Assembly (NCBI GenBank): GCA_021157925.1
Contig: JAGGVR010000071.1
Span: 1 to 38,942 of the forward strand
DNA from: Staphylothermus sp.
GTDB taxonomy: Archaea; Thermoproteota; Thermoprotei_A; Sulfolobales; Desulfurococcaceae
Direction: 5' to 3'
Length of the DNA stretch: 38,942 bases
The notes beneath the pieces are model-generated. The model was not told the origin of the DNA. It worked only from the letters and a program-made list of their open reading frames with translations, and did no database searches. Positions 1 through 38,942 of this stretch are shown piece after piece. The translations under genes were made by a program, and so were the position numbers. Within the stretch, counting starts at the first letter, position 1. Each line of letters begins with the position of its first letter.

Positions 1-758
1 AGTGGTGCACCTGCTCCACCAGTTATGATCCATGTAATGTTGTCCTTGATTTGTTTGGCCCATCCATGCCAGTGTCCTTGAAATACTAGCTTCACATGGC
101 CATACTTCTTTATGGCATTCATTAATATGCTTCTTCTCTCACCATCCATGTTATGATCGACATCGGGGAATGCTGGTCTGTGAAACACGAGTACTATTGA
201 CTCATTGTTAATGTTTGATAGTGTTTGGTCTAGTTGTTTTCTCCAATGAATACTTAGCCTTGTCTCCGAGTTCAAGAATACTATTCTCCATCCAGGAATG
301 TCGTCGACATAGTAGTATTCTGGTCCGATGTATTGCTTCCAGTATTGAATAGCTTCATTATATATTTCTACGTCATGATTTCCTATAGCTAGCCATATAT
401 TGGATATGTTTGAAGAATAAAGAATTTCATATAATTTTTGATATTGTTCAAGAGTCCCAGTTCCCATATGGTCTCCTGTCCCTATAAATGCGACTGGATT
501 TATCATTCGTGATTCATTAACTAGTAAAAGAAATACTGGAGGCGGATTGACGTCTCTAGTATTGGACGGCCTATTATCTCCAAACATTACCAGTGGATAC
601 CATGGGAGGGTATCTGGTATTTTCCAACGTGTAGCATTGTAAAGACTTATTACCTGTTGTTCTACAATGTCTGTTTTAGTACTAGTGGTTGTTGTGGATG
701 TTGATACGATGGATAAGCCTATGATTAGTAATAATATAAATGTTAGTTTTGTATTCAA
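1..758 (-). CDS. Secreted calcineurin-like metallophosphoesterase, C-terminal part outside window
   Basis: The gene runs off the left edge, so about 252 N-terminal residues are visible. A hydrophobic signal or anchor segment (residues 5-19) is followed by a short Ser/Thr stretch, so the enzyme is probably exported. Metallophosphoesterase motifs appear in order: GDN at 60-62 (replacing the usual D-x-H), GD at 95-96, GNHD at 126-129, a single His in FHRP, and GHWH near the window edge. These bind the two metals of a phosphomono- or phosphodiesterase; the substrate is unknown. I chose the TTG start because AAGGTGA lies about 8 bases upstream and the signal segment begins at once. It is transcribed divergently from the PIN-ATPase gene. 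It differs in architecture from the other exported phosphoesterase here (7165-9384), so they are not recent duplicates. Confidence 0.85.
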   Translation of the reverse strand, partial: MNTKLTFILLLIIGLSIVSTSTTTTSTKTDIVEQQVISLYNATRWKIPDTLPWYPLVMFGDNRPSNTRDVNPPPVFLLLVNESRMINPVAFIGTGDHMGTGTLEQYQKLYEILYSSNISNIWLAIGNHDVEIYNEAIQYWKQYIGPEYYYVDDIPGWRIVFLNSETRLSIHWRKQLDQTLSNINNESIVLVFHRPAFPDVDHNMDGERRSILMNAIKKYGHVKLVFQGHWHGWAKQIKDNITWIITGGAGAP

Positions 759-870
759 TTTTCTATTTCACCTTAAGGAGTCTTTTATCATATATTTCTC
801 TTATTCGGGATTAATAAGACATCGATTGATAGAAGGTTTATTAAATCCTATATTAATGCTCTGAAACAGA

Positions 871-880
871 ATATATTTAT
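871..880 (+). promoter_or_regulatory. TATA box, probably for a leaderless mRNA
   Basis: The sequence ATATATTTAT lies 29-38 bases before the TTG start of the next gene. Archaeal transcription begins about 25 bases after the TATA centre, which puts the mRNA 5' end at or within a few bases of the start codon. The purine-rich AGGAAGAGGT between them is too far from the codon (18 bases) to be a good Shine-Dalgarno site. Confidence 0.5.
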
Positions 881-908
881 AGGAAGAGGTAATGGGGTTT
901 CGATTAAT

Positions 909-2483
909 TTGTCTATCGGTATAGGTAGTGCTGGCGAAGAAATATATGTTCCAGACACGAGTGCTTTAATAGAGGGAGCTGTGAGTAGACTCGTCAAGGA
1001 AGGAAAAATTAGAGGAAGAATAATTGTTCACAGAGCTAGCTTAGCAGAACTAGAACACCAAGCAAATAAAGGTAGAGCAACTGGTTTTGCAGGACTTGAA
1101 GAAATTAGGCGTTTAAGAGATTTACATAAGGAAGGACTAATAGTGTTCGAGATCGGAGGAGAAAAACCTCGGGCAACAGATATAAAAATCCTTGGATCAG
1201 AGGCTATTGATTCAATAATTAGAGACTATGCTTATCAGTTAAATGCAACGCTTATAACTGGTGATAAGGTCCAAGCACTTGTGGCAGAAGCTATGGGTAT
1301 ATCTGTTCTCTACATTAAGCCTGAAGAGAAGAGAGAGCTCATACTGGATAAGTTCTTTGATGAAATAACTATGAGTGTTCACTTGAAAGAGGGAGTTGTA
1401 CCAATAGCAAAGAAAGGTAGACCAGGAGACTGGGTTTATGTCCCTATAACTAATACCCCATTAACAAGAAGGGACTTAGAAGACATTGCAAACCAGATAA
1501 TAGAGGAAACTCGAAGAAGACCAGATGGTTTTGTCGAAATAGATAGGTTTGGTTCAACTATTGTACAGCTAGGCACATATAGAATAGTAATAACAAGGCC
1601 TCCGCTAAGTGATGGGTGGGAAATCACTGCTGTTAGACCATTAAAGAAGCTTAGCCTCGAAGACTATAATCTTCCACCAAAACTTATACAGAGACTTAAT
1701 GAAAGAGCTGAAGGAATATTAATCGCTGGAGCACCTGGTATGGGTAAGACAACTTTTGCACAAGCACTTGCAGAATACTATATGAGAATGGGTAAAGTAG
1801 TTAAAACAATAGAGTCTCCTAGAGACATGAATCTTCCATCAGAGATAACACAGTATAGTAAGAACTATGCAGACCTCGGAGAACTACATGATATACTCCT
1901 TTTATCAAGACCCGACTACACAGTATTTGATGAAATGAGAAGTGATGAAGACTTCAAACTCTATGCAGATCTAAGACTAGCAGGTATTGGTATGATAGGA
2001 GTAGTACATGCGACAACACCAATAGATGCTATACAGAGATTCATAGGAAGAGTAGAACTAGGCATGATCCCGAGCCTCATAGACACTGTAATATTCATCA
2101 AGAATGGATACGTGGAAAAAGTATACGAGGTAAAAATGACTGTAAAACTACCTACAGGTCTTAAAGAAGCAGAACTGAGTAGACCAGTAGTTGAAGTAAG
2201 AGACTTCTTGTCAGGAGAACTAGAATACGAAATCTATACGTTCGGTGAACAAACTGTTGTTGTTCCCGTGAAGAAATTTAAAGAGAGAGCAGGCCTCGGC
2301 TTATTAGACCGTATAGCTAAAAGAGTACAACAAATGCTTCCCGGAGCAGATGTAAGAATCGAAGACAACGTGATATTAGTAATCATTCCCAGAAACTTAA
2401 TAAAAGCATACAATAAGAAGATCAGAAAGCTAAGAAAACTTGAAGATAAATACAATGTCTCTATTAAAGTTAGAATAGATTAG
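909..2483 (+). CDS. PIN domain-PilT-type ATPase-KH domain protein (PINa family)
   Basis: This 524-residue protein has three parts. The N-terminal PIN domain starts at the YVPDTSALIEG motif, with the first catalytic Asp at residue 16 and an ITGD acidic motif near 116. The central ATPase resembles PilT/VirB11 secretion ATPases, with Walker A GAPGMGKTT at 274-282 and a Walker B-like VFDEM near 340. The C-terminus (about 450-524) is KH-like and rich in Lys/Arg, fitting RNA binding. The family is widespread in archaea; PIN domains are metal-dependent ribonucleases, so an ATP-driven RNA-processing role is likely, but I know of no defined substrate. Length and order are normal for the family. The TTG start is the first possible one in frame apart from a nearby ATT, and fits a leaderless mRNA. 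Confidence 0.9.
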   Translation: MSIGIGSAGEEIYVPDTSALIEGAVSRLVKEGKIRGRIIVHRASLAELEHQANKGRATGFAGLEEIRRLRDLHKEGLIVFEIGGEKPRATDIKILGSEAIDSIIRDYAYQLNATLITGDKVQALVAEAMGISVLYIKPEEKRELILDKFFDEITMSVHLKEGVVPIAKKGRPGDWVYVPITNTPLTRRDLEDIANQIIEETRRRPDGFVEIDRFGSTIVQLGTYRIVITRPPLSDGWEITAVRPLKKLSLEDYNLPPKLIQRLNERAEGILIAGAPGMGKTTFAQALAEYYMRMGKVVKTIESPRDMNLPSEITQYSKNYADLGELHDILLLSRPDYTVFDEMRSDEDFKLYADLRLAGIGMIGVVHATTPIDAIQRFIGRVELGMIPSLIDTVIFIKNGYVEKVYEVKMTVKLPTGLKEAELSRPVVEVRDFLSGELEYEIYTFGEQTVVVPVKKFKERAGLGLLDRIAKRVQQMLPGADVRIEDNVILVIIPRNLIKAYNKKIRKLRKLEDKYNVSIKVRID

Positions 2484-2674
2484 GTAGGAAAAATATACAT
2501 TTTTGATAATTATTCATAAGATATCAATAGACAATAGCAGAAATTATCCGGTTCTTAACCATATATAATGTAATTTTTCCGATATTCATACTTGTAAGTT
2601 CCTTCAATTTATCACATCGTAGTAAATAAGATTATTTTGATGTATGTAGAAGAATAATATGTACACAAGTCTTC

Positions 2675-2686
2675 ATAAACGTTTAT
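2675..2686. promoter_or_regulatory. 12-bp perfect palindrome before cstA, candidate operator
   Basis: ATAAACGTTTAT is a perfect palindrome 17 bases before the cstA ATG. If AATAATAT at 2653-2660 is the TATA box, the palindrome covers the transcription start, where a bound repressor would block RNA polymerase. No regulator gene is adjacent. The rest of the 210-base gap shows nothing else I can name. Confidence 0.35.
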
Positions 2687-2702
2687 TCCATGGGTGTATG
2701 GA

Positions 2703-4580
2703 ATGGATGTAACAGCTGGAGTATTAATCATAATAGGATTAGTACTCTATGCAATATTTTACTTCACCCACGGCAAATACTTGGAGAAAAAAGTAGTCAA
2801 AGCCGATTCATCTAGAGAGACCCCTGCTAAGAGACTATATGACGGAGTAGATTATGTCCCAGCTAATAAATACGTGTTATATGGACACCATTTTGCATCA
2901 ATAGCTGGTGCAGGACCAATAGTTGGTCCTGCAATTGCTCTCGGATGGGGCTGGTTACCATCAATAATTTGGGTATGGTTTGGCAACGTATTCGTCGGCG
3001 TTGTTCACGATTACTTGGCATTAATGGCTAGTGTAAGATATGAGGGAAGAACCATTGGATGGATCGCTGGCAGATTAATGGGTAGAAAAGCCACATATGT
3101 CTTTAACTCATATATTTGGTTCTCACTACTACTAGTAGTAGCTGCTTTTGGAGCCGTTGTCTCAGCGTTGTTTACAGCGTCCCCCGGAGCTGGTGTAGCA
3201 GCACTGTTACTCTTAGTCTTTGCAGTAATAACAGGATACCTAATGTATAAAACGCCTCTAGGTTTCAAAGGAGGAACTGTAATTGCTTGGATATTCATTA
3301 TTCTAGCAATATACTTGGGTGTTATAAGCCAGCTTAACCACTGGTTTGCACTAACTACAGAGCAATGGCTTGTAATCTTATTAATATATATTATTATAGC
3401 TGCATCATTACCAGTATGGGTATTACTACAACCGAGAGACTACATAAATGCATACATACTATGGGCAAGCCTAGCAATAGGTGGTGGTGCACTAATATGG
3501 CTAATGCTTATGGGTAAAGGTGTTATGGAGTTCCCAGCATATACAACTTTCTCGGCAAATGTAGTTGGTAGCCCACCACAACCATCGCCGTTCTGGCCAA
3601 CAGTACCACTAGTAATTGCTTGTGGAGCACTATCAGGCTTCCACAGCTTAGTAGGTAGCGGTACCAGTAGTAAACAGTTAGCAAATGAGCTACACGGCTT
3701 ATTCGTAGGATACGCTGGTATGGAAACTGAAGGATTCCTATCAACAATGGTCATAGGCTCATTGAGCGCATATGGAAGCCTAGCATTAGCTGATGGAATA
3801 ATTGGTAGTTGGAGCAAGATTAGCACATTAATCAATGACAAAATAGCTCCAGCTCTAGGATTATCAGCTATTTCAGAACCATCAAGGGATGCTATAGCAA
3901 CACTTGTCAGCAAGTTCATAAGTGATCCCGCAGTATTTGGTAAATTCTATGCGGGATTAGCTAATACTATAAAGTGGAGTATTATACCTAGAAGCTACGC
4001 TTATGCAACTAATGTTGCCTTTGGATTAGACCTTACAGTAATGACTATATTTGGAACATTGTGGATTACTGGATTCGCATTAACTTCTCTAGATACCGCT
4101 ACAAGATTGGGTAGATATGCTTGGCAAGAACTAATGGAACCTCTAAAAGCATGGTCTAAGGGACTCTATAGCTTCTTAGCTAACAAGTGGGTTGCATCAG
4201 CAATACTAGCAATAATTGGTATTGCGCTAGCATGGGGTGGTTCATTCCTAGTACTATGGCCAGCATTTGCTGGTATGAACCAGTTATTGAGCAGCTTAGC
4301 ACTAATGACTGTGTCATTATGGGTTTCTAAGGTACAGAAGGCCTCAACTGGCGGCAAGATATTAGTAGTAGCGCCAGCAATATTTATGTGGATTACTGTT
4401 ACAACAGCGCTATTATGGTATGAAGCAATAGTAGTACCAGCAATGATACATGTTGGTGGTGCAAAGGCATTAACTGGTGCTGTGGTAGGATTTATAACAG
4501 CTATTGGAGTTGTATTAAATCTCTACCTGTTCGCACTATGGCTAATAAGAATTCGGCAAAAGGAATTAGTAACAGAGTAA
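2703..4580 (+). CDS. cstA: CstA-family peptide transporter (carbon starvation protein)
   Basis: A 625-residue polytopic membrane protein with many hydrophobic segments along its length. The N-terminal third carries the CstA hallmark: FTHGKYLEKK, then RLYDGVDYVPANKYVLYGHHFASIAGAGPI, then a GP-rich helix and VHDYLALMASVRYEGRTIG. CstA proteins take up peptides, and some transport pyruvate in bacteria. Peptide uptake suits a fermentative heterotroph that also encodes a leucyl aminopeptidase in this window. I prefer the ATG at 2703 over an in-frame GTG nine bases earlier, because GGTG then sits six bases upstream. The gene appears monocistronic and is preceded by a palindrome. Confidence 0.93.
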   Translation: MDVTAGVLIIIGLVLYAIFYFTHGKYLEKKVVKADSSRETPAKRLYDGVDYVPANKYVLYGHHFASIAGAGPIVGPAIALGWGWLPSIIWVWFGNVFVGVVHDYLALMASVRYEGRTIGWIAGRLMGRKATYVFNSYIWFSLLLVVAAFGAVVSALFTASPGAGVAALLLLVFAVITGYLMYKTPLGFKGGTVIAWIFIILAIYLGVISQLNHWFALTTEQWLVILLIYIIIAASLPVWVLLQPRDYINAYILWASLAIGGGALIWLMLMGKGVMEFPAYTTFSANVVGSPPQPSPFWPTVPLVIACGALSGFHSLVGSGTSSKQLANELHGLFVGYAGMETEGFLSTMVIGSLSAYGSLALADGIIGSWSKISTLINDKIAPALGLSAISEPSRDAIATLVSKFISDPAVFGKFYAGLANTIKWSIIPRSYAYATNVAFGLDLTVMTIFGTLWITGFALTSLDTATRLGRYAWQELMEPLKAWSKGLYSFLANKWVASAILAIIGIALAWGGSFLVLWPAFAGMNQLLSSLALMTVSLWVSKVQKASTGGKILVVAPAIFMWITVTTALLWYEAIVVPAMIHVGGAKALTGAVVGFITAIGVVLNLYLFALWLIRIRQKELVTE

Positions 4581-4640
4581 ATTTAGATAAAGATGCAAAA
4601 AAATAAATAAGGTTTTTTACATCTAGTCCATTAGTCGGGG

Positions 4641-4928
4641 TTGATACTCTCTTTGACCAAAAAGAGCATTGTTTCTAAGTTCTTTGAAATATTTAAGGGA
4701 GTTTTTGCCGGAAGATCGATTGAATACATCTCAGTTGAACTAAGGGAATTGGAGAACGTATTCGCACTCCTCGTTCTAGGTTCTTTTATAGGTTTACCAA
4801 GTCCTCCCACGGTGATTTCCCTTCGCCTCCTACCATATATGGGTAAAGAATTACTAGTTATGACACGTGTTAGCGAGAGATTAGATGATATGTTGGGTGA
4901 GATGGCTGGTTTATTCGATATAACATAG
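4641..4928 (+). CDS. Small conserved-looking protein with a hydrophobic middle, first gene of the ArsA cluster
   Basis: I do not recognise this 95-residue protein. Its N-terminus is Lys-rich and amphipathic, residues 40-62 are hydrophobic and include GLPSPPTVIS, and the C-terminus is acidic (RLDDMLGEMAGLFD). It ends 19 bases before the ArsA ATPase gene on the same strand, so the two are probably co-transcribed. The start is uncertain: TTG at 4641 and TTG at 4653 are both in frame, and the GGGGTTGAT upstream favours neither strongly. A partner or membrane receptor of the ATPase is possible from context only. Confidence 0.6.
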   Translation: MILSLTKKSIVSKFFEIFKGVFAGRSIEYISVELRELENVFALLVLGSFIGLPSPPTVISLRLLPYMGKELLVMTRVSERLDDMLGEMAGLFDIT

Positions 4929-4947
4929 TTGTTACTAGGTGTTAATG

Positions 4948-5946
4948 ATGCCTCTCGAAACACCCAGTTATATTGTTCGATTCTTTATAGGTAAAGGAGG
5001 AGTAGGCAAAACAACAACAGCTGCCGCATATGCTTTAAAAATGGCTATGAAAGGATTCAAAACATACATAATAAGCCTAGATCCAGCACATAATCTTGGA
5101 GACGTACTAAATACAGAGCTAGGCGATGAACCTAAGAAAGTATATGAAAACCTCTGGGCTATAGAAGTAGATTATGAAAATATGATTAGGGAGCACTTGA
5201 AACAACTAAGCGATAAAATCAAGGACATTTATGGATACTTGAGGATATTCAACCTTGACAAATACGTTGATGTATTAAGACATAGCCCAGGTGTCGAAGA
5301 ACAAGCTTCCCTTGAAAAAATAATAGAAATAATCAAAAACTATGGGGAAAAGAAAAAAGCAAACGTAATAGTATTCGATACACCACCTACAGGATTAACA
5401 TTAAGAATAATGGCATTACCAACAATAAGTCTAGTATGGATTGATAAACTAATGGAGTTACGTCTAGCTATCCTTGAGAGACGAAGAGCAATAACCAAGA
5501 TCACGGGTGAAGAGTTCGAAGTAGAAATTGCTGGAAAGAAACTGAAAGTCCCAATAGATGTAGCAGAAGACCCCATATATAAAGAATTAATTAACCTAAA
5601 ATCAGAGTATAGTTGGATAAACAACATAATAACAGATCCAAGCAAGACCATCGTTGCTCTCATAACGAATCCTGAAATGCTACCAATACTAGAAGCCTAT
5701 AGAGCATATAATTTCTTAACAAAAATAGGAATATACACCAAGTACATTATACTAAACAAGGTCCTTATCGTAAGATCAGTGCCTGAGGAACTTAAACCAA
5801 AAATAAATGAACAGAACAAAGCAATAGAGGAAGCAAGAAAACTATTCAAAGACAAAACGTTCGCTGAAATACCATATCTACCAAAAGAACCCAGAGGAAT
5901 AGATGATTTAAAAGATGTAATCACTTATATCGAGGACATATCATAA
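4948..5946 (+). CDS. ArsA/Get3-type ATPase
   Basis: A soluble 332-residue P-loop ATPase of the SIMIBI class. The deviant Walker A GKGGVGKTT is at 15-23, the SLDPAHNLGD switch I motif follows near 47, and VFDTPPTGLTLR is the switch II/Walker B region. It has a single ATPase domain, like Get3 and unlike the duplicated bacterial ArsA. I see no cysteines, so it lacks the CxxC that holds the zinc at the eukaryotic Get3 dimer interface and the arsenite-binding Cys of ArsA. Archaeal homologues are proposed to deliver tail-anchored membrane proteins. ATG at 4948 is preferred because AGGTG ends six bases before it; ATG 4945 and GTG 4939 are in frame. It sits between two small membrane-associated proteins of unknown function. 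Confidence 0.9.
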   Translation: MPLETPSYIVRFFIGKGGVGKTTTAAAYALKMAMKGFKTYIISLDPAHNLGDVLNTELGDEPKKVYENLWAIEVDYENMIREHLKQLSDKIKDIYGYLRIFNLDKYVDVLRHSPGVEEQASLEKIIEIIKNYGEKKKANVIVFDTPPTGLTLRIMALPTISLVWIDKLMELRLAILERRRAITKITGEEFEVEIAGKKLKVPIDVAEDPIYKELINLKSEYSWINNIITDPSKTIVALITNPEMLPILEAYRAYNFLTKIGIYTKYIILNKVLIVRSVPEELKPKINEQNKAIEEARKLFKDKTFAEIPYLPKEPRGIDDLKDVITYIEDIS

Positions 5947-5975
5947 ATAAAATATTTGATTAGGAGAGGAACTAT

Positions 5976-6626
5976 ATGGATGGCAATACAGCGATTTATT
6001 TATTCCTATTAGTGGCTATCATTGCTGGATTATCGACGATACAATTTTATAAAGGCAGAAAACAAAATTTAAAGATCCTAGAATACAGTATACGTGTTTT
6101 AGAGAAAAGCTTCAAACCCAGAGACAAAAACTATACAGTCATAGGAATATACATAGGATACGATGCAACATACAAAGTAATACACGAATTGATCAAGAAC
6201 ATCAAAGCAGTCGTACTCTTATTACCCAGACAGAGTCTCCTATACATGCCAATAGCTAAACTGACTTCTAGATTCGACAAAATCTTTCTAGTAATAAATT
6301 ATAAGAAAGAGAAAAACTTTCCTGGAGAAGCTCATCTCATCAAGAAAGGATATTATAGACTAGGAGTAAAAAGAGCTATCAAGGACATCGAGAAAATGCG
6401 TATCGAGAAAATAAACATAGGAACAACTAAGTATTATCTAGTATATACACACAGAAGCCTTGTCGAAAAACTAATAAATTTCGCCAAACAACTCGAAGAC
6501 CCATCAATAATTAATCACATAGCAATAGTTCCGAGGAAAAAGAGGCTATACTTAGCTGCAAGACTTGTGCCTGATAGACTCGAAGAATTAACAACAAAAT
6601 TCTATAAACTCGGATTAAGTCTTTAA
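5976..6626 (+). CDS. Uncharacterised protein with one N-terminal membrane helix
   Basis: This 216-residue protein is not one I recognise. Residues 5-22 form a hydrophobic helix, followed by a positively charged turn (KGRKQN), so the remaining basic, roughly 190-residue domain probably faces the cytoplasm. That domain alternates strands and helices (VIGIYIGYDATYK, AVVLLLPRQS, KIFLVINYKK), suggesting an alpha/beta fold. The Shine-Dalgarno site TTAGGAGAGGA is strong. It follows the ArsA-type ATPase by 29 bases on the same strand, so a role with that ATPase is possible but only inferred. Its stop codon overlaps that of hjc on the opposite strand. Confidence 0.65.
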   Translation: MDGNTAIYLFLLVAIIAGLSTIQFYKGRKQNLKILEYSIRVLEKSFKPRDKNYTVIGIYIGYDATYKVIHELIKNIKAVVLLLPRQSLLYMPIAKLTSRFDKIFLVINYKKEKNFPGEAHLIKKGYYRLGVKRAIKDIEKMRIEKINIGTTKYYLVYTHRSLVEKLINFAKQLEDPSIINHIAIVPRKKRLYLAARLVPDRLEELTTKFYKLGLSL

Positions 6627-7060
6627 TCTATAAACTCATCCAATTTCTTATTGCCAGCAACTATTGCCACTAGATCACTCAATCTATAGCTCTTTGCTAA
6701 CGATTCCTTATCTATTTTATAATTACCTTTCCGAGTCATTATTAGATCATCTATTCTTATAAACCTCCATTCACCCGAACCAATTATCTTAACGGCTATG
6801 AAGCCTTCTCCCCCAGACCTCTTAATAAACTCCCTAAGTTTCTCCACTTGATGACATGGAATATATATGGGTTTATTTTCGTGAGTAGTCTTCACTTCAA
6901 TAGCCAATACATAACCTCTCCTAATAGCCACTATGTCCGGATACATTACTCTCCTAGTCTTAGAGCCACTAGCAGGTGCTCTAATAACTGCAAATCCCTT
7001 CTTCCAAAGCTTAACAGCCAATTCTCTTTCATGAGCAAAACCTATTCTCCTATTTCTCAA
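6623..7060 (-). CDS. hjc: Archaeal Holliday junction resolvase Hjc
   Basis: Hjc is a dimeric structure-specific nuclease that cuts four-way junctions during recombination and fork repair. The 145-residue protein shows the archaeal Hjc pattern: GFAHERELAVKL with Glu11, the VIRAPASGS loop with Ser31, PDIVA with Asp42, and AIEVKT with Glu55 and Lys57, the catalytic PD-(D/E)xK set. The C-terminus is somewhat longer than a minimal Hjc. The TTG start is supported by the immediate family-like N-terminus; a TATA-like TTAAATATAATGG lies about 40 bases upstream on this strand. The stop shares two bases with the stop of the convergent gene at 5976. Confidence 0.9.
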   Translation of the reverse strand: MRNRRIGFAHERELAVKLWKKGFAVIRAPASGSKTRRVMYPDIVAIRRGYVLAIEVKTTHENKPIYIPCHQVEKLREFIKRSGGEGFIAVKIIGSGEWRFIRIDDLIMTRKGNYKIDKESLAKSYRLSDLVAIVAGNKKLDEFID

Positions 7061-7164
7061 AATGGATCCCTAAAAACAACAGTGTTGTCGAAAAACCATT
7101 ATATTTAATCAAGTACTAAAATATAACTTAGTGTACTAGCTGATTAGGAGAGGTGTTCTATCAT

Positions 7165-9384
7165 ATGAAGAAATCAACTATAGCATTCATTCTATTAACG
7201 ATTATAATAGTAATGAGTACAATATCATTGACGCCAATAAGTACTTCGAGCCCCGCAACACCCGAACTACCGAAAATCGATGAATACGTCACAGAACTCC
7301 CAACAAGTAACATTGGTCCAGGAGCGCCCGTTATTGTGTTTCCCGGTGACACGTTTACAGTAATATTTAAACAAGAATATGCTCCTGCACAATTGAGTAC
7401 TGGACACTTATTCACGGTTAAGATAGAAAATGATCAGTTAACAACATATAACTATACCGTGACTGTAACTAAAATCGATGACACCCACTATAACGTAACT
7501 ATACCAAGTAATATCGTTGGAGGCTTATACGATCTAGTTCTAAGTGGTTCGAACAAATATATGATTCCTAGAAGTGTATGGGTGATAACAAGCATCGGAG
7601 ACATACTAAATATTGTACATGTATCGGACCTTCACTTCGGCACGGGCTATCCTGACGAAACTATTGGTAGATATAAGAGATTCAGCGGAATGATGCTTAC
7701 ACAGCTTCTCTCACCAGACCTAGTAATAGATACTGGTGACGAAGCAGATACACAAGCAACGACACAATATAGGGAGGCAAGAGCCTATAGATATGCATTC
7801 CTATATTCATTACCAGTTCTATTAAACCCTGGTAACCATGACTATCCAAACGAGAACTTTATAAAGTTCTATGGCACTGGGACATGGTATAGACTCATAG
7901 GAAACAAAATACTCATTATAGCTTTGAACACTAAAGAATTCGGAACTCCTGACTGGTCGCAGTTAAAATGGACACAGACACTACTTGAGAAATACAAAAA
8001 CGTACCAATTAAGATAATACAGTTCCATCACCCAGTATTCTATTGGCAGGGAGAACTACACTTATACTATAACTCAACAATATTCTACCAAGATCCACAC
8101 AAAGTATCTAATAGCCCAGTTAGCTATTATTGGGGAGGAAACTTAACAGCAGTAAGATATTTCTTAAAATTATGTGAAGACTACAACGTATCAATAGTAT
8201 TTGCTGGTCATATTCATAGAGACCAGTTCGTAAAATATGTATCAACTAGAACCAATACAACGACATACTTTATAACAACAACCACACTTGCTCATGGAAC
8301 AGGTACATATAATGGATTGAACTATATACGCATAAACCTAGAGAACTTTACCTTAGAATTCCCATACAAGTCTCCATGGTTCGCCGGATTCGAGAATATT
8401 TCGAGTAACAGTGTATATAACTCAATTCCAAACACGAGGCCAGATCTAGTATCACCTGATAGTAGGTGGCCTCAGGTTGCTGATCATATGTACTATTATG
8501 GATTCATGATTAAAGCCAAGCATGCATATGTAATGCACTTAGAGAACTATGTACCAGGCCTAGACCTTGAGAAAACAATACTAATAGCTCTTCCATGGGC
8601 TGGAGATATCCTAGGATTAAAAGTAATAGAATCCGGTGGGGGAGCAAGTGCTAGTATTAAGGACTATAAATTCATAGAGGGAAGAGTATACATAGCATTA
8701 CATCTCAAACTACCAGTGAATTCAAGCATAACATATGTGTTGTACAACGAGGAAGATAAGACCCCGCCTATTATAAAGTATAGTTTATCGATACCTAAGA
8801 CACCAACCCTCAATAGAAAGAATAGTTTCTTCTTCAAAATATATGATGAAGAATGGGGATTAAGAGAAGTAAGTGCGAAAGTCATTATAAATGGTGAAGA
8901 AAAAGAGGTCGACATGATAAAATACGCTGAAGATACCTACAGGTTAGACTTATTAGTCAAAGGAACAGAACCGGTAACAATTAAATTCATTATAACAGCA
9001 ATTGATTACGCAGGAAATAAGGCTGAAGAAACATTTGAAATAACAGTGTATCCCGCAGGATGGACAACAACTACTACAACAACTAGCACAACCACTACAA
9101 CAACCACAACCACCACTACAACAACTAGCACAACGACCAGAACTACAACTACTACTACGACAATAACTCAGCCCACAACAACTACGTCCACTACCACTAC
9201 CACTACAACTACGACTACTACTACAACAACATCTACCACTACAACAACTACAACTACTACAACCACGACTACAACAGCTCAGCCGGATCAAACAACTACA
9301 ATACTAATAGGAGTAATAGTATTCGTTCTAGTGGCTATAGTGTTATTCATAATTGCTAGAAAAATGAGCGAGAGAAGAATGTAA
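7165..9384 (+). CDS. Surface-anchored metallophosphoesterase with Thr-rich stalk
   Basis: A 739-residue exoprotein. The order is signal peptide (about 5-25), an N-terminal beta-rich region, a calcineurin-type phosphoesterase domain, a C-terminal beta-sandwich-like region, an almost pure Thr stalk (about 633-710), a membrane helix (about 713-733) and a short basic tail (ARKMSERRM). Metal-site motifs are DLH at 155-157, GD at 191-192, GNHD at 223-226, FHHP at 287-290 and GHIH at 348-351. All are intact, so it should be active outside the cell on an unknown phosphoester. The stalk probably holds it off the membrane and is likely glycosylated. The ATG is chosen because TTAGGAGAGGTG lies about ten bases before it; an in-frame GTG lies inside that site. 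Confidence 0.9.
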   Translation: MKKSTIAFILLTIIIVMSTISLTPISTSSPATPELPKIDEYVTELPTSNIGPGAPVIVFPGDTFTVIFKQEYAPAQLSTGHLFTVKIENDQLTTYNYTVTVTKIDDTHYNVTIPSNIVGGLYDLVLSGSNKYMIPRSVWVITSIGDILNIVHVSDLHFGTGYPDETIGRYKRFSGMMLTQLLSPDLVIDTGDEADTQATTQYREARAYRYAFLYSLPVLLNPGNHDYPNENFIKFYGTGTWYRLIGNKILIIALNTKEFGTPDWSQLKWTQTLLEKYKNVPIKIIQFHHPVFYWQGELHLYYNSTIFYQDPHKVSNSPVSYYWGGNLTAVRYFLKLCEDYNVSIVFAGHIHRDQFVKYVSTRTNTTTYFITTTTLAHGTGTYNGLNYIRINLENFTLEFPYKSPWFAGFENISSNSVYNSIPNTRPDLVSPDSRWPQVADHMYYYGFMIKAKHAYVMHLENYVPGLDLEKTILIALPWAGDILGLKVIESGGGASASIKDYKFIEGRVYIALHLKLPVNSSITYVLYNEEDKTPPIIKYSLSIPKTPTLNRKNSFFFKIYDEEWGLREVSAKVIINGEEKEVDMIKYAEDTYRLDLLVKGTEPVTIKFIITAIDYAGNKAEETFEITVYPAGWTTTTTTTSTTTTTTTTTTTTTSTTTRTTTTTTTITQPTTTTSTTTTTTTTTTTTTTSTTTTTTTTTTTTTTAQPDQTTTILIGVIVFVLVAIVLFIIARKMSERRM
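9061..9290 (+). repeat. Low-complexity ACN-codon tract encoding the Thr stalk
   Basis: Roughly 230 bases are built almost only of ACA, ACT, ACC and ACG codons with rare breaks (AGC, CAG CCC). The mixed third positions suggest it is kept for its protein rather than expanding as one simple repeat. The opposite strand stays open as a Ser/Cys-rich frame, a by-product of the composition. Confidence 0.85.
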
Positions 9385-9403
9385 GATAATAGATGATGCA
9401 AAT

Positions 9404-9425
9404 GTTTTAAAAAATATTTTTTATT
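9404..9425. terminator. Likely bidirectional T-rich terminator between convergent genes
   Basis: A run of six A, then TA, then six T forms a 14-base palindrome (AAAAAATATTTTTT, 9409-9422) between the stops of the two convergent surface-protein genes. It supplies a T tract on both strands, the usual archaeal termination signal. Confidence 0.5.
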
Positions 9426-9449
9426 GAAAATAAATCCTTTTTTGCTTTA

Positions 9450-12224
9450 TTATTTCTTTGCAAACCATGCTATTATGAATCCTATTATTAAACCTATTAT
9501 TGCTAGTACTATAGCCATTGTCCAATCTGTTTGTACTTCTGTGATCGTCGAAGTTGTTATAGTGGTAGTTGTACTTGTTTCTTTAACCGTTGTTGTTTCT
9601 GTAATAGTTTCCGTTTCTGTTACTGTCTGGGTAGTTGTCTCTGTAATAGTCTGTGTTACTTCTTCAGTAACTGTTACTGTTACCGTTAGTGCTTCTGGTA
9701 GTACTAGTTCTCCAGTTGATAGCTTTACTCCAGCGATTTTTGCTGGTACTTTATTTTCTGCATCATAGCTCTTGAGTAATTTATATTGATCCTCTGGGGT
9801 AGGTGCTAATAGGTCAATCACTTGAGGCATTACACCTGCTAGGACTGCTAAGGGGTCAGCTCCTCCGAAGTTCCACTCTGTTGTCTCTGTAAGTATTGTT
9901 CTTACTTTCATTGGTCCGAATCCATCATATCCTGTTACGGCTACCACGAATACCCAGTTCTGAATATTGTCTACATCAGATAATAGTGACTTTGAGATTT
10001 TTGCAACAATAGTGTTCGGTAGTTGCGAGTCAACGTATACGTCGAAGCCGGGGTCTTTTTCTTCGACAGCCACTAAGCTGCCATCAGCTAGATATATTGC
10101 TGATTTCTCTCCAGATGGTACCGGGTCTTCGCCCCATCCCGGTGCCATTAATACTGCATAGTTCCATCCATGCCATACTGTAACGTTTAATCCAAATGTG
10201 GTCTCGTTTAGAGGTAGTGATGTATCGGTTGTCTTTATGTATACATGTACATATTGTAGACAGAACCCATTTGCTCCGCCCCATGGATTGTCTCCAAGGT
10301 CCTTAACAGTTACTTTCAAGTATATGTTCTCTCCATCCTCATATACTCCGAACTTTACTAAATCAAACACACCTGGCTGGAATACTGAGTTTGTTGGATA
10401 TTCTACTGTTCCTATACCATTATCGTCTCCCTCTGGATCATCTATTTCGCCTATTAATGTTAATTCTGGTGCCGCTGGAGCCTTACCGATATTGATTGCA
10501 AACCATCTAATCATGTTCTTTAGGAACTGTGGTCCATCTAGTGTTACATTATAGTATTCCCAAGCAAACATTGGCTCATAATCACCATAAGGCGACTCAC
10601 CGCTTACTACTATGATGTTATTAGAGTCACTCCAGTACTCTGCAGCAACCATAACAAATGTATGATTACCGGTACCTTGTCCATAAAATAATGGGTTATA
10701 TACTAATGGCAAAGGCGGGTTATTGTCTCCGATGTATGCAGTATCATAACTCCAAACAATTCTTATTAAACCATCAAAAGTCTCATTAACAGGATCATGA
10801 GGCTCTCCATTCTCATCAACCCAAATTACAGCATCAGGACCGTGCATCAGTATTGGTTTATTAATGTTTGCTGTCAATAAGTCTGTGTAAAGCTCTGGAA
10901 CATTATCGGGCATCATTCTTGTTAACACACGATAGAACGCGCCAGCATTGTGTATGTCATCATATACTGCTGCCAATTCTAGTCTTAACTTAGCGCCTAT
11001 AAATTCTAATAAGTCATTACATGCTTGTTGTGATGATGGGCCACCACCGTAGTCGCTATCACCAGCAACCCACAATACCTTGTTACCCTGACTCAACCAC
11101 TCCTGAAGAGCACCCAACTCGTCTGGAGCTAAACCAGAAGTTGGCTGGCCAAGTATTAACACGTCTACGTCGGATAAGACATCTGAGGTTATAGTTGTAT
11201 CAATGATCTTCCAATCAGCAAATGTTATGTTGCCCATGATGTATGATAGATACTTATCACTCTCACCATGAGCTAAGTCTACTGCTACTGTTATTCTTGG
11301 GACAGGCCCTATTGTTATTAAGTAGACAAACCATCTAATCATGTTCTTTAGGAACTGTGGTCCATCTAGTGTTACATTATAGTATTCCCAAGCAAACATT
11401 GGCTCATAATCACCATAAGGCGACTCACCGCTGACGACGATTAAGTTATTGTTATCCTTCCAATATTCTGCAGCAACCATAACAAATGTATGATTACCAG
11501 TGCCCTGTCCATAGAACAATGGATTGTACACTAGAGGTAGCGGTGGATTGTTGTCACCTATATAGGCAGTATCATAACTCCAAACAATTCTTATTAAACC
11601 ATCAAAAGTCTCATTAACAGGATCATGAGGCTCTCCATTCTCATCAACCCAAATTACAGCATCAGGACCGTGCATCAATACTGGCTTAGTTATTCCTGTT
11701 GTTAATACATCAGAATATAGTTCTGGTACTGTGTCTGGCATTACCCTTGTTAACACACGATAGAACGCGCCTGCGTTATGGATATCATCGTAGACAGCAG
11801 CTAGTTCTAGTCGGAGTTTTGCTCCAATGAACTCTAGGAGATCATTACATGCTTGTTGTGATGATGGGCCACCACCGTAGTCGCTATCACCAGCAACCCA
11901 CAATACCTTGTTACCCTGACTCAACCACTCCTGAAGAGCACCCAACTCATCGGGTGAGAGCCCGGATGTGGGTTGTCCTAATATTAATACATCTACGTCT
12001 GCTAATACTTCTGCAGTGATTGGTGTATCAATTACTTTCCAGTTAACGAATGTTATGTTACCCATAATATATGATAGGTATTTATCACTCTCACCGTGTG
12101 CAAGGTCCACAGCTACGGTTATTTTAGTATCTTCATTACTAGAACTATAGGCTGGTGATAGTGGTATAGACATAGATACAAGGAATAGAGCTAATATTAT
12201 TATAGATATATGTTTTAAGTTCAT
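9450..12224 (-). CDS. Surface-anchored protein with tandem duplicated domain and glucodextranase C-like module
   Basis: A 924-residue exoprotein. A signal peptide (about 1-25) is followed by two near-identical 277-residue units (about 34-310 and 311-587), each beginning ITVAVDLAHGESDKYL and containing VDVLILGQPTSG and WVAGDSDYGGG. This alpha/beta pattern resembles the GATase-like/DUF4350 folds of surface proteins. Residues about 600-830 resemble the glucodextranase C-terminal domain (DPEGDDNGIG, FDLVKFGVYEDGENIYLKV), a probable carbohydrate-binding or surface module. A Thr/Glu/Val stalk (about 850-895) and a membrane helix with a basic end (about 900-924) complete it. No catalytic residues are evident, so binding of a polymer or of the cell surface is the simplest guess. 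The ATG start has GGTGA seven bases upstream. It diverges from the ABC binding-protein gene and may share its control. Confidence 0.85.
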   Translation of the reverse strand: MNLKHISIIILALFLVSMSIPLSPAYSSSNEDTKITVAVDLAHGESDKYLSYIMGNITFVNWKVIDTPITAEVLADVDVLILGQPTSGLSPDELGALQEWLSQGNKVLWVAGDSDYGGGPSSQQACNDLLEFIGAKLRLELAAVYDDIHNAGAFYRVLTRVMPDTVPELYSDVLTTGITKPVLMHGPDAVIWVDENGEPHDPVNETFDGLIRIVWSYDTAYIGDNNPPLPLVYNPLFYGQGTGNHTFVMVAAEYWKDNNNLIVVSGESPYGDYEPMFAWEYYNVTLDGPQFLKNMIRWFVYLITIGPVPRITVAVDLAHGESDKYLSYIMGNITFADWKIIDTTITSDVLSDVDVLILGQPTSGLAPDELGALQEWLSQGNKVLWVAGDSDYGGGPSSQQACNDLLEFIGAKLRLELAAVYDDIHNAGAFYRVLTRMMPDNVPELYTDLLTANINKPILMHGPDAVIWVDENGEPHDPVNETFDGLIRIVWSYDTAYIGDNNPPLPLVYNPLFYGQGTGNHTFVMVAAEYWSDSNNIIVVSGESPYGDYEPMFAWEYYNVTLDGPQFLKNMIRWFAINIGKAPAAPELTLIGEIDDPEGDDNGIGTVEYPTNSVFQPGVFDLVKFGVYEDGENIYLKVTVKDLGDNPWGGANGFCLQYVHVYIKTTDTSLPLNETTFGLNVTVWHGWNYAVLMAPGWGEDPVPSGEKSAIYLADGSLVAVEEKDPGFDVYVDSQLPNTIVAKISKSLLSDVDNIQNWVFVVAVTGYDGFGPMKVRTILTETTEWNFGGADPLAVLAGVMPQVIDLLAPTPEDQYKLLKSYDAENKVPAKIAGVKLSTGELVLPEALTVTVTVTEEVTQTITETTTQTVTETETITETTTVKETSTTTTITTSTITEVQTDWTMAIVLAIIGLIIGFIIAWFAKK
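10464..12125 (-). repeat. In-frame tandem duplication, two units of about 831 bp
   Basis: The two units are offset by 830-831 bases. Blocks of about 100 bases are identical or nearly so: 10499-10604 against 11329-11435, 10747-10850 against 11577-11681, and 11015-11119 against 11846-11950. Between them the protein is conserved but third codon positions differ strongly. See the finding on gene conversion. Confidence 0.85.
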
Positions 12225-12395
12225 AATAATTCACCATTGGACCCGAGAACTATTTTCCATAAATATATATTTTGTAGTGGCGGCATTTATTAATTAATTG
12301 GTAGCTCCCTATTGGAGGGTAATTGTTTATTTCCCTATGTATATATTTAATAGTGAGAACTGGTCTTATAGTTTATATATTCCGAGGTGTCTGTG
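12225..12395. promoter_or_regulatory. Divergent promoter region of two surface-protein genes
   Basis: On the minus strand, AAATATATATTTA (about 12257-12272) lies roughly 25 bases before a start site that would give a short leader carrying GGTGA. On the plus strand, GTATATATTTAATAG (about 12338-12352) would start transcription near 12370, giving a leader with GAGGTG before the binding-protein start. A small inverted repeat, CTCC-N5-GGAG, lies between the two promoters. Confidence 0.5.
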
Positions 12396-14153
12396 TTGAA
12401 ATATGCACCCATACTAATATCCCTACTCTTAATAATATTACTTATACAACCTGTCTCGTCTGCAATAAATACAGAATTAATAACAAATGCTTGGCCATGG
12501 GGCAATAAATCAGAACCATTTCCATGGCTAGAATATCTTAAGAATCTCCCACATCCCGAAGGAATAACACTAACAATCATTACTAGACACGAAAACACTA
12601 TTATTACAAAGGCCAAAGAAGCATTCCTTAATAGCCCAGTCGCAAAAGAACTGGGAATCACTAATATTGTCGCAATATATGCAGGAGCAGAGCAATGGGA
12701 AACATATATCAGTCAAGCACTAGCAGCAGGCAGACCTATCGACATAGCATGGGGTGGTGGACCAACACTGTTCAACTACATCGATGAAAAAGGATACATA
12801 GAACCGCTAGACAATCAAACACATCCAGAATTCAACGCAATTCTATACGAGATGCAGAAAATACCAGAAAGAATAGCTGGTTCACCAACATGGAAAGTAG
12901 GAGATGATGGATTCGTACACTGGATCGGAGCAGCAATCAGTAGCTTTGGCTTCACAGTGAACCACGACAAATTAAAAGAATACAACGTACCTGTTCCCAA
13001 GAAATGGAGAGATCTAGCAGATCCTATATATGCTAAATATTTGCCAGCAACACAGCTTACAGGCATAGCCGATCCGACTAAGAGTACCAGCAATACGAGG
13101 ATGTATGAGATTATTCTTCAAGCATATGGTTGGGATGAGGGATGGAAAGTACTAACACTAATGGCCGCAAACGCAAAGATATTCGATAGTAGTAGTGGTG
13201 TAAGAGACGCAGTCATAAGAGGAGACATAGCAATAGGAATAACCATCGATTTCTACGGATACACTGCAATGCACCAGAACCCAGCATGTGAATACATTAT
13301 TCCAGAAGGAGAAAGCATTGTAAACGCAGATCCCATTGCCATCTTGAAAGATACCAGATACCCTGTACAAGCAGCAGCATTCGTAGCATGGGTCCTCAGC
13401 GAATACGGTGGACAACAAGTATGGCTAGAACCAGACATTAACAGACTACCAATTAACGCAAGAGTATTTGAAACAGATATAGGAAAACAAAGATCAGACC
13501 TAAAACAAGCATATGAAGTTGCTACCGCAAAAGGAGTTATAGAGTTTAATGAAACACTATCAGGATTAACAAAGGATGCAATAGTCTTCTACTTCAAAGC
13601 AACACTAGTAAAAGCCCACGATGACCTCCAGAACACTTGGGCAGCAATAGCACAAGCATACCTAAATGGACAGATCAACGAAGCTGAATTCAATTATCTA
13701 GTTAACGAATTAACAAAACCATTTGAATTTACTGATCCATTAACAGGGCAGCAAGTAACATTTACATTAGATTATGCAATTAAGATAAATGATGAACTAC
13801 AAAAGGGCGAAATATACCAAGCACTAATGAGCCAATGGGAGGATGGAGCAAGACAGAGATACCTAAAAGCCTATGACGATCTACAAAAGATCCTCAGTGG
13901 AGAAATAACAATAACAACAACTACTACAACAACCACGACTACAACCCAACCAACAACTACTACAACCACGACATCACCAGGACAAACCACTACAACTACA
14001 TCTCCTACCACTACAACTACTACTACAACCACTACTACAACTACAACAGAAACTCCCTCAGGTGCTGGTATACCTACTAATTTGGTAGTGGCTATAATTG
14101 TTATCATAGTTTTGATAGGAGTGATCGTATATTATATGAGGCCACGCAAATGA
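12396..14153 (+). CDS. ABC transporter substrate-binding protein, Fbp (iron/thiamine) type, membrane-anchored
   Basis: A 585-residue exoprotein with a signal segment (about 1-22), a type II periplasmic-binding fold (about 50-480), a Thr-rich stalk (about 503-555) and a C-terminal membrane helix with a basic tail (YYMRPRK). Family features include ITRHENTII, IDIAWGGGPTLFNYIDEKGYIEPL, and the DPIYAKYLPATQLTG region typical of Fe3+, thiamine and similar binding proteins. The ligand cannot be told from sequence; the extra domain at about 390-500 is helical. The permease and ATPase follow directly, making a complete importer. The start is uncertain: GTG 12387, GTG 12393 and TTG 12396 are in frame. 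I prefer the last because AGGTG then sits six bases upstream. Confidence 0.88.
   Translation: MKYAPILISLLLIILLIQPVSSAINTELITNAWPWGNKSEPFPWLEYLKNLPHPEGITLTIITRHENTIITKAKEAFLNSPVAKELGITNIVAIYAGAEQWETYISQALAAGRPIDIAWGGGPTLFNYIDEKGYIEPLDNQTHPEFNAILYEMQKIPERIAGSPTWKVGDDGFVHWIGAAISSFGFTVNHDKLKEYNVPVPKKWRDLADPIYAKYLPATQLTGIADPTKSTSNTRMYEIILQAYGWDEGWKVLTLMAANAKIFDSSSGVRDAVIRGDIAIGITIDFYGYTAMHQNPACEYIIPEGESIVNADPIAILKDTRYPVQAAAFVAWVLSEYGGQQVWLEPDINRLPINARVFETDIGKQRSDLKQAYEVATAKGVIEFNETLSGLTKDAIVFYFKATLVKAHDDLQNTWAAIAQAYLNGQINEAEFNYLVNELTKPFEFTDPLTGQQVTFTLDYAIKINDELQKGEIYQALMSQWEDGARQRYLKAYDDLQKILSGEITITTTTTTTTTTTQPTTTTTTTSPGQTTTTTSPTTTTTTTTTTTTTTETPSGAGIPTNLVVAIIVIIVLIGVIVYYMRPRK
13909..14049 (+). repeat. 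ACN-codon tract encoding the Thr stalk of the binding protein
   Basis: About 140 bases of Thr codons with a few Pro, Gln, Ser and Gly codons. It resembles the tract at 9061 in composition but is shorter and more interrupted. Confidence 0.8.
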
Positions 14154-14262
14154 TCTTTTTTACTAAAATCATCCTTTTTCTCATCACTGTAATAAAATTT
14201 TAAATATCATAACGATAAAGATTTAGCAGAGTTTGTGCCATGTTTTCCCCGGGGGAAAAGAT

Positions 14263-16473
14263 TTGACCCACGAACAAACAACTGTAAAATTCAGAGACAT
14301 TTATATTGCTGGATTTGTAACAGCTCTCCTATATATTTTATTAATGGATTACATAGACCCCGTGACTGAGGCCCTCTTATGGGTTATAGGTATTGTTTGG
14401 GCTTTTATATTGTTTAAGAGGGGAATAGATTATAGAAAAATAATGTATAGTTTCTCACTCAGCTTTCTAACCATTATATCATTTATATATGTATTTTTCA
14501 TACTTGTACTTAGACTTACAGGGTATCCTCGTGCAGTCGCTTTATTCTTCTTACCATTACTTACATTGGCCGTTCTTGGCCATATTAAAGAGAAAATACT
14601 AACATATAGAGAAACCAGGAAAGGAATTAAAGTCAAAGTATCCTTATACAAGAGAGTTAAAACAACATTATACAAGTTAGATCCCATAATGTGGGTCTTC
14701 ATTGTAGTAGGTTTCGCTATCCTAATCGTATTCTTGATAATTCCAGTATTATTAATGTTATACCACGCATTCGAGGTTCCACCAGGCCAGCCTATATGGT
14801 ATAATTTTTGGAGAATTTTCAATACAAGGGGTTATGTCAAAACAACACTGTATCCGACCGATAGGTTCTATATTATAGAACAGACAGCTACTGGAAGAAT
14901 AATCTATATTATTAAAGGAATAAATTTTGGAATACTCCTGAATAGTTTAATAAATGCTGCAGTGGTTACAATCACTGCTACTTTTCTAGGTATACTAGTA
15001 GCATTTGTTTTAGCAAGGTATAATTTTCCTGGAAGAACTGTATTCAGAATTCTCGCGATGATACCATTATTTATAACACCCTTCGTCAACGCTTACGTAA
15101 TCAAGATATTATTCAGCGAGAACGGCCCGATTTCGATAATTACAGAAACATTATTTGGTTGGGGAATAAGAATAGATAGCTTAGCAGGAGTAGCATTAGC
15201 ACAAATAATGGCTTTCTACCCAATAGTATACCTCAACGCATATTCAAGCTTCATAAATATTGATCCCAGCATGGAGGAACAGGCAGAAAACCTTGGTAGC
15301 AAGGGAGCAAAATTATTTTTCACAGTAACATTGCCATTAGCACTACCTGGAATTGTAGCAGGATCCATTCTCGTATTTATATTCAGCTTGGAGGACTTAG
15401 GAGCACCCATTGTATTTCAAGAATCGAGACTAATGAGCTACCAGATATATAGTAGTTTTACATCAGAAACAGGTATTGTCTCACCAGAAATGGCTGCTCT
15501 CGGATTTGTTATGTTATTCTTAGCTACTATGGGTTTCCTAGCAATTAGGAGCTACGTAGGGATGCGCTCATACGCTATGATTAGTAGAGGCGGTAGATGG
15601 ACACTTAGAGAACACAGGCTGGGATGGAAAGGAAAACTCTTTGTATACCTTGTAATGCTTCCATTGATAATATTTACAGCTATGCCCCAAATAGGAGTCG
15701 TACTCCTCGCATTCAATATAATGCCTCCTAGTGGATTCGCTATTAATCTCGACAAAGCTACACCACAATACTTCTTAGAATTGTTCCAGAACCCAGATAT
15801 ATTCGTTTATATTAGAAATACCCTAACATATGCATTGATAGCTGTTGGTTTAGCAACAATAATAGCTATAATGATAGCATACAGTGTTAGTAGAACAAAG
15901 ATGAGGATATTAACTCCCACAATGGACACACTGGCAACAATACCTCTCGCTATTCCCGGCCTTGTAATAGCCTTAGGATATTTCTATTTCTACTCTACAT
16001 TCTTTAGAGGAACACCATTAGATCCAACAATGGGCCCAACAGCTTTTCAAGCATGGATAGTGCTTATAATTGCTTACAGTATTCGTAAGCTACCATTCGT
16101 GGTAAGATCAGTATATGCAGGATTCCAACAAGTACATGAGGCTTTAGAAGAAGCTGCATTAAATCTTGGAGCTTCACGTTCAAGAGTGATCTTCGGGGTA
16201 GTTCTACCATTTATATTAACTTATATACTTAGCGGTGCAATAGTAGGATTCATATACATTAGCACAGAAGTCAGTACTAGTATTACTATAGGTGGTCTCA
16301 GACCAGACCAGGCGCCTATGACTTTCGCTATGATGATGGCTTATAAGGGCACAACAACTTATGGAGTACAAATAGCAGCTGCGATGGGTGTCTTGCTAAT
16401 ATTATTCCAACTCATAGCGGTAATGATAATTACTCTCGTGTTCAAGCAGAGGTACGCATTCATAGGTGTCTAA
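14263..16473 (+). CDS. Fused double permease of an Fbp-type ABC importer
   Basis: A polytopic membrane protein of about 736 residues containing two permease halves in one chain, as in FbpB-type iron and related transporters. Each half has the EAA loop that docks on the ATPase: EEQAENLGSKGAKLFFTVTLPLALPG in the first and ALEEAALNLGASRSRVIFGVVLPF in the second. An extra N-terminal membrane region (about 15-115) precedes the first half. It lies between the anchored binding protein and the ATPase, so the three form one importer. TTG at 14263 follows GGGGGA at a suitable distance. TTG 14233 is also in frame and would suit a leaderless mRNA from the TATA-like TTTTAAATATC at 14197, so the start is unsure. 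Confidence 0.88.
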   Translation: MTHEQTTVKFRDIYIAGFVTALLYILLMDYIDPVTEALLWVIGIVWAFILFKRGIDYRKIMYSFSLSFLTIISFIYVFFILVLRLTGYPRAVALFFLPLLTLAVLGHIKEKILTYRETRKGIKVKVSLYKRVKTTLYKLDPIMWVFIVVGFAILIVFLIIPVLLMLYHAFEVPPGQPIWYNFWRIFNTRGYVKTTLYPTDRFYIIEQTATGRIIYIIKGINFGILLNSLINAAVVTITATFLGILVAFVLARYNFPGRTVFRILAMIPLFITPFVNAYVIKILFSENGPISIITETLFGWGIRIDSLAGVALAQIMAFYPIVYLNAYSSFINIDPSMEEQAENLGSKGAKLFFTVTLPLALPGIVAGSILVFIFSLEDLGAPIVFQESRLMSYQIYSSFTSETGIVSPEMAALGFVMLFLATMGFLAIRSYVGMRSYAMISRGGRWTLREHRLGWKGKLFVYLVMLPLIIFTAMPQIGVVLLAFNIMPPSGFAINLDKATPQYFLELFQNPDIFVYIRNTLTYALIAVGLATIIAIMIAYSVSRTKMRILTPTMDTLATIPLAIPGLVIALGYFYFYSTFFRGTPLDPTMGPTAFQAWIVLIIAYSIRKLPFVVRSVYAGFQQVHEALEEAALNLGASRSRVIFGVVLPFILTYILSGAIVGFIYISTEVSTSITIGGLRPDQAPMTFAMMMAYKGTTTYGVQIAAAMGVLLILFQLIAVMIITLVFKQRYAFIGV

Positions 16474-16517
16474 ACTTGTATAAGTATCATGTTTATGGGG
16501 AGTAGGTGAAGTCGAAT

Positions 16518-17603
16518 ATGACTCGTGTAAGACTCGAAAATGTAACAAAAATATATGGTTCAGTAGTAGCAGCGGATCATATTACTTTCGAAGTTGAATC
16601 CGGAGAATTATTTACATTACTTGGTCCTTCTGGATGTGGTAAAACAACAACACTAAGAATAATAGCTGGATTCGAAGTACCCGAAGAAGGTAAGGTATAT
16701 TTCGACGACGAAGACGTAACATTTCTTAAACCCTATTTAAGAAATACAGCTATGGTTTTCCAAAACTATGCCTTATGGCCGCACATGACTGTATATGATA
16801 ATGTCGCGTATGGTCTAAGAATTAAGAGAAAACAGTTAGGCTTAACAGAAGAGGAAATAAGGAAGAGAGTAAAATGGGCTCTAGAACTAGTTAAGCTAGA
16901 AGGACTAGAGAATAGATATCCGCTTCAACTAAGCGGTGGACAGCAACAAAGAGTAGCACTTGCAAGAGCCCTAGTAGTACAACCCAGAGTACTCTTACTA
17001 GATGAGCCACTAAGTAACTTAGATGCTAAGCTAAGGATTGAGATGAGGGAAGAAATTAAGAGACTACAGAAAAAACTGGGTATAACAACAATTTATGTGA
17101 CCCATGACCAATTAGAAGCAATGAGCATTAGTGATAGAATAGCTATTATGAATAAAGGTAAACTTCTACAATACGGTCCTCCTAGAGAAGTATACTTTAG
17201 ACCAAATAACTTATTCGTAGCAGACTTTCTAGGAAGAAGCAACATCCTCTACGGAGAATTCCTTGGATGGGACGGAGAATACGCTATAGTAAGGATCCCA
17301 GAACTAGATATGGATATTAGAGGAGTAGCAACAACCAAGGACTTACCGAGAAAAGTCGCAATAGTTGTAAGACCCGAGATCTTCAGATTAGCTGAACAAC
17401 AACCATCACCCAAAGAAAATGTAATGAAAGGAGTCATAGACCTAGTAATGTTTCTTGGAGACAGAATAGAGATAAGACTGAGTGTATCGAAAACAGACTT
17501 AATAGTATATCTACCAAATACACTCTACCCAACACCTGGTCAAGAACTAAGAATTATTGCACCAAAGGATAATGTCATAGTACTCCCAGCTAAATGGGAG
17601 TAA
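16518..17603 (+). CDS. ABC importer ATPase with TOBE domain (PotA/FbpC/MalK type)
   Basis: This 361-residue subunit hydrolyses ATP to drive the importer encoded just upstream. Motifs: Walker A GPSGCGKTT at 36-44, Q-loop FQNYALWPHMTVYDN, signature LSGGQQQR from about 138, Walker B LLLDEPLSNLD near 160, and the switch His in VTHDQLEAM. Residues about 240-355 are a TOBE-type regulatory domain (YGEFLGWDGEYAIVRIPE, VVRPEIFRLA). The ATG at 16518 is preferred because AGGTGA ends nine bases earlier; an in-frame GTG lies within that site. The 3' end overlaps the leader of the HD-domain gene, whose Shine-Dalgarno site lies inside the last codons. Confidence 0.93.
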   Translation: MTRVRLENVTKIYGSVVAADHITFEVESGELFTLLGPSGCGKTTTLRIIAGFEVPEEGKVYFDDEDVTFLKPYLRNTAMVFQNYALWPHMTVYDNVAYGLRIKRKQLGLTEEEIRKRVKWALELVKLEGLENRYPLQLSGGQQQRVALARALVVQPRVLLLDEPLSNLDAKLRIEMREEIKRLQKKLGITTIYVTHDQLEAMSISDRIAIMNKGKLLQYGPPREVYFRPNNLFVADFLGRSNILYGEFLGWDGEYAIVRIPELDMDIRGVATTKDLPRKVAIVVRPEIFRLAEQQPSPKENVMKGVIDLVMFLGDRIEIRLSVSKTDLIVYLPNTLYPTPGQELRIIAPKDNVIVLPAKWE

Positions 17604-17608
17604 AGGAA

Positions 17609-18235
17609 ATGAATAATTCTTTTAACTATTCCATAGTATTATCCAGTATTAAAGAGATCTCCAAACAATTAATGGGAAATAGCTTCGATCACGGATTCCC
17701 CCACATTATTAGAGTCTATAAATGGGCTTACAGAATAGTTGAGAACGAGAAACTTAGAAACTATATTAATACATTTGTCCTTGACGCCAGTATTTATCTT
17801 CATGATATAGGAAGACTAATTGGAGAGCCTCATGCCTATTACTCTGCAGTCATAGCTAGAGGTCTTTTGAAGGAACATAATGTACCTGATAACATAGTAG
17901 AAAAAATATGTAATGCAATACTAACACATAGCTACAGCTATATGAAGAGACATAATATTAAACCAGAATCAATAGAAGCACAAATCCTAAGTGATGCTGA
18001 TAAACTCGATGCTTTAGGAATAGTTGGTTTTATAAGAGTATTCAATTATTCTGTTACACATAACAGGTCATACAAGGATACAATTAAGCATTTCTATGAC
18101 AAGATCTTTAAACTAAAGAATTACATGTATTTCCCTTATAGTAGAGAAATAGCTGAAGAACTCACGGAGAAGACACGTAAAATTCTAGAAGATCTAGCAA
18201 ATGAGCTAGGACCAGAATTCTATATTGATTATTAA
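17609..18235 (+). CDS. HD-domain phosphohydrolase
   Basis: A soluble 208-residue protein with the HD metal-binding set: His in DHGFPHIIRVYKWA, His-Asp in YLHDIGR, a further His in AILTHSYSY, and Asp in LSDADKLDALG. This matches the YedJ/RdgB-like HD hydrolases, which cleave phosphoesters, often nucleotides; the substrate is unknown. It begins five bases after the ABC ATPase stop, with GGGAG in the last codons of that gene as ribosome-binding site, so the two are translationally linked. ATG 17594, overlapping the ATPase gene, is also in frame but lacks a good site. A link to import, for example processing a phosphorylated ligand, is inference. Confidence 0.85.
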   Translation: MNNSFNYSIVLSSIKEISKQLMGNSFDHGFPHIIRVYKWAYRIVENEKLRNYINTFVLDASIYLHDIGRLIGEPHAYYSAVIARGLLKEHNVPDNIVEKICNAILTHSYSYMKRHNIKPESIEAQILSDADKLDALGIVGFIRVFNYSVTHNRSYKDTIKHFYDKIFKLKNYMYFPYSREIAEELTEKTRKILEDLANELGPEFYIDY

Positions 18236-18264
18236 AGTTCTAGTTTTACATACAAGGACTTTTC

Positions 18265-18278
18265 TCTACATGCGTAGA
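18265..18278. promoter_or_regulatory. Palindrome upstream of the stomatin/NfeD promoter
   Basis: TCTAC-ATGC-GTAGA is a 5-bp inverted repeat just upstream of a TATA-like AGATATATTAG (18281-18291). A second short inverted repeat, ACATA-CTT-TATGT, lies between that box and the start codon. Such placement fits an activator site and a repressor site, but the arms are short. Confidence 0.25.
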
Positions 18279-18341
18279 ACAGATATATTAGATTCTACAT
18301 ACTTTATGTGAATATAGGAGAGCATATGAGGTAATATTATA

Positions 18342-19151
18342 ATGTACTATCTAGGCATAGAGGAGTCCCTTCCCGCAATACTCTTCGTCTCAGTTATAAT
18401 AATCATCTTCCTTGCAATGAGTATAAAAATAGTTAGAGAATACGAGCGAGCTGTAATATTTAGGCTTGGAAGACTCCTAGGTGCTAAGGGACCAGGACTA
18501 TTCTTCGTGATACCATTTGTTGATAACTTTATAAAAGTAGACCTACGTATAACGACCGTTGATGTGCCCGAGCAACAAATTATTACAAAAGACAATGTAA
18601 CTGTTGGTGTCGACGCTGTTGTTTACTACAGAGTCTTTGACCCAATCTTGGCTGTTACAAAGGTTGAGAACTACCACTACGCAGTAATGATGATGGCCCA
18701 GACTACTCTCAGAGATATTATTGGACAAGTAGAGCTAGATGATCTGCTTAGTAGGCGTGAAGAAATAAATAAGAAACTACAAGCAATACTTGATGAAGTA
18801 ACTGATCCATGGGGTATAAAAGTTACTGCTGTGACATTGAAACAAGTCAGGTTACCAGAGTCAATGCTTAGAGCAATGGCTAAACAAGCCGAAGCAGAGA
18901 GATGGAGAAGAGCAAAGATTATTGAAGCAGAGGGTGAAAAACAAGCATCTAAGATACTTGGAGAAGCAGCTAAAGTTTATGAGCAACATCCAGCTGCTTT
19001 AAGGCTTAGAGAATTACAGACATTGCTTGAGATCGCTAAGGAGAAGAACTTGATAATAGTATCACCATCTACCCTAGGTGCTGAGACGAGTCTTTTAGGA
19101 ACAGTTCTTGGTGCTATAAAGAAGAAGGGAGGAAATATAGAAAGGGAGTAG
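18342..19151 (+). CDS. Stomatin-like SPFH-domain membrane protein
   Basis: A 269-residue protein with an N-terminal membrane helix (about 10-29) and an SPFH domain (VREYERAVIFRLGRLLGAKGPGLFFVIPFVDNF through TTLRDIIGQVELDDLLSRREEINKKLQ). An Ala/Glu/Lys-rich coiled-coil segment (about 185-225) is followed by a hydrophobic NLIIVSPSTLG patch near the C-terminus. In the Pyrococcus pair PH1511/PH1510 the NfeD protease cuts the matching hydrophobic patch of stomatin, so this is probably both the partner and the substrate of the next gene. The ATG has GAGGTAAT about eight bases upstream. The stop is two bases from the nfeD start. Confidence 0.93.
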   Translation: MYYLGIEESLPAILFVSVIIIIFLAMSIKIVREYERAVIFRLGRLLGAKGPGLFFVIPFVDNFIKVDLRITTVDVPEQQIITKDNVTVGVDAVVYYRVFDPILAVTKVENYHYAVMMMAQTTLRDIIGQVELDDLLSRREEINKKLQAILDEVTDPWGIKVTAVTLKQVRLPESMLRAMAKQAEAERWRRAKIIEAEGEKQASKILGEAAKVYEQHPAALRLRELQTLLEIAKEKNLIIVSPSTLGAETSLLGTVLGAIKKKGGNIERE

Positions 19152-19153
19152 AA

Positions 19154-20485
19154 ATGAAGTCTACTTTTTTATCAATACTTTTCCTTATTTTATCACTGAT
19201 ATGCTTCTCTTATCCTGTACTTTCACAACAACCACAAGGATATGTTGTTGTGATACATGTTGATTCCGAGATAACGTATGGTGTCCAATACCTTGTAGAA
19301 GAAGGGATAAGCGAAGCTGAGAAACTAGACGCTCCCCTCATAATGATTCTCGACACACCTGGAGGACTATTAGACGCAGCTGACAATATAGTCAAAGCTA
19401 TTAGGAATAGCAATGTTCCAGTCATAGGATATGTCTACCCCATAGGAGCCCAGGCATGGAGCGCTGGTACATTAATACTCATGGCTACTCATATAGCAGC
19501 AATGGCTCCAGGAACACTTATCGGAGCAGCACAGCCCGTCTTATACGATCCAACAACAGGTGAGTATAAACCTGTTAATGAGTCTAAAATAATAAATCCG
19601 ATAGTTGGAATGATTACTGAGCTGGCAAGGGATAGGGGAAGAAATATTACTGCTGCCGAGTTATTTGTTAGAAGAAACCTCTACTTGAATGCTGAGAAGG
19701 CTCTCAACTATCATGTTATAGAAGTCATAGCAAAGGATCCGAACGAGTTGTTATATAAGATTAATGGTTGGAAAATAAGGCTTGATAATGGTAGAGAATA
19801 TGTATTGTACACAGCTGGTGCTAGACTGATTGATTATAAGGGAAGCATAAGAGTATACGTTGTAAAAGCTGTAAGTGACCCTATAATTAATAGCCTATTA
19901 ACGACTCTCGGGGTACTTATGCTCATATTTAGTCTACTCAGTGGTCACTTCCTATTAGTACCTTTAGCGGTTGGTTTAATAATACTCTCACTTATAGGAA
20001 TAGGGTTCTCAGCCAATATTGTTAGCCTTATTTTATTAGTTATAGGTGCAATTGCATTAGCAATCGAGATCTATACGCCTGGTTTTGGAGTACTTGGCTT
20101 TACTGGTATAATACTTATATCTGTATCAATAGCATTATTACCAATTCTTAACCCAGGATGGCTAGTATCACCTCAGTACCAAGCAATGCTTTTCTGGACA
20201 GGAGTCGGTGCAGGCATAGTTCTTGGCGGGTTTATGGGACTCGTACTATACAAGGTCATAAAGGCTAAGAGGCAGCCTCCCAAAGTAGTGACCGTGCCGA
20301 TAGGAGCCATTGGTAGAGCAGTTGATGACTTCGAGCCTGGTTCCCAAGGATTCATAGTCGTTGAAGGAGAATATTGGAAAGCCATTAGTGATGAAAAAAT
20401 TGGTAGAAATGAGAAAGTAGTGGTAGTTGGTAAAGAAGGTCCTCTTTTGAAGATCAAGAAGTATAGAGAGGAAGAGAACAAATAA
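19154..20485 (+). CDS. NfeD-family membrane serine protease (STOPP)
   Basis: A 443-residue full-length NfeD. It has a signal peptide (about 1-24), a ClpP-like protease domain facing outward (about 28-230), four to five membrane helices (about 240-375) and a soluble OB-fold domain (about 385-440, VTVPIGAIGRAVDDFEPG). The catalytic Ser is Ser103 in AWSAGT and the general-base Lys is Lys145 in ESKIINP, the positions of Ser97 and Lys138 in Pyrococcus PH1510 by alignment from memory. DTPGG and the MAPGT loop are also present. It likely cleaves stomatin-type membrane proteins. It is transcribed with the upstream stomatin gene, whose last codons carry its AAGGGAG ribosome site. Confidence 0.93.
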   Translation: MKSTFLSILFLILSLICFSYPVLSQQPQGYVVVIHVDSEITYGVQYLVEEGISEAEKLDAPLIMILDTPGGLLDAADNIVKAIRNSNVPVIGYVYPIGAQAWSAGTLILMATHIAAMAPGTLIGAAQPVLYDPTTGEYKPVNESKIINPIVGMITELARDRGRNITAAELFVRRNLYLNAEKALNYHVIEVIAKDPNELLYKINGWKIRLDNGREYVLYTAGARLIDYKGSIRVYVVKAVSDPIINSLLTTLGVLMLIFSLLSGHFLLVPLAVGLIILSLIGIGFSANIVSLILLVIGAIALAIEIYTPGFGVLGFTGIILISVSIALLPILNPGWLVSPQYQAMLFWTGVGAGIVLGGFMGLVLYKVIKAKRQPPKVVTVPIGAIGRAVDDFEPGSQGFIVVEGEYWKAISDEKIGRNEKVVVVGKEGPLLKIKKYREEENK

Positions 20486-20494
20486 GATATTTTG

Positions 20495-21079
20495 TTACTT
20501 TATTATTTCCCAAATATTGTCTTTTCTCTCAATAACAATTCGCTCTTCTCTTACTTCACTACTTCTTAGTAATTCATAGTGTTTAACATATATTACTTCA
20601 TCACTTACCTCAAGGATCATCATACTAGGTATCATCGAGCCTCCTCCACCACCCCATACACCTGTTAATGAACCAGGATTAATTAGTAGAATCTCCTTTG
20701 TTAACCCATATTTTATGAATGGGGCATGGGTATGCCCAGTAAATAGAATATTTACTCCTAGTTCTCTAGCAATTCTTGTCAATCCTCTTGGATTACCACG
20801 TGGATACACACCATCTCCGTGATGAACACCTACAATAATATCGCTTATAGTGATTTTTTGTGTCTTCGGTAAAGGCAGATAATCCATATTTCCTCTAACA
20901 CAGTACGTTTTCTTACCTAGTTCAAGAAACCACTTATACACATCAACGCCTGTAAAGTCTCCAGTAAATACAACGATATCCCAAGGCTTACCATCCTCTA
21001 TAATGCTTAGCAATTTCTCTGGTACTCTTGTAGCTCTGTCTGGTATATGTGTGTCTCCGATCAGTAGTATCTCCACCAT
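20495..21079 (-). CDS. YfcE/MJ0936-type metallophosphodiesterase
   Basis: A compact 194-residue intracellular enzyme with all metallophosphoesterase motifs: GDTH at 8-11, FTGDF near 39, VRGNMD near 61, VHHGDG near 84 and GHTH near 114. The pattern and length match the YfcE/MJ0936 group, which hydrolyses model phosphodiesters in vitro and whose natural substrates are unknown. The gene is convergent with nfeD, with nine bases between them. The first 92 bases are also read in another frame as the end of the upstream membrane-protein gene. The ATG follows a GGGG stretch by about eight bases. Confidence 0.9.
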   Translation of the reverse strand: MVEILLIGDTHIPDRATRVPEKLLSIIEDGKPWDIVVFTGDFTGVDVYKWFLELGKKTYCVRGNMDYLPLPKTQKITISDIIVGVHHGDGVYPRGNPRGLTRIARELGVNILFTGHTHAPFIKYGLTKEILLINPGSLTGVWGGGGGSMIPSMMILEVSDEVIYVKHYELLRSSEVREERIVIERKDNIWEIIK

Positions 21080-21728
21080 GATACATCCCCTTATTTACTA
21101 CTATATCGAATTCTTTTAGGAAATTATAGATTTTCACAGGATCAATAGTTGTAGGTGCTTCAACAACTTTTGCCCTTAGATAATAATTTGTATTCCTGAG
21201 CTCTGGATGAGGCACAGTTAAATCAGCAATGCCCATGGTTAATCCATAATACTTCGTCTTTTGTACCCATTTTATCTTAAAAACGGGTTTACCACTCATA
21301 ACTCTATAGTATATTACTGGTTTTAATAAGTAGATTTTTAGAGAGCCCTTCCTCTTAGCTATGAACATGTATATTCCATTAGAAATAGTAGCCGCAACAG
21401 GTATTGTTATTGAGGGAACAGACCATCTTCTAATGAATCCATTAAGTGTTCTCATAAGGGATTCAATATATCTTATATCAGTCACTCTTAGACCAGTACT
21501 TGGGTTTACTATTCCTAGGAGAGTAGACACTCCTTGAAGAATTATCCCTAGAGATAATACAACTACTGATAAACCAGAGGGAACGTATTGAAATAGTTCG
21601 AGGAAAAATACAAGGAGAAAAGCAACAGCTAATAAGAGTGATAGGTAGGCTGTCTTACTTTTCTTATAGTTTATATGAACTGGTGAAGGAACACCCTTTA
21701 TATTCCACCATTCCTTCTTTTTACTCAA
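20988..21728 (-). CDS. Uncharacterised two-helix membrane protein
   Basis: A protein of up to 246 residues that I cannot assign. Two membrane helices (about 27-45 and 52-73) follow a Lys/Trp-rich N-terminus; the rest is a basic soluble region with Tyr-rich strands (KIYLLKPVIYYRVMSGKPVFKIKW). The last 30 residues overlap the following phosphodiesterase gene in a different frame and are polar and compositionally odd, so the true stop may be nearer if there is an indel. The TTG start is supported by GGTGA six bases upstream. The C/D box sRNA on the same strand ends only about ten bases before this start. Confidence 0.65.
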   Translation of the reverse strand: MSKKKEWWNIKGVPSPVHINYKKSKTAYLSLLLAVAFLLVFFLELFQYVPSGLSVVVLSLGIILQGVSTLLGIVNPSTGLRVTDIRYIESLMRTLNGFIRRWSVPSITIPVAATISNGIYMFIAKRKGSLKIYLLKPVIYYRVMSGKPVFKIKWVQKTKYYGLTMGIADLTVPHPELRNTNYYLRAKVVEAPTTIDPVKIYNFLKEFDIVVNKGMYHGGDTTDRRHTYTRQSYKSTREIAKHYRGW

Positions 21729-21739
21729 AGATATTCACC

Positions 21740-21797
21740 GAGTCAGCTGGGTAACCGCCACATCATCTATCGGTCTCCCCGAAAACTCATCATCTTG
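21740..21797 (-). ncRNA. C/D box guide sRNA (predicted)
   Basis: Read on the minus strand: box C ATGATGA (21793-21787), 13 nt guide, box D' CCGA (21773-21770), 3 nt, box C' ATGATGT (21766-21760), 13 nt guide, box D CTGA (21746-21743). The two equal guides and short D'-C' spacer are the standard archaeal layout for 2'-O-methylation guides. By the D+5 rule the D guide would direct methylation of a G within CUGGGUAACCGCC, and the D' guide a C within UCUCCCCGAAAAC. I have not identified the targets. It is more GC-rich than its flanks. The 3' end is directly before the leader of the membrane-protein gene at 20988. Confidence 0.8.
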
Positions 21798-21909
21798 AAA
21801 ATACATTATTATTTTGTCAATTAATTAGTTTGTATTAGTCAATATAATCTTGTCGTTGATTTTATAGAGTATTATTTAATTACCTCTATAACAATGATAA
21901 TAATAGACC

Positions 21910-21929
21910 TTGTTAGGATTACCTAACAA
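21910..21929. promoter_or_regulatory. Palindromic operator of the Fe-S MinD operon
   Basis: TTGTTAGG-ATTA-CCTAACAA is a perfect 8-bp inverted repeat ending 11 bases before the first gene. A TATA-like CTATAACAA about 20 bases upstream would place the transcription start inside it. This is the position of a repressor operator. I saw no second copy in the window. Confidence 0.55.
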
Positions 21930-21940
21930 AGTGATCAGAA

Positions 21941-22321
21941 TTGATAAGTCTACAAAAAATATCTGCTTATATACTCGCAAAAAAGAACTGTCTACACCCA
22001 TTCAGAATCAGTAGAATAATTGCTCTTGCAGAACTAATATGCATGGAAAAATATGGCAAGAGAATAACAAATGCTAAATACGTAGGTAATCTAGGAGTAT
22101 TCTATATTGATGGATTAAAGGAAGAATTGCTTAATAGTCCTTGTTTTGAGAAACTAGAGGATCAAGGATGTATCAAATATGTTTGTGACGAAGAAATAAA
22201 TATTGAGAAAAATGCCCGAGCATGTATTGATGAAGCAATAAGAATAGCTGAGAAGGCTTCAGATATTGAGTTAAATAATATCGTTGTTCAACACAAATTG
22301 TTTCAAAAACTATTGGGGTAG
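21941..22321 (+). CDS. Uncharacterised protein, possibly Panacea/DUF4065-like, leading the Fe-S ATPase operon
   Basis: A soluble 126-residue protein with five cysteines (in KKNCLHP, ELICMEKYG, NSPCFEK, DQGCIKYVCDE, ARACIDE there are six counting the pair). The stretch ISRIIALAELICMEKYGKRITNAKYVGNLGVFYIDGLKEEL resembles the helix-turn pattern of Panacea (SocA/DUF4065) domains, which have LLYLAD...YGRPITG.KY...GPV. The match is by eye and weak, and the GPV motif is not preserved. The TTG start follows AAGTGATC by about six bases. It ends six bases before the first MinD gene, so it is the first gene of that operon. Function unknown. Confidence 0.65.
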   Translation: MISLQKISAYILAKKNCLHPFRISRIIALAELICMEKYGKRITNAKYVGNLGVFYIDGLKEELLNSPCFEKLEDQGCIKYVCDEEINIEKNARACIDEAIRIAEKASDIELNNIVVQHKLFQKLLG

Positions 22322-22327
22322 ACCAAA

Positions 22328-23218
22328 ATGTTTAGAATAACGGTAACAGGTGGTAAGGGAGGTACTGGTAAGAGCTTTGTAGCAGTTAATCTAGCATTAT
22401 TATTAGCAAAACACTTTAGAACAGTATTAGTTGACCTAGATCTTGAGGCGCCTAATGACCATATATTGCTGAGTATAGATAAGCTTGAAAACGAGGAACC
22501 AATTAAGCTTTTCCTACCATTTATCAACACTAGTAAGTGTACAAAATGCGGAGTATGTGCTAAGGTATGTGATACAGGAGCAATACTTTTACCAGGCGGA
22601 GCTTATCCAATAATATTTCCTCGTCTATGTAGCGGTTGTAAAGCATGCTATTATGCCTGTCCCTATAATGCTATTATTGAAGGATATCATGTCCTTGGAT
22701 ACGTCTATAGAACAAGTATCATAATAGAGAACACAGAACTAACCCTAGTAACTGGTGTATTACGTGAAGGAGAAGAACATGTCCCACCAGGAGTAAATTA
22801 CACCAGGAAAAAAGCAGAAGAAATAGAAACCGATATATTGTTAATGGATACAGGAGCAGGTACAGGAAATCAAATTTCTATAGCCCTAAAGAACGTAGAT
22901 TTAACAATCATAGTGACTGAACCAACACCACTTGGAATACATGATATGAGTAATGTGCTAAAGATAACCAACGAAATGGGTATAAGGACATGGACAATTA
23001 TTAACAAGAGCAGTATAGGGGACACTTCTAAAATCTACGAGATCTCCAATAAATACAATGTTGAGAAGATCTATGAAATACCTTATCACAGAGATGTTGT
23101 CTCCTCATATGTTGAGCGAAAACCTATTGTTGTTAAGTACAAGAACTCTCCCATAACACGTGTTTTCAATGAAGTAGCTCAGTCAATTATGGAATTGGTG
23201 AGAAGCAATGGGAAGTAG
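22328..23218 (+). CDS. MinD/Mrp-type P-loop ATPase with two-cluster ferredoxin insert (first copy)
   Basis: A 296-residue soluble ATPase. The deviant Walker A GGKGGTGKS is at 8-16 and the VDLDLEAPN motif at 35-43. An inserted ferredoxin domain has two CxxCxxCxxxC sets (Cys71, 74, 77, 81 and Cys101, 104, 107, 111), enough for two [4Fe-4S] clusters. The remaining MinD fold continues with DTGAGTGNQ and VTEPTPLGIHD. Pairs of such proteins next to a NifX-like protein are common in anaerobic archaea and bacteria and are thought to handle Fe-S or metal-cofactor assembly; the reaction is not established. It overlaps the second copy by 11 bases, implying coupled translation. Confidence 0.9.
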   Translation: MFRITVTGGKGGTGKSFVAVNLALLLAKHFRTVLVDLDLEAPNDHILLSIDKLENEEPIKLFLPFINTSKCTKCGVCAKVCDTGAILLPGGAYPIIFPRLCSGCKACYYACPYNAIIEGYHVLGYVYRTSIIIENTELTLVTGVLREGEEHVPPGVNYTRKKAEEIETDILLMDTGAGTGNQISIALKNVDLTIIVTEPTPLGIHDMSNVLKITNEMGIRTWTIINKSSIGDTSKIYEISNKYNVEKIYEIPYHRDVVSSYVERKPIVVKYKNSPITRVFNEVAQSIMELVRSNGK

Positions 23219-24206
23219 TATTCCTCAATTAGAAATAGTCATTGCCAGCGGTAAGGGTGGTGTTGGTAAATCAACCCTAGCATCATCACTTGCCATATTA
23301 TTAGCTAAGAAATACTACATAATAGCTGTTGATGCTGATGCTGAAGCCCCTAATCTCCACATAGCTCTCGGCATAGATGAATGGGATGTTGTTGAACCAT
23401 ATATCGAGGGTAGAATCGCATATATTAATAGAGACAAGTGTACAGACTGTGGATTATGTGCAAATGCCTGCCAGTTTGGAGCAATAGAGGAAAGTAACGG
23501 AAAATACTATGTCAACAAATGGATATGTGAAGGATGTTATACATGCAGTTTTGTCTGCCCAGTAAAGGCTATATCCTTTGAAAGAGACATAGTAGCAGGA
23601 CACATATATGTTAAGGAGAAAACAATATATGGTTTCCCACTTGTATCAAGCGAGATAACTCCTGGAAGACCTAATAGTGGTAAACTAGTAACTGAGGCAA
23701 AGAATAAAGCAAAGAAAATAATGGGGTCAAAGAAAGGACTAATCCTCGTGGATGCGGCTGCTGGTATTGGTTGTCAAGTAATATCAAGTATAGCTGGAGC
23801 ACATGCTGCAATCCTCGTTGCCGAACCCACACCTTCAAGTCTCAGTGATTTAAAGAGAATACACAAGCTAGCTAAACATTTCGGCATACCCTCTATGCTT
23901 GTAATTAATAAAGCAGACATAAGCGAGGAGTACCGTGAGAAAATCCTTGAATATGCACGTAGAGAAAACATTGATTATCTCGGAGACATACCATATGACG
24001 AAAACGTGCCACGTTCAATAAATACTATGAAGCCATTACTAGAAGCATATCCAGACACTAAGGCCTCAAAAGCGATAATAAGAATAGCCGGAAAACTAGT
24101 TAAAATCATAGATAATATTAGTGAGTGGAGACTAAAGCATTTACCAGCGAAAATAGAGCCGTTTATACCATTAATTATTAAACCAGGGAATAACATTGTT
24201 AAGTAA
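23208..24206 (+). CDS. MinD/Mrp-type P-loop ATPase with two-cluster ferredoxin insert (second copy)
   Basis: A 332-residue paralogue of the upstream protein with the same layout: Walker A SGKGGVGKS at 14-22, VDADAEAPN at 41-49, ferredoxin insert with Cys78, 81, 84, 88 and Cys107, 110, 113, 117, then VDAAAGIGCQ and VAEPTPSSLSD. Here the Walker A matches the MinD consensus (V at the position where the first copy has T), and an extra Cys lies in GIGCQ. The two copies likely form a heterodimer, because the P-loop proteins of this class dimerise. The ATG inside the end of the previous gene has GGTGAG four bases upstream. The NifX-like gene follows after 12 bases. Confidence 0.9.
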   Translation: MGSSIPQLEIVIASGKGGVGKSTLASSLAILLAKKYYIIAVDADAEAPNLHIALGIDEWDVVEPYIEGRIAYINRDKCTDCGLCANACQFGAIEESNGKYYVNKWICEGCYTCSFVCPVKAISFERDIVAGHIYVKEKTIYGFPLVSSEITPGRPNSGKLVTEAKNKAKKIMGSKKGLILVDAAAGIGCQVISSIAGAHAAILVAEPTPSSLSDLKRIHKLAKHFGIPSMLVINKADISEEYREKILEYARRENIDYLGDIPYDENVPRSINTMKPLLEAYPDTKASKAIIRIAGKLVKIIDNISEWRLKHLPAKIEPFIPLIIKPGNNIVK

Positions 24207-24218
24207 AGGTGATAACAC

Positions 24219-24560
24219 ATGAAAATAGCTATTACAACCAATAAGGGAGGACTAGATGATCAAATAGCCGATAGATTCGGGAGAGCACCTACATTCACAA
24301 TAGTGGAACTAGACGATAATACTCTAGAGATAAAGAATGTATACGTAGTAGAAAATCCCGGTAGTAAAGCAGGTAGCGGTGCTGGCGTTAGAGCTGTTCA
24401 GAAACTAGCAGATGAAAAAGTAAACATAGTTATAGGACCTAATCCAGGGCCAAATGCATATATAGCGCTTCAACAATCAGGCATAAGGATTTATGCAATG
24501 ACGGGAATGTCTGCTAAAGAAGCACTTAAACGAGTCATAGAGGAATTAAAGAAGAAATAA
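24219..24560 (+). CDS. NifX/NifB C-terminal-like (dinitrogenase iron-molybdenum cofactor) protein
   Basis: A 113-residue single-domain protein starting MKIAITTNKGGLDDQIADRFGRAPTFTIVELDD, the classic opening of the NifX/NifY/NifB-C family (RNase H-like fold). IGPNPGPNAYIALQQSGIRIYAMTG and the closing helix KEALKRVIEELKKK also fit. Family members bind Fe-S or iron-molybdenum cofactor precursors. No nitrogenase genes are present here, so it probably works with the two upstream Fe-S ATPases in another metallocluster pathway. AAAGGTGATAA is a strong ribosome site. It is the last gene of the operon. Confidence 0.92.
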   Translation: MKIAITTNKGGLDDQIADRFGRAPTFTIVELDDNTLEIKNVYVVENPGSKAGSGAGVRAVQKLADEKVNIVIGPNPGPNAYIALQQSGIRIYAMTGMSAKEALKRVIEELKKK

Positions 24561-24624
24561 TCAGTCGGGTGTGTTTATTTCATCCCAGCTAAGCGGTCTT
24601 GCCGGGAGTAATTCATCACCATGT
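24561..24624 (-). ncRNA. C/D box sRNA candidate
   Basis: Read on the minus strand: box C GTGATGA (24619-24613) and box D CTGA (24564-24561), 59 nt from C to D. Internal boxes are degenerate: CTTA (24593-24590) as D', then three bases, then GGGATGA (24586-24580) as C'. The D guide would be 15 nt, the D' guide about 19, longer than usual. The segment is GC-rich compared with its flanks. It begins about ten bases after the stop of the kinase-like gene on the same strand, so it may be cut from that mRNA. Weaker than the candidate at 21740. Confidence 0.5.
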
Positions 24625-24633
24625 AATATCTTA

Positions 24634-25383
24634 TTATTTTTCAACAATTATTTTCCTTATCGTTTTCAAGAATGTAACACTATAGGGAAGAGGAAGTAAT
24701 ACATATATTATTGTCTTATAGTTTATTTTTGAAACAGTCTTTAACACGTTAATTACTTGTTCATTTGAACTAGTTTCTTCGGAATAACCTTTTATAAACC
24801 CTTCGATCATATCGGGAAGGAAATCCAATGAACTAAGAGGCTTAACATACATGATTCTATAAATACATGTTACTAGAAAGACAAGTATATCCCAAAACCT
24901 ATACTCGTACCTGTCACTTCTAATAGCTTGTTCTGCATCAATTACGTAGAATTCACCACTTGGGGTTTTTAAAAAATTTAAGTACTTAGTATCGCCTAGT
25001 ACGTATCCGTCCAAATGTACTCTAGCAAGTACTCTACCTATTTCTACATAGTCTTCCTTCCATAGAGTAGGATCAAAGCTTTCACCAGGTATGTATTCTC
25101 GAACAATAGAATAATCCATCCAGTCCACAACATGTATTTTAGGAGTTTTAGTTCGTTTTAATGTATCAGACATAAATGATGTTTCTCTAATCATTCTTTT
25201 CTTAGGATCCATTTCAAACGGGTAAACAGCCACGGGTAAACTAGCTAATTGTATAACTAACCACTTTACTAAACCGTATTCATGAGTATATTTCTTCCAT
25301 ATATACTTTTCCGAATCAATAGTTATAGTTATAGATTGCTTAAAGAAATCATCAATAAGGTCAAAAAAACCTTTCTTAGACAA
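24634..25383 (-). CDS. Predicted protein-kinase-fold phosphotransferase
   Basis: A 249-residue protein with a compact kinase-like core. A candidate VAIK Lys lies in YIWKKY (about 28-33), a helix-C Glu in RETSF, a hinge in IVREYIPGESF, then the catalytic segment HLDGYVLGDTKYLNFL and VIDAEQA, where DAE stands for the usual DFG. This GD...N...DxE pattern recalls Bud32, RIO and lipopolysaccharide-kinase types. It lacks a clear Gly-rich loop. C-terminal hydrophobic stretches (about 175-190 and 225-240) could associate with the membrane. The TTG start has AGGTG eight bases upstream. It lies 33 bases after the DUF211 gene on the same strand, so they may be co-transcribed. The substrate is unknown. 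Confidence 0.75.
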   Translation of the reverse strand: MSKKGFFDLIDDFFKQSITITIDSEKYIWKKYTHEYGLVKWLVIQLASLPVAVYPFEMDPKKRMIRETSFMSDTLKRTKTPKIHVVDWMDYSIVREYIPGESFDPTLWKEDYVEIGRVLARVHLDGYVLGDTKYLNFLKTPSGEFYVIDAEQAIRSDRYEYRFWDILVFLVTCIYRIMYVKPLSSLDFLPDMIEGFIKGYSEETSSNEQVINVLKTVSKINYKTIIYVLLPLPYSVTFLKTIRKIIVEK

Positions 25384-25416
25384 ATAATCTACACCTATTG
25401 AACATAAATAACTTCT

Positions 25417-25701
25417 CTACTCATATACTTCTTTAGGTATCTCAACTAATCTCTTACCAGCCACTACTTGGTCGACACTATGAATAACTCCTCCAAGCTC
25501 CTCAATCATAACTTTTACTTCACTAAAATCAATATCATCCCCCTCTATTACGACAATAATATTCTGAGTCTCAACATCAACCTCTTTAACAGTAATGTTT
25601 ACTGCTTCAACACCCCTAACTCTTGATAAGTTATCAGCAATATCAATTATTGACGGGCCTTTAATAGGTATGAGCACATCCAATACTAGGCGTTTTATCA
25701 A
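25417..25701 (-). CDS. DUF211 family protein
   Basis: A 94-residue archaeal protein beginning IKRLVLDVLIPIKGPSIIDIADNLSRVRGVEAVNITVKEVD, the recognisable DUF211 opening, with the ferredoxin-like beta-alpha-beta pattern of ACT-type small-molecule-binding domains. EELGGVIHSVDQVVAGK near the end also fits. The family function is not established. The TTG start has GGTGAG about ten bases upstream. It heads a likely two-gene unit with the kinase-like gene and is divergent from the L13e gene. Confidence 0.88.
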   Translation of the reverse strand: MIKRLVLDVLIPIKGPSIIDIADNLSRVRGVEAVNITVKEVDVETQNIIVVIEGDDIDFSEVKVMIEELGGVIHSVDQVVAGKRLVEIPKEVYE

Positions 25702-25832
25702 GGCTTATTTTCTCACCATGTTCAATTATTAATAACTAAATGGATTATTAAGGATTTACATAAAAAATAAAAACACCATATCACCTTATGAAATAGAAGA
25801 GAATATAATAAACGAAGAGAGGTATACTCAAC

Positions 25833-26084
25833 ATGATGAGCGAGGGAGTTAATCCCCCCGAACCAATTGTGAAGAAACCAAGGCTCAGAATACATGGAGG
25901 ACTAGACCCTGGATTAAGAATTGGTAGAGGTTTTAGTAGGGGAGAATTGGAAGCTGTAGGTCTTGATTTCAAAACAGCACTAAAACTTGGTCTTAGAATT
26001 GATAAAAGGAGAAGAACAACTCATCAATGGAATATACAAGCACTAAAAGAATATCTAGAAAAAATTGGTTTTAGGAAGAAATAA
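25833..26084 (+). CDS. Ribosomal protein L13e
   Basis: An 83-residue basic protein of the large ribosomal subunit, of the L13e kind found in some crenarchaea and eukaryotes. RGFSRGELEAVGLDFKTALKLGLRIDKRRRTTHQWNIQALKEYL is the conserved core, which carries a helix-turn-helix-like fold. Archaeal versions are much shorter than eukaryotic ones, as here. ATG 25833 lies ten bases after GAGGT; ATG 25836 is also possible. It stands alone, with no ribosomal operon nearby. Confidence 0.9.
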   Translation: MMSEGVNPPEPIVKKPRLRIHGGLDPGLRIGRGFSRGELEAVGLDFKTALKLGLRIDKRRRTTHQWNIQALKEYLEKIGFRKK

Positions 26085-26189
26085 TCCATTATAATTCTCT
26101 TCTCAACTAAAACTGGGTTATATTATTCTATACTATTTCTTCAACAAAATAGTTATTTAGAAGCACTAGTGCCAAGAAACTGTATTACC

Positions 26190-26243
26190 CAGGGGAGTCA
26201 CCCCTGTTCATTCCAACCCCGAGCCACGGGGGTGTCGCAGGGG
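26190..26243. ncRNA. GC-rich structured RNA candidate, strand uncertain
   Basis: In an AT-rich genome of this type, a short GC-rich island between genes usually marks a stable RNA. The arms are CAGGGG (26190), CCCCTG (26201) and CAGGGG (26238), with CCCC/GGGG (26217-26220 and 26228-26231) nested inside. The middle arm can pair with either CAGGGG, giving two exclusive folds; the larger has an internal loop of 10 and 6 bases. A TATA-like TTATATAAA on the minus strand (near 26263) would start transcription at about 26237. It is not a tRNA, and I find no C/D boxes or well-placed ACA box. Confidence 0.5.
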
Positions 26244-26310
26244 CCGGTTCATAAATTATTTATATAATAGTAGGATTTATAAAGCATGTGGGGAGCATAA
26301 AACCAATAGA

Positions 26311-26328
26311 GTGGGAAAAATATCCCAC
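26311..26328. repeat. 6-bp inverted repeat (GTGGGA...TCCCAC)
   Basis: GTGGGA and TCCCAC are separated by AAAATA. The core GTGGG...CCCAC recurs in the palindrome at 35692. It may be an RNA hairpin in a leader or a protein site. Confidence 0.45.
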
Positions 26329-26342
26329 CAGAGATTGTTTTT

Positions 26343-26392
26343 CAAAGAATTTTTTGTTGGGAAAAAAGGATGAATAATCAAAAAATTCTTTG
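26343..26392. repeat. 14-bp perfect inverted repeat with 22-base loop
   Basis: CAAAGAATTTTTTG and CAAAAAATTCTTTG are exact reverse complements. The element lies 94 bases before the preferred start of the ribbon-helix-helix gene. It could be an operator for that regulator, a leader hairpin, a terminator or a small mobile-element remnant. No transposase is nearby. Confidence 0.6.
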
Positions 26393-26506
26393 TTCTTAAT
26401 AAAAATTTCCATGAAAGAAGAGGGGTTTTCCATTATTCAATCCATAATATATTAAATTAAAACATAGAATTTGATAGACTCAGCGATGATCGGAGAGGAG
26501 ATGTTC

Positions 26507-26824
26507 TTGGAGAAAAGAACAGAAAAGCTAGAGGTTAGTAGCGACAATAATAACTATATAGTAATTGACCTTAAGCCGAGAAGCAGAGTAGTAACTTTTA
26601 AAATTGAAGCAGATACTCTAAAAACTTTTGATAAATATGTTGAATCACTAGGAATCCGTAATAGGAGTATGGTAATTAAGAAGCTCATAACAGCATTTAT
26701 CGAAGGAATGAAAAAATTTGGTAATTTAAAACAAGGTGAATTCGAGCTTGTTTTTGTTCTACGTAGTAAAAATAATAATGATAAAAAGAATATGAAGGAA
26801 ATATCCATTGAGCTCCGTACCTGA
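26507..26824 (+). CDS. Ribbon-helix-helix (CopG-like) DNA-binding regulator
   Basis: A small protein of about 105 residues. The segment SRVVTFKIEADTLKTFDKYVESLGIRNRSMVIKKLITAFIEG has the beta strand plus two helices of the CopG/NikR-like fold, with the turn at GIRNRS. The C-terminal part is basic and is not a recognisable ligand domain. TTG 26507 is preferred because GGAGAGGAG ends six bases upstream; ATG 26501 overlaps that site and ATG 26486 would suit a leaderless mRNA. Such proteins usually control their own gene by binding palindromes, and the region just upstream has two inverted repeats. Confidence 0.75.
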   Translation: MEKRTEKLEVSSDNNNYIVIDLKPRSRVVTFKIEADTLKTFDKYVESLGIRNRSMVIKKLITAFIEGMKKFGNLKQGEFELVFVLRSKNNNDKKNMKEISIELRT

Positions 26825-26890
26825 TGTTCTTACTTAATCATTGTTTTGTATTTTGTTATTTATTCTGGAGAAAAACCAATTGTTCTAATA

Positions 26891-27277
26891 TTATAGTTTT
26901 CCTTCCTTTATTTTCTCTATTATGATTCTAGCGATATCTGCTGGTAAACTTATTTGATGTGCTAAGTGTTCAACAGGTATGTCAGGACCATATTCTTGTA
27001 ATGCTTCTTTTACAGCAGTAACTGGTTCTATATAGTATACTTTTCTACTTATTCTTTTTCTTGCTACAATACCGAGTCTATTTAGCTCAGCTAAATACCT
27101 TGATTCTATTGTTCTTGGCCTACCAGTAACTTTTGATAAGTCATCTGCCGTAGCTTTTTTTAACTCTAGGACTGCTTTCAGAGTTCTCCACAAGGGTGGT
27201 GACAATACTATTCCTCTCTTCATTAGAAACCTTATATCATATATACTACAAAACTCCTCCTCTTGTTCTGACAACAT
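26891..27277 (-). CDS. Winged helix-turn-helix transcription regulator
   Basis: A 128-residue protein. LSPPLWRTLKAVLELKKATADDLSKVTGRPRTIESRYLAELNRLGIVARKRISRKVYY (about 25-82) is a winged helix, with TADDLSKVTGRPRTIESRYLAELNRLG as helix-turn-helix and KRISRKVYYIE as wing. The rest is a short helical extension, perhaps for dimerisation. No ligand domain is seen. The ATG has GGTGATC just upstream. It diverges from the PhoU-like gene across a 316-base gap and could regulate it; this is inferred from position alone. Confidence 0.85.
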   Translation of the reverse strand: MLSEQEEEFCSIYDIRFLMKRGIVLSPPLWRTLKAVLELKKATADDLSKVTGRPRTIESRYLAELNRLGIVARKRISRKVYYIEPVTAVKEALQEYGPDIPVEHLAHQISLPADIARIIIEKIKEGKL

Positions 27278-27593
27278 AGATCACCAATTGTTTTCTATAA
27301 CATTATTATTGTTTATTAAACCTAAAAATCTTTTGCAATTTACAATAAGATTATACATGTCATGTTAATGTCTATTTAGATAGTGATAATTTTATGGAAA
27401 AGAAAACAATGATATAAATATAAACATGTATCAAAGATCCTATCACTTTGTCTAAAGGTTAATGATGCGAACCAATTTAACATGTAAATAAATTACTAAA
27501 GCAAATATTAGAAAAAGAATTTAGGATACTAGTCAAAATATATAAGTACAAATATACACCCATACACAATATACTTGTATGTAGGTGTTATAC
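27278..27593. promoter_or_regulatory. 316-base divergent intergenic region
   Basis: Very AT-rich, with no coding frame or GC-rich island. A TATA-like AAAATATATAAGT (27535-27547) precedes the PhoU-like gene. Two loosely matched AGTGATA half-sites in opposite orientation lie near 27391 and 27440. I see nothing else I can name. Confidence 0.4.
27561..27581. promoter_or_regulatory. Inverted repeat at the PhoU-like gene start site
   Basis: CATACA and TGTATG flank a nine-base spacer, centred about where transcription would begin from the TATA-like box at 27541. A candidate operator 12 bases before the start codon. Confidence 0.35.
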
Positions 27594-28259
27594 ATGTCTT
27601 CTTGGCAATGGCTTGGTGGAAGAAAGCTAGATGAAGTAATAACTAAGAGCCTTACCCATCTCGAACTAGTTATTGAAACCGTTAAGAAACTTGATCAGTT
27701 AATAGACTCTATTGTTTCAGAGAAAATAAGTAATTTGAAAAATATTTATATGCAAGTAATAGATTATGAGAGAAAAGCTGATTCTATTAAGAGAGATCTA
27801 CTACAATCATTACGAGGGGCATTTATTCATCCACTTGATAGAGAAGACTTGTTAAGACTAATCTTGACAGCAGACGATATTGCAGCATATTGTAAAGCTA
27901 GTGCTAGGCAACTAGTTACATTCTATGATATCGGCATGAATATTCCTGAAAATATATTGGATATACTAGTTAAGATTTCTAAAAAAACAGTAGAAGCTGG
28001 AGAAAAGCTACTAGAGAGCATAAAGTGCTTAGGAACTGATCCTAATAAGACAATCAATCTTACCCATGAAATCGAGAAACTTGAGGAAGAAATAGATGAG
28101 TTGCGAATGGAGGCACTCGAGCATACTTATAGAATATGTCTGAAAAACTTCAGACTTGACTGCATATTGTTAATGAGTATTATTGATAATATAGAAACAA
28201 TAAGCGATATGATCGAAGACACAAGTGATGTTATAAGATTAATAGCATTATCTAGCTAA
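27594..28259 (+). CDS. PhoU-like protein (DUF47 family)
   Basis: A 221-residue all-helical protein matching the DUF47/PhoU-related family: ITKSLTHLELVIETVKKLDQLID, YERKADSIKRDLLQSLRGAFIHPLDREDLLRLILTADDIAAYCKAS and HEIEKLEEEIDELRMEALEHTYR. The E.AD...K and DREDL.RL...DDIA motifs form the metal-binding face. Members usually accompany and regulate Pit-type phosphate transporters. No Pit gene lies beside it; the nearest transporter is the antiporter at 32586. ATG 27594 is chosen because AGGTG ends six bases upstream; a GTG within that site is also in frame. Confidence 0.88.
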   Translation: MSSWQWLGGRKLDEVITKSLTHLELVIETVKKLDQLIDSIVSEKISNLKNIYMQVIDYERKADSIKRDLLQSLRGAFIHPLDREDLLRLILTADDIAAYCKASARQLVTFYDIGMNIPENILDILVKISKKTVEAGEKLLESIKCLGTDPNKTINLTHEIEKLEEEIDELRMEALEHTYRICLKNFRLDCILLMSIIDNIETISDMIEDTSDVIRLIALSS

Positions 28260-28269
28260 AGCAATGTAC

Positions 28270-28287
28270 TGTTTTTAAATAAAAACA
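28270..28287. terminator. Bidirectional terminator between convergent genes
   Basis: TGTTTTT-AAAT-AAAAACA is a 7-bp inverted repeat that gives a T tract to both strands, just beyond the stops of the PhoU-like and aminopeptidase genes. Confidence 0.55.
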
Positions 28288-28288
28288 T

Positions 28289-29797
28289 TCATTTAAATAA
28301 AAAACCATGTTTTTCTAACAGATAATATATTAATAATCTCACACCAAATCCTGTTGCAGCTGGTTTGTAGTATGGTTTCTTAGGATGTCCTTTCTGAACC
28401 CATGCTGTTCCGGCTATGTCTAAGTGTACCCATTTCCGCTTATCCTCAACAAAATGGCTCAGGAACGCTGCTGCAGTAATTGCTCCTGCTGGTCTGCCCC
28501 CGATATTATTTATATCTGCGAACTCGCTCTTCAATTGGTCATAGTATTCTTTCCATAAAGGCATTCTCCATACTCTTTCACCTGTTTCCAAACCTAACTT
28601 GTATAGCTTCTCGGCCACTTCGTCGTTCTCTGTAAATAATCCTGCTGCATAGTTGCCTAGAGCTATAACTATTGCACCCGTAAGGGTTGCTAAGTCAAAC
28701 ATTAATTTAGGCTTGTAGTTCTTATCAATATATGATAAAGTATCAGCAAGAATGATCCTGCCTTCCGCATCAGTATTGCCAACCTCTATAGTCATACCAT
28801 TATACATCTTGACTATGTCTTTCGGCTTAGTAGCAGTTGGGCCTGGCAAGTTCTCTACAGCTGGAAGAGCACCAATAACATTTAATGGTAGCTTCAGAGA
28901 AGCAACAGCCTTCATTATTCCTAATACAGCCGCTCCACCACTTTTATCATACTTCATTTCATCAATATAGCCCGTAGGCTTGAGATTTAAGCCTCCAGCA
29001 TCAAAGGTAACTGTTTTACCAATGAATGCATAGTCCCAATCATCTCCTTCTCTACCCCTGTATTCTAGTATTATAAGTCTTGGCTCAATACTACTTCCCT
29101 TACCAACAGCTATTATTCCATTCATACCCATTTTCTCTAGATCTTTGAAATGATAAACCTTGATCTTTAACCCATACTGTTTTGCTAACTTCTTCGCCTC
29201 CACCTCGATCTTCTCAGGATTCATATAGTTTGCAGGTGCATCAGCTATTCTCCGAGTATAATTAACTGCATCAGCAATTAGTTTCACTTTCTCAATTATA
29301 GGACTTAGGTCTTCTCCGCTAGTTTTCACAATGATCTTCTTAATACCTAGTTCCTTTTTATCACGAGTCTTGTATGGTTCACCAGGATCATAAAGTGTCA
29401 TTTCAGAAATAATAACTAGATCCATTAAGGCCTTCTTCTCATCAAGTCCGCTAGGAACATTACTCATATCTACAAGTATTTTTTCAGCCTTAGTACTAGT
29501 TAATTTATTGATAAAACCAGCTGTTGCTAGCCTTATTGATTCATACGAAGGAGAATCACCAAGACCTGCTAAAACGATTCTCTTAAATTTACCACTAACT
29601 CGTAGGAGATAAACTTCTCCTTCATCTCCTTTAAACTCCTTAGCATTAATAATATCATCCAATAAGTCGCCTACAAATCCCTTAATATATTTTGGAACCA
29701 CGGGCTTATCCTCCTTCTTAGTAGCAAAAACCACTAAAGTATCTGCATCTATTTCTTCTACTCTTTTAGGAGTTACAATATACTCGAGTTTTGTCAT
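28289..29797 (-). CDS. pepA: Leucyl aminopeptidase, M17 family
   Basis: A cytosolic two-metal exopeptidase that removes N-terminal residues from peptides, about 502 residues. The M17 catalytic signature NTDAEGRIILADTLSY lies near residue 340. Other family motifs are GKGSSIEPRLIILEYRG, FIGKTVTFDAGGLNLKP, MKYDKSGGAAVLG and DLATLTGAIVIALG. These provide the Lys, Asp and Glu metal ligands and the catalytic Lys/Arg pair. M17 enzymes form hexamers. I prefer the internal ATG at 29797 (MTKLEYIV) because GGTG lies about nine bases before it; a longer frame from ATG 29848 adds 17 unlikely residues. It would process peptides, for example those imported by CstA. Confidence 0.93.
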   Translation of the reverse strand: MTKLEYIVTPKRVEEIDADTLVVFATKKEDKPVVPKYIKGFVGDLLDDIINAKEFKGDEGEVYLLRVSGKFKRIVLAGLGDSPSYESIRLATAGFINKLTSTKAEKILVDMSNVPSGLDEKKALMDLVIISEMTLYDPGEPYKTRDKKELGIKKIIVKTSGEDLSPIIEKVKLIADAVNYTRRIADAPANYMNPEKIEVEAKKLAKQYGLKIKVYHFKDLEKMGMNGIIAVGKGSSIEPRLIILEYRGREGDDWDYAFIGKTVTFDAGGLNLKPTGYIDEMKYDKSGGAAVLGIMKAVASLKLPLNVIGALPAVENLPGPTATKPKDIVKMYNGMTIEVGNTDAEGRIILADTLSYIDKNYKPKLMFDLATLTGAIVIALGNYAAGLFTENDEVAEKLYKLGLETGERVWRMPLWKEYYDQLKSEFADINNIGGRPAGAITAAAFLSHFVEDKRKWVHLDIAGTAWVQKGHPKKPYYKPAATGFGVRLLIYYLLEKHGFLFK

Positions 29798-29917
29798 ATT
29801 TGTACACCAACTATATAAGTCAGTACACCTATCTACATTACTAGTCATATATACATTTTACAGTTAATAAATTAAACGAAATAGTTAGACACATTACCTT
29901 CTCGAAAAGATTCAATA

Positions 29918-29942
29918 GTAGGTATTAATAAGCTATACCTAC
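29918..29942. promoter_or_regulatory. Inverted repeat upstream of the mobA-like/hypD operon
   Basis: GTAGGTAT and ATACCTAC are exact reverse complements separated by nine bases. The second arm directly abuts a TATA-like ATTTAATAC (29943-29951). Two half-sites one helical turn or so apart suggest a dimeric regulator controlling the hydrogenase-maturation operon. Confidence 0.45.
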
Positions 29943-29982
29943 ATTTAATACTAAAGAAAACAACTGTATAAAGGAAAGAGAA

Positions 29983-30594
29983 ATGATCCTCGGAGTAATA
30001 CTTGCAGCAGGAGAAAGCAGGAGATTCCCAGGAAATAAACTATTGTTTAAATGGAAAGGGAAACCAGTAATAAGACACACACTAGAGAATGCATTGAAAA
30101 GCAAAATCGACAAGATAATACTTGTGCTAGGACACGATAAAGACAAGATCATTAATGTAGTCAAAGATTTAGATGATAAGATAGCATATGTATATAATCC
30201 AAAATATAGAGAAGGAATGAGTACAAGTGTAAAAACAGGCGTAAAATACGCATACGAGAAATACGGTGAAAAAATAGAAGGAATCCTGATAACTCCTGGA
30301 GATACTGCATGGATCCCTCCAGAGGCATATAATATGGTAATAGAAGAGTTCTTAGAGAAAAAACCCCTCATAGCAGTAGCTTCGTATCAAGGTAGAAGAG
30401 GTCATCCAATAATATTTCATAGATCACTAATACCCGAAATACAAGAGATAAGTGAAGAGACTAGAGGATTAAAGAAAATTACGAAAAAATACAGGTTATA
30501 TACATTAGTTGTGGAGATGCCATATCCAGGAGTAGTACTAGATATTGATACCTATAATGACCTCAACCGAGTAAAATATATGTTGAAAAAGTGA
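29983..30594 (+). CDS. MobA/MocA-like nucleotidyltransferase
   Basis: A 203-residue protein with the molybdenum-cofactor nucleotidyltransferase fold. The nucleotide-binding signature is LAAGESRRFPGNKLLFKWKGKPVIRHTLENA at residues 7-37, followed by GHDKDKI, YNPKYREGMSTSVKTG (substrate loop) and TPGDTAWIPPE with the metal-binding Asp. It most resembles MocA/YgfJ enzymes, which attach CMP or GMP to molybdopterin; archaeal members may use other alcohols. The ribosome site AAAGGAAAG is modest. The stop overlaps the leader of hypD, with six bases between genes, so they form an operon. A link to hydrogenase maturation is unexplained. Confidence 0.85.
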   Translation: MILGVILAAGESRRFPGNKLLFKWKGKPVIRHTLENALKSKIDKIILVLGHDKDKIINVVKDLDDKIAYVYNPKYREGMSTSVKTGVKYAYEKYGEKIEGILITPGDTAWIPPEAYNMVIEEFLEKKPLIAVASYQGRRGHPIIFHRSLIPEIQEISEETRGLKKITKKYRLYTLVVEMPYPGVVLDIDTYNDLNRVKYMLKK

Positions 30595-30599
30595 TCCTA

Positions 30600-31736
30600 A
30601 TGACTATTGAAAAAAAGATTAGAGAATTATACCAGGTAAATCCTAAGACAAGAATACTTGTTGAAAAAATACATGAAAAAGCTAAACTACTCGAAGAAGA
30701 GGGATACGACAATATAAGAATAATGAATTTCTGCGGAACCCATGAATGGACAATAACTCATTATGGTATAAGAACACTAATGCCTGAAAACATAGAGTTA
30801 ATAGCTGGGCCCGGATGCCCGGTTTGCATAACGCCCGGTCATTATGTCGATATATTAACAGATCTATCATTTGATGAATATACTGTTCTAAGCTATGGTG
30901 ACTCATATAAACTACCTGGGACAAGGATCAAGGGTATTAGGAGCCTGTTCGATGCAAGACTTCATGGTGGAAAGACAGAAATAGTATATAGCTTCTATGA
31001 CGCAGTAAAAAAGGCCATAAACAATAAGGATAAAAAATACGTCTTCTTCGCAGTGGGTTTTGAAACAACCATGCCATCGACAGCAGTTCCGCTTGTAAAT
31101 AATATGGTTCCCGAAAACCTTTACATACTATCAGCTTATAGATTAACACCACCTATAATGAAGTACTTACTAGAAAAACATCCAGAAGCTAGACTAAGTG
31201 GAATATTGGCTCCAGGACACGTATCAGCGATTATAGGAGCTAATTCATGGCTATTCTTACCAAGAGACTATGGTGTCCCAACAGTAGTTGCTGGTTTTGA
31301 GCCATTAGATGTACTAGTAGCGGTATACTATATTCTGGATATGCTTCTATCCAAGAAACCATCTCTTATAAATGAATATACAAGAGTAGTTAAGCCAGAA
31401 GGAAACATTTACGCCAAAGAAATGATCAAGAGAGCATATAAGATCATTGATTCATACTGGAGAGGAATAGGTATTGTACCATCGAGTGGAGCCATACATA
31501 GAGAAGAATACAATAATAGAGATATCCTGCACATTTTAGGGATAGAAGATAAGCCTATGAAAGATGTTCTACCAGGGTGTAGGTGTCCAGAAGTAACGCT
31601 CGGATTAGCAAAGCCCACAGATTGTCCATTATTCCTAAAAGCTTGTACACCATCTAACCCCTATGGTCCATGCATGGTTAGTAGTGAGGGAACCTGTAAG
31701 ATCTGGGCAGAAAACCTGCCTATAAGAATTAAATAG
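30600..31736 (+). CDS. hypD: [NiFe]-hydrogenase maturation protein HypD
   Basis: HypD is the Fe-S scaffold on which HypC and the HypEF-derived cyanide assemble the Fe(CN)2CO group. The 378-residue protein has all hallmarks: NFCGTHEW with Cys45, GPGCPVC at 70-76, FFAVGFETTMPSTA, and the C-terminal Cys set in LPGCRCPEVTLGLAKPTDCPLFLKACTPSNPYGPCMVSSEGTC for the [4Fe-4S] cluster. No hypC, hypE or hypF lies next to it here. ATG 30600 is chosen because GTGATC lies just upstream; GTG 30591 is in frame but overlaps the previous stop. It is convergent with the stress-protein gene, one base apart. Confidence 0.96.
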   Translation: MTIEKKIRELYQVNPKTRILVEKIHEKAKLLEEEGYDNIRIMNFCGTHEWTITHYGIRTLMPENIELIAGPGCPVCITPGHYVDILTDLSFDEYTVLSYGDSYKLPGTRIKGIRSLFDARLHGGKTEIVYSFYDAVKKAINNKDKKYVFFAVGFETTMPSTAVPLVNNMVPENLYILSAYRLTPPIMKYLLEKHPEARLSGILAPGHVSAIIGANSWLFLPRDYGVPTVVAGFEPLDVLVAVYYILDMLLSKKPSLINEYTRVVKPEGNIYAKEMIKRAYKIIDSYWRGIGIVPSSGAIHREEYNNRDILHILGIEDKPMKDVLPGCRCPEVTLGLAKPTDCPLFLKACTPSNPYGPCMVSSEGTCKIWAENLPIRIK

Positions 31737-31737
31737 T

Positions 31738-32574
31738 TTAAACAATAAATATCGGAACAGTTGATAATCCCATAAATAATCTCTCGTACTTCGTTACTCT
31801 ATGACGCATAAATGGGAAATATATTTTCTCAGTAAATGTTTTCTGTCTCGTTATAATAATTGCTTTAGCATCACTTAGTTCTTCGAGAGACTTCTTAACA
31901 AAATCCTCTATACTAACATGATCTATAACTACAGTATCAGTTCTCAAACCCATTCTACCAAGCCTATTCTGTAACTCGATCAACCTATTCCTATTAGTTT
32001 TCCTAGACAAGATAATATTGAGCGAAGCATTATGTTTTCTACAAAGATAATATGCAAGCTCAACAGCTCTTTGTACACGGCTAATATCTAGACAGGCCAT
32101 CCCTATCTTATCAATTCTATCTCTAAGCAAGTATTCTTTTCTCTCAAAAGAATACGGAGTTATAATTAATGATGGCTTAGGGATAATACTAATGATCTTA
32201 GAAGCTGTTGATCCGATTAGTCTGGATGGAGGTGTTGGGCTTGAAGAAGAAGTCAACACTATTAAGTCTATATTGTATTGTTCAACATATTCTTTGATCT
32301 TCTTAACAGGATCTCCACGAACAATAGTCTTCTTAATGTAGTGAACACCATTCTTACGCAATATGAGCTCGATCTCTTCAATAGCTTCTTTAACTATTTT
32401 CTCGAACGAACGATCAATTAGCTTCGTGTATAGACTCCTCTTTTTAGAAAACATTGGTATAACTGATAATATATGATATATAGAATTGGGAAAAAGCTTA
32501 ACAGAATACTCGGTAGCGAATAGAATAATTTCGTTCTTTATTGCTGATACAAGTATATTATTGACTTTATACAA
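31738..32574 (-). CDS. Tandem universal stress protein (UspA) family protein
   Basis: A 278-residue protein with two Usp-like domains (about 1-140 and 152-278). The first has the typical KKIKEYVEQYNIDLIVLTSSSS...GSTASKIISIIPKPSLII ending; the second ends FMGLSTVPIFIV. The ATP-binding G-x2-G-x9-G(S/T) motif is only partly kept in the first and absent in the second, so nucleotide binding is doubtful. The TTG start follows AGGGAG by about seven bases. It starts 11 bases after the antiporter stop on the same strand, an arrangement seen often for Usp partners of transporters, suggesting a regulatory role on that transporter. Confidence 0.82.
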   Translation of the reverse strand: MYKVNNILVSAIKNEIILFATEYSVKLFPNSIYHILSVIPMFSKKRSLYTKLIDRSFEKIVKEAIEEIELILRKNGVHYIKKTIVRGDPVKKIKEYVEQYNIDLIVLTSSSSPTPPSRLIGSTASKIISIIPKPSLIITPYSFERKEYLLRDRIDKIGMACLDISRVQRAVELAYYLCRKHNASLNIILSRKTNRNRLIELQNRLGRMGLRTDTVVIDHVSIEDFVKKSLEELSDAKAIIITRQKTFTEKIYFPFMRHRVTKYERLFMGLSTVPIFIV

Positions 32575-32585
32575 CTCAGTTCTCC

Positions 32586-33887
32586 CTACATGATGCCTCC
32601 ATATCTAATTAATAGGTATAGTGTTGAAACTAATATTGTTACCACCATGACTGATAAACCATACTTGATAAATCCTCCAAAAGATATGTGATAACCATGT
32701 TTTTCAGCAATTCCAGCAACAACCACATTTGCACTAGCACCTATCAATGTACCATTTCCGCCCAAACAACTCCCTAGACTCAGTGCCCAGTAAAGAGGTG
32801 TTATATCGTAGGCTACGTTATTAGCAATAACATCGATGACTGGAAGCATAGTCATTACAAATGGAATGTTGTCTACAAAAGCACTTATAAAAGCAGATAC
32901 CCATACAATGATCAACATTAGTATCCTATGATCTGTCGAGAAACCTACTATTCCGTAAGCAATACTTTCCATTAAGCCTAGTTCTTCAACACCCTTAATA
33001 ACAATAAACATTGCCATGAAAAAGACAAGAGTTGTCCAATCCACTCTATGAAGAACTTCTTCGATATCAATTTTCCTACCAATAAGAATGAATAATATAC
33101 CAACACCTATAAGAGCAGGCACGGCCGGAGGGTAACCCAAGATATCCTCAAACGTGAATAATAATACAACTACTAGGAACGGAATGAGTGTTTTCTCTAA
33201 TTTTCTCTTATCAATGCTTACATAGTATTTAACACTTTCAAAAGGTATTGTCCTCAATTTATTCTTGTATTCTGTGAACCATTTATTGAAAATAAGCCTT
33301 ATGATCAAAGCATAAACAAGGAAGACTAGGAAGACTGCTGGAGCAACATTATAGATAAAATCCATGAATCCAAGCTCAGCATGAGAACCTATTAAAATGT
33401 TTGGCGGGTCACCTATCAATGTGGCTGTTCCACCAATATTTGATGCAAAAACAATCATTATCAGCAAAGGCCTTGGATCTATTCTGATTTTCTCACAGAT
33501 CTCGATTACAATAGGTGATATTATGAGAACCGTTGTTACATTATCTATGAAAGCTGAAATTAGAGCAGTTGCTCCTGATAGGACTATTGCAAGTCTATAT
33601 GGTTTATTGAAAAACTTTGATAAGATCTTGGAAGCTATTAAGCTGAAAAAACCTGTCTCACTAAGAATACTGACCATGATCATCATCGACATGAGCAATA
33701 GTATTGTATCTATATCAACGCTGTTGAGCAATGCTGTATATGAACCATATCCTAAGAATACATTGATTAATAGGACAATACCTGCCATTACGAGAGCAAC
33801 AATTGTCCTATGAGCAACCTCAAGTGTTAAGAGGATATATAATGATATTAGTATTCCAGCACCAATTAATGGATATACTGGTACCAC
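32586..33887 (-). CDS. ArsB/NhaD-type ion transporter
   Basis: A 433-residue protein with about 11-12 membrane helices, of the ArsB/NhaD (ion transporter superfamily) group. Each half carries the repeated signature: SAFIDNVTTVLIISPIVIEI and GGTATLIGDPPNILIG in the first, ISAFVDNIPFVMTMLPVI and GGNGTLIGASANVVV in the second. NhaD members exchange Na+ for H+ and ArsB exports arsenite; this one cannot be assigned further. The GTG start has GTGAT about nine bases upstream. The stress-protein gene follows closely and is probably co-transcribed. It diverges from upp. Confidence 0.9.
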   Translation of the reverse strand: MVPVYPLIGAGILISLYILLTLEVAHRTIVALVMAGIVLLINVFLGYGSYTALLNSVDIDTILLLMSMMIMVSILSETGFFSLIASKILSKFFNKPYRLAIVLSGATALISAFIDNVTTVLIISPIVIEICEKIRIDPRPLLIMIVFASNIGGTATLIGDPPNILIGSHAELGFMDFIYNVAPAVFLVFLVYALIIRLIFNKWFTEYKNKLRTIPFESVKYYVSIDKRKLEKTLIPFLVVVLLFTFEDILGYPPAVPALIGVGILFILIGRKIDIEEVLHRVDWTTLVFFMAMFIVIKGVEELGLMESIAYGIVGFSTDHRILMLIIVWVSAFISAFVDNIPFVMTMLPVIDVIANNVAYDITPLYWALSLGSCLGGNGTLIGASANVVVAGIAEKHGYHISFGGFIKYGLSVMVVTILVSTLYLLIRYGGIM

Positions 33888-34010
33888 TTTAGGTCATCAC
33901 ATGACTTCTTGTATTTGCTACCATGAAAAACAGTATTTACATTTTCCTATCTTTATAATTCTTTTCGAAAAATATTTATTTCCCCCAACATATAGGTTGT
34001 GGAGGGTATT

Positions 34011-34679
34011 ATGGAAAAGGATCTAATCATTATTGATAATCCATTAGCAAAATATTACTTAACTATTCTTCGAAGCAAGAACACTACCCCCAAGATCTTT
34101 AGGGATCATATAAGAAAACTTGGATTTATACTAGGCTATGAGGCCTCCAAATATCTCAAGTGGAGAAAAGTATTTATCGAAACACCTTTAGCTAAGACAG
34201 AAGGGCTAGAACCTGCTAAGCCAGTATATATAGTTGGAATATTAGGAGCCTCAATTCCCATGATTGAGGGCATATGGGATGCTATCCCATGGGCTGGTCT
34301 TGGCTTAATAGCTGCTAGGAGGAAAGAATACCCAGGAAAAGTAGAAGTTGAAGTATATTATGAGAGATTACCTGAGGATTTATCATTCTATACAATATTA
34401 CTAATCGACCCAATGCTTGCAACGGGCAAAACAATGGTTAGCGTAATTGAGCGTCTCAGAAAGAAGGGAGCTAGAGAAATAATAGTTTTAACGATTATTT
34501 CAAGTAAACAAGGAATTGAATATGTCTGGAGAAATGCTGGTAAGATACCTATTATAACAGTAGCTGTTGACCCTATGCTTAATGATAAATTCTTCATAGT
34601 TCCCGGACTAGGTGATGCTGGTGATAGAGGATTAGGACATGACTATGTATCTGTAGATAAAATCCATTTGATGAAATAG
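34011..34679 (+). CDS. upp: Uracil phosphoribosyltransferase
   Basis: A 222-residue pyrimidine salvage enzyme converting uracil and PRPP to UMP. The PRPP-binding motif LLIDPMLATGKTM lies near 132-141, GILGASIPMIEGIWDAIPWAGLG provides the family loop, and the uracil-binding VPGLGDAGDRGLG region is near the end, all typical of Upp. ATG 34011 is preferred to GTG 33999 because GGAGGGT lies about four bases before it. A TATA-like AAATATTTATT (33970-33980) would give a short leader. The stop is three bases from that of the convergent unknown gene. Confidence 0.94.
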   Translation: MEKDLIIIDNPLAKYYLTILRSKNTTPKIFRDHIRKLGFILGYEASKYLKWRKVFIETPLAKTEGLEPAKPVYIVGILGASIPMIEGIWDAIPWAGLGLIAARRKEYPGKVEVEVYYERLPEDLSFYTILLIDPMLATGKTMVSVIERLRKKGAREIIVLTIISSKQGIEYVWRNAGKIPIITVAVDPMLNDKFFIVPGLGDAGDRGLGHDYVSVDKIHLMK

Positions 34680-34682
34680 AAA

Positions 34683-35690
34683 TTACATAGAATAAGTCTT
34701 ACCAAATAATCCAAACTTTATAGTAAGTCTTATTTTCTTATCCTTTACAAGTTCTGATAAACTACTATATATCTTATACAACACGTCTTCGGGATCATGG
34801 TTTAATTCGTAAGAATACTTCTTCAGATCTAGTCTTAATGTAAACGTTTCAGCATCGATTCTATAATCTAAGTTCTTAATAATAAGACCATAATCCTTGA
34901 GAATCCGTGGTATGGATCCTAGTGCTAGACAAGTCACTCTATCTCCATTAAAGGATAGATACTGTTTGTACTTTCGCTTATGACTAATATTTACGATCAC
35001 GTCTTTTTCAATCGGTATATTTTCACAAACCATTCCGGCAACAACATATGATAAGTCCTTGACGGATGGTAAATCGCTCATTCTGCTTAAATTAATGTTT
35101 ACTATATAGTCTTTCCCGAACCTAACAATACTAACTGTATCTATTATGTATCCTAACTTAGTTAATTCATTAGATATGAGGTACTCAAGCTGGCCTAAAT
35201 CAGTTATTGTTATAGATTTAATGAGTTCTTCCCTTATTTTGGGCGGAATGTTCTGGGTCTTGCTGAGTGTTACTTCTCTTGTTTTCTCACCGACGCTTAT
35301 TTTTATTGTTTCACTTAAGCTAGGAGTTTTCTTTCCTAGTTCTTTAAGTATTGAAGTATTTTCTAAGAGTTTGACTGGGAATTTCTGGATCATTATTCTC
35401 TTAGGAATACTACTATCTGAGAGCAGTTTAGTTAATTCTTCTAAGCAGTTCTCCGCGGATTTATCCTTTTGATCTTCGTCCATGCAATCAAGAACATAGT
35501 TATTATATGTGAATAATAATAATCTCTTCTTATTAACTCCCTCGACGACTATATATAATGGATTCTCTTTGTCAAATCCAATTAGTTCTTCTAACAATAC
35601 TTTCCTAGTATTGAGGATCTTAACTAGTTCCGAGCTTAGTAGTACTTTGCCTCTAAACAATGGATCTCTGAAAATACTAGTGGTGGGCAT
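34683..35690 (-). CDS. Uncharacterised 335-residue protein
   Basis: I do not recognise this soluble-looking protein. Two charged alpha/beta-rich halves are visible: FRDPLFRGKVLLSSELVKIL to about 150, and from about 160 a part with DTVSIVRFGKDYIVNINLSRMSDLPSV, VIVNISHKRKYKQYLSFNGDRVTCLALGSIPRILKDYG and a closing basic stretch. No membrane helix or signal peptide is seen. The ATG coincides with where transcription would begin from the TATA-like box at 35712, so the mRNA may be leaderless. It lies 99 bases after the hypB stop on the same strand and may be linked with it. A palindrome sits just upstream. Confidence 0.6.
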   Translation of the reverse strand: MPTTSIFRDPLFRGKVLLSSELVKILNTRKVLLEELIGFDKENPLYIVVEGVNKKRLLLFTYNNYVLDCMDEDQKDKSAENCLEELTKLLSDSSIPKRIMIQKFPVKLLENTSILKELGKKTPSLSETIKISVGEKTREVTLSKTQNIPPKIREELIKSITITDLGQLEYLISNELTKLGYIIDTVSIVRFGKDYIVNINLSRMSDLPSVKDLSYVVAGMVCENIPIEKDVIVNISHKRKYKQYLSFNGDRVTCLALGSIPRILKDYGLIIKNLDYRIDAETFTLRLDLKKYSYELNHDPEDVLYKIYSSLSELVKDKKIRLTIKFGLFGKTYSM

Positions 35691-35691
35691 G

Positions 35692-35709
35692 ATGTGGGTC
35701 CTCCCACAT
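35692..35709. promoter_or_regulatory. 7-bp palindrome around the start region of the 335-residue protein gene
   Basis: ATGTGGG-TCCT-CCCACAT is a perfect inverted repeat. On the minus strand its centre is GGGAGGA, a potential Shine-Dalgarno site eight bases before the ATG. It lies between the TATA-like box and the ATG, so it could act as a DNA operator or, if in the mRNA, as a hairpin that displays or hides the ribosome site. Confidence 0.45.
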
Positions 35710-35789
35710 AAAAAATATGTAGAAGAAGATATTATACTTAATTTGTTCTCATTATACTGTGCTAGAACAGGTAGATTTCAGGGAAAAAA

Positions 35790-36527
35790 TTACTTGTTTC
35801 CTAGGAGCCTATTAACTATTTCCAAGACTTTTTCCCATATTGGTGTTTTTCTTAGTAATTCTATATTGCCTATTTTTTCGTCTATATCCTTGACATAGGG
35901 TATATTGCCTAGGTAATCTATTCTTAGGTTTTCAGCCAGTTTTTGTAATTTGGGCTTATCAGACATATTTTCAACAAGTCCTGCGATCTTATAATTACCT
36001 TCCAATAGTATTTCTGCTAGTCTCTCAACACTCTTAATAGCTAGGGGGCTTGGAGTCGCAACAATTACTACTTCGAGCTTGTCACCTAAGTATGTTAGCA
36101 GTTCTAAATGTTCATCACTTATTCCTGGAGGTGTATCAATAAATAATGAATCTAATTCTCCCCATTGCGTGATTGCTAGTAACTCTCTGAAAGCATTAAC
36201 TACTGCTTCTCCACGCATAGGAGTTGGGTTTTCTCGCGTAAAGATCGTTATTGATAAATATTTTATTCCATGAACAAGTTGTGGAATGATTCCTTTTTCC
36301 TCAATGATTTCTTGCTCCCAAGGATTAACACCAAGCACTATATGTGTTGATGGATTAGTAAAGTCAAGGTCTAATAATCCCGTCTTACATCCCAATGATG
36401 AACTTGTTAGGGCGAGTAATGTAGATATAATTGTTTTACCAACTCCACCTTTACTACTCATTATAGGATATATCTTCTTAACACCAGCTAATCTCTTAGG
36501 AATAACCAGTAGTCTTGGATCACTCAT
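35790..36527 (-). CDS. hypB: HypB-like MinD/Mrp-family ATPase of hydrogenase maturation
   Basis: A 245-residue ATPase with a MinD-type Walker A MSSKGGVGKT at 23-32, LLDLDFTNPSTH, and IDTPPGISDEH switch II. It lacks Fe-S cysteines and has no GTPase features of bacterial HypB. In Thermococcus kodakarensis the HypB paired with HypA is an ATPase of this MinD/Mrp family that helps insert nickel. The gene follows hypA with an eight-base overlap here, so the same role is likely. ATG 36527 has AGGTGAT just upstream; GTG 36536 is in frame but overlaps that site. An Mrp-type Fe-S carrier is the alternative, but it would normally have a CxxC. Confidence 0.8.
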   Translation of the reverse strand: MSDPRLLVIPKRLAGVKKIYPIMSSKGGVGKTIISTLLALTSSSLGCKTGLLDLDFTNPSTHIVLGVNPWEQEIIEEKGIIPQLVHGIKYLSITIFTRENPTPMRGEAVVNAFRELLAITQWGELDSLFIDTPPGISDEHLELLTYLGDKLEVVIVATPSPLAIKSVERLAEILLEGNYKIAGLVENMSDKPKLQKLAENLRIDYLGNIPYVKDIDEKIGNIELLRKTPIWEKVLEIVNRLLGNK

Positions 36528-36933
36528 TATTATCACCTAAAATAATTTCCTTAATACTTACACCTCTACCTCTAACGATTTCAAAATCTCTCGATCCACA
36601 TCTAGGACATTTAAAATAGGAATAAACAGCTTCTGGGACAAAATGAATAGCTTCTCTTATCGCTTCGTCTAGCTGAGAAGGATTTATTCTCCATTCGTAT
36701 CCGCATCTCCTACACTTCAAGATAACTTCTTCGTCTTCATAAACAATTTCTCCGACACGATAATCTCTGGACTTAATGATTTCTTTTAGAGCAAAATCAA
36801 GTATTTCCTTATCAATACTCTGTAGAATACCCAGCTTGATCACAATCTTGGCTATATTCTTCTTACCTTTCTTACTTAGCTCTCGTTCAATATAATCAGC
36901 TATTGATTCTGCAAGAGCCCATTCATGAACCAT
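36520..36933 (-). CDS. hypA: [NiFe]-hydrogenase nickel-insertion protein HypA
   Basis: A 137-residue metallochaperone. The N-terminus is MVHEWALAESIADYI, matching the family MHEW start with one extra residue, and the two zinc-binding pairs CRRCGYEW and CPRCGSRD follow, with the usual spacing enlarged by an insertion of about 35 residues between them. The C-terminus ends GRGVSIKEIILG. HypA delivers nickel to hydrogenase with HypB, whose gene overlaps downstream. ATG 36933 is supported by GGTG about eleven bases before it. A longer frame from upstream is possible but would hide the N-terminal metal site. Confidence 0.93.
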   Translation of the reverse strand: MVHEWALAESIADYIERELSKKGKKNIAKIVIKLGILQSIDKEILDFALKEIIKSRDYRVGEIVYEDEEVILKCRRCGYEWRINPSQLDEAIREAIHFVPEAVYSYFKCPRCGSRDFEIVRGRGVSIKEIILGDNNE

Positions 36934-37017
36934 TTCATCCACACCAATAAGAAACAATTATTCCTTGGAGTAATCTATTATACATTAGCCAGAGTATAAA
37001 GTTAATTGGTGAGATAC

Positions 37018-38298
37018 TTGGCTGAGAAAACAAGCCGTATACCCGGTTTCTATAAAAAGACGATAGATGAAAGACTCAAAATAGTTGCTGAATGGGCAGG
37101 CTTATCAGATGAAGAAGTGAAGCTTCTCCGCAACCTTGGCAACTTGCCTGAAAAAATAGCCGACTCAATGATTGAAAATGTTATCGGTGGTATGACTTAT
37201 CCCTTCGCAGTAGCTGTCAACTTCAAGATCAATGGAAAGGACTATATCGTCCCAATGGTCATTGAAGAAACTAGTGTAGTAGCTGCTGCTAGTAATGCTG
37301 CTAAAATGCTTAGGAGAGGACAAGGAATCATTGCTAGGTCTGAGTCTCAGATTATGATTGGACAGATACACTTAGTGAACGTGACAGCACCAAGATATAA
37401 AGCTATGAAAATAATTGAGAAGAAAGAAGAGATCCTAGATCATGCTAGACAGCAAGATAGTATTTTGATAAGGTTAGGAGGAGGGCCCAGGGATCTCGAG
37501 GTACGAGTAATAGATACAAGGATGGGGCCTGTAATAGTTGTTCACCTTCTCGTAGATGTATTAGATGCTATGGGTGCCAACACTGTTAATACAATGGTTG
37601 AATCAATAGCTCCAATCCTTGAGAAAATAACAGGTGGTGAGGCAAGGCTTAGAATAATAAGTAATCACGCAGTCTATAGGATCACTCGTGCATGGGCTAG
37701 AGCAGCACCCGAAGATGTTGGAGGCAAAGACATTGCTAAGAAAATAGTTGAAGCAAGCATATTAGCTGAAGCCGATCCTTATAGAGCAGTAACCCATAAC
37801 AAAGGTATAATGAACGGAATAATAGCAGTAGCATTAGCAACAGGACAAGACCATAGAGCAATAGAAGCAGGAGCACATGCCTATGCCGCAAGAACCGGTG
37901 TCTATAAACCACTCAGCTACTGGGAGCTCGACGAGGAAGGAATGCTTGTCGGATCACTAGAAATACCTCTACAAATAGGAGTAGTTGGTGGAGCAACAAA
38001 AGTACACCCCATAGCCAAGATAGCGCTAAAGATCCTCGGAGTCAAGACAGCTAAAGAACTAGCAGAAATAATGGCAGCCGTAGGTCTTGCACAAAACCTA
38101 GCAGCACTAAGAGCCCTTGTCCACGAAGGAATACAGAAAGGACACATGAAACTACATGCAAGAAACCTCGCAATAATGGCTGGCGCTACAGGAGAACTCA
38201 TAGACAAAATAGCTGAGAAAATGATAAGTGAGGGAAGAATAAGATACGATTATGCAAAACAATTACTAGAACAATACTTGAAGGGAGAAAAACAATAA
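37018..38298 (+). CDS. hmgA: HMG-CoA reductase, class II
   Basis: A 426-residue enzyme making mevalonate from HMG-CoA, the committed step to archaeal membrane isoprenoids. It aligns without large gaps, from memory, with Pseudomonas mevalonii class II reductase. The shared pieces include SRIPGF, MIENVIGG, VNTMVESIAPILEKITGG and LGVKTAKELAEI. Catalytic residues are Glu83 (VIEETS), Lys262 (THNKGIMNG), Asp278 (ATGQD) and His376 (KGHMKLHARN). Most archaea carry class I enzymes. TTG 37018 is preferred because GGTGAG ends six bases before it; TTG 37006 and GTG 37009 are also in frame. It seems monocistronic and is followed by a T-rich tract. Confidence 0.95.
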   Translation: MAEKTSRIPGFYKKTIDERLKIVAEWAGLSDEEVKLLRNLGNLPEKIADSMIENVIGGMTYPFAVAVNFKINGKDYIVPMVIEETSVVAAASNAAKMLRRGQGIIARSESQIMIGQIHLVNVTAPRYKAMKIIEKKEEILDHARQQDSILIRLGGGPRDLEVRVIDTRMGPVIVVHLLVDVLDAMGANTVNTMVESIAPILEKITGGEARLRIISNHAVYRITRAWARAAPEDVGGKDIAKKIVEASILAEADPYRAVTHNKGIMNGIIAVALATGQDHRAIEAGAHAYAARTGVYKPLSYWELDEEGMLVGSLEIPLQIGVVGGATKVHPIAKIALKILGVKTAKELAEIMAAVGLAQNLAALRALVHEGIQKGHMKLHARNLAIMAGATGELIDKIAEKMISEGRIRYDYAKQLLEQYLKGEKQ

Positions 38299-38344
38299 CT
38301 ACATTAACTAAACTTTTTTCAACGCCGATAGACAAAATATTAAA

Positions 38345-38387
38345 TGGCTCAGACACCCGGGAAAACCCGGATGGGATGAAGAAGCCA
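38345..38387. ncRNA. GC-rich nested hairpin, structured RNA candidate
   Basis: TGGCT (38345) pairs with AGCCA (38383) and encloses CCGGG-AAAA-CCCGG (38357-38370), giving two stacked stems with an internal loop of 7 and 12 bases. The element is GC-rich among AT-rich flanks. TATA-like boxes exist on both sides, so the strand is uncertain. It could be a guide RNA or a terminator hairpin of hmgA, although the T tract (38312-38317) precedes it. The remaining gap to 38511 holds only a TATA-like TAATTTATG near 38476. Confidence 0.4.
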
Positions 38388-38511
38388 GGGACGTATTCAC
38401 CGCCATCTTCCCCTCTTTCTATATTATGAAGGAACAATTTAGTTAAACAATATATTCCACAACAAAGGATTAATTTATGATATGTGACTTCGACATGGAG
38501 GTGTCGATGAA

Positions 38512-38942
38512 ATTACAGATAATGTACAAAGCATTTACGATGTGATAGTATACGGTGCAGGATACGCTGGATTAACAGCAGCATTGGAACTATTGAAGAG
38601 AAAACAAAAGGTTATTGTAATAGAAGCTGAACCTGGCATATCTCACTCGTCATATTATCCCGGAATCGATAATAGAAGAGTAAGAGTATCAAAAAAATAC
38701 TGGAACCTCGTCTCAAGAATAGGAGTAAACATTATTGAAGAAGACGAACATGGATACTGGATTGATCCACTGGAGTACTTGATCTTGACAGCTTCCGAGA
38801 TCTATAGAAATGGTGGAACAATATTAACCGATTCAACAATAGAACCAATATACAGGATTATCGAAGATAGAATAATAGTAATAGGAGCTTCAGTGAAATC
38901 GCTCGAAAACGAAACAGGTCCTGATAAAACATATATCTTATC
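38512..38942 (+). CDS. FAD-dependent oxidoreductase, N-terminal part, atypical start
   Basis: The gene runs off the right edge; about 143 residues are visible. YDVIVYGAGYAGLTAALELLKRKQKVIVIEAE is a dinucleotide-binding Rossmann motif with the final Glu for the ribose, as in FAD-linked oxidoreductases and Thi4-like proteins; the family beyond that is unclear. No ATG, GTG or TTG in frame lies upstream of the YD pair; the first GTG (38542) would remove it. ATT at 38512 follows GGAGGTG by eight bases and would be a good rare start. The in-frame stop at 38485-38487 limits any longer start. An indel or frameshift is the alternative explanation. Confidence 0.65.
   Translation, partial: MTDNVQSIYDVIVYGAGYAGLTAALELLKRKQKVIVIEAEPGISHSSYYPGIDNRRVRVSKKYWNLVSRIGVNIIEEDEHGYWIDPLEYLILTASEIYRNGGTILTDSTIEPIYRIIEDRIIVIGASVKSLENETGPDKTYIL

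Follow-up and report, generated by a model that had tools for sequence, protein, structure and literature searches.

The 38,942-nucleotide contig of Staphylothermus sp. analyzed here, which we call the window, carries a short GC-rich element between the gene for ribosomal protein L13e and a plus-strand ORF at 26471–26824. Read on the plus strand, the element contains CAGGGG (26190–26195), CCCCTG (26201–26206), and CAGGGG (26238–26243) with a nested CCCC/GGGG stem, exactly as laid out in an initial sequence-only reading of this DNA. When the sequence is folded on its own, nothing about the element stands out: the minus-strand fold has a minimum free energy of −31.9 kcal/mol (z = −1.61), which 17 of 200 shuffles equal or better, and the plus-strand fold does no better than its shuffles (z = +0.37). 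Two comparative findings place it above chance: a DNA search of 41 related genomes identified clear homologs spread over about a dozen genera within its own family, and compensatory changes are confined to one of the two proposed helices. Sequence comparison identifies the element as the gene, on the minus strand, for a small RNA of thermophilic archaea (Table 1). The earlier proposal of a structured minus-strand RNA is thus borne out by the homologs, the covarying stem, and G·U wobbles that pair on that strand only; an RNA from the plus strand was rejected, as it folds no better than shuffles and does not accommodate these wobbles. The suggested search for a known RNA family gave none for the element: an Rfam scan of the window returned no match at the gathering threshold and, at a relaxed threshold (E up to 5), no match over the element.

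Table 1. Features of the guide RNA gene and its convergent neighbor, in window coordinates
Feature	Position	Strand	Basis
Ribosomal protein L13e, convergent neighbor	25833..26084	+	PF01294; same place in 12 genomes
AUACA, ANA/ACA-like box starting 14 nt after the GA stem	26181..26185	-	Sequence; spacing counted against PMC4652768
Minimal conserved core of the small guide RNA, 65 nt	26186..26250	-	Homologs in 26 genomes; covariance model score 83 bits
3' guide CUCCCCUGGG, complement of CCCAGGGGAG at the tRNA-Met intron 3' end	26188..26197	-	Intron pairing and co-variation
GA stem 3' arm ACAGGGGU	26200..26207	-	Same compensatory analysis as 5' arm
Kink-turn bulged strand AAU-GA (consensus GAUGA)	26208..26212	-	UGA invariant; archaeal H/ACA kink-turn orientation
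Apical stem 3' arm CGGGG	26217..26221	-	Alignment; pairing read from sequence
Apical stem 5' arm CCCCG	26227..26231	-	Alignment; pairing read from sequence
Kink-turn 5'-strand GA, second base invariant A	26235..26236	-	Alignment
GA stem 5' arm GCCCCUGC	26237..26244	-	Compensatory changes at 6/8 pairs; pairing in 94% of cells
5' guide AACCG, complement of tRNA-Met exon 2 C41-G42-G43-U44-U45	26245..26249	-	Five pairs, window's genome
TATA box TTTATAAAT of the RNA gene	26275..26283	-	TATA-like element, comparably spaced in most orthologs by visual judgment

With a covariance model based on 14 sequences, full-length copies were recovered from at least 26 genomes, all belonging to one Desulfurococcales family, and a pattern scan of named genomes found one Desulfurococcales MAG and one Thermogladius MAG along with scattered bacterial matches. 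The gene context of the orthologs is conserved in at least 10 genera, with an HTH gene on one side (TrmB-like, PF01978; 22 genomes) and either DUF211 (15 genomes) or the convergent L13e gene (12 genomes) on the other. The TATA box that keeps its position among relatives is TTTATAAAT, from which a transcript start at about 26252–26257 is predicted. The TATA-like box noticed in the sequence-only reading, TATATAA at 26260–26266 on the minus strand, is indeed present, but it is not well placed as a promoter because it would start the transcript inside the stem, and it is probably not the box used. Farther upstream, a palindrome, TGGGA-aaaata-TCCCA (26312–26330), precedes the plus-strand ORF, whose product has no Pfam match and resembles a ribbon-helix-helix regulator. 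Similar palindromes occur near the RNA gene at five other loci (L003, L005, L007, L008, and L009), and the palindrome may be the operator of this putative regulator.

In minus-strand order, the RNA consists of 5' AACCG, GCCCCUGC, GA, the apical stem, AAUGA, ACAGGGGU, GA, and CUCCCCUGGG 3'. Two mutually exclusive hairpins had been proposed around the shared central arm, which would make the element a switch. Comparative folding across relatives, the check proposed at the time, distinguishes sharply between them. The stem built around 26238–26243 and 26201–26206 shows compensatory changes at six of its eight pairs, a number that falls to one at most when the two partners are offset by one to three columns. 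In contrast, the hairpin formed by 26201–26206 with 26190–26195 shows none and is broken in several lineages, although it does belong to the minimum-energy fold predicted for the minus strand of the window sequence; that fold was rejected as the structure since it uses the wrong pairing. Moreover, the minus strand offers no immediately downstream gene for a switch to control, the neighboring L13e gene being convergent. Thus only one of the two alternative helices is conserved, the switch is refuted as a conserved feature, and a two-state RNA is scarcely credible as an explanation of the locus. The third arm is itself almost invariant, yet it does not co-vary with the arms of the stem. As described below, it is held by pairing with a tRNA intron, which accounts for a hairpin that lacks compensatory changes.

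The conserved helix resembles that of archaeal H/ACA guide RNAs. All 14 aligned sequences keep UGA on the 3' strand and an A facing it on the 5' strand without exception, a signature that, by alignment, is the kink-turn of archaeal H/ACA RNAs and a predicted L7Ae site. Its orientation is one we take to be like that of the Pyrococcus Pf9 guide. The GA stem comprises eight pairs and two G·A-type layers, its outermost pair being standard in 9 of 13 distinct sequences; the resulting 10 layers fit the archaeal H/ACA rule, as productive archaeal H/ACA guides have a GA stem of length 10 (PMC4652768). However, no conserved pairing corresponding to a lower stem of 7–9 bp was found outside the GA stem in the alignment, and the ACA box is not conserved across the orthologs: the window species has AUACA at the spacing of an ACA/ANA box, 14–15 nt after the GA stem, and the others keep only an A or an NCA-like end. 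For these two reasons, the RNA is assigned to the H/ACA-like rather than the canonical H/ACA class. A bare kink-turn hairpin that has free guides but lacks a lower stem is the architecture of the Pyrobaculum H/ACA-like sRNAs sR203–sR210 (Bernick et al. 2012, via PMC4652768). Compared by description, those RNAs share with the present one the single kink-turn hairpin, the long free 5' and 3' guides, and a degenerate ANA/NCA box (PMC4652768). They differ in belonging to another archaeal family, whereas the target here is a pre-tRNA intron–exon junction, guide and intron co-vary, and no match is found in Rfam 15.

The target region emerged from one genome whose tRNA-Met(CAU) intron has UGCCCAGGGGAG at its end, with AU and CCGG coming next; pre-tRNA-Met genes were then gathered from other genomes. 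At the corresponding locus of the window's own genome (L165), the intron ends in AUCCCAGGGGAG and exon 2 starts with AUCCGGUU, so that the precursor reads intron CCCAGGGGAG, A38-U39-C40, exon CGGUU. The CUCCCCUGGG:CCCAGGGGAG duplex spans 10 bp, the last ten nucleotides of the intron. In all 23 genomes that have both sequences, the tail of the RNA pairs with the intron of the same genome over 10–13 bp with at most one bulge. Where the guide differs, the intron differs with it: guide CUCUCC is matched by intron GGAGAG in four g7 genomes, UAGG by CCUA in G104, and GGGUC by GACCC in G103, and an extra guide C faces an extra intron G in g5 and g16. Changes on both sides occur at four base pairs between guide and intron, and at none or one once the partners are slid. 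Duplex energies average −24.7 kcal/mol over the 17 distinct guide/intron combinations, versus −21.2 kcal/mol when guides and introns are permuted. None of 100,000 permutations was as good as the observed pairing for these combinations, and 4 of 100,000 were for ten hand-picked representatives. Because such permutation leaves shared ancestry in, the two-sided changes are the stronger evidence. Collectively, the pairing and its co-variation provide good support for the intron–exon junction of unspliced elongator tRNA-Met as the target region. Complementarity by itself would not settle the matter, as 8-mer matches to rRNA also arise by chance.

Ribosomal RNA was also considered as a target. Several matches of 8–12 bp were found, and three candidate sites were followed. 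Conceivable targets of an H/ACA-like guide include 23S GGGGAGUCC, 23S UGCCUAGGGGGG, and 16S GGGGAGU, and in several genera GGACUCCCC matches 23S GGGGAGUCC perfectly over 8–9 bp. An 8-mer match is, however, at chance level, with half of the shuffled tails reaching 8 or more. The rRNA sites also stay constant when the guide changes; conversely, in g7, the 23S UGCCUAGG site changes and the guide does not. In addition, the best site lacks a U in the proper position of the pocket. All three sites were rejected as chance level or not co-varying, and we regard an rRNA guide as most improbable.

On the other side of the hairpin, AACCG completes a bipartite guide. In 12 genomes, representing five genera, the 5' guide forms 5–7 contiguous bp with exon 2; in g6, g7, and g11 it is degenerate. 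In the window's genome, CCCAGGGGAG-A and CGGUU frame an unpaired U39-C40, the U-N geometry of H/ACA pseudouridylation, and no U other than U39 lies between the duplexes. Next to the pocket, the junction is imperfect in most genera, as the 3' guide places the dinucleotide GA across from the lone A38; a clean U-A38 pair is seen in g7 only. Since one of the duplexes lies in the intron, this geometry exists in the precursor only. We consider it likely, and the best explanation of these features, that the RNA is an H/ACA-like guide lacking a lower stem and directs formation of Psi39 in pre-tRNA-Met. The sequence-only reading had mentioned an H/ACA-like guide lacking a standard ACA box as a side remark, and, given the kink-turn, the GA stem, and the bipartite guide, this has become the best-supported class. 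In the mechanism we envisage, the 3' flank would bind the end of the intron and the 5' flank positions 41–45 of exon 2, with A38 between the duplexes and U39-C40 in the pocket. The RNA would be bound by L7Ae at the kink-turn and by Cbf5-Nop10-Gar1, and U39 would be pseudouridylated prior to removal of the intron. Transcription, protein binding, and the pseudouridine at U39 are all things we infer from sequence.

Two other readings accept the same target. In one, the RNA is a guide for another modification, or for another nucleotide of this pre-tRNA region. Its appeal is that the target region is firm while the chemistry is deduced, and that L7Ae serves C/D RNPs too. No C/D boxes were recognized, however, both the orientation of the kink-turn and the length of the GA stem follow the H/ACA pattern, and U39 is the sole U between the duplexes; we hold this reading to be very unlikely. 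In the other, the RNA is an antisense regulator of tRNA-Met splicing that covers the 3' splice junction and blocks or times bulge-helix-bulge cleavage with no modification of a base. Consistent with this, the guide covers the intron 3' end, a presumed part of the splice motif, such that pairing and splicing should exclude each other, and the 3' pairing of 10–13 bp is longer than the 5- to 6-nt 3' guides of canonical H/ACA RNAs (PMC4652768). Yet for a pure antisense RNA, a 10-layer GA stem bearing an H/ACA-type kink-turn would be superfluous, as would a second guide exactly beyond U39-C40, and this possibility, too, seems unlikely to us.

Psi39 is present in the elongator tRNA-Met of Haloferax volcanii and is assigned to a TruA/Pus3 homolog (PMC2584109). 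TruA (PF01416), the stand-alone Psi38–40 synthase, was not detected in 37 of the 40 genomes of the order searched, and it was found in the archaeal controls H. volcanii, Methanocaldococcus jannaschii, and Methanosarcina acetivorans. The archaea that lack this protein may make Psi39 through the guide RNA. The gene for Cbf5 is present and carries an in-frame stop or frame break, consistent with the spliced intron known from cbf5 in crenarchaea (PMC2738675). Genomes without an ortholog usually have a different intron end, other lineages showing CCUGGGAG; the exceptions are the incomplete G001 and G101, G008, and, in part, G012. Searches for the guide in G008, G012, G100, G101, and G001 found none, inspection covering the hits that had a locus. 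In G008, which is 99% complete, the intron motif GGCUCAGGAGAG is kept (L177) and a matching guide RNA was not found. The sole family genome with a TruA-like domain above the cut-off, G005 (L206, G005:C1:770951-771196), differs in the end of its tRNA-Met intron (CGGGAA) and has no clear guide RNA ortholog. Replacement of TruA by the RNA would predict this pattern, although this is a single case.

The same genomes contain further hairpins that fit the covariance model in its stem and kink-turn portion only, which suggests that the RNA belongs to a larger class. Orthologs of a second kink-turn guide RNA, gugaccccggu-GCCCAUGC..GCAUGGGU-cgggucacucccggcc, occur family-wide (L100–L112, L114, L115, and L137), with flanks that are self-complementary. 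Kink-turn hairpins with other tails, GGACUUGUCCCCCGCA among them, are found in the window's genome and a relative (L113, G000:C117; L138, G018:C7; L139, G000:C105). Hits of the covariance model in family f3 (G026, G128, and G131) at first resembled orthologs; their tails do not match the tRNA-Met intron in the two genomes where that gene was found (G026 and G131), and these hits were taken as other guides. The f3 tails (L126, L128, and L134) read GGACCCCC(U)AG. The G026 copy of GGACCCCC can pair over 8 bp with GGGGGUCC, which precedes U-G-ACUG in the 23S rRNA of that genome (23S sequences at L148–L152), and the G128 and G131 tails would pair over 11 bp with the same G026 site. The f3 hits are possibly rRNA guides.

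A precedent for an RNA that guides Psi39 is Sulfolobus Sso1 (Muller et al. 2009, via PMC4652768, PMC7991803, and PMC6313347), in which RNA-guided formation of Psi35 likewise takes place in the anticodon arm of a pre-tRNA (PMC7991803, PMC6313347). Sso1 acts in place of a deficient stand-alone synthase, as the present RNA is predicted to do. Sso1 differs in being a canonical "10/5/9" H/ACA RNA with a lower stem that acts on pre-tRNA-Tyr, and it replaces TruD/Pus7, whereas the RNA described here would replace TruA/Pus3 (COG0101), a protein enzyme that makes Psi38–40 and with which it would share position 39. The box C/D RNA of the tRNA-Trp intron (Cm34/Um39) also provides RNA guidance at position 39 of an intron-containing pre-tRNA (PMC4090602). 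There, however, the modification is 2'-O-methylation and the guide lies inside the intron, whereas here a separate gene reads the intron.

We consider the chances about even that a family of H/ACA-like RNAs without a lower stem took over Psi39 of elongator tRNA-Met from TruA, reading mainly the intron. If so, the modification would depend strictly on the unspliced precursor; as of 2014, no essential modification specific to intron-containing pre-tRNAs had been identified (PMC4090602). Such a guide could explain the source of Psi39 in archaea that have no TruA, and with it, RNA-guided pseudouridylation of tRNA would no longer be confined to Psi35 of tRNA-Tyr. It would also tie the sequence of the intron, through co-evolution, to a trans-acting guide, giving a direct reason for retention of the intron. 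To our knowledge, few functions have been described for the tRNA introns of archaea. A guide RNA from a separate gene and an intron that change together across genera point to a concrete, testable role for the intron of tRNA-Met.
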